DNA from: Acidobacteriota bacterium
GTDB taxonomy: Bacteria; Acidobacteriota; Thermoanaerobaculia; Gp7-AA8
Assembly: GCA_021325515.1 (NCBI GenBank)
Contig: JAJPHC010000008.1
Coordinates: forward strand, 1 to 52,219
Length of the DNA: 52,219 nt
Direction: 5' to 3'
Shown piece after piece: positions 1 to 52,219 of this stretch. The position numbers were made by a program, and so were the translations under genes. Below the pieces are notes generated by a model. The model was not told the origin of the DNA, made no database searches, and saw only the letters and a program-made list of their open reading frames with translations. Each line of letters begins with the position of its first letter. Position 1 is the first letter of the stretch.

Positions 1-322
<322 letters not shown>

Positions 323-504
323 AACTCTACTGTCTTGCGACAGCGTTAACTAAAGATCTGATTCCGTAGCACCAATCGTGAACGACTGATGTTTGTTATT
401 CGGTTCGTATATTGGATACGAACTTGTTTCTTTGAGATCGCTGCAGATCTTGCGACCCGCAACTGATTCTCGAAAGGAATCACGTTGTCTGTCTTGCTTT
501 CCTA

Positions 505-522
505 TTCAGTTGTCAAAGAACC
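505..522 (-). promoter_or_regulatory. boxA-like rRNA leader element
   Basis: On the minus strand this reads GGTTCTTTGACAACTGAA, about 180 bases upstream of the 16S 5' end. It resembles the conserved TTCTTTGAAAACTGAATA-type leader sequence and boxA antitermination elements of bacterial rRNA operons. It also contains TTGACA, but I favour a leader/antitermination role because of the conserved flanks and the absence of a matching -10. Confidence 0.5.
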
Positions 523-543
523 GACTTCGTCGAAAGGGCGGCT

Positions 544-572
544 AGATTGCCAGACCCCCTCGTCCGTGTCAA
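544..572 (-). promoter_or_regulatory. weak candidate second rRNA promoter
   Basis: Minus strand: a perfect TTGACA (572-567) is followed after 17 bases by CAATCT (549-544), which keeps only the second and last bases of TATAAT. rRNA operons often carry tandem promoters, so a second start here is plausible, but the -10 is poor. Confidence 0.25.
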
Positions 573-682
573 GCGGAATGTTTTCAGTTTTTCTGAACCC
601 AATCCGTTTGACCCGGACACCGGTATCCACGTTGCCGCAGAGGTTTGGAAAGATCGTACTGCCTAAGACGCCGGGGTCGAGG

Positions 683-712
683 AGTGTACTGCCGGCTCCC
701 TTCGCTTGTCAA
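683..712 (-). promoter_or_regulatory. sigma70-like promoter for the rRNA operon
   Basis: Minus strand: TTGACA (712-707), an 18-base spacer, then TACACT (688-683, four of six to TATAAT). Predicted transcription would start near 676 and give a leader of about 350 nt before 16S. It is the best -35/-10 pair in the 640-base gap and points at the rRNA gene. Confidence 0.5.
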
Positions 713-866
713 CGACATCGCGTCGGGAACTTGTACAACCTACCGCCCTGCCTCGCTATTCCATCCACTGCTTCGTGCGCTTCAAAGACCGCGACGCTTT
801 CGCGTCAAGGACCCGCACTAACCATCGGCCCCGCCGCTCTATTCCGCGATCTCGGACTTTTTGGCC

Positions 867-888
867 GCTGCACAAATCCTTGTGCAGC
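867..888. other. perfect 9-bp hairpin between menE and 16S
   Basis: GCTGCACAA and TTGTGCAGC flank a four-base loop. It lies downstream of menE and upstream of the rRNA promoter, so it may help end menaquinone-operon transcripts. Neither strand has a T-tract after the stem, so it is not a canonical intrinsic terminator. Confidence 0.4.
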
Positions 889-905
889 TAGTGGTTACCG
901 CTTCG

Positions 906-947
906 GTTGTCACAGAACGACTCCCCGCGTTGGGGACCCGTGACAAC
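906..947. other. nested inverted repeat after menE
   Basis: Outer arms GTTGTCAC (906-913) and GTGACAAC (940-947) enclose a smaller CCCC/GGGG hairpin (about 923-935). It starts 16 bases downstream of the menE stop codon. It could be a 3' stabilising structure, a Rho-type end or a protein-binding site; no T-tract follows. Confidence 0.4.
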
Positions 948-963
948 GACTCCCCCCATAGTC

Positions 964-2067
964 CTATTCCCGGTTTTTGGAAAGAACCTGCGCAAGCTGG
1001 CTCCTCAGCAGTTTGCCGAGCGGCGACCGCGGAATCGCCTCCACGAAGTGCACTCTCCTGATCCGCTCGAACGGAGCCACCCGATCGTTGAAAATCCCTT
1101 GAATTTCGCCCCTTTCGCCAACCACGGCCACGTGCACGACCGCGCCCAGCCGTTCGTCCGGTATCGCAACCAGCGCTGCGTCTCTCACAGCGAGCCGCTG
1201 GACTATCTCTTCGAGAATCCGGTCGAGCCGGCTCAGGCTGACGAGCTCCCCTCCGATCTTGACGACCTCACCTGCTCGCCCCTCGATCACGACGCGGCTC
1301 CCGTCGACCCGCCCGAGATCTTCCGAAACGAACCAACCGTCACTCTTCGGATCGACGAAGACCGGCCGCTCATCCACGAACATCGCGTAGCCCGACAGCA
1401 GCGACGATCCCGCGAACGCGAGGCGGCCGTCGCTCTCCTGCCGGGCTCGCAGGTGATCGAGAAGATAGAGGTCCGGTTCTCCAGGCAACGCAGTGGCGAT
1501 TTGCGAAGCGCACTCCGTCATTCCATAGCTCGGCAGTACGGGCCAGCCGAGCGCGCGTGCACTCTCATAGATGTCATCGCTGAGCGCGCCGCCGCCTACG
1601 ACGATCGCCCTCATCGATTCCGGTGCTCTGATCTGCGCTCGTACAAGGTCGACCACCTGCGCTGGCACAAGCGACGAGATGCTCACCTGCTCTCTGCTGC
1701 AGACCTCCGCAAAACGCGACGCTTCCCATTCGACTTGAATGACCCGTCCTTCGCTGATCGCTGCACGAGCCCAGATCCCCAGGCCTCCCACGTGAAAGGA
1801 AGGCAGCACACTGCACCAGACTTCTCCACCGCGCACATTCAGCCGCCGATTCACCGCCGCTGCCGACGCAAGCATCGCAGCCTTCGACAATGCGACAAGC
1901 TTCAGGCCGCCGGTACTACCCGACGTGCTGAGCCAAACGTGGGCTGCGATCCGTGGTGCTGCCGCATAGAGCGCCTCGAGCCTGCTTCGATCGCTCTCCG
2001 GCATCCGCGGGTTCAACAGCAGATGCGATTCTTCACTGTGAAAGTCGATCACGCGAGTCGTTTCCAT
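964..2067 (-). CDS. menE: o-succinylbenzoate--CoA ligase MenE
   Basis: Acyl-CoA synthetase of the ANL superfamily that activates o-succinylbenzoate with ATP and CoA in menaquinone synthesis. The 367-residue product has the AMP-binding P-loop STSGSTGGLK (about residues 47-56) and the SYGMTECASQ motif. It also has GWFVSEDLGR with the ribose-binding Asp, and PRSPLGKLLR near the C-terminus with the catalytic Lys. It is shorter than common MenE proteins (450-490 residues), mainly at the N-terminus, but all core motifs are there. It is the last gene of the men operon; its ATG lies 19 bases inside the end of menC. Identity rests on motifs plus the surrounding pathway. Confidence 0.93.
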   Translation of the reverse strand: METTRVIDFHSEESHLLLNPRMPESDRSRLEALYAAAPRIAAHVWLSTSGSTGGLKLVALSKAAMLASAAAVNRRLNVRGGEVWCSVLPSFHVGGLGIWARAAISEGRVIQVEWEASRFAEVCSREQVSISSLVPAQVVDLVRAQIRAPESMRAIVVGGGALSDDIYESARALGWPVLPSYGMTECASQIATALPGEPDLYLLDHLRARQESDGRLAFAGSSLLSGYAMFVDERPVFVDPKSDGWFVSEDLGRVDGSRVVIEGRAGEVVKIGGELVSLSRLDRILEEIVQRLAVRDAALVAIPDERLGAVVHVAVVGERGEIQGIFNDRVAPFERIRRVHFVEAIPRSPLGKLLRSQLAQVLSKNRE

Positions 2068-2885
2068 GGAATCGAAGCAAGGAGATCGTCGAATCCCACC
2101 CCAGTCCCCCCGGGTGGCAACAGCCCCGGCCCATCCGACGCGATCCGCTCGATGAATGCGTTGGGTTCGTACAACACATGAGTAAACAATCCACAGGTGG
2201 CGCGAACCTGGTGCGACGCCGCCGTAAAGGCTGCAAAGAACTGCCCGACTGGATGATCCATGTAGGAAGTCACGACCACTTCCTTCGTCGTCCGCGGCAT
2301 CTCCTGCACTGCAGGCTTGACGACGAGAACATCCACACCTTCGCCGCCGATCCCTCGATCAAGCGCCAGCTTCAGACCCGTCAAGTCGCGGAGCAGTCGC
2401 CATGTCTGCGGATCGTAAGGACAGGGATCTTCAATGAAGTCGATCCGTTCTCTTGGAAGCTCGCGCGCGATCTGGACGAATTGCGAGGATGTCAGCCTCG
2501 CATTGAAATCGATCCGGAGCTTCACGCGCGGAGGAACGTGCTCGAGCGATTTCAGTTTTGCGATCGCGAAGTCTTCCGGCGGATCAGGACCGGGCCAATG
2601 ACTCGGCGGAATCGTCAGCCCTTCGAACAGACTTCGCCCCGCCTCCCGTGCACGGCCGTCGATCTCCGCGAATCCGAGAGACTGCCGCGTCAATGCCGTC
2701 GTTTCGCCGCGCGCAAGCAGGTCCAGTTGTTCGTCCAGTGTGGCATCGCCGAGCTCGGGCCATGGATGCACATCGGCGTACCCGTTATCGACGCGAAGCA
2801 GCGCGCCTTCGCGCCTGCCCTCGCGGGCCACAGCGCTCAATCGCCGCCGCGGAACGAGCTCATAACGCCAGAAATAGCAGGCCAT
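2049..2885 (-). CDS. menC: o-succinylbenzoate synthase MenC
   Basis: Enolase-superfamily dehydratase converting SHCHC to o-succinylbenzoate. The 278-residue product shows the barrel metal ligands in order: KLRIDFNARL (Asp), DFIEDPCPYD (Glu) and LALDRGIG (Asp). VLVVKPA supplies the second-side Lys, and VVVTSYMDHPVGQ resembles the Ser-rich C-terminal motif of MenC. I chose the ATG at 2885; an in-frame TTG at 2915 would add ten residues deeper inside menA. It overlaps menA upstream by 26 bases and menE downstream by 19, so the three are probably translationally coupled. Confidence 0.92.
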   Translation of the reverse strand: MACYFWRYELVPRRRLSAVAREGRREGALLRVDNGYADVHPWPELGDATLDEQLDLLARGETTALTRQSLGFAEIDGRAREAGRSLFEGLTIPPSHWPGPDPPEDFAIAKLKSLEHVPPRVKLRIDFNARLTSSQFVQIARELPRERIDFIEDPCPYDPQTWRLLRDLTGLKLALDRGIGGEGVDVLVVKPAVQEMPRTTKEVVVTSYMDHPVGQFFAAFTAASHQVRATCGLFTHVLYEPNAFIERIASDGPGLLPPGGTGVGFDDLLASIPWKRLA

Positions 2886-3687
2886 AGGACCACTGAAGAA
2901 CTCCCGCAAGAGCAAGACACCGATTCAGAGCCCGGCCACTGCCGCGCCAGGATTTCACAATGACAACGGCTGCGAGGGGCAGCGCAAGCAGTGTCGCAAA
3001 CCGGCCCAGCCATGCCGCGGCTGCAAACGGCGCCACGGCGAGCAGCGCGATCTCCACGCGAGCGAACGTCTCTCCGAACCTCACCACCGTCGTCCGCTTG
3101 TTGCTCGCCCGGTCGCTTGCGACGTCGCGCAGATTGTTGATGACGAGAAGCACCGTCGCCAGGCAGCCGGTTCCGATTCCGGCGATCGTCACTTCCGGTG
3201 TCCATTGCAATGTCTGAACGAAATATGTTCCGCCGGTCGCAATGACGCCGAAGAACGCGATCACGAAGATCTCGCCGAGGCCGTGATACGCGAGCGGATA
3301 AGGCCCGCCGGTATAGGCGTAGGCCATCACAATGGATACGACACCGATCGCGAGCAACGGCCATCCGGCACGGATGATGAGAGGTACACCACACAACGCT
3401 GCACCTGCGAGACAGATGGAGGCGCCGCGCATCACGGCATTCGCGCTCAGCAGGCCTGCCGACGTCACGCGCATTGGTCCCAGCCGCTCACTCGTATCCG
3501 CGCCCTTCTTGAAGTCGAGCGCGTCATTGATCAAGTTCGTCGCGATCTGAATCAGCACTGCACCCGCGAGCGTACACGCGAGTGATGGCCAGTGAAGCGG
3601 GCCGCGAACGAGCGCGGCCCCAACCATCACCGGCACCACGGCCGCCGACAGCGTTTTCGGACGAGCTGCGAGGATCCAGGCGTTCAC
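2860..3687 (-). CDS. menA: 1,4-dihydroxy-2-naphthoate polyprenyltransferase MenA
   Basis: UbiA-superfamily integral membrane enzyme that attaches the isoprenoid tail to DHNA. The 275-residue product begins [12 protein letters not shown], a typical MenA start. It has both Asp-rich prenyl-diphosphate/Mg sites: [14 protein letters not shown] near residue 50 and [16 protein letters not shown] in the second half, among about eight or nine hydrophobic helices. The start is GTG at 3687 and overlaps the menB stop as GTGA. An upstream extension in this frame only shadows menB and was discarded. Confidence 0.94.
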
Positions 3688-4508
3688 GGGAATCGCGGGA
3701 ACTTCTTGAAGTCCGGCTTTCGCTTTTCGACGTAGGCGTTGCGCCCTTCCTGCGCTTCCTCGCTCAAGTAATAGAGCAGCGTTGCATCGCCGCCGAAGTC
3801 GAGCAGTCCGATCTGGCCATCGCAATCGGCGTTCATCGCCGCCTTGAGGAACCGCAACGCCATCGGCGACAGCGCCAGCATCTCGCGGCACCACTTGAGC
3901 GTCTCTTCCTCCAGCTGCGCGAGAGGGACGACCGTATTGACGAGACCCATCTCGAGTGCCTGCTTCGCATCGTACTGGCGGCAGAGGAACCAGATCTCGC
4001 GCGCTTTCTTTTGACCGACGATTCGCGCCAGATACGAAGATCCAAGTCCTGCGTCGAACGAGCCGACCCGCGGCCCGGTCTGTCCGAAGCGCGCATTGTC
4101 GGCTGCGATCGTCAGGTCGCAGACGACATGCAGAACGTGACCGCCGCCGATCGCATATCCCGCCACCATCGCGACGACCGGCTTCGGCATGCTGCGAATC
4201 TGTTTCTGCACATCGAGAATGTTGAGCCGCGGGATTTTCTCCTTCGGATCGACATAGCCGCCCTTGCCGCGAACGCGTTGATCTCCGCCCGAACAAAAAG
4301 CATCAGGACCTTCACCGGTCAGGATGACGACGCCGATCTCGGAGTCGTCGCGCGCGAGATCGAGCGCCTCTTTCATCTCGCCCACGGTCAGCGGGCGAAA
4401 CGCATTCCGCACCTCTGGTCTGTTGATCGTGATCTTCGCGATCCCGTCCTCGGTGCGTTCGAACTTGATGTCAGTGAACTGTTTGATCGAAGTCCATGTC
4501 TCAGCCAT
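3684..4508 (-). CDS. menB: 1,4-dihydroxy-2-naphthoyl-CoA synthase MenB
   Basis: Crotonase-fold enzyme closing the naphthoquinone ring of o-succinylbenzoyl-CoA. The 274 residues match normal MenB length. They carry the hallmark motifs [27 protein letters not shown] (oxyanion hole), [18 protein letters not shown], and a C-terminus [14 protein letters not shown] followed by KFPRFP. The start is the ATG at 4508 ([11 protein letters not shown]); a longer frame upstream only shadows menH. It lies 16 bases after menH and ends in a GTGA overlap with menA. Confidence 0.97.
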
Positions 4509-4524
4509 GACGCAAAACGCTATG

Positions 4525-5148
4525 TCATTCGGCGAACGCGCGCAATTGTGCGGCGAACTCTTCGGGCCTCTCCCACGGCACGCGATGAGCAGCGCCGTCC
4601 GCGATCCACAGCTTCGCATCAGGCAGCAACGACACGGCACGCCTCGCTTCTGCGACGTACTTCGTGTCGCGGCTTCCCGCGATCCACAGCACGGGAATCG
4701 TGATCTCGCGAACGCGATCGAGGATGGAAGGAACCACCGCAGGCGACCACTCCCGCAGTTGTCTCGCGAGGTCCGTACGATCGAAGTCGGACTCGCGGCG
4801 CGGCAGCGCATGACCGCCGAAGATCGCCTGGGCATTCCAGTCGCGCATCACGCTGTACCACTCGCCGCGCTCGAAACGTTCGGCCCAGTGCTCGTCCTGC
4901 TCACGCCTCTGCGCCACGTCGCCGTCGAATGAGATCGCTGCAGAGACGATGACGGCGCGCCGATATCGGGCGCCGTTCGCGAGTGCGCGCAACGCGAGCC
5001 GGCCGCCGAGGGAGTAGCCAAGAAGCGTGTCTCCTTCCGGCGGTATGTCACTGAGATCGGGCGTCGCCACCACGAATCCTGCGCGGCGCAGAAAGTCCCA
5101 GTCCTCGGGCAGCCCGAGGAATCCGTGCAGCGCCGTGATCACGCCCAT
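4525..5148 (-). CDS. menH: 2-succinyl-6-hydroxy-2,4-cyclohexadiene-1-carboxylate synthase MenH
   Basis: Small alpha/beta-hydrolase-fold lyase that removes pyruvate from SEPHCHC. The 207-residue product has the oxyanion-hole HGFLG near the N-terminus and the nucleophile elbow GYSLGG (Ser near residue 45). The acid is in AGSRDTKY and the His is in GAAHRVPWE. MenH is hard to tell from other hydrolases by motif alone; its place between menD (10-base overlap) and menB decides the name. It is shorter than E. coli MenH (about 250 residues), with a reduced cap region. Confidence 0.88.
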
Positions 5149-6545
5149 AGCTGATCGTACCTCGCCCAGACACGGCGAGATGCCTCTCCGTCCGGCCGCA
5201 ACTCCGTGACATCAATGCCGAACATGCCGCCCCACTGGTCGAATCGCAGATCGTGCTCGTTGATGACGAGGCGGCGGTCGGAGGCGGCGACGCGTTCGAA
5301 AATGCGGCCGCCACGATTGTTGATGATGACGATGCGGAACGCCGCGTCTAGCTGCGGCACGATCCATGGCGCATTCAGATCGTAAAGCGCAGTCAGGTCA
5401 CCGACGATGGCGATGTTGTTCGCGCCCGGTGCGCACCATCCGAAGAATGTCGAGAGCTGGCCATCGATCCCATTCGCACCGCGATTCGCTTCGTACTCGA
5501 ACGCTCGATTCTGCCTGGTGGCGGCGAGGTCCCATTCGCGAATCGGCAGCGAGTTGCCGAGGTAGATGCGCGAGCGTTCGGGAAGGGTTCGCGACAATTC
5601 GCGGACCATCGCCAGCTCCGACCGCGGCTCCTCGCCGAGGATCGCCTCGAGCCTCCGCGACTGCTCGCGGTCGAATGCGTAGAGAGCATCGTCCCGATGA
5701 CCGGTGATCTGCGGCAATGCTTCGAGCGGCCAGGTGCAGCCTCTTGTCAGGCCGGTGAACGGCAGCCTCGTGAAATGCAGAACTTCCGTCGATTTCGTCT
5801 CGAGATCGCGCCAGTAACGCAGCACCGGCACATTTCCGATGCGCACCACGAGGTCGAAGTCTCCCCGCTTCAGCGTGCGCTCGTGATGGATCGCGACGTT
5901 CGCCAGCTCTTCACGGAGTCCGGAGAGCGGCTCCGCGTACACCGTTGCACCGGAACGAAGGACGAAGTCGCGGACGTGTGGACGGTCTTCCTCTGCGAGT
6001 CCGCCGAGAAGGAGCAGCGGAGCGCGGGCGTCCCCCACGCGGTCGGGGATCGTTCCCGCGGGCGGCGAAAGCTTCTGGACAGCCCGGCGCTCACCGGCTG
6101 CGGGCGTAACGCCAGCGCTGAAATCCTCATCGATCAGCGGCTCGTCGAACTCCACGTTGATGTGACGCGCGCCATAGACGCCGAACAGATGCACCTGATC
6201 GATCGCCTGCGGCGCGCCCGTGCCGCGAAATCGTTCCGGCCGATCGGCCGTGATCACGACGAGCGGCAATCCCGAGTAGTGCGCTTCGACGAGCGCCGGC
6301 AGCAGCTCAGCGGCCGCGGTACCCGACGTCGTCACGACGGCCACAGGCGCACGCAGTTGCTTCATGCGTCCCAGCGCAAAAAACGCCGCCGATCGTTCAT
6401 CGACGAACGTCCAGGTCCTGACATCGCTCTTCGCCAGAACAGCCAGCAGCGGCGCGTTGCGCGAGCCGGAGCAGACGCAGAACTCGCGCACGCCATCGGC
6501 ACACGCCCTCTCGATCACCTCTCGGGCACGCGCGATATTGCTCAT
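5139..6545 (-). CDS. menD: SEPHCHC synthase MenD
   Basis: Thiamine-diphosphate enzyme adding the succinyl semialdehyde of 2-oxoglutarate to isochorismate. The 468-residue product starts MSNIARAREVIERAC. It has CSGSRNAPLL, the Glu of FVDERSAAFFALG that activates ThDP, TTSGTAAAELLPALVEA and ITADRPERFRGTGAPQAIDQ. The C-terminal metal/diphosphate motif is GDLTALYDLN, followed by NNRGGRIF. It is about 80-100 residues shorter than common MenD proteins, seemingly in the middle domain. ATG at 6545 overlaps the menF stop (ATGA). Confidence 0.95.
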   Translation of the reverse strand: MSNIARAREVIERACADGVREFCVCSGSRNAPLLAVLAKSDVRTWTFVDERSAAFFALGRMKQLRAPVAVVTTSGTAAAELLPALVEAHYSGLPLVVITADRPERFRGTGAPQAIDQVHLFGVYGARHINVEFDEPLIDEDFSAGVTPAAGERRAVQKLSPPAGTIPDRVGDARAPLLLLGGLAEEDRPHVRDFVLRSGATVYAEPLSGLREELANVAIHHERTLKRGDFDLVVRIGNVPVLRYWRDLETKSTEVLHFTRLPFTGLTRGCTWPLEALPQITGHRDDALYAFDREQSRRLEAILGEEPRSELAMVRELSRTLPERSRIYLGNSLPIREWDLAATRQNRAFEYEANRGANGIDGQLSTFFGWCAPGANNIAIVGDLTALYDLNAPWIVPQLDAAFRIVIINNRGGRIFERVAASDRRLVINEHDLRFDQWGGMFGIDVTELRPDGEASRRVWARYDQLWA

Positions 6546-7567
6546 GCGACTCCGAACAACGACTTCACCTGTTCGCGTTTCTGCCGCAGCTCTTCGAACT
6601 CGCGCTCCAGTTTGCTCTCCGCGAGGAGACCCGCGCCCGATCCGACGCGGATCGCATCGCGCGACCACTGCAGATTGCGAATCGCGACGAGCGCCAGCGA
6701 CGAGTGATCCTCGCGCTCGATGCCGAACGGCGCCCCGAATGCTCGCCTCTTCACCCCGCGATCCGCATCGCGCAGCCACCGCTCCCCCGCTTCCGTCCGC
6801 GGCCACACACCAAGCGCCGCCGTGGGATGAAGGCGCCGCACCATCTCCGCGAACGACATCTTCACATCTCCATTGAGTCCGCTCTCGCGAAAGAAAATCG
6901 GCGTCGCGAGATGCGCGATCGTCGGCAGCTCGAGCACAGACAGCGTTCCGACCTCGATGTTTCCAAACGGCGCGAGCCGCCGCACGATGTCGTCCACGAC
7001 CATCCGGTGCTCGCGCAGTTCCTTCGTATCGTCGAGAAGCTCCGACGCGCGCGCGATCGGACGCGTGCCCGCGAGCGCCATCGTCGCGTAACCGCCATCC
7101 TTCGATCGAAACAGCACCTCGGGTGTCGCCCCGATCAACCCGTGCGACTGATACGAGTAGCCGTAAGCCGACATGTGCGACGGCAGCATCGCGAGCCTGC
7201 TCGCGAAATGTCGCCAGTGCCCGTCACTCATCCGCCCGCTTTCGAAGAGCACGGGAACGATCTTGCGGAAGTCGCCGCGCTCCATCGCCTCGATCGCCGA
7301 CGAGAACAGCGGGGCGAAATCGGCGAGCGCAGGTGGCGACCATTCGACCGACGGCGGCGCACGCTGCTCGAACCGCGACGCGAATTCCTCGAAGCTCAGC
7401 TCTTCCCATGACGCCGGATGCCGCCATGGATGCGGATCGTCGAGAAAGAAATCGGCAATGAAGAATGCAGGCCGCGACGGTTTGCGCATCGGCGCCTGTT
7501 CGAATGGTCCCCATCCGACGAACAGCCTGCCCGGCCCGGTCTGGATGAAGGCGAAGTCGCGTTGCAT
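6542..7567 (-). CDS. menF: isochorismate synthase MenF
   Basis: Chorismate-binding enzyme making isochorismate, the first committed step of classical menaquinone synthesis. The 341-residue product has the signature blocks of the family: LIGATPEVLF, ALAGTRPIAR, KELREHRMVVDDI, RRLHPTAALGVWPR and the C-terminal GSGAGLLAES. It lacks much of the N-terminal domain of longer relatives (390-460 residues). It is the first gene of the men operon. Its ATG is only 14 bases from the nearest divergent menG start, and a TACAAT lies just upstream of it. Confidence 0.93.
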   Translation of the reverse strand: MQRDFAFIQTGPGRLFVGWGPFEQAPMRKPSRPAFFIADFFLDDPHPWRHPASWEELSFEEFASRFEQRAPPSVEWSPPALADFAPLFSSAIEAMERGDFRKIVPVLFESGRMSDGHWRHFASRLAMLPSHMSAYGYSYQSHGLIGATPEVLFRSKDGGYATMALAGTRPIARASELLDDTKELREHRMVVDDIVRRLAPFGNIEVGTLSVLELPTIAHLATPIFFRESGLNGDVKMSFAEMVRRLHPTAALGVWPRTEAGERWLRDADRGVKRRAFGAPFGIEREDHSSLALVAIRNLQWSRDAIRVGSGAGLLAESKLEREFEELRQKREQVKSLFGVA

Positions 7568-7576
7568 CGGCGCGAA

Positions 7577-7582
7577 ATTGTA
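7577..7582 (-). promoter_or_regulatory. candidate -10 element of the men operon
   Basis: TACAAT on the minus strand (five of six to TATAAT) lies nine bases upstream of the menF ATG. If used, transcription would begin about three bases before the start codon, giving a nearly leaderless mRNA. No good -35 is seen at 16-18 bases, so this is tentative. Confidence 0.3.
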
Positions 7583-8301
7583 TGAGATCGTCGCGCGCGC
7601 CGATGCCCAACGCGTACCAGGGTCCCGATCCGACGAAGATTCGCAACATGTTTCGCGACATCTCGCCGGGATACGACCGCGCGAACACCGTGCTCTCGGG
7701 CGGCATCCATCATCTCTGGCGGAGAAGAGCCGTTCGCGTTTCCGGCGCGAAGAACGGCGATGCCATCCTCGACTGCGCGACGGGCACGGGCGATCTCGCG
7801 ATCGCGTTCAAGAAGCGAGTCGGCGCCGGCCGAGTCGTCGGCACGGACTTCGTTCCGGAGATGATCGAGCTCGCGCGCAGGAAGAGCACCTCGATCGAGT
7901 TCGACGTCGCCGATGTCACCGCGCTCCCCTTCGAGGCGAACACGTTCGACGTCGCGTCGATCTCCTTCGGCATCCGCAACGTCGGCGACCCTCGCAAGGG
8001 AATTGCGGAGCTCGCGCGGGTCGTGAAGCCGGGCGGCCGCGTCATCATTCTCGAGTTCGGCCAGCCTCGCGGACGTCTCTTCAGCGCGTTCTACGACCTC
8101 TACCGCAAGCGCATCCTCCCTCGCCTCGGCGGCGTGCTGACCGGCAATCGCGATGCGTACGATTACCTCGAGTCTTCCACCGCACGCTTCCCGTCGGGTG
8201 AAGACTTCGCGGCGATGATGCGCGAGTCGGCGAGCTTCAGCAGCGTGACGTATGAGCCGCTCACGTTCGGCATCGCCTGGCTCTACCGCGGCGTGAAGTA
8301 A
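7582..8301 (+). CDS. menG: demethylmenaquinone methyltransferase MenG/UbiE
   Basis: SAM-dependent C-methyltransferase for the last step of menaquinone synthesis. The product (239 residues from the first ATG) has the UbiE opening IRNMFRDISPGYDRANTVLS. The SAM site is ILDCATGTGDLA, followed by VVGTDFVPEMIELA, DVTALPFEANTFD and SFGIRNVGD, and it ends GIAWLYRGVK. An ATG at 7603 (MPNAYQGPD) is an equally good start. The gene is divergent from menF and is followed after 22 bases by thrA on the same strand, so the two may be co-transcribed. Confidence 0.93.
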   Translation: MRSSRAPMPNAYQGPDPTKIRNMFRDISPGYDRANTVLSGGIHHLWRRRAVRVSGAKNGDAILDCATGTGDLAIAFKKRVGAGRVVGTDFVPEMIELARRKSTSIEFDVADVTALPFEANTFDVASISFGIRNVGDPRKGIAELARVVKPGGRVIILEFGQPRGRLFSAFYDLYRKRILPRLGGVLTGNRDAYDYLESSTARFPSGEDFAAMMRESASFSSVTYEPLTFGIAWLYRGVK

Positions 8302-8323
8302 ACTTCCCCGCTCGGTTCCCACT

Positions 8324-10867
8324 ATGACGATAGAAGTGTACAAATTCGGCGGCGTTGCCGTCGGCTCACCTGACGCGATCCGCGCCGCGATCGGCCACGT
8401 TCGCCGCGGCCTCGAACAACCGAAGAACCGCGTTGCCGCCGTCGTTTCCGCAATGAACGGCGTCACCGATCTGCTGCTCGACGCCGCCAGCGCGGCGCTT
8501 CGCGGAGATCGCGACGGAGCCGCGAACGCGGCGCGCGCGTTTCACGACAGACATGCGGCGCTCATTCCCGAGCTGATCAAAGGATCTGCGCGCGCCAGGG
8601 CGCTGCGCGAGCTCCTCACGTCGGTCACGGACGAGATGCGCGCGATGACCGACTCGATCGCGGTGCTGCGCGAGCTCACGCCACGCGCGCAGGACGCGCT
8701 GATCGCGCGGGGCGAACGCGTTCTCGCGCGCTTCTTCACCGAGGCGGCGCAGGATGCCGGGATCGACGCGGTCTACGTCGACGCCCTCGACATCATCATT
8801 ACCGAGCGCCGCCTCGGCAGCCTCTGGCCGAACCTCAACAAGTGCGAGCGCGCGGCGAAGAAGCTCATCGCGCCGCTTCTCGCCGGGGGCCAAGTCGTCA
8901 TCATGCCGGGATTTCTCGGGAGCGGACCCGATGGCGAAGTCGTGACACTCGGCCGCGGAGGTACCGACTTCTCGGCCGCGATCCTCGCGCGCTCGCTCGC
9001 TGCAAAATCGGTCACGCTGTTCAAGGAAGTCGACGGCCTGATGACCGCCGACCCGAAGAGCGTGCCGCAGGCACGCGTGCTTTCCGAACTGCACTATCGC
9101 GAAGCCGCGGAGCTCGCGTACTACGGCGCCAAGGTTCTCCATCCGCGCACGATGATCCCGCTCGTCGACAGGCGGATTCCTCTGTTCGTGCGCAACACGT
9201 TCCGCGATCGCTATCCCGGAACGCGGATCGCCGATGACGTGAAGCCGGGCGACTATCCCGTCAAGGCGCTCACCGCAATTCACAAGCAGTCGCTGATCGC
9301 GATCGAAGGCAAAGGGATGATCGGCGTTCCCGGCGTCGCGGCGCGCGCATTCAGCGCACTGTCGAGCGCGGGCCACTCCGTCTCGATGATCAGCCAGGCA
9401 TCGAGTGAATCGAGCATCTGCTTCGTGGTTCCCGAATCGGAATCGAAGCATGCGATCGAAGCACTCGAGAGCGCGTTCCAGCTCGAGCGAAAGCTCAAGC
9501 TCGTCGACCGCATCAACGCTGCGCGCGACATCGCATTGATCGCGGTCGTCGGTCTCGGCATGCGCCATCGGCCGGGCATCGCGGCGCGCACGTTCTCCGC
9601 GCTGAGCGGCGCTCGCGTCAATGTCGTCGCGATCGCACAAGGCTCCTCGGAGCTCAACATCACGATTGCCGTTGCGGAGAGTGATGCGCCGCGCGCTCTC
9701 GTGGCGCTGCATGCGGAGTTTCAGCTCGAGAAGCTGCATCCTCTCGCCGACGTCTCCGGGCGCGAGTCGAAGCTCACGCTCCTCGGGTTCGGGCAGATCG
9801 GCCGCGCACTCGCGCGGCAGATCATCGCGCAGCAGCCGCATCTCCGGCAGGAGCTCGGCCTCGACCTGCGCGTCATCGCGATCGCCGATCGCTCCGGCAT
9901 TCGCATCGAAGAAAAGGGATTCAAGCCCGCGACACTGAATCGCGTCGCGAAGCAGAAGGAATCGGGCGGCAAGCTCTTCGACCGCAAGTCGCCGCTGACC
10001 CTGCCGCAACTGCAGTCGATGATGCAGAAGGAGCTCTGGCTTCTTCCCGCATACAGGCCGATTCTCGTCGACCTCACGTCCGACGAAACCGCGCCGCTGC
10101 TGCAGGAGGCGCTGGAGAACGGCTTCCACATCGTCACCGCGAACAAGAAGCCGCTCGCGGTCCCGCAGCTCGAATATGAACGCCTCATGCAGACCGCGAA
10201 AGATCGCGGCCTCGCACTTCGCTATGAAGCGACGGCGGGCGCCGGCCTGCCCGTGCTCGACACTCTCGCAAAACTCGCTGAAGCCGGTGATCGCGTCGAG
10301 ACGATTCTCGGATGCTTCTCCGGCACGCTCGGCTTTCTCATGACCGCGCTCGAGGACGGCCGGAAGTTTTCGGAGGCGGTGCATGAGGCATGGAAGCTGG
10401 GGTACACCGAGCCGGATCCACGCGATGATCTGTCGGGACTCGATGTCGCGCGCAAGGCGCTGATCCTCGCGCGCACGCTCGGCCGGCGCGTCGAGCTGAG
10501 CGAGATCGAGCTCGAACCGCTCTTCAGCCGTGAAGCGGACGACAAGGATCCGGTGCGCTTCATCGAAAAGCTGCGCATGCTCGACCACGATTTTGCGAAA
10601 CGCGCCGAAAGCGCGGCACGCGAAGGAAAGACGCTGCGCTATGTCGCGAAGATCGGCCGCGACATTCGCGTCGGCATCGAGGCGGTGCCGAAGTCCTCGC
10701 CGATGGGCGGACTGCGCGGCACCGCGAATCAGGTCGCGATCTACTCCAAGCGATACAAGACGAACCCGCTCGTCGTAACGGGCCCGGGCGCGGGCGCGGA
10801 TGTGACTGCCGCCGGCGTGCTCAACGACATCGTCGCGATCACGATTCAGGAACGGCGGCGGCGATGA
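8324..10867 (+). CDS. thrA: bifunctional aspartate kinase / homoserine dehydrogenase
   Basis: Fused enzyme catalysing the first and third steps of threonine/methionine synthesis (847 residues, near E. coli ThrA's 820). The N-terminal kinase begins YKFGGVAVGS and has GRGGTDFSAA and FKEVDGLMTADPK. Two ACT-like regulatory segments follow (about residues 310-475). The C-terminal dehydrogenase has the GFGQIGRALARQ nucleotide motif, TANKKPLA, EATAGAGLPVLDT and the GYTEPDPRDDLSGLDVARK active-site block. The normally invariant KFGGTS signature reads KFGGVA here. The stop overlaps thrB as ATGA, giving a thrABC order. The ACT segments suggest feedback control; no leader attenuator is seen. Confidence 0.95.
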   Translation: MTIEVYKFGGVAVGSPDAIRAAIGHVRRGLEQPKNRVAAVVSAMNGVTDLLLDAASAALRGDRDGAANAARAFHDRHAALIPELIKGSARARALRELLTSVTDEMRAMTDSIAVLRELTPRAQDALIARGERVLARFFTEAAQDAGIDAVYVDALDIIITERRLGSLWPNLNKCERAAKKLIAPLLAGGQVVIMPGFLGSGPDGEVVTLGRGGTDFSAAILARSLAAKSVTLFKEVDGLMTADPKSVPQARVLSELHYREAAELAYYGAKVLHPRTMIPLVDRRIPLFVRNTFRDRYPGTRIADDVKPGDYPVKALTAIHKQSLIAIEGKGMIGVPGVAARAFSALSSAGHSVSMISQASSESSICFVVPESESKHAIEALESAFQLERKLKLVDRINAARDIALIAVVGLGMRHRPGIAARTFSALSGARVNVVAIAQGSSELNITIAVAESDAPRALVALHAEFQLEKLHPLADVSGRESKLTLLGFGQIGRALARQIIAQQPHLRQELGLDLRVIAIADRSGIRIEEKGFKPATLNRVAKQKESGGKLFDRKSPLTLPQLQSMMQKELWLLPAYRPILVDLTSDETAPLLQEALENGFHIVTANKKPLAVPQLEYERLMQTAKDRGLALRYEATAGAGLPVLDTLAKLAEAGDRVETILGCFSGTLGFLMTALEDGRKFSEAVHEAWKLGYTEPDPRDDLSGLDVARKALILARTLGRRVELSEIELEPLFSREADDKDPVRFIEKLRMLDHDFAKRAESAAREGKTLRYVAKIGRDIRVGIEAVPKSSPMGGLRGTANQVAIYSKRYKTNPLVVTGPGAGADVTAAGVLNDIVAITIQERRRR

Positions 10868-11775
10868 CGGCGGCCACGGCCTTCGCACCAGGGTCCATCG
10901 GCAACGTCGGCCCCGGCTTCGACGTCCTCGGTCTCGCAGTGGACGGCATCGGCGACAGCGTCACCGTGACGCTGAGCAGCGACGCAGCACGCATCGAGTC
11001 GATCACGGGCCGCGACGCGGAGCTCGTTCCTCTCGATCCCCAACAGAACGCTGCAGCAATCGCGGCGATCGCCTTTCTTCGCGCGCATGGCGACAACCGC
11101 AACCCGATTCTCTCGATCGAAAAAGGTTTGCCGCTGTCCGGCGGACTCGGCGGATCGGCGGCATCGAGTGTGGCTGGCGCGTACGCCGCGGCTCGCGCGA
11201 TGGAGCTCGAGCCGTCGCCGGCCGAGATCATCGCGGCCGCGCTGGAAGGTGAGGCCGCGGTCGCGGGACGTCACCTCGACAACATCGCGGCGTCGGTCCT
11301 CGGCGGTCTCACGATCTCGCGGTCCGTCGATCCGATCGATGTCATCGCGGTGCCCGTGCAGGAAGAGTGGTGGGTTGCCGTCGTGTCGCCGAACGTGCGC
11401 GTGCGGACGAAAGACGCACGATCGATTCTTCCGATGGAGTGGGAGCGCGCAGGGTGGGTGCAGCAGATGGCGAATACGGCCGCGTTGACGCATGCGATCG
11501 CGAGCGGCGACGGCGAGCTGCTCAGCCGCGCGCTCGACGACCGCTACGCCGAGCCCCGCCGCGCGCCGCTGATTCCCCACTTCCATGATGTGAAGCGCGC
11601 GGCCGTACTCGCCGGCGCGTTCGGATGCTCGATCAGCGGATCGGGCCCGAGTGTCTTCGCGATCGCTGCCAATGAAGAGGTCGCGCGCAAATGCACCGCC
11701 GCGATGCAGCTTGCCTTCGGCGAGGTCGCCTCCACCGCGCACGCCGGCCCGATCGCGCGAAAGGGCGTTCGATGA
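10864..11775 (+). CDS. thrB: homoserine kinase
   Basis: GHMP-family kinase phosphorylating homoserine. The 303-residue product has an N-terminal APGSIGNVGPGFDVLGLAVD block and the ATP loop GLPLSGGLGGSAASSVAGAY (about residues 86-105). The C-terminal GCSISGSGPSVFA motif is also present. Its length is normal for ThrB. It overlaps thrA and thrC by ATGA at both ends, so the three enzymes are very likely made from one transcript by coupled translation. Confidence 0.96.
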   Translation: MTAATAFAPGSIGNVGPGFDVLGLAVDGIGDSVTVTLSSDAARIESITGRDAELVPLDPQQNAAAIAAIAFLRAHGDNRNPILSIEKGLPLSGGLGGSAASSVAGAYAAARAMELEPSPAEIIAAALEGEAAVAGRHLDNIAASVLGGLTISRSVDPIDVIAVPVQEEWWVAVVSPNVRVRTKDARSILPMEWERAGWVQQMANTAALTHAIASGDGELLSRALDDRYAEPRRAPLIPHFHDVKRAAVLAGAFGCSISGSGPSVFAIAANEEVARKCTAAMQLAFGEVASTAHAGPIARKGVR

Positions 11776-12965
11776 TTCTTCAATGCATCTCCTGCAGCCG
11801 CACCTATTCGGCGGACGCGATCCGCTATACCTGCGAATGCGGCAACCTTCTCTCCGTCGAGCGCGCCACGCTCGGCGGCAGCCCAGCGCTTTTCGATCAG
11901 CGCCGTGCATCGCGCCGTGCGATCGACCAGAGCGGCGTGTGGCGGTTTCGCGAAGCGGTGCTCGACATCGATGAGCGGCAGATCGTCACCCATCCTGAAG
12001 GATCGACGCGTCTGTACGAGCGGAGCGGAATCTTCTTCAAGCACGAAGGCGAGAATCCGACAGGCTCGTTCAAGGACCGCGGCATGACCGTCGCGGTCAC
12101 GCAGGCCGTTCGCCTCGGCGCAACCGCGATCGCCTGCGCGTCGACCGGCAACACCAGCGCGTCCCTCGCCGCCTACGCGGCACAAGCGGGTCTTCGCGCA
12201 CTCGTTTTCGTTCCGGCCGGAAAAGTCGCCGCTGGAAAACTCGCGCAGACTCTGGCGTACGGCGCCACCTGCCTCGCCGTGCGCGGCGACTTCGACGCGG
12301 CCATGGCGCTCGTGCGCGAGGCATGCGATCGCCTCGGCATCTATCTGGTCAACTCCATCAATCCGTTCAGGATCGAAGGACAGAAGACCATCGTCTGGGA
12401 ACTGCTGCAGGATCTCGAATGGAACGCGCCCGACTGGATCGTGGTGCCCGCAGGAAACCTCGGCAACACGAGCGCCTTCGGAAAGGCGCTCATCGAGGCC
12501 CACGCTGCCGGCTGGATCAGGACGATGCCGCGCATCGCCTCGATCCAGGCCAGCGGCGCGAATCCATTCTTCCGGAGTTTCCGCGAGGGCTTCGCGCAGC
12601 GGCATCGCGTGACGGCGGAGACGATCGCCAGTGCGATCCGCATCGGCGATCCCGTCAGCTACGAGAAGGCGCTGACCGCAATTCGCGCGACCAACGGCGT
12701 CGTGGGCGAAGTCACCGATGACGAACTGATGGCCGCGAAGGGGGAGATCGACCGGATCGGGATCGGTTGCGAGCCTGCGTCCGCGACGACGCTGGCCGGC
12801 GTGCGCAAACTGGGACTGACGGGCCGCATCGTCTGCATCCTCACCGGCCACGTGCTCAAGGATCCCGACGCGATCCTGAAGAATGTGCCGCAGGAGCAGA
12901 TGATCGAGATCGATCCGACGATCGAAGCGGTCGAGCGCGCCGTCTCAGCGAGCCCACGGCCGTAG
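11772..12965 (+). CDS. thrC: threonine synthase
   Basis: PLP enzyme converting O-phosphohomoserine to threonine; 397 residues from the ATG at 11772. A small N-terminal zinc-ribbon-like segment (ILQCISCSRTY, then YTCECGNLL) precedes the fold-type-II core. The PLP lysine is in ENPTGSFKDRGM and the phosphate loop in STGNTSASLAAYA. The start was fixed by the ATGA overlap with thrB and the onset of family similarity. The 3' end overlaps the convergent HTH gene by 21 bases, leaving no room for a terminator outside coding sequence. Confidence 0.95.
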   Translation: MILQCISCSRTYSADAIRYTCECGNLLSVERATLGGSPALFDQRRASRRAIDQSGVWRFREAVLDIDERQIVTHPEGSTRLYERSGIFFKHEGENPTGSFKDRGMTVAVTQAVRLGATAIACASTGNTSASLAAYAAQAGLRALVFVPAGKVAAGKLAQTLAYGATCLAVRGDFDAAMALVREACDRLGIYLVNSINPFRIEGQKTIVWELLQDLEWNAPDWIVVPAGNLGNTSAFGKALIEAHAAGWIRTMPRIASIQASGANPFFRSFREGFAQRHRVTAETIASAIRIGDPVSYEKALTAIRATNGVVGEVTDDELMAAKGEIDRIGIGCEPASATTLAGVRKLGLTGRIVCILTGHVLKDPDAILKNVPQEQMIEIDPTIEAVERAVSASPRP

Positions 12966-13277
12966 GACGAAGTGCTCCGGCGTCGCGGTCTGCGACTCGC
13001 GCACGCTGCGGACGAATCGCCTCCGGTTCAGATGACGAAGAGCGCCCTGCACCGCGCTCTTGGAGAGACCTGTATCTCCGGCAATCCCCTGATGCGACAC
13101 GCGCACGCTCTTCGTTTTCGCGCCATGCGTCCGGCTGTAGAGATACAGATAGACGAGAAAGGCGGACGGCGAACGATCGTGGCCGACGAGATCGAGCAGC
13201 AGCGTCTCCACGATGTAGCGGTCGAGCCTTATCTTTTCCGTCGCTATAGTGGTTGCAACTATAGCTGGTATTCCCAT
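12945..13277 (-). CDS. small helix-turn-helix protein
   Basis: A 110-residue basic protein. The N-terminal part (IRLDRYIVETLLLDLVGHD) leads into a helical segment. A winged-helix-like HTH follows: KSVRVSHQGIAGDTGLSKSAVQGALRHLNRRRFVR, spread over about residues 57-92, has the A-x3-G-x-S recognition pattern. It probably binds DNA; the target is unknown. I chose the ATG at 13277; a TTG at 13286 is possible. A near-perfect palindrome lies inside the first codons and may be an operator. It converges on thrC and diverges from the VOC gene. Identity beyond HTH is not recognised. Confidence 0.7.
   Translation of the reverse strand: MGIPAIVATTIATEKIRLDRYIVETLLLDLVGHDRSPSAFLVYLYLYSRTHGAKTKSVRVSHQGIAGDTGLSKSAVQGALRHLNRRRFVRSVRESQTATPEHFVLRPWAR
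13243..13265. promoter_or_regulatory. palindromic operator-like site with TATAGT on both strands
   Basis: GCTATAGT (13243-13250) and ACTATAGC (13258-13265) are perfect inverted arms around seven bases. Each arm contains TATAGT, a five-of-six -10 match, on opposite strands. On the minus strand TTGTCG (13286-13281) sits 17 bases upstream. It lies between the HTH gene body and the divergent VOC gene, so it may be a two-way promoter/operator. Confidence 0.35.
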
Positions 13278-13314
13278 CCTCGACAAATGCGCCGGGCGTC
13301 CCTACATTGCGCGC

Positions 13315-13680
13315 ATGATCAAGCAAATCAAGTTCACCTCGATTCCCGTCCGCGATCAGGAGAAGAGCCTGGCGTTTTATCGCGACAAGCTCGGCTTCCG
13401 CGTTCTGACGGACCAGGAGTTCGGTCCCGGCGTGCGCTGGATCGAAATGAAGATCGGCAAAGCCGAAACGGGCATCGTCCTCTTCACACCGCCCGGACAC
13501 GAAGACCGCATCGGCACGTTCACCGCGATCTCGTTCGAGACGGACAACGTCGAGAAGACGTATGAAGAGCTGACGTCGCGCGGCGTCGAGTTCGTCCAGC
13601 CGCCGAAAAAGGAATCGTGGGGGACGTCCGCCATCTTCAAGGACATCGACGGCAACCAGTTCGTCCTCGGCACGAAGTAG
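13315..13680 (+). CDS. VOC/glyoxalase-fold protein
   Basis: A 121-residue single-module vicinal-oxygen-chelate protein. The opening FTSIPVRDQEKSLAFYRDKLGF is the classic first beta-alpha unit of the fold. The end, FKDIDGNQFVLGT, is the matching D-x-x-G-N-x-F strand. Such proteins act as dimeric metal-dependent lyases or dioxygenases, or as resistance or binding proteins; the substrate cannot be told from sequence. The ATG at 13315 was chosen because similarity starts there. A convincing ribosome-binding site is not visible. It diverges from the HTH gene. Confidence 0.85.
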   Translation: MIKQIKFTSIPVRDQEKSLAFYRDKLGFRVLTDQEFGPGVRWIEMKIGKAETGIVLFTPPGHEDRIGTFTAISFETDNVEKTYEELTSRGVEFVQPPKKESWGTSAIFKDIDGNQFVLGTK

Positions 13681-13691
13681 AATGCGAGGGT

Positions 13692-14093
13692 GTGAAGAGA
13701 CTCGCTCTGCTCGCGCTCCTCGCCGTCGCGGCCTGCAGTCACAAAGACTCGCCGACCGATCCTCTGTCTGATATCAGGCTGGGAAAGCTCATCGGTCTCG
13801 TGACGATCGGGCCGAACTGTCCCGGCCCCACGACGACGAATCCATGTCCTACTCCACCCTCCGCGTATGCATCACGGAAGGTCGAGGTCTACGACAGCGC
13901 GCACAGCAAGCTGCTCTTCACCGTCGACATCGACAACGGCGGCTTCTATTCGATCGACCTCGCGCCGAACACCTACACCGTCGACCTCAGGCCCAACGGC
14001 ATCGACAGGAGCGCGGACGTTCCGAAGCAGGTAACGATCACCGCGAACGAAACGACAAGAGTCGACATCTCGATCGATACCGGGATCCGCTGA
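13692..14093 (+). CDS. predicted lipoprotein with carboxypeptidase-regulatory-like fold
   Basis: 133 residues beginning at GTG 13692 (V/MKRLALLALLAVAACS). A lipobox VAAC at about residues 12-15 predicts export and lipidation. The mature part has GPNCPGP and NPCPTPPSAY, then an all-beta stretch (RKVEVYDSAHSKLLF, YSIDLAPNTYTVDLRP) like small prealbumin/carboxypeptidase-regulatory domains. The gene starts just after the VOC stop; a GAGGG lies immediately upstream, rather close to the start. Function unknown. Confidence 0.72.
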   Translation: MKRLALLALLAVAACSHKDSPTDPLSDIRLGKLIGLVTIGPNCPGPTTTNPCPTPPSAYASRKVEVYDSAHSKLLFTVDIDNGGFYSIDLAPNTYTVDLRPNGIDRSADVPKQVTITANETTRVDISIDTGIR

Positions 14094-14112
14094 AGGCAGC
14101 ACGCTGCCAAAG

Positions 14113-14136
14113 AAAAAAGGCGGACCGTAGTCCGCC
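14113..14136 (-). terminator. intrinsic terminator of the SWIB gene
   Basis: Minus strand: GGCGGAC, a four-base loop, GTCCGCC, then six T residues. It sits 26 bases past the SWIB stop codon. The plus-strand reading has the hairpin preceded by the A-run, so it could weakly serve the convergent lipoprotein gene too. Confidence 0.85.
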
Positions 14137-14162
14137 CTCGAGCACCGCTCCTGCAAACCGCG

Positions 14163-14450
14163 TTACGAAGTCAGGTGCTTGTTGACCAGCGCAGTCATCT
14201 CGAACATCGAGACCTGCTTCTTGCCGCCGAAGATCTTTCCGAGCTTGTCGTCGGCGTTGATCATCCGCTTGTTGGTCTGGTCCTGCAGCCCATGTTTCTT
14301 CACGTAGTCCCAAACGCGCTTAGTTACTTCACTGCGGGGAATCGGATCGCTGCCGACGATCGCCGCGAGATCGGCGCTCGGCTTAACCTCGGCGGCGAGT
14401 CCTTTCCCGCCCCCTTTGGATCCTGAGCTCTTCTTTGAAGTCGTCGCCAT
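14163..14450 (-). CDS. SWIB/MDM2 domain protein
   Basis: 95 residues: a Lys/Ser/Gly-rich N-terminal tail of about 20, then a SWIB domain (PSADLAAIVGSDPIPRSEV, WDYVKKHGLQD, MINADDKLGKIFGGKKQV, MFEMTALVNKHL). Stand-alone SWIB proteins occur in several bacterial groups, and the domain is also found fused to topoisomerase in chlamydiae. A chromatin- or DNA-associated role is likely but unproven. The ATG at 14450 has a GGAGAAG ribosome-binding site. It is a single-gene transcript with its own strong terminator. Longer frames upstream shadow the divergent gene. Confidence 0.9.
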   Translation of the reverse strand: MATTSKKSSGSKGGGKGLAAEVKPSADLAAIVGSDPIPRSEVTKRVWDYVKKHGLQDQTNKRMINADDKLGKIFGGKKQVSMFEMTALVNKHLTS

Positions 14451-14570
14451 TACTTCTCCGTCCTCTCCAAGTTTTCCGCGATTCTGCTCTTGCACACGCA
14501 TGCGCGTCAAACGGGCACAGCAGGAATACATGCGCCGCGCACGCTGTCTGCTGTTTTCTATCGCACGTTC

Positions 14571-15086
14571 ATGGACCTCGTCACGATCGATCGCTTCACC
14601 AGTCTCGCCGCTGCAAATGTCGCCCGCGCAACGCTCGAAGCGGAGGGCATCGCAGCGTTTCTCGCTGACGAAATCGAATCGCAGTCGCATGGCGGAGTTC
14701 GCCTGCAGGTCGCGCGCGCGGATGTCGCAGAAGCCCTCGATATCCTCCGCGAAGCGCACAGCACTCCGCGCGAGGATCTGCAGCCGGCCGCCGCATGGGA
14801 CGAGAGCTGTCATCGCTGCGGCTCGGACGAAATCTACCCGGTGGTCAGTCGCGCACGAGCCTATGCGCGCGCACTCGTGATCTCGATGTTCAGCGGAATC
14901 GCGGTGCAGATGCTCGCGTTCGGCGCACGCCAGGCTGGAATCGAGATCTCCGCGCGGCTCCTGAACGGAATCTTCCTGACGTTGCTCGCGGCTCCGCTGC
15001 TGACTGCGGTGGCGATGAACCTCTCACCGCGCATGCTCTGCCGCAATTGCAATGCGACCTGGCGCGGGAACCAACCGACAAACTGA
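14571..15086 (+). CDS. DUF2007-type protein with zinc ribbon and two membrane helices
   Basis: 171 residues from ATG 14571. Residues 1-65 (LVTIDRFTSLAAANVARATLEAEGIAAFLADE) look like the DUF2007 'putative signal transducing' domain. A CHRCGS pair near residue 82 and CRNCNATW at the C-terminus may bind zinc. Between them lie two hydrophobic helices. It is probably an inner-membrane protein. It stands alone, divergent from the SWIB gene, 28 bases before the PagL-like gene, which may be co-transcribed. Function unknown. Confidence 0.75.
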   Translation: MDLVTIDRFTSLAAANVARATLEAEGIAAFLADEIESQSHGGVRLQVARADVAEALDILREAHSTPREDLQPAAAWDESCHRCGSDEIYPVVSRARAYARALVISMFSGIAVQMLAFGARQAGIEISARLLNGIFLTLLAAPLLTAVAMNLSPRMLCRNCNATWRGNQPTN

Positions 15087-15114
15087 CGGAGCTGTGGTTA
15101 AAATGGAGCCTCTC

Positions 15115-15681
15115 ATGAACAGGCTCGCGCTCCTCCTTCTGCTCGCTGTCGCTGTGCCTGCCTTCGCCGGATTCCATGGGCCCATCCAGACGAGCATTGC
15201 GCTCAGCGGTGGCCGCAGCATGAACGGCGTCCATGGCCAGTTGACGGCTGAATCGCTCCAGTTCGATTTCTCGCGCGCGTTTCTGCCGCGAACCGAGTTC
15301 ACCTGGGGCATCGCTCCCTGGCTGATCGACGAACCGGATCACTTCCTCGTCGCCTTCGGCAACGGCGGCCGCGAGCGAACGAAGGCGCTTCACCTCTCGA
15401 TCGGTGTGCGGCACCATTTCCGCGACGCGTCGGCAAACGCGCGGCCGTATGTCGAGATGGGCAGCGGCCCAATGTGGTCGGACAAGCCGGTTCCCATCGA
15501 GGCATCGCGCTTCAACTTCGATTCGTACGGCACGGTCGGTGCGACGTTTCACGCGCGAAAGGGATACGCACCGTACGCCGGGATCCGCTTCCAGCACATT
15601 TCGAACGGCGGCTACAAAGCCGATCGAAATCCCGGCTTCAACATCACGGCAGCCGTATTCGGAATCCGGCTCGTGCGATAG
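15115..15681 (+). CDS. PagL-like lipid A 3-O-deacylase / acyloxyacyl hydrolase family protein
   Basis: 188 residues with a cleavable signal peptide (MNRLALLLLLAVAVPAFA) and amphipathic strands of an eight-stranded outer-membrane barrel. The motif RFQHISNGGY near residue 160 matches the His-x-Ser active site of PagL, which cleaves the 3-linked acyl chain of lipid A. Downstream strands end with a C-terminal hydrophobic/aromatic pattern. The ATG at 15115 has TGGAG six bases upstream; an earlier ATG would add only a few residues. This implies an LPS-bearing outer membrane. A general acyloxyacyl-hydrolase-family call is firm; exact substrate is inferred. Confidence 0.82.
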   Translation: MNRLALLLLLAVAVPAFAGFHGPIQTSIALSGGRSMNGVHGQLTAESLQFDFSRAFLPRTEFTWGIAPWLIDEPDHFLVAFGNGGRERTKALHLSIGVRHHFRDASANARPYVEMGSGPMWSDKPVPIEASRFNFDSYGTVGATFHARKGYAPYAGIRFQHISNGGYKADRNPGFNITAAVFGIRLVR

Positions 15682-15692
15682 ACTCCAACGCA

Positions 15693-16424
15693 GTGATCCC
15701 CATCCTCTGGATTCACGGCTTCCCTCTCTCCTCGGCGATCTTCGAGCCGCAGAAGCGGATTGCCGGCTATCGTCATCTCTGTCCCGATCTGCGCGGCTTC
15801 GGCAGCGCGGGAGCGCCCGATGCAGAGACGTCGATGGCGAGCTATTCGCGCGATCTGCTCGCATATCTCGACAAGGAAAACGTCGATCGCTGCGTCCTGG
15901 CCGGATTCTCGATGGGCGGCTACATCGCCATGCAACTGCTGCGCGATGCTCCCCAACGATTCGCTGCACTTCTCCTGCTCGACACGCGCGAGACGGCCGA
16001 CACCGCCGAGGGCCGCGTCAACCGCATGAAGCAGGCAGATGAAGTCGCGCGCAGGGGAACGGGTTCCCTCATCGATGCGATGCTGCCGAAGATGGTCGTG
16101 CAGGATGCCTGTCGCGCGGACGTACGCCGCATCATGGAGACGGCATCGGTGCCAGGCGTGATCGCGGCGCTGAAGGCGATGGCCGCGCGCCCCGATTCCG
16201 CCGACACGCTGAGAAGCGTAACGATGCCGGCGTTCGTAATCGCCGGCGATCGCGACGAGATCACGCCGCTGAGCGATGCCGAGCGCATGGCAGCGCTGCT
16301 GCCCAACGCGGAACTGGCGCCGATCGCGCGCGCCGGACACATGGCGAACTTCGAGGCCAGCGAGCAGGTCAACAACCTCGTCGCCGCATTCCTCGGGCGC
16401 GCGCTTCGCACCAGCCACACCTGA
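15693..16424 (+). CDS. alpha/beta hydrolase
   Basis: 243 residues from GTG 15693 (V/MIPILWIHGFPLS). It has the oxyanion HGFPLS, the nucleophile elbow AGFSMGGY (Ser near residue 76), the acid loop IAGDRDEITP and the catalytic His in ARAGHMANFE. It resembles small esterases and pimeloyl- or 3-oxoadipate-type hydrolases; the substrate is unknown. Its stop overlaps the next gene's ATG by one base (TGATG), so it is co-translated with the old yellow enzyme and may act on a related substrate. Confidence 0.88.
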   Translation: MIPILWIHGFPLSSAIFEPQKRIAGYRHLCPDLRGFGSAGAPDAETSMASYSRDLLAYLDKENVDRCVLAGFSMGGYIAMQLLRDAPQRFAALLLLDTRETADTAEGRVNRMKQADEVARRGTGSLIDAMLPKMVVQDACRADVRRIMETASVPGVIAALKAMAARPDSADTLRSVTMPAFVIAGDRDEITPLSDAERMAALLPNAELAPIARAGHMANFEASEQVNNLVAAFLGRALRTSHT

Positions 16425-17485
16425 TGTCGCACCTCTTCACGCCTTACACGCTTCGCGAGGTCACGTTCAGAAATCGCGTCTTCGTCTCGCCGATGTGCCA
16501 GTACTCGAGCGAGCGCGGCCTGCCCAACGAATGGCATCACGTTCACCTCGGCAGCCGCGCGGTGGGCGGCGCCGGTCTCGTCCTCGTCGAGGCGAGCGCC
16601 GTCTCTCCGACCGGACGCATCACCGCATGGGACAGCGGCATCTGGTCGGAAGAACATGCGCGCGCATTCGCTCCCATCGTGCAGTTCATGGAAGCGCAGG
16701 GCGCGGTCGCAGGCATTCAACTCGCGCACGCCGGACGCAAGGCATCGACCGACGTTCCTTGGCGCGGCGGACGCCCCATCATCGCCGGCGAACATTCATG
16801 GCAGACTCTCGCGCCGAGCGCGATTCCCTTTCGCGAAGGCGAGCCGCTTCCGCACGCCATGACCGTCGCCGAGATCGACGGCGTCGTCGCCGAGTTCGCA
16901 CGCGCGACGGATCTCGCGCGCGATGCCGGATTTCGCGTCATCGAGATTCACGCCGCGCATGGATATCTCCTCCACGAATTCCTCTCGCCGCTGTCGAACT
17001 GTCGCACGGATGAATACGGCGGCACGCTGGAGAACCGGATGCGGTTTCTCCTGCGCGTAACGGAAGCGGTCCGCACGCGATGGCCGGAAGAGCTGCCGCT
17101 CTTCGTTCGGATCTCGGCGACGGATTGGGCGGAGGGCGGATGGGACATCGAGCAATCCGTGACTCTCTGCAAAAAACTGCGGCTGCTGGGTGTGGATCTG
17201 ATCGACGTCTCGAGCGGCGGCCTCGTCCCGCACGCGAAGATTCAGCTCGGCCCCGGCTATCAGGTACCGTTCGCCCGCACGATCCGGCAGGAAGCGTCGA
17301 TCGCGACCGGCGCCGTTGGCCTGATCACGGAACCGGAGCAGGCCGAAGAGATCCTCGCCAGCGGATCCGCGGATGCCGTGCTGCTCGCGCGCGCGATGTT
17401 GCGCGATCCCTACTGGCCGCTTCACGCCGCAAAGAAGCTCGGCGACGAGATCAAGTGGCCGGATCAGTACGCTCGCGCAAATTGA
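16424..17485 (+). CDS. old yellow enzyme (YqjM/NamA-like NADH:flavin oxidoreductase)
   Basis: FMN-dependent ene-reductase of 353 residues. The opening LFTPYTLREVTFRNRVFVSP is followed by MCQYSS, whose Cys is typical of the thermophilic-like YqjM class. The substrate-binding pair is in EIHAAHGYLLHEFLSPLSN, and the FMN-binding end is GLITEPEQAEEIL...DAVLLARAMLRDPYWP. These enzymes reduce activated C=C bonds in enones and xenobiotics with NADPH. It is coupled to the upstream hydrolase and its 3' end overlaps the convergent GluQ-RS gene by 35 bases. Confidence 0.94.
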   Translation: MSHLFTPYTLREVTFRNRVFVSPMCQYSSERGLPNEWHHVHLGSRAVGGAGLVLVEASAVSPTGRITAWDSGIWSEEHARAFAPIVQFMEAQGAVAGIQLAHAGRKASTDVPWRGGRPIIAGEHSWQTLAPSAIPFREGEPLPHAMTVAEIDGVVAEFARATDLARDAGFRVIEIHAAHGYLLHEFLSPLSNCRTDEYGGTLENRMRFLLRVTEAVRTRWPEELPLFVRISATDWAEGGWDIEQSVTLCKKLRLLGVDLIDVSSGGLVPHAKIQLGPGYQVPFARTIRQEASIATGAVGLITEPEQAEEILASGSADAVLLARAMLRDPYWPLHAAKKLGDEIKWPDQYARAN

Positions 17486-18257
17486 GAAAATCGAGCGCCC
17501 ACGCTTTCGTCTGCGCGACACGTTCGTCGTCCAGTGTGGGGAGCGGCAATGCGCCATCGCGCTTGCCGAGCTTCGAGCCATCGGCGTTGAGGACGAGCGG
17601 AAGATGCGCATACTCCGGCGTCGGATAGCCGAGCGCGCGTTGCAGCGCGATCTGTCGCGGCGTGGATGCGAGCAGATCGCGGCCGCGCACGACCTGCGTC
17701 ACGCCCTGCTCAGCGTCGTCGACCACGACCGCGAGCTGATACGCGAACACGCCATCCGCGCGGCGCACGACGAAGTCATCCGCCTTCGCTTCGATGCGGC
17801 CGCACAGGCGGTCATCGAAAACGATTTCCTCGTCCGATGCGCGGAAGCGGATCGCGCGCGGCACTCGGCCCGGCGGCAGACCGTTGCGGCACGTGCCGGG
17901 ATAGATCGTCTCGCCATCGACCGGCGCCGACGCCGCGCGCTGCAGCTCCGCGCGTGAGCAGCCGCAGTCGTACACGAGATTCTTCGCACGAAGACGATCG
18001 AGCGCCGATTCATACAACGCCGTCCGCATCGATTGATAGACGACGTCCCCATCCCACTGCAGGCCGTATCTCTGCAGCGTCGCGAGGATCTCCTGCGCGG
18101 CGCCCGGCACCACGCGCGGCGCATCGAGATCCTCCATTCGCACGAGCCAGCGGCCGTGATCGCGCTTCGCGAAGAGATAGGAACCAAGTGCCGCGACCAG
18201 ACTCCCGAGATGGAGCGGGCCGGTCGGTGATGGAGCGAAGCGGCCCGTTACTTCCAC
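17451..18257 (-). CDS. gluQ: glutamyl-Q tRNA(Asp) synthetase
   Basis: A truncated GluRS paralogue that puts glutamate on queuosine at position 34 of tRNA-Asp. It has 268 residues from a GTG start at 18257. The class-I nucleotide site is FAPSPTGPLHLGSLVAAL, and MEDLDAPR follows. The zinc-type ligands are CGCSR and YPGTCRNG, and the KMSKS-like loop is KLGKRDGA. There is no anticodon-binding domain, as expected for this family. It overlaps the DUF2378 gene upstream by 10 bases. Presence implies that the cell makes or salvages queuosine. Confidence 0.92.
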   Translation of the reverse strand: MEVTGRFAPSPTGPLHLGSLVAALGSYLFAKRDHGRWLVRMEDLDAPRVVPGAAQEILATLQRYGLQWDGDVVYQSMRTALYESALDRLRAKNLVYDCGCSRAELQRAASAPVDGETIYPGTCRNGLPPGRVPRAIRFRASDEEIVFDDRLCGRIEAKADDFVVRRADGVFAYQLAVVVDDAEQGVTQVVRGRDLLASTPRQIALQRALGYPTPEYAHLPLVLNADGSKLGKRDGALPLPTLDDERVAQTKAWALDFLNLRERTDPAT

Positions 18258-18838
18258 GAGATTTCGAACGTGCAGGTGCGATCGCCGTAGCACTGGCACT
18301 CGAGCTCGGCGACGCTGACATTCGCGCCGCCGTGCGACTCGACACACCCTTCGAAGTAGCCGACGGCACTTGTACAGAAGACGGGCGAGAACGTCTTGTA
18401 CTCCGAATAGATCATGCGGCCCGAGGTCTCGCCCGTCTGCTGGTAGGTGTTCTTGCCGAAGTCCTGAAACTGCGCGTGCAGCAACGCGGAGTGGCGAAAG
18501 AATTCGTGATTCGCTTTCCGGTCGAGCAGCTTGTAAGTCGTCGAGAGATTGATGACCGCGGAGTAACGGCCGAGCTCCCGGAGGAGTGCGCCCTGCCGGC
18601 CGGCGCCGAACTGCTCGGCGATCGCCCGATCGAGCTGCACGAGCCAGGCGAAGGGAAACCAGGACGTCGCGAGAATCTTCGCGCTCAGTTCCTTCTTCAC
18701 ATCCGGCTGCAGACGATCGAGCACCTTCTGCGCATCGTAGGGATGCTTGTCGCTGACCCACTGAAGGTGCGACTTGAAGATGCCACCCTTGAGTCGCCCG
18801 GGGGTGAGCACCTCGCGCGGCTGCCCCTGCTTCGGCAT
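18248..18838 (-). CDS. DUF2378/TIGR02265-type protein with V4R-like tail
   Basis: 196 residues, no signal peptide or membrane helix. The body (FKSHLQWVSDKHP, LSAKILATSWFPFAWLVQLDRA, SAVINLSTTYKLLDRKANHEFF) fits the roughly 200-residue family best known from myxobacteria. The C-terminal part has CTSAVGYFEGC and CQCYGDRTCTFEISW. It resembles the Cys/Gly-Asp end of 4-vinyl-reductase (V4R) small-molecule-binding domains. A ligand-sensing role is inferred. It lies 9 bases after the GNAT gene and overlaps gluQ, so the three form an operon. Confidence 0.72.
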   Translation of the reverse strand: MPKQGQPREVLTPGRLKGGIFKSHLQWVSDKHPYDAQKVLDRLQPDVKKELSAKILATSWFPFAWLVQLDRAIAEQFGAGRQGALLRELGRYSAVINLSTTYKLLDRKANHEFFRHSALLHAQFQDFGKNTYQQTGETSGRMIYSEYKTFSPVFCTSAVGYFEGCVESHGGANVSVAELECQCYGDRTCTFEISWK

Positions 18839-18847
18839 AACTCTCCG

Positions 18848-19384
18848 TTACAGCTTCAACACGAGCTTCGTCATGTCGTGCTGGTTGCCATCGGGATCCG
18901 TCCCGTAGCCTTCCTGCACGTACGACTTGAACCCGAGCGTCTGCAGCGTCGCGACGGCATCGGCCTCGAGGTCGGAGATCAACATCGAGCAGAGATGCCG
19001 CAGACCGTTCTCGCGGCCGATGGTGATGAAGTGATTCACCAGCAGCGTCCCGAGGCCGACTCCGCGCCATGCCGGATCGATCATCCACTTCACGCGGCCG
19101 ACGAGGCGCAGCGGCCCGCCATCGCGGCGATGCAGCGTGGCGTCGGCGACGATCTTGTTGCCGTCGACCGCGAGCAGCGGAAACACCTTCGAGTAGTCGA
19201 TGTTCTGGCCCCAGCTCTCGATGAGCGCGCGGCTGTCGATCGGGTCCCACGCGAAGCGCTGGTACGCGGCCGGCAGGTTGTGAAAAAACTCGTAGAGCGC
19301 ATCGACATCGCGCTCGGTGAAGGGACGGAGCATGATCCGGCGACCATCGCGGAGCGCTGCCTGCTGCGGATAATGGTGAGGCAT
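18848..19384 (-). CDS. GNAT-family N-acetyltransferase
   Basis: 178 residues from ATG 19384. The family opening GRRIMLRPFTERDVDALYEFF is followed by the acetyl-CoA loop DPAWRGVGLGTLLVNHFITIGRENG and the C-terminal TLQTLGFKSYV. The end, QHDMTKLVLKL, suggests a defined C-terminus. It resembles the GNAT modules of Pat-like protein acetyltransferases that regulate acyl-CoA synthetases, but here lacks the large synthetase-like domain. Substrate unknown. First gene of the GNAT-DUF2378-gluQ operon, divergent from trmJ over 42 bases. Confidence 0.85.
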   Translation of the reverse strand: MPHHYPQQAALRDGRRIMLRPFTERDVDALYEFFHNLPAAYQRFAWDPIDSRALIESWGQNIDYSKVFPLLAVDGNKIVADATLHRRDGGPLRLVGRVKWMIDPAWRGVGLGTLLVNHFITIGRENGLRHLCSMLISDLEADAVATLQTLGFKSYVQEGYGTDPDGNQHDMTKLVLKL

Positions 19385-19426
19385 GTTGGAGATTCTCCCG
19401 ACGTAGAAGTCGGCGGAGATTAAATC

Positions 19427-20134
19427 ATGAAAGTCCGCATCATCCTGGTTGAGCCCCATGAGGCTGGAAATGTCGGCGCTGCTGCGCGCGCGATGAAGAA
19501 CTTCGGCTTCACCGATCTCTGGATTGCAGGCAAGCGGCCGCTGCGCCTCGACAATGTCTCGGAATGGTGGGCCAAGGGCGCGAGCGACCTGCTCGAAACC
19601 GTGACGCGCGCCGACTCGCTCGAAGAAGCGCTCGCCGATGTGCACCTCAGCGTCGCAACCACTGCGGTGCGCGGCCGCCAGGTATTCGAGCAACTCTCAC
19701 CGCACGAAGTCGCGGAGCTCGCGTTCGAACATCTCAATGAAGAGCAGATCCTCGCTGTCGTCTTCGGCCGCGAAGAGTCAGGTCTCAGCGGACGCGAAGT
19801 TGCGATGTGCCGCAGAACTGCGGTGATTCCGACCTCCCCCGCGTTTCCGACGATGAACCTCGCGCAGTCGGTCGCGATCTTCTGCTACGAGCTCGGCCGC
19901 GGTCTGCGTCCTGCAGCGAAGAAGCAGGAACCGGCACCATCGCATCTTCTGCAGGTGCTCGATGAACGCGCTCGCAGACTCTTCACCGAGGCAAATGTGT
20001 TCGGCGACAAGAACCCGGATCGGATATGCGCCGAGCTCCAGGCGCTGGCCGGACGTACAGTATTGACAACTCGCGAAGCATCGCTTCTGCTCTCGGTCGT
20101 TTCACACCTGCAGAAATTTCGCGAAAATCCATAG
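19427..20134 (+). CDS. trmJ: tRNA (cytidine/uridine-2'-O-)-methyltransferase TrmJ-like
   Basis: SPOUT-class RNA 2'-O-methyltransferase, 235 residues. It opens IILVEPHEAGNVGAAARAMKNFGF (motif 1, with the catalytic Asn/Arg region). The knotted C-terminal half carries VFGREESGLSGREV and IPTSPAFPTMNLAQSVAIFCYEL (motifs 2 and 3). These match the TrmJ family, which methylates position 32 of tRNAs. The last 60 residues form a helical tail. ATG at 19427 has a GGAG about nine bases upstream. RlmB-like targets cannot be fully excluded. Confidence 0.88.
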   Translation: MKVRIILVEPHEAGNVGAAARAMKNFGFTDLWIAGKRPLRLDNVSEWWAKGASDLLETVTRADSLEEALADVHLSVATTAVRGRQVFEQLSPHEVAELAFEHLNEEQILAVVFGREESGLSGREVAMCRRTAVIPTSPAFPTMNLAQSVAIFCYELGRGLRPAAKKQEPAPSHLLQVLDERARRLFTEANVFGDKNPDRICAELQALAGRTVLTTREASLLLSVVSHLQKFRENP

Positions 20135-20141
20135 AAAATCA

Positions 20142-20170
20142 TTGAAATCCGCGTGAAACGTGCGTACATT
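20142..20170 (+). promoter_or_regulatory. sigma70-like promoter of the HU gene
   Basis: TTGAAA (20142-20147), a 17-base spacer and TACATT (20165-20170). Transcription would start near 20177, giving a leader of about 50 nt that contains the AAAGGAG ribosome-binding site at 20207-20213. Confidence 0.6.
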
Positions 20171-20226
20171 GCCTCGTCTTTCCCGCGACTTGCGGAGATA
20201 AAAATTAAAGGAGTTACGACACTCAC

Positions 20227-20520
20227 ATGGCAGCAGGCCCAATGACGAAATCGAAGATCATTGCTTATCTCGCCGAAACCGCTGAAGTCTCGAAGAAGAC
20301 GGCGGCCACGATGCTCGAGGCGCTGAGCGACCTCGCGTACAAGGAGGCCAAGAAGGGCTTCACCGTCCCCGGACTCGGAAAGCTCGTGATGGTGAACCGC
20401 AAGGCGCGCATGGGCCGCAACCCGCTCACCGGCGCAGCGATCAAGATCCCGGCCAAGAAGGTCGTGAAGTTCCGCGTCGCCAAGGCGTGCAAAGACGCCA
20501 TTCTCGGCGCAAAGAAGTAA
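20227..20520 (+). CDS. HU-family DNA-binding protein
   Basis: 97-residue histone-like protein. The opening MTKSKIIAYLAETAEVSKKTAATMLEAL is the HU dimerisation helix pair. The beta-arm region is FTVPGLGKLVMVNRKARMGRNPLTGAAIKIPAKKVVKFR, split as saddle strands around the R-x-G-R-N-P tip that intercalates DNA. The C-terminus AKACKDAILGAKK is Lys-rich. It has its own promoter and a hairpin after the stop, so it is likely a strong monocistronic unit. ATG 20227 is 13 bases from AAAGGAG; ATG 20242 (MTKSKII) would give a more usual HU N-terminus but a longer spacing. Confidence 0.96.
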   Translation: MAAGPMTKSKIIAYLAETAEVSKKTAATMLEALSDLAYKEAKKGFTVPGLGKLVMVNRKARMGRNPLTGAAIKIPAKKVVKFRVAKACKDAILGAKK

Positions 20521-20532
20521 ACACGCGCGTCG

Positions 20533-20565
20533 AGCTCTCAGCTCTCCTCGTGAGAGCTGAGAGCT
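20533..20565. terminator. 14-bp perfect hairpin between HU and fahA
   Basis: AGCTCTCAGCTCTC and its exact complement flank a five-base loop. It is placed between two convergent genes, 12 bases after the HU stop and 8 bases before the fahA end. On the plus strand it is followed by a T-rich ACTTCTTCT. It probably serves as a two-way terminator. Confidence 0.7.
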
Positions 20566-20572
20566 ACTTCTT

Positions 20573-21802
20573 CTACAGCGGCCCCACCGTGCCGCGGCAC
20601 TCTCCAAAGCCGATCCGCACGCCGTCGCGCTCGCACCACGCGCGCATGATCACTTCGTCGCCATCCTCGAGGAATCTGCGCTGCTCGCCGCTCGTCAGTT
20701 CCAGCGGCTCCGTCCCGCGCCACGTAAGCTCCAGCAGACAGCCGCGCGAATCCTTCGCCGTTCCGGACACGGTCCCGCTCGCGAGCAAGTCTCCCGGCTG
20801 CAGGTTGCATCCGTTCGACGTGTGATGCGCGAGCAGTTGCGCGAACGTCCAGTACATCTCGCGGAATGTCCCGCGGCTGATGCGCTGCGGCTTCTCCATC
20901 TTCGCGCTCCTGATCGAGACCTCGAGATGGATGTCGAAGCCGAGACCTGATGGCTGCAGATACGGCAGCGGCTCGGGATCACCTTCCGGCCGCTCGAACG
21001 CCGGAACGCGAAAGGGCTCGAGCGCATCGAGCGTCACAACCCACGGCGAGACCGTCGTTGCGAAGTTCTTCGCCAGGAACGGGCCCAGAGGCTGATACTC
21101 CCACGTCTGCACATCGCGCGCAGACCAGTCGTTGACGATGCAGAGTCCGAAGATGTGCTCTTCCGCCTGTTCGATCGGAACCGGAGTTCCCAGGTCGTTC
21201 CCGGCGCCGACAAAGGCGCCGATCTCGAGCTCGTAGTCCATCCTTCGCGAAGGTCCGAATTGCGGCGGCGCCGCGGCATCCTCACGCGTCTGTCCTGATG
21301 GACGATGCACAGGCGTTCCGCTGATCACGATCGATGACGCGCGGCCGTGATAGCCGATGGGAACGTATTTGTAATTGGGCAGCAGCGGATTGTCGGGACG
21401 GAACATCGAGCCGACATTCGTCGCGTGATGGATGGAGGCGTAGAAGTCCGTGTAATCGCCGATCGAGAACGGCAGCAGCATCTCTGCGTCCTTGCGCGGA
21501 AGGAGATGCCGCGCGACGCGATGGCGGTCGGGCGCTCCGTCGGCCAGTAACTCCTGCAGGCGCGCCCGCAGCGCGCGCGCCGCAGCGCGCCCCTTCGATG
21601 CAAGGAGATTCAACGCCGGCGCTTCGCAGGCGTCTTCGTGAAGAAGACCATCCTCGAAACACCCCGCGAGATCGAGGATGCGATCACCGATCGCCACTCC
21701 GATGTGCGCGCTCCGTCCGGCGCGGAACACGCCGAACGGAAGATTCTCGAGCGGAAAATCGCTCGCGTAGTTCGCCGACTCGACCCACGATTTCAGAGCC
21801 AC
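20573..21802 (-). CDS. fahA: fumarylacetoacetase
   Basis: Hydrolyses fumarylacetoacetate to fumarate and acetoacetate, the last step of tyrosine/homogentisate breakdown. 409 residues, close to the eukaryotic-type enzyme. It has DYTDFYASIHHATNVG (active-site Asp and His), PIGYHGRASSIV, the metal ligands in DYELEIGAFVG, LCIVNDWSARDVQ, and LQPGDLLASGTVSG. The start is GTG (21802), overlapping the preceding unknown gene by 10 bases. It is the last gene of the hppD-hmgA-unknown-fahA operon. Confidence 0.96.
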   Translation of the reverse strand: MALKSWVESANYASDFPLENLPFGVFRAGRSAHIGVAIGDRILDLAGCFEDGLLHEDACEAPALNLLASKGRAAARALRARLQELLADGAPDRHRVARHLLPRKDAEMLLPFSIGDYTDFYASIHHATNVGSMFRPDNPLLPNYKYVPIGYHGRASSIVISGTPVHRPSGQTREDAAAPPQFGPSRRMDYELEIGAFVGAGNDLGTPVPIEQAEEHIFGLCIVNDWSARDVQTWEYQPLGPFLAKNFATTVSPWVVTLDALEPFRVPAFERPEGDPEPLPYLQPSGLGFDIHLEVSIRSAKMEKPQRISRGTFREMYWTFAQLLAHHTSNGCNLQPGDLLASGTVSGTAKDSRGCLLELTWRGTEPLELTSGEQRRFLEDGDEVIMRAWCERDGVRIGFGECRGTVGPL

Positions 21803-22542
21803 CCCAACTCCTTCAAGTCATTGAGAGGCTCCTCGAACGAGCAGGAGCCAAAGGAGATCGCAAATTCGTTTCGCACGCGCGCCAGATCAGCGGTCGCAAT
21901 GGAATGACCGCGCCAGGAAGCGGAATCATCGCTGAATTCGAACGCGCGCGCATCCGATTCCATCAGGATTTCACGCGAATGCTGCGGAAGCGCTGCCGCC
22001 ATGAAGACATTCACGAATCCATGCATCGTACCCGTCGGTGCGCCCGGCTCGTAGGTGAGCGGCTTCACGCAGCGGATCGGATGATGAAGACCGGCCGTCG
22101 CCTTGAACGCGAGTCCGAGCTCCGCGCAACGCTCGATGAACGACGCGACGCGCTCGGCATCTGGAAACGCGTCGTGCGTCACACCACCGGTGCGGAGCTT
22201 CGCTCTGAGTCCCTGCCTTGCCACGTCGTCGAGTTGCGCCAGACCGGAGACTTCGACATAGACAGTCGTTGCGATGTTCGGACGCGGCTGCCCGCACTCC
22301 TCATACTTCAACTCGAGCACGTCGTTCTCCGCGACTCCCAGCACGCTCTTCGGAAAATCGCCCGGCACTTCATGCATCTTCGCCGCGGGCACGACGAAGC
22401 GGCCCAGCATCCACGCGTAGTCGCCGCGGCGATACGCGTCGAAGTTGCGCACCGCATCCGTCATCGACAGCGCCGCGGGAGGAAACAAACCCGCGTAGTC
22501 GATCAGACCGGTGAAAAGTGCTTCTGCAGACTTTGCCAGCAT
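21793..22542 (-). CDS. conserved protein of unknown function inside the homogentisate operon
   Basis: 249 residues, soluble, no signal peptide. Notable segments are [19 protein letters not shown] near the N-terminus, [35 protein letters not shown], and [15 protein letters not shown] followed by [13 protein letters not shown]. Alternating strand/helix units with [13 protein letters not shown] suggest a TIM-barrel-like protein; that is inference. It overlaps hmgA by 40 bases and fahA by 10, so it is translated with them. The operon lacks a GST-type maleylacetoacetate isomerase, and this protein sits between the genes for the steps before and after that reaction. Confidence 0.75.
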
Positions 22543-23744
22543 TTCCAGTAGTCGCGCTGCCGCTGCGGCGCATCCATCGCCTGTTTCGTGGGACGGAGCA
22601 CGTGCCGGCTTTCGAACATGAACGCCAGCGTGTCGCCGAGATACTTCGGCTCGAGCGCGGCGGTGGAGGCCTGCTCGAAGGTCGCCGCGTCGGGCCCATG
22701 TCCCGACATGCAGTTGTGCAGACTCGCACCGCCCGGCACGAAGCCTTCGGCCTTCGCGTCGTAAAGGCCGAAGATCAGCCCCATGTACTCATTCATGATG
22801 TTGCGATGGAAGTAGGGCGGACGGAACGTGTGCTCGCCCACCATCCAGCGCGGAGGAAAAATCACGAAGTCGACATTGGCCGTTCCCGCGATCTCGGATG
22901 GCGAGGTGAGCACGGTGAAGATCGACGGATCGGGATGATCGAATGAAACCGTGTTGATCGTGTTGAAGCGCCGCAGATCGTACTTGTACGGCGCATAGTT
23001 GCCGTGCCACGCGACGACATCGAGCGGCGAATGATCGATGCGCGCTTCGTGCAGTTTGCCGAGGAACTTGTTGACGAGCCGGAAGTCGCCCTCGCGGGCT
23101 TCGTAAGCAGCAGCCGGCGTCAGAAAATCGCGCGGATTCGCGAGGCCGTTCGCGCCGATCGGCCCGAGGTCCGGGATTCGGAGAAGAGGTCCGTAGTTCT
23201 CGCAGATGTAGCCGCGCGATGCGCCGGACACCTCGACGCGAAAGCGAATGCCGCGCTGGATGACGGCGATCTCGCCGGGCTCGACGCCGATGATGCCGAG
23301 CTCCGTGTGAATCGTCAGCGATCCCTGCTGCGGCACGATGAGGAGCTCGCCGTCGGAGTCATAGAAGAAGCGATCGGTCATCGACCGGCTCGCCGCGTAG
23401 ACGTACACGCCGATGACATCGTTCGCGCAGATGGGGAGCAGCCCGTCGACGAAGTCCGTCTCTCCGATCGGGAACGGATCCCAGCGGATCTGATTCGGCG
23501 TCTCTTCGAATTCTCCCCACAGCGCGCGCACGGGCACGAAGGGCTCGTGATGAACGGCCGGGCGGATGCGATAGAGCCACGAGCGGCGATTGACGACGCG
23601 CGGCGCGGTGAATGCCGTGCCGCTCAGTTGCTCCGCATACAGACCATGCGCGACGCGCTGCGGTGAGTTCTGTCCCACCGGCAGCGCGCCCGCCACCGCC
23701 TCGGTCGCGAACTCATTGCCGAACCCGGAGAGGTAATTCGTCAT
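22503..23744 (-). CDS. hmgA: homogentisate 1,2-dioxygenase
   Basis: Non-haem iron enzyme opening the ring of homogentisate to maleylacetoacetate. The 413 residues begin [19 protein letters not shown] and carry [21 protein letters not shown]. The iron-binding cupin block is [14 protein letters not shown] (His and Glu ligands), with the third ligand His in [15 protein letters not shown]. It starts at ATG 23744, 23 bases after hppD, and its 3' end overlaps the unknown gene by 40 bases. Confidence 0.97.
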
Positions 23745-23767
23745 GCGCCGCGCATCTTAGCGCAGCG

Positions 23768-24898
23768 CTACAGGTTCCCGCGCTTCGCCTGCTCTGCCTC
23801 GATCGACTCGAACAGCGCGCGGAAGTTGCCCTTGCCGAATCCGCGCGATCCCTTGCGCTGAATGATCTCGAAGAAGACCGTCGGACGATCTTCCACCGGC
23901 TTCGTGAAGAGTTGCAGCAGATAGCCTTCCTCATCCTTGTCGACGAGGATCTTCAGCTTGCGAATCTCGTCGATCGGCTCTTCGATCTCGCCGACGCGGC
24001 CATGCAGCTCTTCGTAGTAGGTGTCGGGAACCGACAGGAACTCGACGCCGTTCGCCTTCAGCTTCGACACGGTCTCGATGATGTCGCCGCAGAGCAGCGC
24101 GACATGCTGCACCCCCGCGCCGCCGTACCACTCGAGGTACTCGTCGATCTGGCTCTTCTTGCGTCCCGGCGCGGGCTCGTTGATGGGGAACTTCACCACC
24201 TTGTTGTCATCCGACATCACGATCGACATCAGCGCCGAGTACTCCGTCGAGATGTCCTTGTCGTCGAAGGTGATGTAGCGCGAGAAGCCCATCACCTTCG
24301 AATACCACTCGGCCCATTCGTTCATCTTCCCGAGCTCGACGTTGCCGACGATGTGGTCGACGACGAGCAGGCCGGTGCTTTCACCCGGAACGTCGGCCGG
24401 CGCGTAGCCGGGGAGGAACGGACCCTTGTAATCGTTGTAGGAGATGAATGTGTGGATCGTGTCGCCGTACGTGCGGATCGCGGCGCGGCGCACCGTCCCG
24501 AACTGATCGCTCACGTCATGCGGCTCGATGACGCCGGTGGCGCCGCGGCGCACTGCTTCCTGGAATGCGAAATCGGCATCCTCGACCTGCAGCGCGATGT
24601 CGATCACGCCGTCGCCGTGCCTCCGAATGTGCTCGCTGCCCGGATGATCGGGGCGCAGCGGCGAGGTGATCACGAAGCGGACTTTGCCCTGCGCGAGCAC
24701 GTAGGACGTCGTATCGCGATTGCCGGTCTCCAGGCCGGAGTAGGCAATCTGCGAAAAACCGAACGCCTTCCGGTAGAAATACGCCGACTGCTTCGCGTTG
24801 CCGGCCAGGAACTCGACGTGATGAATCCGCTTCAGCCTGAGCGGGTTCTGCCCGCTCCGCGGCTCGCGTACGGCGACGTTGGTTTCGACTGCGGTCAT
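23768..24898 (-). CDS. hppD: 4-hydroxyphenylpyruvate dioxygenase
   Basis: Converts 4-hydroxyphenylpyruvate to homogentisate with decarboxylation and side-chain shift. 376 residues made of two VOC modules. The N-terminal [23 protein letters not shown] is followed by C-terminal iron ligands in [20 protein letters not shown] and [10 protein letters not shown]. The gating helix [19 protein letters not shown] closes the protein. AGGAGAG precedes the ATG at 24898. It is the first gene of the tyrosine catabolic operon. A lipoprotein gene ends 21 bases upstream and may be read into it. Confidence 0.97.
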
Positions 24899-24919
24899 GA
24901 CACTCTCTCCTGAAAAAAC

Positions 24920-25780
24920 TTACGGTCGTTGAAGCGTCAACGCATATTTGTGGGCAAGGTAATCCTCGACCTGCGTCCGCTCCTGATCGGTGAGCGCGCG
25001 AGCATAAACGATGATCTCGGCAACGTCACCCATCCACGGCTCGTGATAGCTCGTGCCGGTGCCGCCGATGTACATGTTCGGGAGAGCTTCCCCGTAATCA
25101 GTCTCGACCCGGGCGAGAGTGGCGTGACCGTTCACCCAGGTGGAGACATCCTTCGCGCCGAGCTGATCGACGGTGAGATACGGCTTCTCCTTCTCGAGCT
25201 GAAAATCCCCTTCGACGCCCTTGCCGGTGAAGAGCGTGTAGTTCTTCCCCTCAGCACGATTGTCGATGCCTGCTGCGCGATCGTAGGCGCCGTTGTCGTC
25301 GCCGTAGAGCTTGCGCAGCGGCGTCGGCGCATCGGCCTTGCTGCTGAAGACGGCGATGATCGTCGCCTCCGGCATCCGCGCGGGCGAGATGTCGATGTTC
25401 GTCATCAGCATGTTCTTGTCGCCATCGAATCGGATGACGGTGTGACCGTTCAACGCGCCGGCGACAGCTTCCGGCTGCTCGGCTGCGCTGGCTGCGGTCG
25501 CGGTGACATTCGCGACGAGCGGATTCGCCCATGCCGCGACTTTGCCAGCCCTGGCGTCATCGCCCTGAAGCCAGAGGGCAACGCCGTTCGCCGGAATCGG
25601 CGCACCGGCGGCCAGTGTGACGGACGGCTGGGGAGTCGCGAGCTTCTTCTGCGAATCGTCCGCCTTCGTCTGCATCACGGCAGGCTTCGGCGCGGGTGGA
25701 GGCTCGACGGGAGCCTCGTCTCTCTTCTTACACGCAAGGGCGGCGGTGAAAAGGAGTGCGGCAATCAAGATGCGTTTCAT
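24920..25780 (-). CDS. predicted lipoprotein with LamG/concanavalin-like domain
   Basis: 286 residues. The signal MKRILIAALLFTAALAC ends in a lipobox (ALAC), followed by a Lys/Pro/Gln-rich linker. The C-terminal 220 residues (VALWLQGDDAR, GHTVIRFDGDKNMLM, EATIIAVFSSK, YIGGTGTSYHEPWMGDVAEIIVYARALTDQER) follow the LamG/concanavalin jelly-roll pattern. That pattern ends in the usual 'G-x-I-A-E-I-i-Y-r-a-L-t' strand. It probably binds sugars or proteins at the cell surface. It lies between glgP and hppD on the same strand without clear link to either. Confidence 0.8.
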   Translation of the reverse strand: MKRILIAALLFTAALACKKRDEAPVEPPPAPKPAVMQTKADDSQKKLATPQPSVTLAAGAPIPANGVALWLQGDDARAGKVAAWANPLVANVTATAASAAEQPEAVAGALNGHTVIRFDGDKNMLMTNIDISPARMPEATIIAVFSSKADAPTPLRKLYGDDNGAYDRAAGIDNRAEGKNYTLFTGKGVEGDFQLEKEKPYLTVDQLGAKDVSTWVNGHATLARVETDYGEALPNMYIGGTGTSYHEPWMGDVAEIIVYARALTDQERTQVEDYLAHKYALTLQRP

Positions 25781-25840
25781 AGCCGCGAATGCTACTCCGG
25801 GAAGGAGCGGAGGAGCAGCGTCAGGCCTGCGGAAGGAGGG

Positions 25841-28288
25841 TCATTTCGGCGTGATCCCCCAGATGTCGCGCGCATATTCGGCGACCGTGCGGTCGGCGGA
25901 GAACCTTCCGCTGCGCGCCGTGTTCAGGATGGACATCCGCAGCCACTCGTCGCGCTTCAGCCACATCGCGGAGGCGCGCTTCTGTGTCTCGTCATACGCA
26001 GCGAAGTCGGCGCAATGGAAGAAGCGGTCGCCATTCGTCAACAGGTTGACGATGTCGTCGTAGTGCCACGCGCTGAGCCGGTTGATCACGTTGCGCAGCG
26101 CGGCATTCTCCGCGATGAACTGCTGCGGGTCGTAGGACGCGCGCATGGGCTCGATCTCCTCCGCCCTGAGCCCGAAGAGAAAAATATTCTCGCCGCCGAC
26201 TTCGTCGCGGATCTCGAGATTCGCACCGTCATGCGTCCCGATGATCACGCCGCCGTTCAACACCGCCTTCATGCATCCCGTCCCCGACGCCTCGGTTCCT
26301 GCGGTCGAGATCTGCTCCGACAGATCCGTCGCCGGAAAGAGCATCTCCGCGGTAGAGACGTCGTAGTTCGGCACGAACACCACGGCGAGACGCTCCGCCA
26401 CGCGCGGCGTGGAGCGGACGAGCGAGGCCGTGTCGTGAATGAGACGGATGATCCGCTTCGCGATCTGATAGCTGGGCGCGGCTTTCCCGGCGAAGACGAC
26501 CGTCCGCTTGACGTCGTCCCCCTCGCCGCGCGCGAGCCGATCGAACAGCGCGAGGACGTGCAGCACGTTCAACAACTGGCGCTTGTACTCATGAATGCGC
26601 TTGATCTGCACATCGAAGAGCGAATCGGCATCGACATCGATCGAATGCCAGCGGCGCAGCCACTTCTGCAGCCGCAATTTCCGGTCGCGGCGCACCTGCC
26701 CCCATCGGCCTTGAAACTCGGCATCCCCGGCAAAGCGCTCGAGCCCGCGCAGCTGTTCGAGATCGCGCGGCCAGCGGTCGCCAACGGCGTCGGTGATCAG
26801 AATCGACAGCTCGGGATTCGCCTGCAGCAGCCATCGCCGCTGCGTGATGCCGTTCGTCTTGTTGTTGAACCGGCGCGGAAAGAACTCGTCGAAATCGCGA
26901 AAGATCCGCGTACGCAGGATGTCGCTGTGAATGCGCGCCACGCCGTTCACCGAATGACTGCCGACGATCGCAAGATTCGCCATCCGGACGCTCTGCTTCT
27001 CCTCGTCGATCACCGCCATCCTCTTGACGCGCTCCCCATCGCCGGGATGCACATCGAGCACGGCACGACGGAATCGCCGGTCGATCTCTTCGATGATCTG
27101 CATGTGCCGCGGCAGAACGCTGACGATCAGCTCCTTCGGCCAGGTCTCCAGCGCCTCGGGCAGCACGGTGTGATTCGTGTAACCGAACACGCGCTCGCAC
27201 AGCCGCCAGGCGACGTCCCATTCGAGTTGCTGCTCATCGACGAGCACGCGCATCAGCTCCGGGATGGCAATCGTCGGATGCGTGTCGTTGAGCTGCACCG
27301 CAACTTTTTCGGGCAGGTCCTGCCACTGTCTGCGCGGATATTTCGAAAAGCGCCGCAGGATGTCGCAGATCGTCGCGGCGACGAAGAAGTACTGCTGCTT
27401 GAGGCGCAGCTCGCGGCCGGCGTACTGATGATCAGAGGGATAGAGAACCTTCGAGATGTTCTCCGATCTCGTCTTGTCCTCCACTGCCTCGATGTACGCG
27501 CCCGCGTTGAACTTCTCGAGATCGAATTCGCGGCTCGACTTCGCCGCCCATAACCGGAGTGAGTTCACCGTGTCATTGCAGAAGCCGGGCGCCGCGATGT
27601 CGTAGGCCATCGCGTAGACATCATCGGTATCGATCCAGCGCCAGCGCCCGCGGCCATCGTTGTCGACGTAGTACTCGGTGCGGCCGTGGAAGCGTACGGG
27701 AAAGACGACGTCGGGGCGCGGGACTTCCCACGGATTGCCGTAGCGCAACCAGGGATCGGGTGCCTCGCGCTGGTCGCCGTCGACGATCTTCTGGCGAAAG
27801 ATGCCGAATTCGTAGCGGATGCCGTACGCATAGAACGGGAGGCCGAGCGTCGACGCCGAATCGAGGAAACAGGCGGCGAGACGTCCGAGCCCGCCGTTGC
27901 CGAGGCCGGCGTCGGCCTCGCTTTCCGCGAGGTCTTCGAGATTGAGCCCCAGCTTCCGCATCGCGACGTAGTACGCGCCGGCGGCACCGAGATTCAGCGC
28001 GTTGCTGATCAGCAGACGGCCGAGGAGGAATTCGAGCGAGAGGTAGTAAACGCGCTTGACGTCAGCCTGGTAGTACGAATCCTGCGTGGTGAACCATCGC
28101 TCCATGATGCGATCGCGCACGGAGAACGCGAGCGCCTGAAACGAGTCGAGATCGGTCGCGTTGTACTGATCGCGCGCGACCGAATACATCATCCGCAGCG
28201 CGAACGCGTCGATGATCGACTGCGGATCGAGGCCGCCCGGCCGCGGCTTCGGAATCACCCGCTGTTGCGGACCCGCTTCCACCGACAT
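25841..28288 (-). CDS. glgP: glycogen/maltodextrin phosphorylase
   Basis: GT35 enzyme releasing glucose-1-phosphate from alpha-1,4-glucans; 815 residues, normal length. Visible blocks are RVYYLSLEFLLGRLL, DAGLGNGGLGRLAACFLDS, AVQLNDTHPTIAIPELMR, RRFNNKTNGITQRRWL, IKRIHEYKRQLLN and the PLP site EASGTGCMKAVLNGG with its Lys. The usual Asn before Met-Lys is Cys here, allowed by the family pattern. No adjacent glycogen synthase or branching enzyme is in the window. It lies 27 bases after the next gene upstream and could share its transcript. Confidence 0.96.
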   Translation of the reverse strand: MSVEAGPQQRVIPKPRPGGLDPQSIIDAFALRMMYSVARDQYNATDLDSFQALAFSVRDRIMERWFTTQDSYYQADVKRVYYLSLEFLLGRLLISNALNLGAAGAYYVAMRKLGLNLEDLAESEADAGLGNGGLGRLAACFLDSASTLGLPFYAYGIRYEFGIFRQKIVDGDQREAPDPWLRYGNPWEVPRPDVVFPVRFHGRTEYYVDNDGRGRWRWIDTDDVYAMAYDIAAPGFCNDTVNSLRLWAAKSSREFDLEKFNAGAYIEAVEDKTRSENISKVLYPSDHQYAGRELRLKQQYFFVAATICDILRRFSKYPRRQWQDLPEKVAVQLNDTHPTIAIPELMRVLVDEQQLEWDVAWRLCERVFGYTNHTVLPEALETWPKELIVSVLPRHMQIIEEIDRRFRRAVLDVHPGDGERVKRMAVIDEEKQSVRMANLAIVGSHSVNGVARIHSDILRTRIFRDFDEFFPRRFNNKTNGITQRRWLLQANPELSILITDAVGDRWPRDLEQLRGLERFAGDAEFQGRWGQVRRDRKLRLQKWLRRWHSIDVDADSLFDVQIKRIHEYKRQLLNVLHVLALFDRLARGEGDDVKRTVVFAGKAAPSYQIAKRIIRLIHDTASLVRSTPRVAERLAVVFVPNYDVSTAEMLFPATDLSEQISTAGTEASGTGCMKAVLNGGVIIGTHDGANLEIRDEVGGENIFLFGLRAEEIEPMRASYDPQQFIAENAALRNVINRLSAWHYDDIVNLLTNGDRFFHCADFAAYDETQKRASAMWLKRDEWLRMSILNTARSGRFSADRTVAEYARDIWGITPK

Positions 28289-28315
28289 GCATCCGACCTC
28301 GAATCTGTCCGGCCA

Positions 28316-28966
28316 TTATCTGCCCAAAGCAGACGATTCCGCACGCAGACGGATGGCGTGCAGCCACGACCGCCGGATGATGTCGCTGCCGGGGTGAATG
28401 ATGCGCCAGTAGATCGCGAAGCGGCGGCGCGCGGCAGCATCGGTCGCATGTACCCGCGTCTCCGTGATGAGACGGCAACGCGTTCCCTCCGGGATGACGC
28501 GGAAGTTCATCGCGGCAACGGCGCGATTCGGCCGGATGATGATCGATCCGATCACGATCTCGTGCGGCGTATCGTCGGCCATCACGAAGAAGCCGGAGCG
28601 GAGCGCGACGTCGAGAATCGGCTGATTGCGCGCAGGATTCAGGATGGTTTCCGGGCCGCGACGGCCTCCGCGCCGAATCGCAGTGAGCGCGCGGAAGAAC
28701 GCGATGTCTTCGGCACGCACGGACTTGATCGCGTCGAAGATGCGATTCGGATCCGCGGCGACTTCGGTCTCATGGATCTCGTCGAACTCCCACACCGGCA
28801 TCGCGCGATCGAGTTGCGTCGTGCCGGTCGCGCGCCTCTCGCGCGCAGGCCAGAGCGCCGTAATCGCCGTTCCCGCGAGGCCGGCAGCGAGAAGCCGCTT
28901 GTCGCGCCGGATCGCACCGGCGATCGTGAACAAGGCGCTCAGATAAAGAAGGATCGAGTCGATCAT
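28316..28966 (-). CDS. membrane-anchored SRPBCC-like protein
   Basis: 216 residues with two short hydrophobic stretches in the first 40 (MIDSILLYLSALFTIAGAI, LLAAGLAGTAITALW). The soluble part has WEFDEIHETEVAADPNRIFDAI, FFVMADDTPHEIVIGSII and MNFRVIPEGTRCRLITETRV. This pattern of strands with a long last helix is typical of START/SRPBCC ligand-binding proteins. Substrate unknown. It is upstream of glgP on the same strand and divergent from a membrane sensor-domain gene. Weak recognition; membrane anchoring is clear. Confidence 0.65.
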   Translation of the reverse strand: MIDSILLYLSALFTIAGAIRRDKRLLAAGLAGTAITALWPARERRATGTTQLDRAMPVWEFDEIHETEVAADPNRIFDAIKSVRAEDIAFFRALTAIRRGGRRGPETILNPARNQPILDVALRSGFFVMADDTPHEIVIGSIIIRPNRAVAAMNFRVIPEGTRCRLITETRVHATDAAARRRFAIYWRIIHPGSDIIRRSWLHAIRLRAESSALGR

Positions 28967-29023
28967 CGGCGCTATTGAAACATTCGCGGGGCCGGAACGT
29001 AACAGCGGGACGGAGCAAACGCC

Positions 29024-29635
29024 ATGACCGAAAACATCCGCCGCTTCTTCACCGTCGTCGCCAAACCACGCACCTGGACGAACCTCGCCTACATCTGGCT
29101 GGCCTTTCCACTGGGGCTGGGCTACTTCATTTTCTTCGTGACCGGCGGTGCGCTGACACTCGGCTTGTCACTGCTCTGGATCGGTCTGCTGCTCGCGGTC
29201 GCGATGGTTCTTTCGATCCGCGGGCTCGAAGCATTCGAGCGCCTGCTGTCACGCTTCCTGCTCGATGAACCGATTGCCGCTTCAGGCGAGATCAGCGGAA
29301 CGGCATGGCAGCGGATGAAGAGAATCGCCGCCGACTCCGCGACCTGGAAGGGCGCCGTGTTCCTGATGCTGAAGTTCCCCGTCGGCCTCGCCTGCTGGAT
29401 CGCGTCGGTGGTCATGCTCGCGACGTCCGCCGCGTTCATCGCCGCGCCGTTCTCGACGTATCACGGTGAAGTCGATCTCGGATACTGGACGCTGGTCGAC
29501 CCGACAGGAGGGTTCCTTCTGTCTCTCGCAGGCATCCTGATGCTGATCATCAGCCTCCACGCGCACAACGCGATGGGCGCCCTGTGGAAGGCCCTGTCAC
29601 GCCACCTGCTGAGCGCCCCCCTGGCCACCGCCTGA
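29024..29635 (+). CDS. stand-alone 'sensor' membrane-domain protein
   Basis: 203 residues with four hydrophobic helices in two pairs. The segments WTNLAYIWLAFPLGLGYFIFF, LLLAVAMVLSIRGLEAFERLL, FLMLKFPVGLACWIASVV and a last helix near residue 175 match the layout of the putative sensor domain (PF13796 type). That domain often sits at the N-terminus of actinobacterial and other histidine kinases. Here no kinase is attached or adjacent. The start ATG 29024 is divergent from 28966. A 94-base palindrome follows the stop by 3 bases. Confidence 0.72.
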   Translation: MTENIRRFFTVVAKPRTWTNLAYIWLAFPLGLGYFIFFVTGGALTLGLSLLWIGLLLAVAMVLSIRGLEAFERLLSRFLLDEPIAASGEISGTAWQRMKRIAADSATWKGAVFLMLKFPVGLACWIASVVMLATSAAFIAAPFSTYHGEVDLGYWTLVDPTGGFLLSLAGILMLIISLHAHNAMGALWKALSRHLLSAPLATA

Positions 29636-29638
29636 CCG

Positions 29639-29732
29639 TTAAGTTGGTTCGTGGGGGTCACACCTGGAAAATCAACTTAACGGGACGCCGTTAAGTTGAT
29701 TTTCCAGGTGTGACCCCCGAAAACCAACTTAA
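29639..29732. repeat. 94-base inverted repeat (45-base arms) between convergent genes
   Basis: Arms 29639-29683 and 29688-29732 pair around a GACG loop with only three imperfect positions (29650-29652). The right arm supplies the last codons and stop of the barrel gene, whose TAA is 29731-29729. The structure could act as a two-way terminator, a dispersed REP/MITE-like element, or both. Core segments are GTTAAGTTG and GGGGGTCACACCTGG. Confidence 0.9.
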
Positions 29733-31327
29733 GTGCCGGGTTGGATTCGGAGGCGGGCGGTGTACTCCTTGCTCTCGAAGCCTGCAGGGTTCTGGGAGGC
29801 GGAGTCGCTCTTCGTGGCGGCGAGCTCCAGGGCGACCGACTTCGTGAAACGGATTCCGAGGGTGCCGCCCCAGGTGAAGAAGTGATCGTTCTTCTTGCTC
29901 ACATTCCCAAGCGTGAACGACTGCAGGCCGCGCTCTCCCATCGCATGCGCATACACCGTCTTGAAGTCCTTGTGCAGATCGAGCTGCAGTGAGCTCGCGC
30001 GGAAGTTCTGCGGATCGAAGTAGCCGTTGCCCATCCGCTTGTCGTAATCGAAGTAGTGGAAGTTGACGGCGAGGTCGGTCCGCACGCCTGTCATCGGAAG
30101 CCGCCACGCCAGCGCGGCGTCGGCGCTGCGGCGGCTGTTCGAATCCGAAATATCCCAGTAACCGGCTCCAACGTTGAGCTGGAGCGCGGCAGCAGGGCGC
30201 GTCGACGCGGTGATCGAGTACGACGTCAGCGTTACGCCGCGGTCGACGCTCGTCGTCGTGTAGCGGAACGGGCGATGATCTGCCGTCAGAGCCGTCTCGA
30301 CCGAGCTGCCCGCACCGAAGACATAGACGATGCGTCCTGTCGCCTTGCTGCTGTCGTGTCCGGTCGTGCCTCTCGTCCGATCGAGGCCGGCTCGCAGGAT
30401 CAGGCGTTGCGCATGCGCAGGACGCAGCAGAAGAGACCCATAGCCGCTGTCGATCGATCCGTTCTGGTGCAGGGAGTCCTCCAGATCGTAGCGGGTGTAG
30501 CCAAACGTTAGATCCGTATTCTTCGCCGACGGGAACGCGCTCTCCACTCCCCACGAGTTCACGCGATTCCGGTCGGTGTCGTCGATGTGGTCGTACATCG
30601 TGCGCAACGTCGGAGAGCTCGCGCGACGAACTGCGCTGCGGAGCTCGACGACTTCGTCATCATTGGGGAAGCGCGTTGCAAGCTGCGTCGCGCCGCGATC
30701 CGCTGCGAATCGATCTCCCTCTTCGAGATCGAGATACGCCATCCCCATCACCGCTTCACGCCGCGCGGGGTCAACGGCCAGCACCTTGTTGTACCAGGTC
30801 CGCGCATGCGCGTCGTTCCCCGACCACGCGTAGGTCTGCGCGATGCCGAGCATCGCCTCGAGACTGTCGGGGTGCCGCTCGAGCGTCCTCTGATACTGCT
30901 GCCGCGCCGCGGCCTGATTCCCGCTCCACGAGAGCACCCGGCCGACTCCCAGCATCGCGTCGATGTTCCCCGGATCGCTCGTCTCGACCTCGCGGAATGC
31001 GGCGATCGACTTCGCATACTGGTGCGACCACGAGAGCACTTTCGCACGCTCCAGCCGCGCCTTTTCATTCTTCGGATCGATGCTGAGCACCTTCTCGTAG
31101 CGGCGAATCGCCTCGTCCCACTGCTTCTGCCACGACAGCATCATCGCGGACCGCGTGAGCGCCTGCACGTTCATCGGGTCGCGCGCCAGCACTTCGTCGT
31201 AGAGCTTCAGCGCAACATCCATCCTGCCCGCATCGAATGCAGCATCGGCCGCCGCGGTCGGCGCCGCCGTCTGCGCTGACACCAGCACCGTCGTCAGGAT
31301 GACCAGAGCGATGAGCATCGTTCTCAT
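29729..31327 (-). CDS. TPR protein with C-terminal outer-membrane barrel (YaiO/export-type)
   Basis: 532 residues with a signal peptide (MRTMLIALVILTTVLVSAQ). Residues 25-240 hold about five TPR-like repeats (AMMLSWQKQWDEAIRRYEKVLSIDP and similar units). The C-terminal 280 residues are amphipathic strands rich in Tyr/Arg/Asp (FGYTRYDLEDSL, LILRAGLDRTRG, LNVGAGYWDIS, GTLGIRFTKSVALEL), as in YaiO-like or exopolysaccharide-export porins. A TPR-plus-barrel plan resembles the export arms of PgaA and BcsC. It is the last gene of the seven-gene operon and probably carries the polymer across the outer membrane. Confidence 0.85.
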   Translation of the reverse strand: MRTMLIALVILTTVLVSAQTAAPTAAADAAFDAGRMDVALKLYDEVLARDPMNVQALTRSAMMLSWQKQWDEAIRRYEKVLSIDPKNEKARLERAKVLSWSHQYAKSIAAFREVETSDPGNIDAMLGVGRVLSWSGNQAAARQQYQRTLERHPDSLEAMLGIAQTYAWSGNDAHARTWYNKVLAVDPARREAVMGMAYLDLEEGDRFAADRGATQLATRFPNDDEVVELRSAVRRASSPTLRTMYDHIDDTDRNRVNSWGVESAFPSAKNTDLTFGYTRYDLEDSLHQNGSIDSGYGSLLLRPAHAQRLILRAGLDRTRGTTGHDSSKATGRIVYVFGAGSSVETALTADHRPFRYTTTSVDRGVTLTSYSITASTRPAAALQLNVGAGYWDISDSNSRRSADAALAWRLPMTGVRTDLAVNFHYFDYDKRMGNGYFDPQNFRASSLQLDLHKDFKTVYAHAMGERGLQSFTLGNVSKKNDHFFTWGGTLGIRFTKSVALELAATKSDSASQNPAGFESKEYTARLRIQPGT

Positions 31328-31339
31328 GACTGCTCCCCC

Positions 31340-32266
31340 TTATCGCAGCGGACCGAGTCCCTTCATGGTCGCAGCGATCGCCTTTGCACTCTCTTTCAAT
31401 TCCAGCGTGTACTTCGGCTGATCCCACCGCTGCCACGTGTACAGCGCCGCAGTGCGGCCCACACCGGGAAGCCGGTCCGCAAGCGGATCCTTCTTCTTCT
31501 GTTTGTCGAATGAGTACGCGTAGAAGCGGAAGCCGTCGGTCTCCGTCGTCTCCGACTCCTCCGGCCTCGACTCGCCATTTAGCACGCGCCGGCTCGAAGG
31601 GTCGCTGACATTGAGCAGCGCCCAGGGAATCCGCAACTCGATCGCCCCCTGCGATCCGACGGCGACCGAGACGCCGAGGTCCGTCTTCGCATCGTGTCCG
31701 GGCCCCGCGAACATCAGCTTGCCGCGATCGAGATACCGCGCGGCGTACCGATGCCCATCGCGCGCGAAGCGCTCGCGATTCGCTTCGAACATGAGCGGCA
31801 CGAACTGTCCCGTCGACTTGCGCGGAGAAACGATCCATCCGCCTTCCTCCGTGCGTCCCTTCAGCGGATAGGGATCGTACGAAGGAGTCACGCGCAGCAC
31901 GCTGTGCTCCGGCCCCGCGAGCTCGATCATGAACTCCGCGCCGGTGCCGATCGATGCTTCATACGGCTTCGGCAGCATCCGCTCACCGCGATCGGAATCG
32001 TACGTGTCAATCGCGATGCGATAGAGCACGCGGCTCCAGTCGGGCGCGCCGGTTCCATCGGTCCTCAGCAGCAGATAGACGAATCCCTCATCCGATGCCG
32101 CGCGTATTTCGCGCAGCCGGAACCATCCCGTCTGCGTCTCCCGCTGCGCGTAATACAACGCCGCGAGCACCGCGAGCACGACGACTGCCGCGACGACGAA
32201 GCGGCCATAGCCCTTCTCGCCGTTGCCGATGCCTTTATGGCGCGAGGTATCGTCCCGAACACTCAT
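31340..32266 (-). CDS. membrane-anchored protein with CBM9/DOMON-like domain
   Basis: 308 residues. One transmembrane helix (RFVVAAVVVLAVLAALYYA, about residues 22-40), then a periplasmic all-beta region. It includes EGFVYLLLRTDG, RVLYRIAIDTYDSDRG, EFMIELAGPEHS and GAIELRIPWALLNVSDPSSRR. This is the pattern of family-9-type carbohydrate-binding domains. The start ATG overlaps the stop of the preceding gene (ATGA). That gene ends with TITLDGNTGDW, which looks like the first strand of the same domain type. It lies 12 bases before the TPR-barrel gene. It probably handles the polysaccharide in the periplasm. Confidence 0.7.
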   Translation of the reverse strand: MSVRDDTSRHKGIGNGEKGYGRFVVAAVVVLAVLAALYYAQRETQTGWFRLREIRAASDEGFVYLLLRTDGTGAPDWSRVLYRIAIDTYDSDRGERMLPKPYEASIGTGAEFMIELAGPEHSVLRVTPSYDPYPLKGRTEEGGWIVSPRKSTGQFVPLMFEANRERFARDGHRYAARYLDRGKLMFAGPGHDAKTDLGVSVAVGSQGAIELRIPWALLNVSDPSSRRVLNGESRPEESETTETDGFRFYAYSFDKQKKKDPLADRLPGVGRTAALYTWQRWDQPKYTLELKESAKAIAATMKGLGPLR

Positions 32267-34188
32267 TTCGCTGCGAGCACCTTCGCTCGTCCCCAGTCGC
32301 CCGTGTTGCCATCCAGCGTGATCGTCGTGCTGCCCGGCCGCGCGGCGAGAATCCCGTAGGACTCCTCCGGACTCTCCGCGTTGAACCAGAGCCGGCGATG
32401 ATCGGCCGGGCATTCGAACGGCGCAACGGACCACGCGCTCTTGAACCACTCGTCGAGGAACTCGAACACGATGCCGCCCGCGTAGCGCTCATCGTGAATG
32501 TTCTGCAGCATCCGGCTCACGATCTCGCCCTGCTGCGCTTCGCTCAGTCCGCCGTGATTCCACCCCTGAGGATGGACGTGCGCCACGCCGCGGCTGGTGG
32601 CGATGCCGAACTCCGCGACGAGCACCGGCTGATCGCCGTGATATTTCTTCAGCGCGGCAAGATATCCCGCGTATCGATTCGGGCCCTTTGCATCGCGGCT
32701 GTCGTCGTACTGCGGATCGATGTTCATGAACTCGGGATAGTTCGGATAGATGTGATACGCCGCAAAGAATCCTGCCGGCATGCCCGCCGTCGGATGGATC
32801 ATCGTCGCGTCGAGCGTCACCGAGTCGTCTTCCCACGGCAGTCCCTTCAGCCGTTTCGGAAACGACACGCCATACCTCTCCCGCCAGTAATCCTCTTCCT
32901 CCCGGCTCGCCTCGGTCACATGCGACAGCGGATCGAGCGTCGGCCAGTTGGCGAACGTCAGCGGATGGACGACCCGGTATTGCGCAGCCTCATAGCCGGC
33001 CGCGTACTCGCACATGCTCGCGACCCAGCACTCCATCGGACGGCCGCTCGTCACCTGAAAGAACGATCCATTGAAATCGTGCGTCGGATTCATCCGGTCG
33101 AATTCGCTGACTGCGAATGGCTCCCACTCGCGGCCGATGATGTAGGCCAGCACGCTGGCCGAAGCGTCGGCGTTATAGACGCCAAACGCATGACCGGCGC
33201 GCGGACCGAGGACGAGATTCCCATGAACGGCGTCGACGATGCGCGCGGTCTCGGCGTGAAACTCATCGCGATAGCTGGGATTCGCGAAATCGTAGTCCGG
33301 CGGGAGCTCCGTCCACACGCCCTGGATCAGCCAGACCTTCGCATCCGGACTCGCAGCGTTGTGTCCCTTCAATGCGCGATAGAACTCGGGCGGCAGCAGC
33401 GTGTAGACACGCACGGCGTTCGCGCCGAGGCCTGCCATCATGTCGAGCCACTGGCGATAGAGATTCTCGTCCGTCGGAAACTCGGCGGCGAAGTGCCCCG
33501 GTAACGCGACGCCGAGATTGAAGCCTTTGACGAAGATCGGCTCGAAGCCGCCGTTGCCGTCGGCGATCTCGATGAAGTCCTTGATCGCGCGAGCCGGAAC
33601 CGCGAGCGGCGTCGATGGCGGCTCCGGGCCGCGGAGCCGCTTCTCGGAGCCTGCAGGCAGGAGCTCGGGACGGAACGTCTTCGACAGCGACTCCAGCCGT
33701 CTCGCCGCCGCAATCGCTTCCGCCGCCGTGCGCGGCGTAACAGGTTGCCGCCTTCCCGCCAGCACCATTCCTTCGAGTGCATCGCGATGCGTCGCATCGC
33801 GCGAGAGAACATCGCGGAACCACTGCGCCGCTGCATCGCCCCCTTCGGTCTGCAGCGCGACGTAGCCGAGGCCGACACGTGCGTCATCCGACTTGGGAGT
33901 CCGTTTCAGGACTTCGGCGAACGCGTCGTGCGATTTCTGGAACTGACCCGTGCGATAGCGGCACCAGCCGAGTTGCACGCGCGAATCGCCGTCGTCGGGA
34001 TGATCCTCGAGATACCCGTCGAGAATCTCGGCTGCTTCGCTGAACCGCTGCTGCGCGATGGCTGCTTTCGCCCTGGCCGGCCGTTTATCTGCGGGACGGC
34101 GCGGCAGCAGCTCGCGCAGAACGGAGGGCGCGCCCGCCTCGCCGATCGCGCAAACGAGAGCGAAGAGCAGCAACAGCAACGCGGTCAT
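32263..34188 (-). CDS. TPR plus glycoside-hydrolase-like TIM-barrel protein
   Basis: 641 residues from ATG 34188, where a signal/anchor (MTALLLLLFALVCAIGEAG) begins. An in-frame ATG at 34275 would add 29 residues encoded by a palindromic spacer and is less likely. Residues 45-150 are TPR-like (AEILDGYLEDHPDDGDSRVQLGWCRY). A barrel follows (FVKGFNLGVALPGHFAAEFP, GLGANAVRVYTLLPPEFYRAL, HPLTFANWPTLDPLSHV, QPVLVAEFGIATSRG with a candidate catalytic Glu, GGIVFEFLDEWFKSAW), as in GH2/GH5-like glycosidases. It ends TITLDGNTGDWGRAK. Probable polymer trimming or modification. Confidence 0.75.
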   Translation of the reverse strand: MTALLLLLFALVCAIGEAGAPSVLRELLPRRPADKRPARAKAAIAQQRFSEAAEILDGYLEDHPDDGDSRVQLGWCRYRTGQFQKSHDAFAEVLKRTPKSDDARVGLGYVALQTEGGDAAAQWFRDVLSRDATHRDALEGMVLAGRRQPVTPRTAAEAIAAARRLESLSKTFRPELLPAGSEKRLRGPEPPSTPLAVPARAIKDFIEIADGNGGFEPIFVKGFNLGVALPGHFAAEFPTDENLYRQWLDMMAGLGANAVRVYTLLPPEFYRALKGHNAASPDAKVWLIQGVWTELPPDYDFANPSYRDEFHAETARIVDAVHGNLVLGPRAGHAFGVYNADASASVLAYIIGREWEPFAVSEFDRMNPTHDFNGSFFQVTSGRPMECWVASMCEYAAGYEAAQYRVVHPLTFANWPTLDPLSHVTEASREEEDYWRERYGVSFPKRLKGLPWEDDSVTLDATMIHPTAGMPAGFFAAYHIYPNYPEFMNIDPQYDDSRDAKGPNRYAGYLAALKKYHGDQPVLVAEFGIATSRGVAHVHPQGWNHGGLSEAQQGEIVSRMLQNIHDERYAGGIVFEFLDEWFKSAWSVAPFECPADHRRLWFNAESPEESYGILAARPGSTTITLDGNTGDWGRAKVLAAK

Positions 34189-34202
34189 GCCGAGCCGGGA
34201 AC

Positions 34203-34245
34203 GATGACGAAGAATCCCCCGCCGTTGGAGGGATTCTTCGCCGTC
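34203..34245. repeat. palindromic spacer element in the exopolysaccharide operon
   Basis: GAAGAATCCC (34209-34218) and GGGATTCTTC (34230-34239) are perfect arms around 11 bases. Imperfect pairing extends the arms to 34203 and 34245. It lies between the glycosyltransferase stop and the likely start of the glycosidase-like gene, where it resembles dispersed REP-type spacers. Confidence 0.6.
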
Positions 34246-34278
34246 ACCGCGGCTCACGATGACTGGCCGTCGCATCGT

Positions 34279-35694
34279 TCACACCGTCACAGTCTGATCT
34301 TCCATCCGCTCGCGCCTGATGCGTCCCCACTGTCCGCGGCGGAAGAGAATCGTCACGAACGCGCCGGCCCTTCGAAGCGTGAGCAACTGCCGGTAGCCGA
34401 TGAACTCGATGAACGCCGCCAGCATCATCTTCACGAGGTCATAGGCGCGCTCGTAACGCTGGAACAGCAGGTCGTCGACGATCAAGGCGAGCAGCGACAA
34501 CATGATGTTGTAGAGCACAGCGAGGGCGAAGAAGAGAACCGCGAATCGCGTATCGAAGCGATGGAAGAGCCACAGCAGCGGCAGCAGGAGATAGCCGAAC
34601 ATCTCGATCACGGGACCGAGCGCCTCGAAGAGCAGATAGAACGGGAAGCCGATCAGACCGACGGCGCCGTACTTCGGATTCAGGAACATCTTGAAATGAA
34701 TCAGAAGGCTCTCGATCAGCCCGCGCTGCCAGCGATCGCGCTGGCGCATCAGCGAGCGATAGTCCGAGGGCACCTGCGTCCAGAGCACGGGATCGGGAAC
34801 GAAGATCACGCGGCCCGGCCCTCCCTTTTCGTGCGCGACGCGATGTAGGCGGACGATCAGCTCCATGTCCTCGCACACGGTGCCGCTGTGATAACCGCCG
34901 GCATCGACAACCGAGCGCTTGAGGAAGAGACCGAAGGCACCGGAGATGATCAGCAGCGAATTGAGGCGCGCGAGTGCCGTGCGTCCGGTGAGGAATCCGC
35001 GGACGTATTCGATCGACTGGCAGAGATGGATCAGCTTCTTAGGCGCGCGCGACGCGACCACGCGATCGCGCTCCACGACCGAGCCGTTCAGCACACGCAC
35101 GACGCCGCCCGCGGCGACGATGCGGTCGTCTTCGACGAAGGGCCGCGCGATTCGCAGCAACGCGTCGGAATTGATCAGCGAGTCGGCATCGATCGAACAG
35201 AAGAGGGGATACGTCGAGACGTTGATCCCCGCGTTCAAGGCGTCGCTCTTGCCGCCGCGCTCCTTGTCGATGACGATGAGGTTCGGATGATCGAGCGCGC
35301 GCAGGATGCGCCGGATCGGCCTGGTCTTCAGTTGCGGACGCGTCGTGTCGGTCACCGGAAAGAGCGAGAAGGCCTCCTGCAGCAGCCGCAGCGTCTCATC
35401 CGTCGAGCCGTCGTTGATGACGATCACTTCGAACTCGGGATACCCGAGCTCGAGCACTGAATGCACGCTGGAGACGATCGTTTCCTGCTCGTTGTGCGCG
35501 GGAATGAGAATGCTGATCGGGCGGAAGGTCGTCCCCGAGAGCACGTCGCCGAAGCCTCTGCGGCGGGAGCGGCGGTCGAAGGAGAGGAGATCGAAGAACG
35601 CCACGATCGTGAAGACGAAATAGATCGTATTGATCAGGGCGAAGTAGCAGAGGATCGCCAGTTCGATGAGCCAAAGCAGTGTTGCGGTATTCAT
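34279..35694 (-). CDS. family 2 membrane glycosyltransferase (exopolysaccharide synthase)
   Basis: 471 residues. An N-terminal helix pair (LLWLIELAILCYFALINTIYF) precedes a GT-A domain with ILIPAHNEQETI, VINDGSTDET, the DxD-type SIDADSLI, CEDMEL and the processive signature QRDRWQRGL. Three or four C-terminal helices follow. These are the D, D, D, QxxRW features of synthases such as PgaC and other beta-glycan polymerases. It starts at ATG 35694, overlapping the HEAT gene stop. It is the catalytic heart of the operon; the sugar polymerised is not deducible. Confidence 0.92.
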   Translation of the reverse strand: MNTATLLWLIELAILCYFALINTIYFVFTIVAFFDLLSFDRRSRRRGFGDVLSGTTFRPISILIPAHNEQETIVSSVHSVLELGYPEFEVIVINDGSTDETLRLLQEAFSLFPVTDTTRPQLKTRPIRRILRALDHPNLIVIDKERGGKSDALNAGINVSTYPLFCSIDADSLINSDALLRIARPFVEDDRIVAAGGVVRVLNGSVVERDRVVASRAPKKLIHLCQSIEYVRGFLTGRTALARLNSLLIISGAFGLFLKRSVVDAGGYHSGTVCEDMELIVRLHRVAHEKGGPGRVIFVPDPVLWTQVPSDYRSLMRQRDRWQRGLIESLLIHFKMFLNPKYGAVGLIGFPFYLLFEALGPVIEMFGYLLLPLLWLFHRFDTRFAVLFFALAVLYNIMLSLLALIVDDLLFQRYERAYDLVKMMLAAFIEFIGYRQLLTLRRAGAFVTILFRRGQWGRIRRERMEDQTVTV

Positions 35695-36914
35695 GCGAAC
35701 AACTCCTTCGGACGCGGTGCGGGAATCGCAGGCTGACTCTGTTCCATCAGCTCGTCGATTCGTTTCTTGACCTGCAACCGGACTTCCGGCTGCAGCGGCG
35801 CGGTTGCCAGCGCGGCGATCGCAGCGTCGCGCGCGTAACGGTCGGAGCTCTGCGATGCAGTCAGCAGCAATTGCACACCTGAGCTCCCGCAGCGTGACAA
35901 CGCGCGCGCGGCATTTGCGCGCACCCACCAGGACGAGTCGGTCATATGCTCGGCCAGCTTCTCGCAGGCGCCCTGCTGCCAGTTGTGCTGCGTCGTCGCA
36001 GCGTTCAGCGTCGCCATCCATTCGATCGCGCGAGCGGCCGCCGCGCGGACGAACCACTCCGGATCCTGGAGCGCTTCGATGACCACCGGCACCTCGCGAT
36101 CGGTCGCAACCTTGCCGATGACGCGGACTGCCGTGGCGCGCATCTCCGCTTCCGGCGCTCCGATGCGCTCCATCGCGAGCACGAGGGCGACGGGACGGCC
36201 GGCATCGCCGAGCGCTTCGATCGCCAGCTTCTCTTCGGTTCCCTTCAGCTCACCGGAGCGAATGAGCTCCGTGAGCTGGTCCGGCGCAACCGCCGCGAGG
36301 CGCGCGTAGAACGAGCGCCGCCAGCCGGAACGCCGCGGCAGATCGGCGATGAAGGAGCGCACCGCGGCATGCACCGCCTCGCCCGAGCCATCCGACAACA
36401 GACCTTCGCGGGCGGCTCGCCGCACTTCGGACGAGACATCGTCCGCCGCCGCGGAGATCAACGCCTCTTTCGCCTCCGCGCCTCCGCATTCGCCGAGACC
36501 GCGCACGGCGCCGGCGCGGCGCCAGTCACGCCGCGACTTCGCCTCGCCGAGCAGTTTGCGCACTTCGCCGGTGGCAACGAGAATCCCTGTGATTCTGTCG
36601 ACGATCGGACCCTTGAGGTCGTAGCGCGCGCGGCGCAGCACGAGTCCGACGGCGCGATCGCCGGCCTTGCTGCGGGCGACGGCCACCGCCTCGTCGAGCG
36701 ACGGACTGTTGTTCACGAGATGCGGCGCAAGAAGCATCGACGCCGTCTCGAATCGCGCCCGATTCCGCCGCCGCTGACGATCGGTCACGATGTGATGAAT
36801 GATCACCACGAGTGTCAGCGCCAGCACGATCGCCGTCAGTACGATGACGCCGGCCGCGATGAACCGCAACGCTTCCTCTGTGATCCCAATTGCGCGTGGA
36901 CCTGTTGTGGTCAT
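35691..36914 (-). CDS. membrane-anchored HEAT-repeat protein
   Basis: 407 residues. One N-terminal transmembrane helix (ALRFIAAGVIVLTAIVLALTLVVIIHHI) is followed by a cytoplasmic alpha-solenoid of about eight HEAT-like repeats. Examples are RAGAVRGLGECGGAEAKEALISA, MRATAVRVIGKVATDREVPVVIEAL and VRANAARALSRCGSSGVQLLL. Such solenoids act as protein-docking scaffolds. ATGA overlaps at both ends tie it to the degenerate receiver upstream and the glycosyltransferase downstream. It may therefore bridge regulator and synthase at the inner membrane; that role is inferred. Confidence 0.85.
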   Translation of the reverse strand: MTTTGPRAIGITEEALRFIAAGVIVLTAIVLALTLVVIIHHIVTDRQRRRNRARFETASMLLAPHLVNNSPSLDEAVAVARSKAGDRAVGLVLRRARYDLKGPIVDRITGILVATGEVRKLLGEAKSRRDWRRAGAVRGLGECGGAEAKEALISAAADDVSSEVRRAAREGLLSDGSGEAVHAAVRSFIADLPRRSGWRRSFYARLAAVAPDQLTELIRSGELKGTEEKLAIEALGDAGRPVALVLAMERIGAPEAEMRATAVRVIGKVATDREVPVVIEALQDPEWFVRAAAARAIEWMATLNAATTQHNWQQGACEKLAEHMTDSSWWVRANAARALSRCGSSGVQLLLTASQSSDRYARDAAIAALATAPLQPEVRLQVKKRIDELMEQSQPAIPAPRPKELFA

Positions 36915-37294
36915 GGAGCCCCCACGATTTCAGTGACGCGTTGACAGAGATCCTCAGGAACAAAGGGAAGATCGAAGAACGCACGAACTCCCATCGCCCC
37001 CGCAGCAGCCTTCAATTCAGCCTGGCCGACTGCGGTAATCACCATGATCGGGATCGTCTCCTGCCGGACTTTGAGAAGCCGGAGCAATTCGAGGCCGCTG
37101 GGGCGGCCGAAGTTCATGTTGAGAATCAGAAGCTCGCAGCGATAGGCGGCGATCAGGCGTACGACCTCATCGCCGTTGCGCGCCACGACGACGCTGAAGC
37201 CGACGTTCTGCAGAGACGCCATCATCAGGCGCGCACTCAGAAAGTTGCTCTCGGCAACGATGACGGGTTTCTTCTTCCGGATCTGTGTGGCCAT
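36911..37294 (-). CDS. degenerate response-regulator receiver domain
   Basis: 127 residues, a single CheY-like domain: KPVIVAESNFLSARLMMASLQNVGF, then CELLILNMNFGRPSGLELLRLL, IPIMVITAVGQ and ALGVRAFFDLPFVPEDL-type end (actual MGVRAFFDLPF). The phosphoacceptor Asp is replaced by Asn in LILNMNF. The acidic pair after strand 1 reads Glu-Ser, and the invariant Lys before Pro-Phe is Leu. It probably cannot be phosphorylated and may act as a binding module. It is coupled to the HEAT gene by ATGA and lies 9 bases after the GGDEF gene. Confidence 0.85.
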   Translation of the reverse strand: MATQIRKKKPVIVAESNFLSARLMMASLQNVGFSVVVARNGDEVVRLIAAYRCELLILNMNFGRPSGLELLRLLKVRQETIPIMVITAVGQAELKAAAGAMGVRAFFDLPFVPEDLCQRVTEIVGAP

Positions 37295-37303
37295 GGCGCT
37301 TCC

Positions 37304-38326
37304 TCAGTGTGCCGACCGCTCCACGCCGAGAACATGACTGCTTCCGCGCTGCGCGGCGTACAACGCCGACTGCGCAACGCGAATGAGTTTCTGGGGATCC
37401 GCTTCATGCGCCGGTGCAGCGGCGCCGCCGATCGTGATGAGAGGGCCGCTGTTCGTGCTGCGCAGGTCCTTCGCGAGCGCCGCCCGGATGCGCTGCGCCG
37501 CTTCGATCGCGATTCGCTCGTCGACGCCGACCAGCAGCGCCGCAAACTCGTCCCCGCCGTAACGGCCGATCAGATCGTAAGGCCGGAGCGAGGTGCGCAG
37601 CACCCGCGCGGTCTCGGTGAGCACCCAGTCGCCGGCCGGATCGCCGATCGGATCGTTGACGACCTGGCTTCGATCGACGCGGAGGAGAAGGAGCACGACC
37701 TCTTTCCGTTCCTGCTTCGCATGCTCGAGCTCGCGCGTCAGGATGTCCATCAACGCGGTGCGGTTCCAGAGCCGCGTCAGAGGATCGATGCGCGTGACAT
37801 CGCTCGGCAAGGCGACCGACGCCCGCTGCGGCACACTGAAAACATTCTCGCGCAGCTCGCGCTCCGCCACGGCCGCCGCATCGGCCAGCACGCGGCGATC
37901 ATCGGGGGGAAACAGACGCGGATTGTGGTCGTAGACGCTGAGCACTCCGACGCAGCTTCCATCCTGCGCGCGCAGCGGACTTCCCGCATAGAAACGCACC
38001 CGCGGAGAATCGATGACCAGCGGCTGATCGTGGAAACGCGCATCCTTGACGGTGTCCTCGATGATCAGCGTCTCGCCGTTCCCGACGACATGCGCCGCGA
38101 TCGACATCATCCGCGAGAGCTGGTCATGAGCGAAGCCGGCGGACGATTTGATCCATTCGCGAGACGAATCGATCAGCGAGATCGTCGCCGCAGCGGCGCC
38201 GAAGAGGCGCCGCGTTAACCGCGTCAAACGGTCGAAGCGCTCTTCCGCGGGCGTGTCGAGCAGCTCCAGCGCCCGTAAAGATGCGAGTCGCCGCGATTCA
38301 TCGAGAGGAACCGCCGGCTGTTGCAT
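37304..38326 (-). CDS. GAF-GGDEF diguanylate cyclase
   Basis: 340 residues. An N-terminal GAF domain (FDRLTRLTRRLFGAAAATISLIDSSREW, YAGSPLRAQDGSCVGVLSVYDH) is followed by a GGDEF domain. That domain has DPLTRLWNRTAL, an intact RYGGDEF active site and an RPYD inhibitory site five residues before GGDEF. It should make cyclic-di-GMP and be product-inhibited. It is the first gene of the exopolysaccharide operon, so locally made cyclic-di-GMP is the likely signal for polymer synthesis. The promoter must lie in or near the heptamer-repeat region upstream. Confidence 0.93.
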   Translation of the reverse strand: MQQPAVPLDESRRLASLRALELLDTPAEERFDRLTRLTRRLFGAAAATISLIDSSREWIKSSAGFAHDQLSRMMSIAAHVVGNGETLIIEDTVKDARFHDQPLVIDSPRVRFYAGSPLRAQDGSCVGVLSVYDHNPRLFPPDDRRVLADAAAVAERELRENVFSVPQRASVALPSDVTRIDPLTRLWNRTALMDILTRELEHAKQERKEVVLLLLRVDRSQVVNDPIGDPAGDWVLTETARVLRTSLRPYDLIGRYGGDEFAALLVGVDERIAIEAAQRIRAALAKDLRSTNSGPLITIGGAAAPAHEADPQKLIRVAQSALYAAQRGSSHVLGVERSAH

Positions 38327-38407
38327 TGGATTTTCGCTTCCTGGATCTCGCTAATACTACAACCGATCGCGCGTCCGGACCTACAATTACAGAAACAGTC
38401 AGGGACC

Positions 38408-38639
38408 AGTGATCAGTGACGAGTGATGAGTGACGAGTGATGAGTTAGTGCTGAGTGCTGAGTGCTGAGTGCTGAGTGACGAGTGACGCGAGGCCCTCCC
38501 CTCAGTACTCAGCCCTCAGCACTCAGCACTCGGTACTCAGCACTCATCACTCGTCACGCGTCACTCATCACTCATCACTCGTCACTCATCACTCGTCACT
38601 CATCACTCGTCACTCATCACTATCGGTCACTCGTCACTG
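38408..38639. repeat. heptamer-repeat array forming a large imperfect inverted repeat
   Basis: Between the divergent GGDEF and kinase genes. The left arm (38408-38489) is built of GTGATGA, GTGACGA and GTGCTGA units. The right arm (38500-38639) is built of the complementary TCATCAC, TCGTCAC and TCAGCAC units. A short GC-rich centre near 38490-38499 joins them. About 30 heptamers are visible. The rest of the 327-base gap holds the GGDEF-side 5' region and a GGGGG ribosome-binding site before the kinase. No unique spacers are present, so it is not CRISPR. Confidence 0.92.
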
Positions 38640-38653
38640 AACAGGGGGCTTCA

Positions 38654-41170
38654 ATGGAATCCAGTAACCCCCGCACCATCGGCAAATACGAGGTTCTCTC
38701 CGTCATCGGAGAGGGCGGCATGGGAATCGTCTACAAGGCGCGCGATCCGATCATCGATCGCAAGGTCGCCATCAAGACGATCAAGCTCGAGGAAGACGGG
38801 ACGGCGAGCGACGAACTGCTCGCGCGTCTTCGCATGGAGGCGAAGGCGGCAGGCCGCCTCAATCATCCGAACATCGTCACCGTTTTCGATTTCGGCCAGC
38901 AGGACGACATCTCGTTCCTCGTCATGGAATATGTCGAGGGAGCGAATCTCGCGCGCCTGATCGCGACGAAGACGCCTCTGTCGCTCGAGCACAAGCTCGA
39001 CATCGCGATTCAGCTCTGCGAGGCCGTCTCCTACGCTCACGGCCTTGGCGTCATCCATCGCGACATCAAACCGTCCAACATCTGCGTCACCAGAGCCGGC
39101 GAACCGAAGATTCTCGACTTCGGTCTGGCCCGCTTCGACGAAACGCGCCTCACGCGCACCGGGCTCACAAGTGGAACGCTGCTCTACATGTCACCGGAGC
39201 GGATGTCCGGCGAAAGCGGACCGTCGGACGATATCTTCGCTCTCGGTGCGGTGATCTATGAGCTGATCACCGGCACGCATGCGTTCCCCGGCGAGAAGTA
39301 CTCGGAGATCGTCAACAGCATTCTTTCCGGGAAGTACCCCCTGCCGCCATCGACGGTCGCCGATGTTCCCTCTGATCTCGATGCCGTGATCGCGCAGGCG
39401 TGTGCGAGAGAAAAGGCGAAGCGGTACGCGTCGGCATCCGACGTCGCGAGAGCTCTGCGCGAAATTCGTTACTCCCAGACATTCCTCCGCCGCGTCGAGG
39501 CGCAGGCAGCATCGATCAGTCCTTTCGCGACGGTGGCAACGCAGCTCTTCACGGACAACCCTTACACGGCGGGCTCACTTGGCGCACCGATGCAGCAGGA
39601 CGCCACCGTCCGCGACTACGATCCGCATCTGACGGCCGCACCGGTACCTCCAGTTTCGGCAGCCGAAGCGACAGAGGCAAAAATCCCTGTTCAAAAGACC
39701 GCCCAGAAACCCGTGCAGAAGACGGTCGTCGAGCCGCGCCCCGCTGCACCCGCAGCCGGGCCGACGGAGATGTTCTCGGGCGTTCACTATGCGAAGACGG
39801 AAACGTTCGAGTCACCTGCGCCGCAACCCCAACCGGGCGCTGCACCCCATACCGAGAAGCTCGAGACTTCGTTTCTCACACGGACGCGCACTGCCGTCGC
39901 GCGCGCGGTGGCCGGCCTGAGCGGGAAGACCGAGGCGATTTCATTCGACGCGGCAGGAGCGTCGCCGACGGTGATGACCGCGATCGAGCAGGCGCCACGC
40001 CGCCTCGGTGTGCCTCTCGCCGTTGCTGCACTCGTCCTCGCAACGGGAGCGTCCGGACTCGCCGCTTCCAGCGGCACCGCCCTCTATCTGACCGTTTACG
40101 CCGCCGCGGTTGCCGCATGGTTCATGCTCGTCCGCAACGGCGAGCGGATGCCGCTCGCGGCGATCTACGGCCTCTTCGTCCTGCTGCAGTGCACATTGAT
40201 CCTGCAACCGGCGGCAGCGCCCGTCATCGCGAACGGTTCGCCGGTCGGCGCGATCGCCGCCTCGGCTCTGAAGAATGCCACGCTGACCGTTGCGATCTGC
40301 CGTCTGCTCACGATCGCGGCAATGGCCGCCGTGATCCGTCTGGTCTGGGACAAGAGCCGGCCGCGCCGCGCGCTTGGCATCGCGACATTTCCGCTGCTGC
40401 TGATCGAGGGAACGCTGCACGCCAATCTGCTCGTCCTCGCGACTGCGCTTTTCGTCATGGCAGTCGTCGGCGTCCAGCGTCATCGCGAAGGATTCGGCGG
40501 CCTGGCAGGCTTCATCGCGGCCGGCATGTTCATGCCGATGTTTCTCCTCCTTCCCCAACTCTGGGAGGAGGCGTATCACGTCTTTCCGCTCATCGTTGCG
40601 GGTTTGATCGTGATCATCGGGACGAAGCTCATCCTTCCGCCGGGCAGCGTCTGGCTGCAGCCACTCGGTGCGATGGTGACGGCGTCACCGATTCTCGGGC
40701 GCGCAGCCGAGATGCTCGGATCGCTCCTGCACGCCCGCGGCGTAGCGGCGATGGGCAACACGCTCCTCGCAGACACCGCGAAGCGGCTGAGCATCGCTCC
40801 ATTCGCAGCGATGACCGACGCCGGCATCGCGATCACGATCATCGTCATCGCGCTGTTCGCCGTCGCGAACTTCGTGACGCGCGCCGCCACGATCGAAGCG
40901 ATGGTTGCCGACGGCCTCGGCATCACGCTGCTGCTGACGATGTCGCGCGAGCCGGCAGCATGGGCGGCGCTCGCGCCGTTTGCGATCCTGAGCAACCGGA
41001 CGTTCTGGCTGCTCGTCGCGGTGTGCAGCCCCATCCTGCTGCTCGGCTCACCAACGGAGCCGAATTGGGTGCTCTTCGGATTGAGCGTGGTCATTCCGGC
41101 AGGCTGGTGGCTCGCGCTGAAACTGCAGGATGCCGCGCACAGGGGCGCGGCCGAAGCAGCCGCGCATTAG
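38654..41170 (+). CDS. Ser/Thr protein kinase fused to a polytopic membrane domain
   Basis: 838 residues from ATG 38654, with GGGGG upstream. An intact Hanks-type kinase fills residues 10-275: IGEGGMGIVYKARD, VAIK with Lys41, VIHRDIKPSN with HRD at 135-137, ILDFGLAR and MSPERMSG. A 170-residue Ala/Pro/Thr-rich cytoplasmic linker follows. From about residue 455 there are ten or more hydrophobic helices. The block FPLLLIEGTLHANLLVLA to GFIAAGMFMPMFLLLP recalls GT-C/GT87-type membrane glycosyltransferases but lacks their acidic and Lys motif residues. An upstream extension reads through heptamer repeats and was rejected. Confidence 0.9.
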   Translation: MESSNPRTIGKYEVLSVIGEGGMGIVYKARDPIIDRKVAIKTIKLEEDGTASDELLARLRMEAKAAGRLNHPNIVTVFDFGQQDDISFLVMEYVEGANLARLIATKTPLSLEHKLDIAIQLCEAVSYAHGLGVIHRDIKPSNICVTRAGEPKILDFGLARFDETRLTRTGLTSGTLLYMSPERMSGESGPSDDIFALGAVIYELITGTHAFPGEKYSEIVNSILSGKYPLPPSTVADVPSDLDAVIAQACAREKAKRYASASDVARALREIRYSQTFLRRVEAQAASISPFATVATQLFTDNPYTAGSLGAPMQQDATVRDYDPHLTAAPVPPVSAAEATEAKIPVQKTAQKPVQKTVVEPRPAAPAAGPTEMFSGVHYAKTETFESPAPQPQPGAAPHTEKLETSFLTRTRTAVARAVAGLSGKTEAISFDAAGASPTVMTAIEQAPRRLGVPLAVAALVLATGASGLAASSGTALYLTVYAAAVAAWFMLVRNGERMPLAAIYGLFVLLQCTLILQPAAAPVIANGSPVGAIAASALKNATLTVAICRLLTIAAMAAVIRLVWDKSRPRRALGIATFPLLLIEGTLHANLLVLATALFVMAVVGVQRHREGFGGLAGFIAAGMFMPMFLLLPQLWEEAYHVFPLIVAGLIVIIGTKLILPPGSVWLQPLGAMVTASPILGRAAEMLGSLLHARGVAAMGNTLLADTAKRLSIAPFAAMTDAGIAITIIVIALFAVANFVTRAATIEAMVADGLGITLLLTMSREPAAWAALAPFAILSNRTFWLLVAVCSPILLLGSPTEPNWVLFGLSVVIPAGWWLALKLQDAAHRGAAEAAAH

Positions 41171-41183
41171 CGTTGGAGTGCGC

Positions 41184-42835
41184 CTATTCTTCGCGCGCTT
41201 TCTTGATTTTCGCCAGCAGCTCGTTCTTCGCCGCGGTCAATGCTTCGGAGGGATGCGAAGGATCCGCGGACGCGACGCCGATCGAGGCCGCCAGCAGCGC
41301 AGATTCGCTTTCGCTGAGGCGCGCGGGCGTCTTCTTGAAGTAACGCTTCGCAGCATCCGCGACTCCCGAGCTCTCGCCGATCGGAACCGTATTCGCGTAG
41401 AGCTCGACGAGGCGCTCGCGCGAGAGCTGCTTCTGCATCACGGCGCCCACCGCGAAGCGGCGCACACTCCGGAGAGGATTCGCGGAAGACACCGGATACA
41501 GCCGCTCCACGAGAGACGTGGCAATCCCGCTGGGGCTGTAGAGATAGCGATCCGGTGATGTCATCGCCTTCATCGCGACATCGAGATGGGCCGTATCGAT
41601 CGAGTGCCGTTTCTCGAGCTCGGGATCCACTGCGGCGACCAGCGATCGGCGGAACGACGGCGCGATGTCGTCGTAATCGGTCCAGTTCGCGATCGTCTGA
41701 GGATTCGTCTTCGCGAGCTTTCCGATGTCGGGCATCGTCGCCCAGAGGTAAACGCCGCTGCCGATGATGGTCAGGAAAACGAGCTTGTAGGCCGTGCTGA
41801 TCAGCGAGGCGAACGTCCGCCGGCGCCGCCGCGGACGCGGTGCGGCGACAGGCGGCGCCGCCGGTGCAGGCGTCGCCACGGGCAGAGGTGCAGCGGCTGG
41901 TTGGGGTGTCAGCGACGGCGCATTGAGCATGACCGTCGGCTGCTCCCCCTGCTGGGCCGGCGTCGGCAGGGCACCCGAATCGACCTGCCGCAACGCAGCC
42001 GCGATGTCGCGCATGCTGCCGTAGCGCTCCTCCGGCTTCTTGCGCAGACAAAGATCGATGATCGGCTGCAGAGACAGCGGCGCGTCCGGACGCACCGTAA
42101 GAATCGGCTGAGGCTCGGCGAACATGATCTTGTGCAGCGTGTCGATCGCCAGCGACGACTCGAACGGCCGCCGGCGCGTTGCACACTCGTAGAGAATGCA
42201 TCCGAACGAGAAGATGTCCGAAGACGGCTGCACCGGAAGACCCTCGACCTGCTCCGGCGACATGTAGCCGATCGTGCCGACGACGAACCCCTGCTGCGTG
42301 ATTCCCGATGCCACGTTCCCGCGCTCTTTCTGCGCCTGCTCCGTCAGCTTGGCCAGACCGAAGTCGACGATCTTCGCGTAACCGTCGGTCGTGATCATGA
42401 TGTTGTCGGGCTTCAGATCGCGGTCACGATCCCCGCGCCGTGCGCTTTTGCGAGACCGTCGGCCACCTGGGCCAGCACCCGCAGCAGATCCGGCAGCGGA
42501 TTCTTCTGAATCATGCCGCGCAGAGTCTGGCCATCGATGAATTCCATCGCGATGTAGTGCACCTGATGGTTCTCGACGGTGGCCTGCCCGATCTCGTAGA
42601 TCGTGACGATGTGCGGATGATTCAGTGCCGATGCGGACTTCGCCTCCTGCACGAATCGCCGGACGCGGTCCGCTTCGCTCAGCAATGCAGGAGGAAGCAC
42701 CTTCAGAGCAACGGGACGATCGAGTGTGAGATCGACCGCCTTGTAGACCTCGCCCATTCCTCCCGCGCCGATCTTCTTGTCGACGCGGTAGTGCGCGATC
42801 TCGGTTCCCGCGGGCACTTCGAAGTGCTCTGGCAT
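41184..42835 (-). pseudogene. Ser/Thr kinase fused to a degenerate GT51 domain, broken by a one-base deletion
   Basis: Two adjacent frames make one protein. The first (42835-42413) has IGAGGMGEVYKAVD, VALKVLPP and AHGAGIV, then stops. The second resumes with IMITTDGYAKIVDFGLAKL, GTIGYMSPEQ and the rest of the kinase. Adding one base between 42424 and 42425 restores HRDLKPDN exactly. After the kinase come a Pro/Ala linker, an Arg cluster, one transmembrane helix and a C-terminal domain. That domain (APSFRRSLVAAVDPELEKRH, SRERLVELYANTVPIGE, YFKKTPARLSESESALLAA) matches penicillin-binding-protein transglycosylases but lacks their catalytic Glu. A real mutation or a sequencing error are both possible. 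Confidence 0.85.
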
Positions 42836-42848
42836 TCTGGAAGGTCTG

Positions 42849-43220
42849 CTACTTCTTGATCTTCAACAGCAGCTCACGGCGGGCATCGAAATCACGCTTC
42901 ACCGTATCCGCGATGATCTCGCGAAGCACGATCATCGAGTCAGGGTTGACCGAGACGAAATGGAGGCCCGAGGTGTAGTCGATGACGCCGTCGCGTTGCA
43001 CGAGCGCACACCGGCGCACTTCGCACTGGACGTCGATGTGCTGGCCGAGATGCTCGAGATGCAGCGTGAGCTGCTTGCCGCGCGACAGGGGGAAATTGTG
43101 CTCGATGCGGGCGCCATCGAGACTGAGATCCAGGAGGGTCACACGCGACGTCGATACTTTCGTCGTAATCGGTGCATCGAGCTGGATGCGCGCAACGTGT
43201 CGCCGTTCCGATTTCAACAT
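42849..43220 (-). CDS. PilZ-domain protein
   Basis: 123 residues from ATG 43220 (a TTG at 43241 would add seven). A single PilZ domain has the cyclic-di-GMP-binding pair SERRHVAR near the N-terminus and LDLSLDGARIEH about 25 residues later, then a six-strand barrel. It therefore should bind cyclic-di-GMP. It lies 13 bases before the kinase/GT51 gene, so the two are probably co-transcribed and may link cyclic-di-GMP to Ser/Thr phosphorylation. A TATACT at 43251-43246 is a possible -10. Confidence 0.9.
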   Translation of the reverse strand: MLKSERRHVARIQLDAPITTKVSTSRVTLLDLSLDGARIEHNFPLSRGKQLTLHLEHLGQHIDVQCEVRRCALVQRDGVIDYTSGLHFVSVNPDSMIVLREIIADTVKRDFDARRELLLKIKK

Positions 43221-43290
43221 TCCCTCTTTTGGCTGGACCAAAATCAGTATACGACTAAAAACGGAGCGCGGAAATTACGTCAACGAATCG

Positions 43291-44523
43291 TCAGTCGAAC
43301 TGCGTTTTCCGCGCGGTTGCGCCCGCCAGACGCGCCAGCCGGAACCCCTCGGGCGGCCGCTTTCCTTCGAGGATCGCTCCCGCCGCCATTTCGCCAACGA
43401 CGGGCGAGAGCTTGAACCCATGCCCCGAGCCGCCGCCCAGAATCCAGACGTTCCGCGCTTCGGGATGCTGATCGATGATCAGGTTTCCGTCGGGACTGTT
43501 CTCGTACTGGCAAACTTCAGCCGACGCGAGCGGGGCAGTCGCGAGCTCGGGAAAACGCTCCGCAAGAAACTGCCGGGCGCGCTCGATGCCCTCCGAGCGC
43601 GGCGTCCGATCCTGGGTTGTCGGATCGATCGTCTCGCCGCGCGTGTCGTCCGCGACTTTGAATGAGCGGCCGTCCGGATCCGGAATGCCGTAGACGATCC
43701 GCTTCCCGAAATCCAGCCAGATCGGAAGATTGCTCAACTTGTATGCTTCGGAGCCCTTCGGCGTGGCGAAGTAATAGATCTCCTGCCGCGTCGGCCGTAC
43801 GCGGTCGCCGATCACGTCCGGGAACAACTGCCCGAGCCACGGACCGCATGCAAACACGAAAACGTCGGCCTCGATGCGCGAGCCGTCGCCGCTTCGCAGC
43901 GACTTCATCGTTCCATGCTCGATTCGCCCCGGCGTTGCGGTCGCGGTCCGATATCGCCCGCCGGCCTGGACGAAGAGATCCCGCACGGCCGCGCACGCAC
44001 GATGCGCGTAGAGCGCGCCTGCTTTTCGTTCGAGCCATACCGACCTGACGCCGCGAAAATCGATCTGCGGATAACGCCGAGCGGCTTCGTCCTGTGCCAG
44101 TTCGTCGATCGCGAAGCCGAGGTCGTGGAGGATCGGCGCCGAGGCACGGACGTACGCGTCGTCGCCGCGGTGCATCCACAGCACGCCGCTCTCGACGTAG
44201 AGCGGCTCAGCCGCCGTCGCCGGGAGTGCGGCCCACAACTCGAAGGCGCGCTTCACCATCTCGCTGTAGATGCGGTCCGCGCCATATACCGCGCGGATCG
44301 CGCGCGTGCGTCCGCCGGAGCTGGCCAGCGCATTGCCCGGCCCCCACCGGTCGAGCAGCGTCACATGCGCTCCGGAACGCAGGAGGTGCAAGGCAGCCCA
44401 ACCACCGAATGCACCTGCGCCGGCGACTGCAACGCGTGGTTGGGATCCGCCTGCCGCTCCGCGGCGGCCCGCTAACGGGGCCGCCGCGAGGCCTGCGAGA
44501 AAGTCTCGTCGAGACAGGGTCAA
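43291..44523 (-). CDS. Tat-exported FAD-dependent amino-acid/sarcosine-oxidase-like protein
   Basis: 410 residues. The N-terminus LSRRDFLAGLAAAPLAG is a twin-arginine signal. The dinucleotide site is RVAVAGAGAFGGWAALHLLRSGAHVTLLDRW, and SSGGRTRAIRAVYG follows. The C-terminal NVWILGGGSGHGFKLSPVVGEMAA is the FAD end motif of the D-amino-acid/sarcosine/N-methyltryptophan oxidase family. The start is TTG at 44523, one base after the TonB-receptor stop, the only sensible start. Its partner may import the amine or amino-acid substrate. Oxidase or dehydrogenase activity cannot be told apart. Confidence 0.88.
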   Translation of the reverse strand: MTLSRRDFLAGLAAAPLAGRRGAAGGSQPRVAVAGAGAFGGWAALHLLRSGAHVTLLDRWGPGNALASSGGRTRAIRAVYGADRIYSEMVKRAFELWAALPATAAEPLYVESGVLWMHRGDDAYVRASAPILHDLGFAIDELAQDEAARRYPQIDFRGVRSVWLERKAGALYAHRACAAVRDLFVQAGGRYRTATATPGRIEHGTMKSLRSGDGSRIEADVFVFACGPWLGQLFPDVIGDRVRPTRQEIYYFATPKGSEAYKLSNLPIWLDFGKRIVYGIPDPDGRSFKVADDTRGETIDPTTQDRTPRSEGIERARQFLAERFPELATAPLASAEVCQYENSPDGNLIIDQHPEARNVWILGGGSGHGFKLSPVVGEMAAGAILEGKRPPEGFRLARLAGATARKTQFD

Positions 44524-44524
44524 A

Positions 44525-46912
44525 TCAGAAAGTGACGCGTGTGCTGATTCCGATGGTGCGGGGCTGATTCGTCATGTAACCGACGCGCGCGCGGAAGCCG
44601 CGCTCGCGATCGAGCGCGAGACGCGCCTTCTCGTCCGTGAGGTTGTTCACGAAGAGCGCCGTATCCCACTTCCCTTTCAGAACGCCGAAGCGGACATTCA
44701 CGATGTCGTACGCCGGCAGCTTCGGATCGAACGTGAACGTGTTCTGCGTCAGCGGCCCGCCGATCGTTCCCTTGAACGTCGTCAGGCTGATCGTCGCCGC
44801 GCTTCCCAGCGATTCATCGCCGACCTGCGTGAAGCGGTCGCCGACATGCTGATAGACGCCGCTGAAATAGCCCACCATGTTCGACATCGGAATGCGATAC
44901 GTCGTCGCCGCCGACCACTGGTCCTGCGGGACGCTCGGCATGCGGTCGCCGCTGTGGATCCCGGCGCTGGCGATCGTCGACCGCAGCTTCGAATCGGTGT
45001 GATTCGCCGAGAGAGCAACATCGAAGTTGTCGTTGATCGACGTCGCGAATTCCGCTTCAGCGCCCGTCGCCCGTGCGCTCGGAACGTTGAACACCAGACG
45101 CGAAGAGCACGTGCCGGCGGTCACCGTCGCCTGCAGATTCTTCACGTGCGACGTGAAGAGCGCGACGTTGAACGTGCCGCGCCCGTTCATGATGTTCGAC
45201 TTCGAACCGATCTCGTAGTTCCACAGCGTTTCGTCATCCCACGTGCCGAAGCCGCCGAACGTCACCAGATCCTGCGGCGAGCAGAGCGGCGTGTTGAGCG
45301 GATCGTTGATGCCGCCGAGACGGAAACCCTTCGACGCCTGCGCGTAAAAACGGGTGGAGTCGTTCAGCTTGAAGTTCGCCATCACGCGCGGCGCGATGCC
45401 GTTCGCGCTCACCGATCCGACGCTGTCGTTCGGATCGGAGAAGATTCCGTCGAACACCTGATTGCGGTCTTCCTTGAAGTTGTAATAGCGCAGGCCCGCC
45501 GTCACTTCGAACCGCGGATTCACCGCGTACGTCCCTTCCGTGAACAGCGCTTCCTGGCGCAGCTTGTAGTGCAGGTCGGACTTGTACAGCTCGTCCGTCT
45601 TCGCCAGTTTCGTTCCGGCGGTCGGAATGCCGCTGGCCGCCGTAAATCCGATGACCGGCAGGTTCTGGCCATAGTGACGGGTGTTGTGCGCATAGAACCC
45701 GCCGACCAGCCAGTGCAGGTTGTCGGAGCCGCCGGCTAAACGGACTTCTTCCGTAAACGATTTCGCCTTCGTCGCATCGTAGAGCGGCGCGTCGAGGTTG
45801 TAGACCGCAGGCCCGAGGCCGATCGTCCCGCCGGTGATGCTGGCGGTCAGCGCGGTCGCATCGCGAATGACGAGGATGTTGCGGTTCGTGTAGGAGCTCA
45901 CACTCGTCAGCGTGTTTCCGCCGCCGAGGTTGTAGGAAAGATTGAGATCGCCGAGCGTGAACTTGTCCGTCGTCGGCTCTTCAATTTGTGTGAACTGGTT
46001 CCGATTGCCGAGCGTCACCTTCGGCCGCGTCGTCGTGTAGGGGTTACCGAGGATGTTGAAGATGTCGACGCGGTTCCAGCCGTTCATGTCGATCTTTTGA
46101 TAGAGCAGGCGCGGCGTGATGCTCAGCTTGTCGTCCGGCTTGAAGAGGAACGACAGGCGGCCGCCCGCGCGATAGCCTTCGTTGACATCCTTGTTGACCT
46201 TCAGACTCGGCTGCACCGCGTCGATGTAGCCGCCGTAGCGGGTGTAGTAACCGACGACGCGCGCGGCGGACGTATCGCTGATCGGAATGTTCGACGCGAA
46301 CTTCGCGCTGCCGCCGTTGCTTCCGGAGTTGATCGTGTCGACGGACAACTCCGCCGCCGACTCCGAGGTCTTCAGCTTCGGCTGATTCGTGATGTAACGG
46401 ACGGTGCCTGACTCGGAACCGGCACCAAACAGCGTGCCCTGCGGTCCGCGCAGCACCTCGACGCGGCTCAGGTCGAAGAGGTCGATGTCCGGCGTGAACA
46501 GCGACAGCGAAACGACCGACTCGTCGAGATAGACACCGACCTGCTCTTTCACGCCCGGCTGATCGCGCACGATCTGTCCGGACGAGACGCCGCGCATGGC
46601 CACCTGGCTCTGTCCCGGCCCGAGGTTCTGGACCGTGAAGCCGGCGACGTTGGCCGCGACGTCTTCGATGGTTTCCGCGCCGCGGTCGCGAAGATCGCTC
46701 TCACTCGGCGCCGCGACCGAGATCGGAATGTCCTGGATCTTCTCCTCTCGCTTGGTGGCGGTGACGACCATCTCCTCGCTCACCTTCGGTTTCTCGGCTG
46801 CTTTCTGATCGTCCTTCTTTTCCGTGTTTTCCTGGGCAAAGAGCACCAAACCGGGGGTCGCAAACAAGCAGATCGCGACAAACAGCACGAGTCTCGTCAC
46901 GAGGGTTTTCAT
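44525..46912 (-). CDS. TonB-dependent outer-membrane receptor
   Basis: 795 residues with a signal peptide (MKTLVTRLVLFVAICLF). A TonB-box-like EEMVVTATKREEKIQDIP precedes a plug with VAMRGVSSG and VEVLRGPQGTLFGAGSESG. The 22-strand barrel ends in a C-terminal aromatic strand (TIGISTRVTF). Overall it looks like receptors often annotated in iron-complex or small-molecule uptake in Sphingomonas-like and Acidobacteria genomes. AAGGGG precedes the ATG at 46912. It is co-transcribed with the flavoprotein and divergent from the racemase gene, hinting at uptake of an amino-acid-related compound. Longer upstream frames overlap the racemase and were rejected. Confidence 0.94.
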   Translation of the reverse strand: MKTLVTRLVLFVAICLFATPGLVLFAQENTEKKDDQKAAEKPKVSEEMVVTATKREEKIQDIPISVAAPSESDLRDRGAETIEDVAANVAGFTVQNLGPGQSQVAMRGVSSGQIVRDQPGVKEQVGVYLDESVVSLSLFTPDIDLFDLSRVEVLRGPQGTLFGAGSESGTVRYITNQPKLKTSESAAELSVDTINSGSNGGSAKFASNIPISDTSAARVVGYYTRYGGYIDAVQPSLKVNKDVNEGYRAGGRLSFLFKPDDKLSITPRLLYQKIDMNGWNRVDIFNILGNPYTTTRPKVTLGNRNQFTQIEEPTTDKFTLGDLNLSYNLGGGNTLTSVSSYTNRNILVIRDATALTASITGGTIGLGPAVYNLDAPLYDATKAKSFTEEVRLAGGSDNLHWLVGGFYAHNTRHYGQNLPVIGFTAASGIPTAGTKLAKTDELYKSDLHYKLRQEALFTEGTYAVNPRFEVTAGLRYYNFKEDRNQVFDGIFSDPNDSVGSVSANGIAPRVMANFKLNDSTRFYAQASKGFRLGGINDPLNTPLCSPQDLVTFGGFGTWDDETLWNYEIGSKSNIMNGRGTFNVALFTSHVKNLQATVTAGTCSSRLVFNVPSARATGAEAEFATSINDNFDVALSANHTDSKLRSTIASAGIHSGDRMPSVPQDQWSAATTYRIPMSNMVGYFSGVYQHVGDRFTQVGDESLGSAATISLTTFKGTIGGPLTQNTFTFDPKLPAYDIVNVRFGVLKGKWDTALFVNNLTDEKARLALDRERGFRARVGYMTNQPRTIGISTRVTF

Positions 46913-46981
46913 ACAGGAGCCCCTTTCACAGCAAAAATTTCGGTTATGGTTGAGGCTGAATTGTCTGCCTCCGGCGCGACA

Positions 46982-47671
46982 ATGGTCAAGACAATGCCGT
47001 TGCACATCGGAATCGTCGCCTGTTCCGCGGAGGGCGCGGCGCTCTGCTATCGGACGATCTGTGCGGACCCGCGGCACCATCCGGAGGTGTCGATGCACAC
47101 GCATCCGCTGTCGGAATACATGCGCTGCATCAACGCGGGCGACTGGGACGGCGTCGGGGAGCTGATGCTCATCTCCGCGAAAAAACTCGAGGCGATGGGT
47201 GCGGACATTCTCATCTGTCCGGACAACACGATTCATCAGGCGCTGGCGCGCATCGAGAGCCGCAGTCCGCTTCCCTGGTTCCACATCACCGACGTCGTCG
47301 CCACCGAGGCGCACGCGCGCGGTTTCCATCGCCTCGGGCTCACCGGCACGCGGTGGCTCGTCGACAGCGAGCTCTACCCGGAAAAGCTCGCGAAGTACTC
47401 GATCGACGTCGTGCGTCCGAACGAGAAGGAAAAAGGGGAGATGAACCGCATCATCATGGAGGAGCTGGTGCGCGGCGTCTTCAAGCCGTCGTCGCTGGCG
47501 TTTTTCCAGCAGCTCATCACCCGCTTCAAGACCGCCGGCTGCGACGGCGTCATCCTCGGCTGCACCGAGATCCCGCTGATCATCGACGACAAGAGCTCAC
47601 CCCTGCCGACGCTCGATTCGACGCGGCTGCTGGCGTGGGCCGCGCTGCGCATGGCTGCAGCCGCTGGTTAG
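46982..47671 (+). CDS. aspartate/glutamate racemase family protein
   Basis: 229 residues from ATG 46982; ATG 46994 (MPLHIGIVACS) is an equal choice. The two catalytic cysteines are in ILICPDNTIHQ and ILGCTEIPLII. The N-terminal IGIVACSAEGAALCYRTI is a typical YgeA-like opening. The enzyme interconverts L and D forms of acidic amino acids without cofactor. It is divergent from the TonB receptor/oxidase pair, a context fitting D-amino-acid use, and 3 bases upstream of a hypothetical gene. Confidence 0.9.
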   Translation: MVKTMPLHIGIVACSAEGAALCYRTICADPRHHPEVSMHTHPLSEYMRCINAGDWDGVGELMLISAKKLEAMGADILICPDNTIHQALARIESRSPLPWFHITDVVATEAHARGFHRLGLTGTRWLVDSELYPEKLAKYSIDVVRPNEKEKGEMNRIIMEELVRGVFKPSSLAFFQQLITRFKTAGCDGVILGCTEIPLIIDDKSSPLPTLDSTRLLAWAALRMAAAAG

Positions 47672-47674
47672 ACG

Positions 47675-48607
47675 ATGACCACCGCGAAAGCGATCATCCT
47701 CGCCATCCTTCTGACCGGCCTCTCCGCCGTCATCGGCGTGTCGACGGCCGTCTATGTCGGCTATCGAAAGGCGAAAGAAAAGCTGAACGTCGACGGCGGA
47801 ACGCTGCTGCAGACCATGGCCAACGTTTCGGACGCAGAGGGATTGCTGCACAACATCGCGGCCGACGGCGAAGGGGCTTTCGGAAAACGCGCGGCGGCCA
47901 TCCGCGCCTCCCATCCCTTTACTCCCCCCGCCGGCGGTACGCTGACCGAACGGCAGATCCAGCAGTTCCTGGCCGTGAAGCGGGCGCTGTACGAGATCGA
48001 CACGGAGATGGCCGCCGACATGCAGCGGGAGCCGGCGAAAGAACCATCCGCCGGATTCCTGCTGAAGTGGAACTTCTTCAGTCGCGCCGGACGTCTGCGC
48101 GATGCGGAGATCGCCGCGCTCGAAGCGCAGTCGATGTCCTTCGACGAATACAACTGGGTGCACCTCAACATCTACACCGCGATGGTGGCACAGGGATTCA
48201 AGCCGGAAGAGCAGCGCGCCGACTGGGGTGCCGAGGTTCGCAGAGGAGTCGACGAATCGGTGCGCCAGATCGATGCGAAATTGAATGACCCCGCGACGCC
48301 GGCGGCACAGCGAGAAGAGCTGGAGCGGGCGAAGAAGTCGATGACGGATGGACGCGAGGCGCTGACGGACTCCGCGCACGCGCTGCAGCAGCAGCTCGCG
48401 TCCGTACCCGAATCCAACAAAGCGCTCGTTCAAAAGTACGGCGAGGAGTTGAAGAAGGTGTTCCTGTCAGGAATGGAGCTCGACGCGATCGACATCATGA
48501 AAGCGATGGAGGGAGCGAGGGATGGCCAGGCCGCCATCCCTCACTCCTCATTCCTCGTCCCTTCGGAGGAATCGGCGTCATATCGAACTTGTCCTCGGAC
48601 ATCATGA
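47675..48607 (+). CDS. hypothetical protein with membrane anchor and coiled coil
   Basis: 310 residues. One N-terminal transmembrane helix (AIILAILLTGLSAVIGVSTAVYVGY), then a soluble helical region with charged stretches such as QREELERAKKSMTDGREALTDSA that may form coiled coil. WNFFSRAGRLRDAEIAALEAQSMSFDEYNW is a distinctive conserved-looking stretch; no family is recognised. It begins 3 bases after the racemase. The last 35 residues overlap the convergent cupin gene and include a hairpin; their low-complexity look suggests that the functional protein ends near residue 275. Confidence 0.68.
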   Translation: MTTAKAIILAILLTGLSAVIGVSTAVYVGYRKAKEKLNVDGGTLLQTMANVSDAEGLLHNIAADGEGAFGKRAAAIRASHPFTPPAGGTLTERQIQQFLAVKRALYEIDTEMAADMQREPAKEPSAGFLLKWNFFSRAGRLRDAEIAALEAQSMSFDEYNWVHLNIYTAMVAQGFKPEEQRADWGAEVRRGVDESVRQIDAKLNDPATPAAQREELERAKKSMTDGREALTDSAHALQQQLASVPESNKALVQKYGEELKKVFLSGMELDAIDIMKAMEGARDGQAAIPHSSFLVPSEESASYRTCPRTS

Positions 48608-48998
48608 AGAACTCGCAATCGGCGCCCGCGGCGCAGCCGCTGATGTGGTGACCGCCGCCGACCTGCATCACGTACGAACCCGGCCCCGCCTTCTCCTCCA
48701 CGCCACCTTCTGATTGATGCACGAAGGTTCCCTTGATGACGTAGATCCGAAGTGTCTGCGTGTGCATGTGCATCGAATTCATGAGGCCTGCGTCGAAGCG
48801 GACGAGAACCCCATACTCGCCGCCTTTCGTCCAATCGCCCCAGAGCTTCGCGACGTGCGTGCCCTTGATCGGACCATCCTCCCACTTGATGGAGTCGGCC
48901 TTCATGACGAGGTCTTTGTCGGCTGCGTACACCGCGAGAGAGGAACCAAGGAGCACGAGGAGCACGAGGACAGACACACTGATCCCGGATCGCTTCAT
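48495..48998 (-). CDS. secreted cupin-domain protein
   Basis: 167 residues with a signal peptide (SVLVLLVLLGSSLAVYAA). The single cupin has motif 1 in MNSMHMHTQTLRIYVIKGTF, with two His as metal ligands, and motif 2 in GPGSYVMQVGGGHHISG. It resembles periplasmic cupins placed next to sensors or regulators; the ligand is unknown. AAAGGAG precedes the ATG at 48998. Its final 30 residues (PPKGRGMRSEGWRPGHPS) overlap the convergent gene by 113 bases. Confidence 0.85.
   Translation of the reverse strand: MKRSGISVSVLVLLVLLGSSLAVYAADKDLVMKADSIKWEDGPIKGTHVAKLWGDWTKGGEYGVLVRFDAGLMNSMHMHTQTLRIYVIKGTFVHQSEGGVEEKAGPGSYVMQVGGGHHISGCAAGADCEFFMMSEDKFDMTPIPPKGRGMRSEGWRPGHPSLPPSLS
48517..48542. terminator. 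10-bp hairpin inside the convergent gene overlap
   Basis: GAGGGATGGC and GCCATCCCTC pair perfectly around six bases. It lies where the ends of the hypothetical and cupin genes overlap, so it may end transcription from both sides. Neither side has a clear T-tract. Confidence 0.4.
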
Positions 48999-49046
48999 AG
49001 ACTCTCCTTTCGGTCGAATGGAAAGGAACTTATGTCCGGCTGTCGT

Positions 49047-49670
49047 TCAGCGCAACGGTAGATAGCCGTTGACGTAGAGGACGTAGAGCGACACGCCGGC
49101 TGTCGCGAGCAGGAGAACGATCGAAGCGACGAGGCAGCCCACTGCGAATCCGGAGATGGGTTTCCTGCTGGCTGCTGCCGGCTGCCTGCCGCCGGGCGGA
49201 GGTGCAACGGCTGGTTGGGGTTGTTGTGGTTGTTGTTGTTGTTGTTGTTGTGGTGGTGGTGGTGGTGGTGGTGCGGGGGCGACGGGTTGGACGAAATCCT
49301 GAGGCGCGCCGCACTTGCGGCAGAAGCGGCTCCCCTGCTCGATCTCGACGCCGCAGCGGACGCACGCGGCCATGCCCGGCGAATGCGCTGCGAACTGCAG
49401 GTCGTAGGTGCCGATGCGGATGATGTCGCCGTCGCGGAGGCGGTGGGAGCTGACGCGGCGGCCGGCGATGACCACGCCGTTCTGGCTGCCGTTGTCGACG
49501 ATGGACCAGCCGTCGGAGTCGCGAACGACCTTCGCATGACGGCGCGAGACTTCGCTGTCAGGAAGCACGATCTCGTTTTCCGGCGAGCGTCCGATCCAGG
49601 TCTCGGCGCGGCCGTCGAGCGAGACTTCCGCGGAAGGAATGTCGGAATCACAACGTCTGAGAGTCGCCAA
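49047..49670 (-). CDS. FHA-domain protein with zinc ribbon and membrane tail
   Basis: 207 residues from a TTG start (49670); no ATG is available. Residues 10-92 form a phosphothreonine-binding FHA domain: WIGRSPENEIVLPDSEVSRRHAKV, IVDNGSQNGVVIAG and LRDGDIIRIG. A two-CxxC zinc ribbon follows (CVRCGVEIEQGSRFCRKCG). Then comes a Pro/Gln-rich linker coded by trinucleotide repeats and a C-terminal transmembrane helix (GFAVGCLVASIVLLLATAGV). It likely recruits proteins phosphorylated by Ser/Thr kinases such as those encoded 7-10 kb away. Confidence 0.88.
   Translation of the reverse strand: MATLRRCDSDIPSAEVSLDGRAETWIGRSPENEIVLPDSEVSRRHAKVVRDSDGWSIVDNGSQNGVVIAGRRVSSHRLRDGDIIRIGTYDLQFAAHSPGMAACVRCGVEIEQGSRFCRKCGAPQDFVQPVAPAPPPPPPPQQQQQQQPQQPQPAVAPPPGGRQPAAASRKPISGFAVGCLVASIVLLLATAGVSLYVLYVNGYLPLR
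49221..49270 (-). repeat. trinucleotide repeat coding Gln/Pro tracts
   Basis: On the coding strand, runs of CCA-type and CAA-type triplets encode seven Pro then seven Gln plus PQQPQP. The repeat is pure enough to slip during replication; because the unit is three bases, length changes would keep the frame and alter linker length only. Confidence 0.9.
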
Positions 49671-49796
49671 CTTTCGTCCCGATTCGAGACGATTCTAACC
49701 CTCTGGACTCGGCGCTCTCCGCCGGTTATGCTTCTGCCCCTCGGTGAGGGAATAGCAACACGCCCTCATTCGTTGGCCGCAGTCACCTGTACCCAC

Positions 49797-49873
49797 AGGC
49801 CCTTAGCTCAGTTGGTTAGAGCGCCACCTTGACACGGTGGAGGTCAGCGGTTCGAGTCCGCTAGGGCCTACCA
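49797..49873 (+). tRNA. tRNA-Val (GAC anticodon)
   Basis: A full cloverleaf: acceptor stem AGGCCCT/AGGGCCT, discriminator A and encoded CCA (49871-49873). The D-arm is TAGCTCAGTTGGTTAGAGC. The anticodon stem CCACC/GGTGG (49824-49828 and 49836-49840) carries loop TTGACAC, so the anticodon is GAC at 49831-49833. The T-loop is GGTTCGAGTCC. Monocistronic, followed by a terminator. Confidence 0.97.
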
Positions 49874-49888
49874 TGACGAACTCAATTC

Positions 49889-49929
49889 ACGCCGCTCAGG
49901 TCCTCGCGATCGAGCGGCGTTTCTATTTT
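49889..49929 (+). terminator. intrinsic terminator after tRNA-Val
   Basis: ACGCCGCTC (49889-49897) and GAGCGGCGT (49912-49920) form a nine-pair stem, followed by TTCTATTTT. It lies 15 bases after the tRNA CCA end. Confidence 0.8.
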
Positions 49930-49971
49930 CTGCGATCGAGCCCGCGCAACCGCGGGCCCGCTGACCACGAA

Positions 49972-50538
49972 TCAGTTCCCCAGCGCGTCCGCGTTCACAC
50001 CCACCGTCAGCACGCCGATCGCTTTTCCGCCGTCTACCACCGGCACCGACACCTGCACCAGGCGGGCTTTCGCGCTCTCATCCCACTTCGGCTCATCGAT
50101 GAACACGGCGCCTTTGCCGTTGTCGAACGCCTTCTGGAACTTGGGCATCTCGCCGCGCCAGTAGTACGTCGTGCGATTCGTCATGCACGCGTTTGCGCCC
50201 CGCTCGTCCATCACGAACGCTTCGGTGAACGCACCCTGGCTGACGAACTGGTGGAGGCGATCGGCACAGGGCCCCTGCAGCATCGAGATCGCGAGCTGCT
50301 CTTCGCCGCCCGCCGACCACGCCGCATTGATCTTCTTCAACTCTGCGACAGAAACAGCCTTCGCATTCTGCGCACGCACGGCGGCGACGATTGCGGGATC
50401 GTGCCCCCACTGCGCGATCTTCTGGCTAACCTTTGACAGCAGCGCCATCTTCGCCGGCGACATCTTCACTCCATCGGCAGCGAACGACACCACAACGAAC
50501 AGCGCAACAGCGACACCAACGGCCAACAGCTTGCGCAT
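49972..50538 (-). CDS. secreted PDC/Cache-like sensor-domain protein
   Basis: 188 residues with a signal peptide (MRKLLAVGVAVALFVVVSFA). The mature protein has a long helix (AAVRAQNAKAVSVAELKKINAAW) and a PAS-like beta core. That core includes EAFVMDERGANACMTNRTTYYWRGE, FIDEPKWDESAKARLVQVSVPVVDGG and a last strand AIGVLTVGVNADAL. The layout matches single-Cache/PDC extracellular sensors, but without kinase or membrane anchor. GGAGG precedes the ATG by about seven bases. It is 51 bases downstream of the sensor kinase on the same strand and might deliver a ligand to it. Confidence 0.85.
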   Translation of the reverse strand: MRKLLAVGVAVALFVVVSFAADGVKMSPAKMALLSKVSQKIAQWGHDPAIVAAVRAQNAKAVSVAELKKINAAWSAGGEEQLAISMLQGPCADRLHQFVSQGAFTEAFVMDERGANACMTNRTTYYWRGEMPKFQKAFDNGKGAVFIDEPKWDESAKARLVQVSVPVVDGGKAIGVLTVGVNADALGN

Positions 50539-50589
50539 CGGGAATTCCTCCGGGGTTTGGACTGCCCGGCATTGTACGGGTGGTCCGGC

Positions 50590-52116
50590 TCACGAAACGC
50601 GCGCGGCGCTCTGCTGTTGCGAAGCTGTTACCGCCGCCACAGCGGGCACAGCCGGCAGGATGATCGTGAACGTGCTCCCCGCACCGATCGCACTCTCCAC
50701 CTTCACCATCCCGTTGTGCATCGCCACGAGCTTCTTCACGAGCGCCAGCCCCAGACCGGTTCCGGCGGCGCGCTTCATCGAAGGATGCTGCACCTGCCGG
50801 AACTCCTCGAAGATCAGCTCCTGATGTTCCGGCGCGATCCCGATGCCGTGATCCACCACGGCAATCGACACCGAAGCCTGCCGCAGCGGCGAGACATCCG
50901 CCGTGAGTCTCCGCGCCACGATGCGGATCGCCGAGCCGTCGGGCGAGAACTTCACCGCATTCGACACGAGGTTGTAGATGATCTGCTTCAGCTTGATCGG
51001 ATCGGCGATCATCGAGCCGATGTCATGCTCGGCATCGATCTCCAGCGTGATGTTGCGCGGGAGCGTGAGACCGCGCATCACACGCACCACGGCATCGAAC
51101 ACTTCGACGAGTGACACCTGTTCGGTCTCCATCGTCATCTGTCCCGCCTCGACCTTCGCCAGATCGAGGATGTCGTTGATCAGCGACAGCAGATGTTCAC
51201 CCGACGTGTTGATGTTGTGAATGAATTTCCGCTGCCGCTCATTCATCGACTTGTCGCCGCTCATCTCCAGCACCGTGGAGAATCCGATGATCGCGTTGAG
51301 CGGCGTGCGCAGCTCATGGCTGATGTTCGCCAGGAAAATGCTCTTGGCGCGATTCGCGGCCTCCGCCTCGTCCAGCGCCTTGACCAGCATCTCTTCCTGT
51401 CCCTCGGCCTTCCGCCGCGCTTCCTCCGCTTCGTGCAGCGCTGCCTGGATCTCGCGCGTTCTCTCCGCGACGATATCGACGAGCTCCTGCTCGCGTCTGC
51501 GCATCACGTACACCCGCCGCTGCTGCACGAACCAGACGGTCGAGAGAACCAGAATGAGGATCAGCAGCGGGAACCAGATCGTCTGCACGAAGCGCGGCTC
51601 GAGCTTGAGCGGAAGCGATGCGCCCGTCCGGTTCCAGACGCCGTCCGCATTCGCGGCGATCACATGGAACGTGTACGTGCCCGGCGGGACGTTCGTGTAG
51701 TAGGCGACACGGCGATTGCCCGCTTCGACCCAGTCGCTGTCGAATCCCTCGAGCCGGTAGCGGAAATCCACGCGCTCCGGGAGTGAATACGTCAGCGCCG
51801 CGTAGTGGATCTCGATCTGTTTCGTGCCGGGCTCGATCTTCAGCTCGGACGGCGAAGGCATCATGTGCCCATCGACCACGACCGACTCGATCTTCAACGG
51901 CGGCGGCCCGCTGCTGAGGTGCAGCGGAGCGTCAGGCCATACCGTCGCCACACCGTCGACAGTCGGAAACCAGAGTCTCCCATCGCGCGTGCGGAACCCC
52001 GAGGGATAGACGCTGCCGTTGCACTGGACGCTGCGCATCCCGTCGCCGTAGCCGTAGACCGTTGGATGGACGGCCTTGATCCTGCCGTCGGCGAACGCGC
52101 TCATCTCGGTGTCCAC
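50590..52116 (-). CDS. Y_Y_Y-domain sensor histidine kinase, N-terminal part short or cut
   Basis: 508 residues from GTG 52116. Residues 20-60 (VYGYGDGMRSVQCNG, TRDGRLWFPTVDGVATV) are the last blade of a two-component-regulator propeller. A Y_Y_Y domain follows (IHYAALTYSLPERVDFRYRLEG, AYYTNVPPGTYTFHV), then one transmembrane helix and a coiled coil. HisKA has NISHELRTPLNAIIGFS and HATPase has LVSNAVKFSPDG, VVDHGIGIAPEH and GTGLGLALVKK. There is no receiver domain. Relatives carry a propeller of about 600 more residues; here the frame is closed upstream within the window. Confidence 0.88.
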   Translation of the reverse strand: MDTEMSAFADGRIKAVHPTVYGYGDGMRSVQCNGSVYPSGFRTRDGRLWFPTVDGVATVWPDAPLHLSSGPPPLKIESVVVDGHMMPSPSELKIEPGTKQIEIHYAALTYSLPERVDFRYRLEGFDSDWVEAGNRRVAYYTNVPPGTYTFHVIAANADGVWNRTGASLPLKLEPRFVQTIWFPLLILILVLSTVWFVQQRRVYVMRRREQELVDIVAERTREIQAALHEAEEARRKAEGQEEMLVKALDEAEAANRAKSIFLANISHELRTPLNAIIGFSTVLEMSGDKSMNERQRKFIHNINTSGEHLLSLINDILDLAKVEAGQMTMETEQVSLVEVFDAVVRVMRGLTLPRNITLEIDAEHDIGSMIADPIKLKQIIYNLVSNAVKFSPDGSAIRIVARRLTADVSPLRQASVSIAVVDHGIGIAPEHQELIFEEFRQVQHPSMKRAAGTGLGLALVKKLVAMHNGMVKVESAIGAGSTFTIILPAVPAVAAVTASQQQSAARVS

Positions 52117-52219
52117 TCGCCCTTTGCATCCTCCCGGCCAAGCGTCGTAGCGTCGATCAGTCCCATCAAGAATGGCCGTCCCGTCTTGCCGGCGCCGTCG
52201 TACAGAAGTTCATAGACGA
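52101..52219 (-). CDS. C-terminal end of an unidentified upstream gene (tentative)
   Basis: An open frame entering from the right edge ends in TGA at 52103-52101, overlapping an in-frame ATG (52104) of the kinase. The 38 visible residues include YELLYDGAGKTGRPFLMGLID and end GEWTPR. Codon use is like neighbouring genes. The sequence does not look like a propeller, so it may be a separate gene or a frame artefact. Not recognised. Confidence 0.3.
   Translation of the reverse strand, partial: VYELLYDGAGKTGRPFLMGLIDATTLGREDAKGEWTPR

Follow-up and report, generated by a model that had tools for sequence, protein, structure and literature searches.

Within a stretch of 52,219 nucleotides from an Acidobacteriota bacterium (hereafter the window), a palindrome of 94 bases at 29639-29732 separates two convergent genes and takes in the stop codon of one of them. 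Is such a structure a transcription terminator, or is it a mobile repeat that has come to occupy the end of a gene? The first-pass annotation favored the latter, proposing an inserted REP/MITE-like element that had replaced a gene end.

A palindrome between convergent genes

The palindrome is near-perfect, as first described: its two arms (29639-29683 and 29688-29732) are each 45 nt long and 93% complementary, with three mismatches and a gap of 4 nt. The folding energy of the strand is -85.3 kcal/mol, compared to a mean of -32.7 for 200 shuffled sequences (z = -14.7; no shuffle was as good). End motifs and an alignment of 95 units (see below) resolve the palindrome into two units of 43-44 nt arranged head to head (29638-29681 and 29690-29732/3), each with its own end motifs GTTAAGTTG...CAACTTAA(C). 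The left unit (29638-29681, minus strand) directs its 3' end outward to the left and the right unit (29690-29733, plus strand) directs its 3' end outward to the right. A linker of 8 nt (29682-29689) sets the unit spacing at 50, one of the recurring classes (50, 60/61 and 71) described below.

The gene to the right (29729-31327, minus strand) encodes N-terminal TPR repeats and a C-terminal half that the first-pass annotation read as an outer-membrane barrel; the reading is putative, our own search giving a sub-cut-off match to PgaA-type TPR porins only. The claim that the palindrome supplies the stop of this gene is borne out: the protein ends ...QPGT and its TAA (29731-29729) lies inside the right arm, where it is the outer TTAA of the arm. 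To the left, a gene with the Pfam 'Sensor' domain PF13796 (29024-29635, plus strand) terminates at its own TGA (29633-29635), which starts 6 nt ahead of the TTAA edge of the element. Among the 147 genomes searched, a sample of the class, none of the 146 others yields a match to the barrel half at E<=1e-8; with no barrel relatives for comparison, a replaced end at this particular gene is conjectural. Elsewhere in the window, arrays of 7-base units at 38383-38625 (AGTGACG-like, then inverse ACTCATC-like) form long imperfect inverted repeats, positions 1-322 are a piece of a 16S rRNA gene, and a tRNA gene is located at 49797-49870.

The position between convergent genes and the very stable hairpin are what would be expected of an ordinary bidirectional terminator or a single-copy hairpin. 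However, no match to an intrinsic terminator, with its GC-rich stem followed by a T run, falls at the palindrome (the sole terminator-like match within 29400-30000 is at 29498-29514). This reading is, moreover, extremely unlikely given the genome-wide family and the transposase described next, and on the basis of copy number and the missing terminator match we rejected a single-copy terminator.

A dispersed family of inverted pairs

The genome to which the window belongs (G000; 5,377,942 bases, or 5.38 Mb, in 63 contigs) contains many copies of the palindrome arms. A BLAST search with the element returned 91 matches, both strands counted, and the core CCAGGTGTGACCCC occurs at 105 places with up to two mismatches, compared to 3 for the reversed control. 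Ninety-five units were aligned; at least five of the 10 core places outside the alignment are two-mismatch hits. At 37 of the 43 aligned positions a single base is present in 92-95 of the 95 units, and at the other six in 82-90. Units begin with (C/A)GTTAAG and end with CTTAA(C), and neither end carries a GTAG or CGTC tetranucleotide tag in this alignment. Edge positions are some bases off at C52:63811 (R), C55:124684 (R) and C51:583921 (R). A variant edge, GTTAAGTTGAGTT, is found at G000:C27:43930 L and C52:55011 R, where it gives an in-frame TGA two codons in; both are other-frame genes (see below).

Ninety-four of the units fall into 55 clusters: 29 are '-+', four '--+', one '-++' and 21 single (11 '-' and 10 '+'), although one of these 'single' units is in fact paired, unit C40:247836 having been left out of the clusters. 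The '-+' pair is thus present in 34 of 55 clusters and constitutes a dispersed inverted composite. Core spacing in the 34 pairs is 48-51 in seven, 60-61 in 20 and 71-72 in four, with one pair each at 27, 42 and 44. By eye, many pairs of the 60/61 class have a partly conserved linker in common, and linkers of the 71 class show no evident likeness. The steps between spacings near 50, 60/61 and 71 approximate one helical turn; concentration at a 10.5-nt phase gives p = 0.0005 compared to a uniform distribution with the 60/61 class counted once, a crude value that assumes independent spacings and is violated by shared descent. Core-to-core distances in two other genomes are 47, 52, 61 and 61 (pairs of G001) and 49, 50, 50, 58 and 61 (pairs of G013).

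A REPIN is a REP doublet: two inverted units forming a short, hairpin-forming, dispersed composite with a cognate RAYT. The element described here has these same features, with mobilization putative, and differs from REPINs in that its units are palindromes of 43-44 nt without GTAG, spaced near 50, 60/61 and 71.

A cognate transposase

A search for a REP-associated transposase returned seven Y1_Tnp matches in G000, one of which (G000:C40:246,911-247,228) adjoins the repeat unit. It belongs to a Y1/HUH transposase gene that is bordered by the palindrome's own unit: the RAYT ORF (L034 1462-2421, at G000:C40:246.9 kb) lies between unit copies, with one inverted unit upstream and two units downstream. 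The product of 319 aa matches NCBIfam NF047646 (REP_Tyr_transpos) at E = 1.7e-21 and 76.7 bits, slightly below the 80-bit cut-off, and matches Y1_Tnp at 34.5 bits, above the cut-off of 23. Its nearest PDB chain is that of TnpArep, 4er8 (E = 1e-4), and both an NHYH (HUH) motif and a YLVLNP motif (catalytic Tyr) are present. Relatives were detected at E<=1e-6 in 14 of 17 other genomes of the family, and all 12 members of an alignment (A1) that includes the G000 RAYT match Y1_Tnp. GGGGTC/GACCCC adjoins several of the 11 homologues for which an ORF was found (18 of 30 loci gave none). The RAYT's own TGA (L034 2419-2421) and the TAA of the upstream ORF (1336-1338) both lie inside the repeat. A second RAYT, 45% identical to the first (L032; G000:C51:602636-603490), has several repeats resembling CTGAAGGTCTGACCCCAG downstream; a second, different family, GGGGTCAG, is probably present in G000.

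In TIRYT/TIRtron elements a Y1/HUH transposase gene is likewise bordered by inverted repeats with GGGGWSAS, a motif matched here by GGGGTCAC upstream of the RAYT and GTGACCCC downstream. TIRYT/TIRtron repeats are described as able to form families in dimers, with an Acidobacteria group among them (Di Nocera et al. 2013, PMC3733652). The transposase, its flanking repeats and the GGGGTCAC motif are all in keeping with membership of the TIRYT branch, one of the branches of REP systems, as far as sequence likeness can place them; what sets the present case apart is the large, near-identical family (95 units), the edge TTAA that serves as a stop, and flanks with a polar footprint in composition. 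The TnpAREP of subclass 2.1 are characterized by a C-terminal helix-turn-helix extension, and the account of that subclass reports no REP-like sequences near its genes (PMC6006769), whereas here repeats adjoin the RAYT. Among Pfam HTH models the G000 RAYT has no match at E<=10; alignment A1 yields one match to HTH_38 (E = 0.0047) and one to Bac_DnaA_C (E = 0.18). With the GTAG/CGTC REPs of proteobacteria and others the element shares a position downstream of genes and between convergent genes, but the GTAG/CGTC tag is absent and the stop is TAA. MITEs of DDE insertion sequences are similarly short and non-autonomous with terminal inverted repeats; however, the sole transposase gene found bordered by the unit, Y1_Tnp matches having been examined, is Y1/HUH.

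The REP/MITE-like proposal is therefore largely right. Judged from its sequence, the element is best described as a REPIN-like pair. The repeat that makes up the pair is non-autonomous and of mobile type, has some 95 copies that are probably served by their own transposase, and belongs to a putative TIRYT-type REP system with a cognate RAYT.

Unit edges as stop codons

If one unit edge supplies the stop of a gene in the window, then other edges may do the same. The coding frame at 89 outer 3' ends was called from sequence 180-600 nt away, which is outside most of the compositionally biased zone described below; calls here and in background genes rest on simple codon-usage scoring rather than a standard gene finder. 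The 89 ends comprise 50 genes reading inward, 19 reading outward and 20 ends with no clear call. Thirty-five of the 50 inward genes end on the edge TAA (34 at the usual position and one a base earlier); two end at a TGA at +6 and six only after 13 repeat-encoded codons, while six have an own stop that starts 3-14 nt ahead of the edge and one has its own stop at -107. Calling the frame near the edge instead assigned 44 of the 89 ends to the TAA frame, 12 to the next and three to the third, with 28 outward and two without a call; an earlier and looser call had placed 54 of 89 on the edge TAA. The excess in the TAA frame is highly significant (p = 6e-11), with 44/89 compared to 15.6% of 4000 random positions and 7/74 background TTAA readings.

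The stops of 333 background genes (400 kb) are TGA in 191, TAG in 94 and TAA in 48. Because a T precedes TAA in just two of the 333, stops at an edge TTAA are most simply explained as derived from the element. Repeat-provided stops have a precedent, GTAG REP ends being reported often to give a TAG stop (PMC3733652), and the supply of stops seen here is an extension of that phenomenon. We also considered insertion at TTAA sites already in place, with duplication of the target. In 400 kb there are 39 TTAA, two of them at stops, and given the same scarcity of T before TAA stops the possibility was rejected; no split native stop was seen by eye on the far side of the element in the distal flanks of aligned units.

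Captured stops and replaced protein ends

Orthologues allow the acquisition of a stop to be distinguished from the replacement of a protein end. Genes were hand-picked as real-looking: of the 54 TAA-frame ends 41 were chosen, 26 searched and 16 compared, one of the latter (C13:131641 R) being counted apart from the remaining 15; from 20 further ends 13 were searched and six compared. For the 15 TAA-frame genes, 70 comparisons with orthologues among the matches listed gave 43 identical ends and 61 within two residues. The orthologues in these comparisons stop at TAG in 31 cases, TGA in 28 and TAA in 11. That proteins mostly end at the same residue, with TAA, TAG or TGA, shows that it is usually the stop codon that has been captured and not the end of the protein. 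The situation differs for genes entering the repeat in another frame. In three of the four tested, the 8-20 residues that form the native tail (11 orthologues among the matches listed) have given way to a repeat-encoded tail of 13 residues, e.g., LSWFSGVTPGKST. For the two tested genes that retain a stop of their own, 7/7 comparisons (again with orthologues among the matches listed) end alike. The notion of a replaced gene end thus fails as the usual outcome, most ends being shared with orthologues, and stands for those other-frame genes whose tails were replaced.

In G008 an 8-nt spacer separates the two stops of the convergent pair that includes YbeY (C52:55011), and in G006 the two matches lie more than 500 nt apart; in G000 there is only the element. 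The gene pair at C42:47062 has little besides the element between its members in G000, and the corresponding matches are ~260-710 nt apart in five relatives. No same-genus genome is among the comparison genomes listed. At L182 (G011), around 290-420, another hairpin repeat, GTGTCAGGTCTGGAAAAACAAC, lies a few bases past the stop of an orthologue whose G000 counterpart abuts a unit.

A strand-specific footprint beside unit 3' ends

Over the 100-150 nt past the 3' end of each unit the outgoing strand is enriched in G+T, synonymous sites included, irrespective of the direction of the neighboring gene. The G+T content of the first 100 nt is 0.601 at paired-unit ends (n = 68) and 0.565 at the 3' ends of single units (n = 21), compared to 0.504 at 5' ends (n = 21), 0.497 at convergent control gene ends (n = 124) and 0.505 at tandem ones (n = 207). 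Differences between paired units and convergent controls (p = 4e-22) and between the 3' and 5' ends of single units (p = 0.0024) are significant. Runs of G are conspicuous: GGGGGG occurs within 30 nt outward at 11/89 ends, compared to 0.09% of random 30-mers, and the same 30 nt contain 48 GGGG runs, where 4.2 are expected, and two CCCC runs. The outgoing GC skew in successive bins to 200 nt is +0.36, +0.18, +0.17, +0.04 and -0.03 for inward genes (59 ends) and +0.22, +0.16, +0.08, +0.05 and -0.03 for outward genes (28 ends); in the same bins it is -0.08 to 0 at 21 5' ends, and it is -0.10 to 0 at 174 background gene ends.

The palindrome at 29639-29732 bears the footprint on both sides. In its left flank (29538-29637, outgoing strand minus) G+T is 0.63, 0.53 and 0.58 in bins of 3-30, 30-60 and 60-100 nt, and 0.43-0.49 past 100 nt; in its right flank (29734-29833, plus) the outgoing strand has 0.78, 0.53 and 0.63, followed by 0.47-0.52. 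Extended complementarity between the two flanks of pairs is absent (0.287, compared to 0.297 for shuffled partners).

One might suppose that short spacers simply bring repeats to stops, through neutral insertion and general compaction, the composition having an unrelated cause. Median spacers are indeed short by our simple gene calls (18 nt between tandem, 23.5 between convergent and 37.5 between divergent genes), and stops supplied by repeats are already known from GTAG REPs (PMC3733652). Yet under compaction there is no reason to expect that the bias should have a polarity set by the unit and be missing from 5' ends, and we consider this explanation quite unlikely.

In inward genes, four-fold sites are C in 0.787 and G in 0.120 of cases at 0-30 nt, compared to 0.373 and 0.501 at 300-450 nt. 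Toward the unit, A at two-fold purine sites rises from 0.16 to 0.59 and C at two-fold pyrimidine sites from 0.69 to 0.97. The pattern is mirrored in outward genes, where T at two-fold pyrimidine sites reaches 0.57 and 0.75 (n = 14 and 16) compared to 0.29, although site numbers are small (19 ends, with 35 four-fold sites at 0-30 nt). Across the last 10 codons of 20 genes third positions are C in 0.74 and G in 0.11 in G000, compared to 0.36 and 0.48 in orthologues among the matches listed, to which amino-acid identity remains steady at 0.74-0.80 along the gene.

Selection on RNA offers one explanation for such changes. C-rich, G-poor transcript ends could be rut-like Rho-loading sites, with the hairpin protecting the 3' end or stalling there and synonymous codons following suit. 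For inward genes, a length of ~100-150 nt and an excess of C over G in the sense strand would suit a rut region, and an effect on translation is reported for E. coli REPs that lie near stops (PMC12306157). However, the mirror-image bias of outward genes, small as these numbers are (19 ends), means that composition tracks the DNA strand relative to the element and not the transcript. In addition, the inward strand is poor in T as well, a feature not expected as a Rho requirement, and the biased stretch is translated. Selection on RNA is accordingly an improbable cause.

The bias is confined to the 3' side, is symmetric about pairs, holds whichever way the neighboring gene reads and is missing from orthologues, features that instead suggest a process acting in place and at the level of DNA.

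A proposed footprint of processing, or choice of target

Two further accounts of the association between repeats, stops and composition are to be weighed: either the element altered its surroundings or it selected them. According to the latter, the transposase picks G+T-rich outgoing strands and stop-like sites, and both composition and stop predate insertion. The exactness of native ends in 43/70 comparisons (orthologues among the matches listed) is in keeping with this, as random insertion followed by selection would not produce it; moreover, the CGTTAA of the outer edge looks like an Arg codon with a stop after it, and orthologues among the matches listed sometimes have Arg there (5/5 at the aligned position for C51:153854 R, but in the case of C52:55011 L just 1/5 at the end, and no Arg in that of C55:39841 R). 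But suitable targets are rare. An A+C content of at least 0.80 at degenerate third positions of the last 30 codons is found in 22/50 abutting genes and 1/290 controls, a C5 run in the last 30 coding nucleotides at 19/89 element ends and in 0/333 control genes, and the two TTAA stops per 333 background genes are too few to serve as a target. The composition profile also decays away from the edge. Finally, the inward frame scores best on both sides in 16/34 pairs (some scores weak), and some convergent pairs have lost the native stop of each gene, which means that sequence has been lost and not merely interrupted. We regard targeted insertion as unlikely.

Our preferred reading, held tentatively although it is the more plausible one, is that the flank bias arose in place and marks repeated processing at the 3' end of the unit, perhaps nicking by the transposase. 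A specific version, which we put forward as a possibility with appreciably less confidence, is that the RAYT repeatedly nicks the 3' edges of units at fixed sites, that ~100-150 nt of the outgoing strand are thereby exposed to strand-biased mutation and deletion, and that synonymous codons are rewritten as the repeat is driven into neighboring stops. Under the preferred reading, the strand would be cut time and again at the 3' end of the unit, either by the RAYT or by some other enzyme that works on the extruded hairpin. The outgoing strand, holding the enzyme-linked 5' end, would be displaced or exposed, and its error-prone repair would push composition toward G and T. Small deletions arising in the same process would erode the non-coding spacer up to the stop of the neighboring gene; there, at the native stop, the TTAA edge of the element would become an in-frame TAA, and further loss would not be tolerated.

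For other TnpAREP enzymes, cleavage at CT sites located 5' or 3' of a single-stranded REP is reported to yield a Tyr-5'P link together with a free 3'-OH (PMC8266576). Unit 3' ends, ...CCAACTTAAC, contain CT, and a cut at this position would make the outgoing strand the enzyme-linked one. Whereas the TnpAREP enzymes studied in vitro are reported to cut on either side of the REP, the footprint here is restricted to one side. Deamination alone, which for the outgoing strand means C to T and A to G, is insufficient, because four-fold sites of inward genes become C and not A on the coding strand; G-to-C changes or codon selection must contribute, and the substitution spectrum is not one of pure deamination.

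A reading of TANNNT-GGGG-ATG as a leaderless promoter was dropped, though not disproved; the arrangement occurs at 3/110 ends and once in 400 kb of background.

Generality in other genomes

Other repeats allow the generality of the footprint to be assessed. The REPs of E. coli MG1655 (107 units in 500 kb) have none: G+T is 0.491 at GTAG ends (n = 25) and 0.478 at 3' ends (n = 51), compared to 0.498 at random positions. Nor is one apparent at 20 ends of the repeat family of G003, which adjoins a related RAYT (0.471, with a lean in the reverse sense over the first 60 nt), or at 19 ends of the family in G013 (0.497). Ten ends in G001 are weakly positive (0.571, compared to 0.529 further out; p = 0.03), and the RAYT of G001 is the closest to that of G000, at 57% identity. 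The negative results from E. coli, G003 and G013 indicate that the footprint is not a general mark of RAYTs but is specific to the system of this lineage. The literature that we searched yielded no report of such a polar flank footprint.

How RAYTs serve their hosts, and whether repeats that have ceased to move are still acted on by them, are open questions in the field. If recurrent processing is the correct reading, then the activity in vivo and the cutting polarity of a domesticated transposase would be readable from genome sequence, and sequence alone would reveal the place and the strand at which a RAYT, or the repair that follows it, acts. It would also document a mutational pressure that operates locally and remodels the ends of conserved genes, and would explain how one repeat came to give stops to dozens of unrelated genes while leaving their proteins mostly unaltered.
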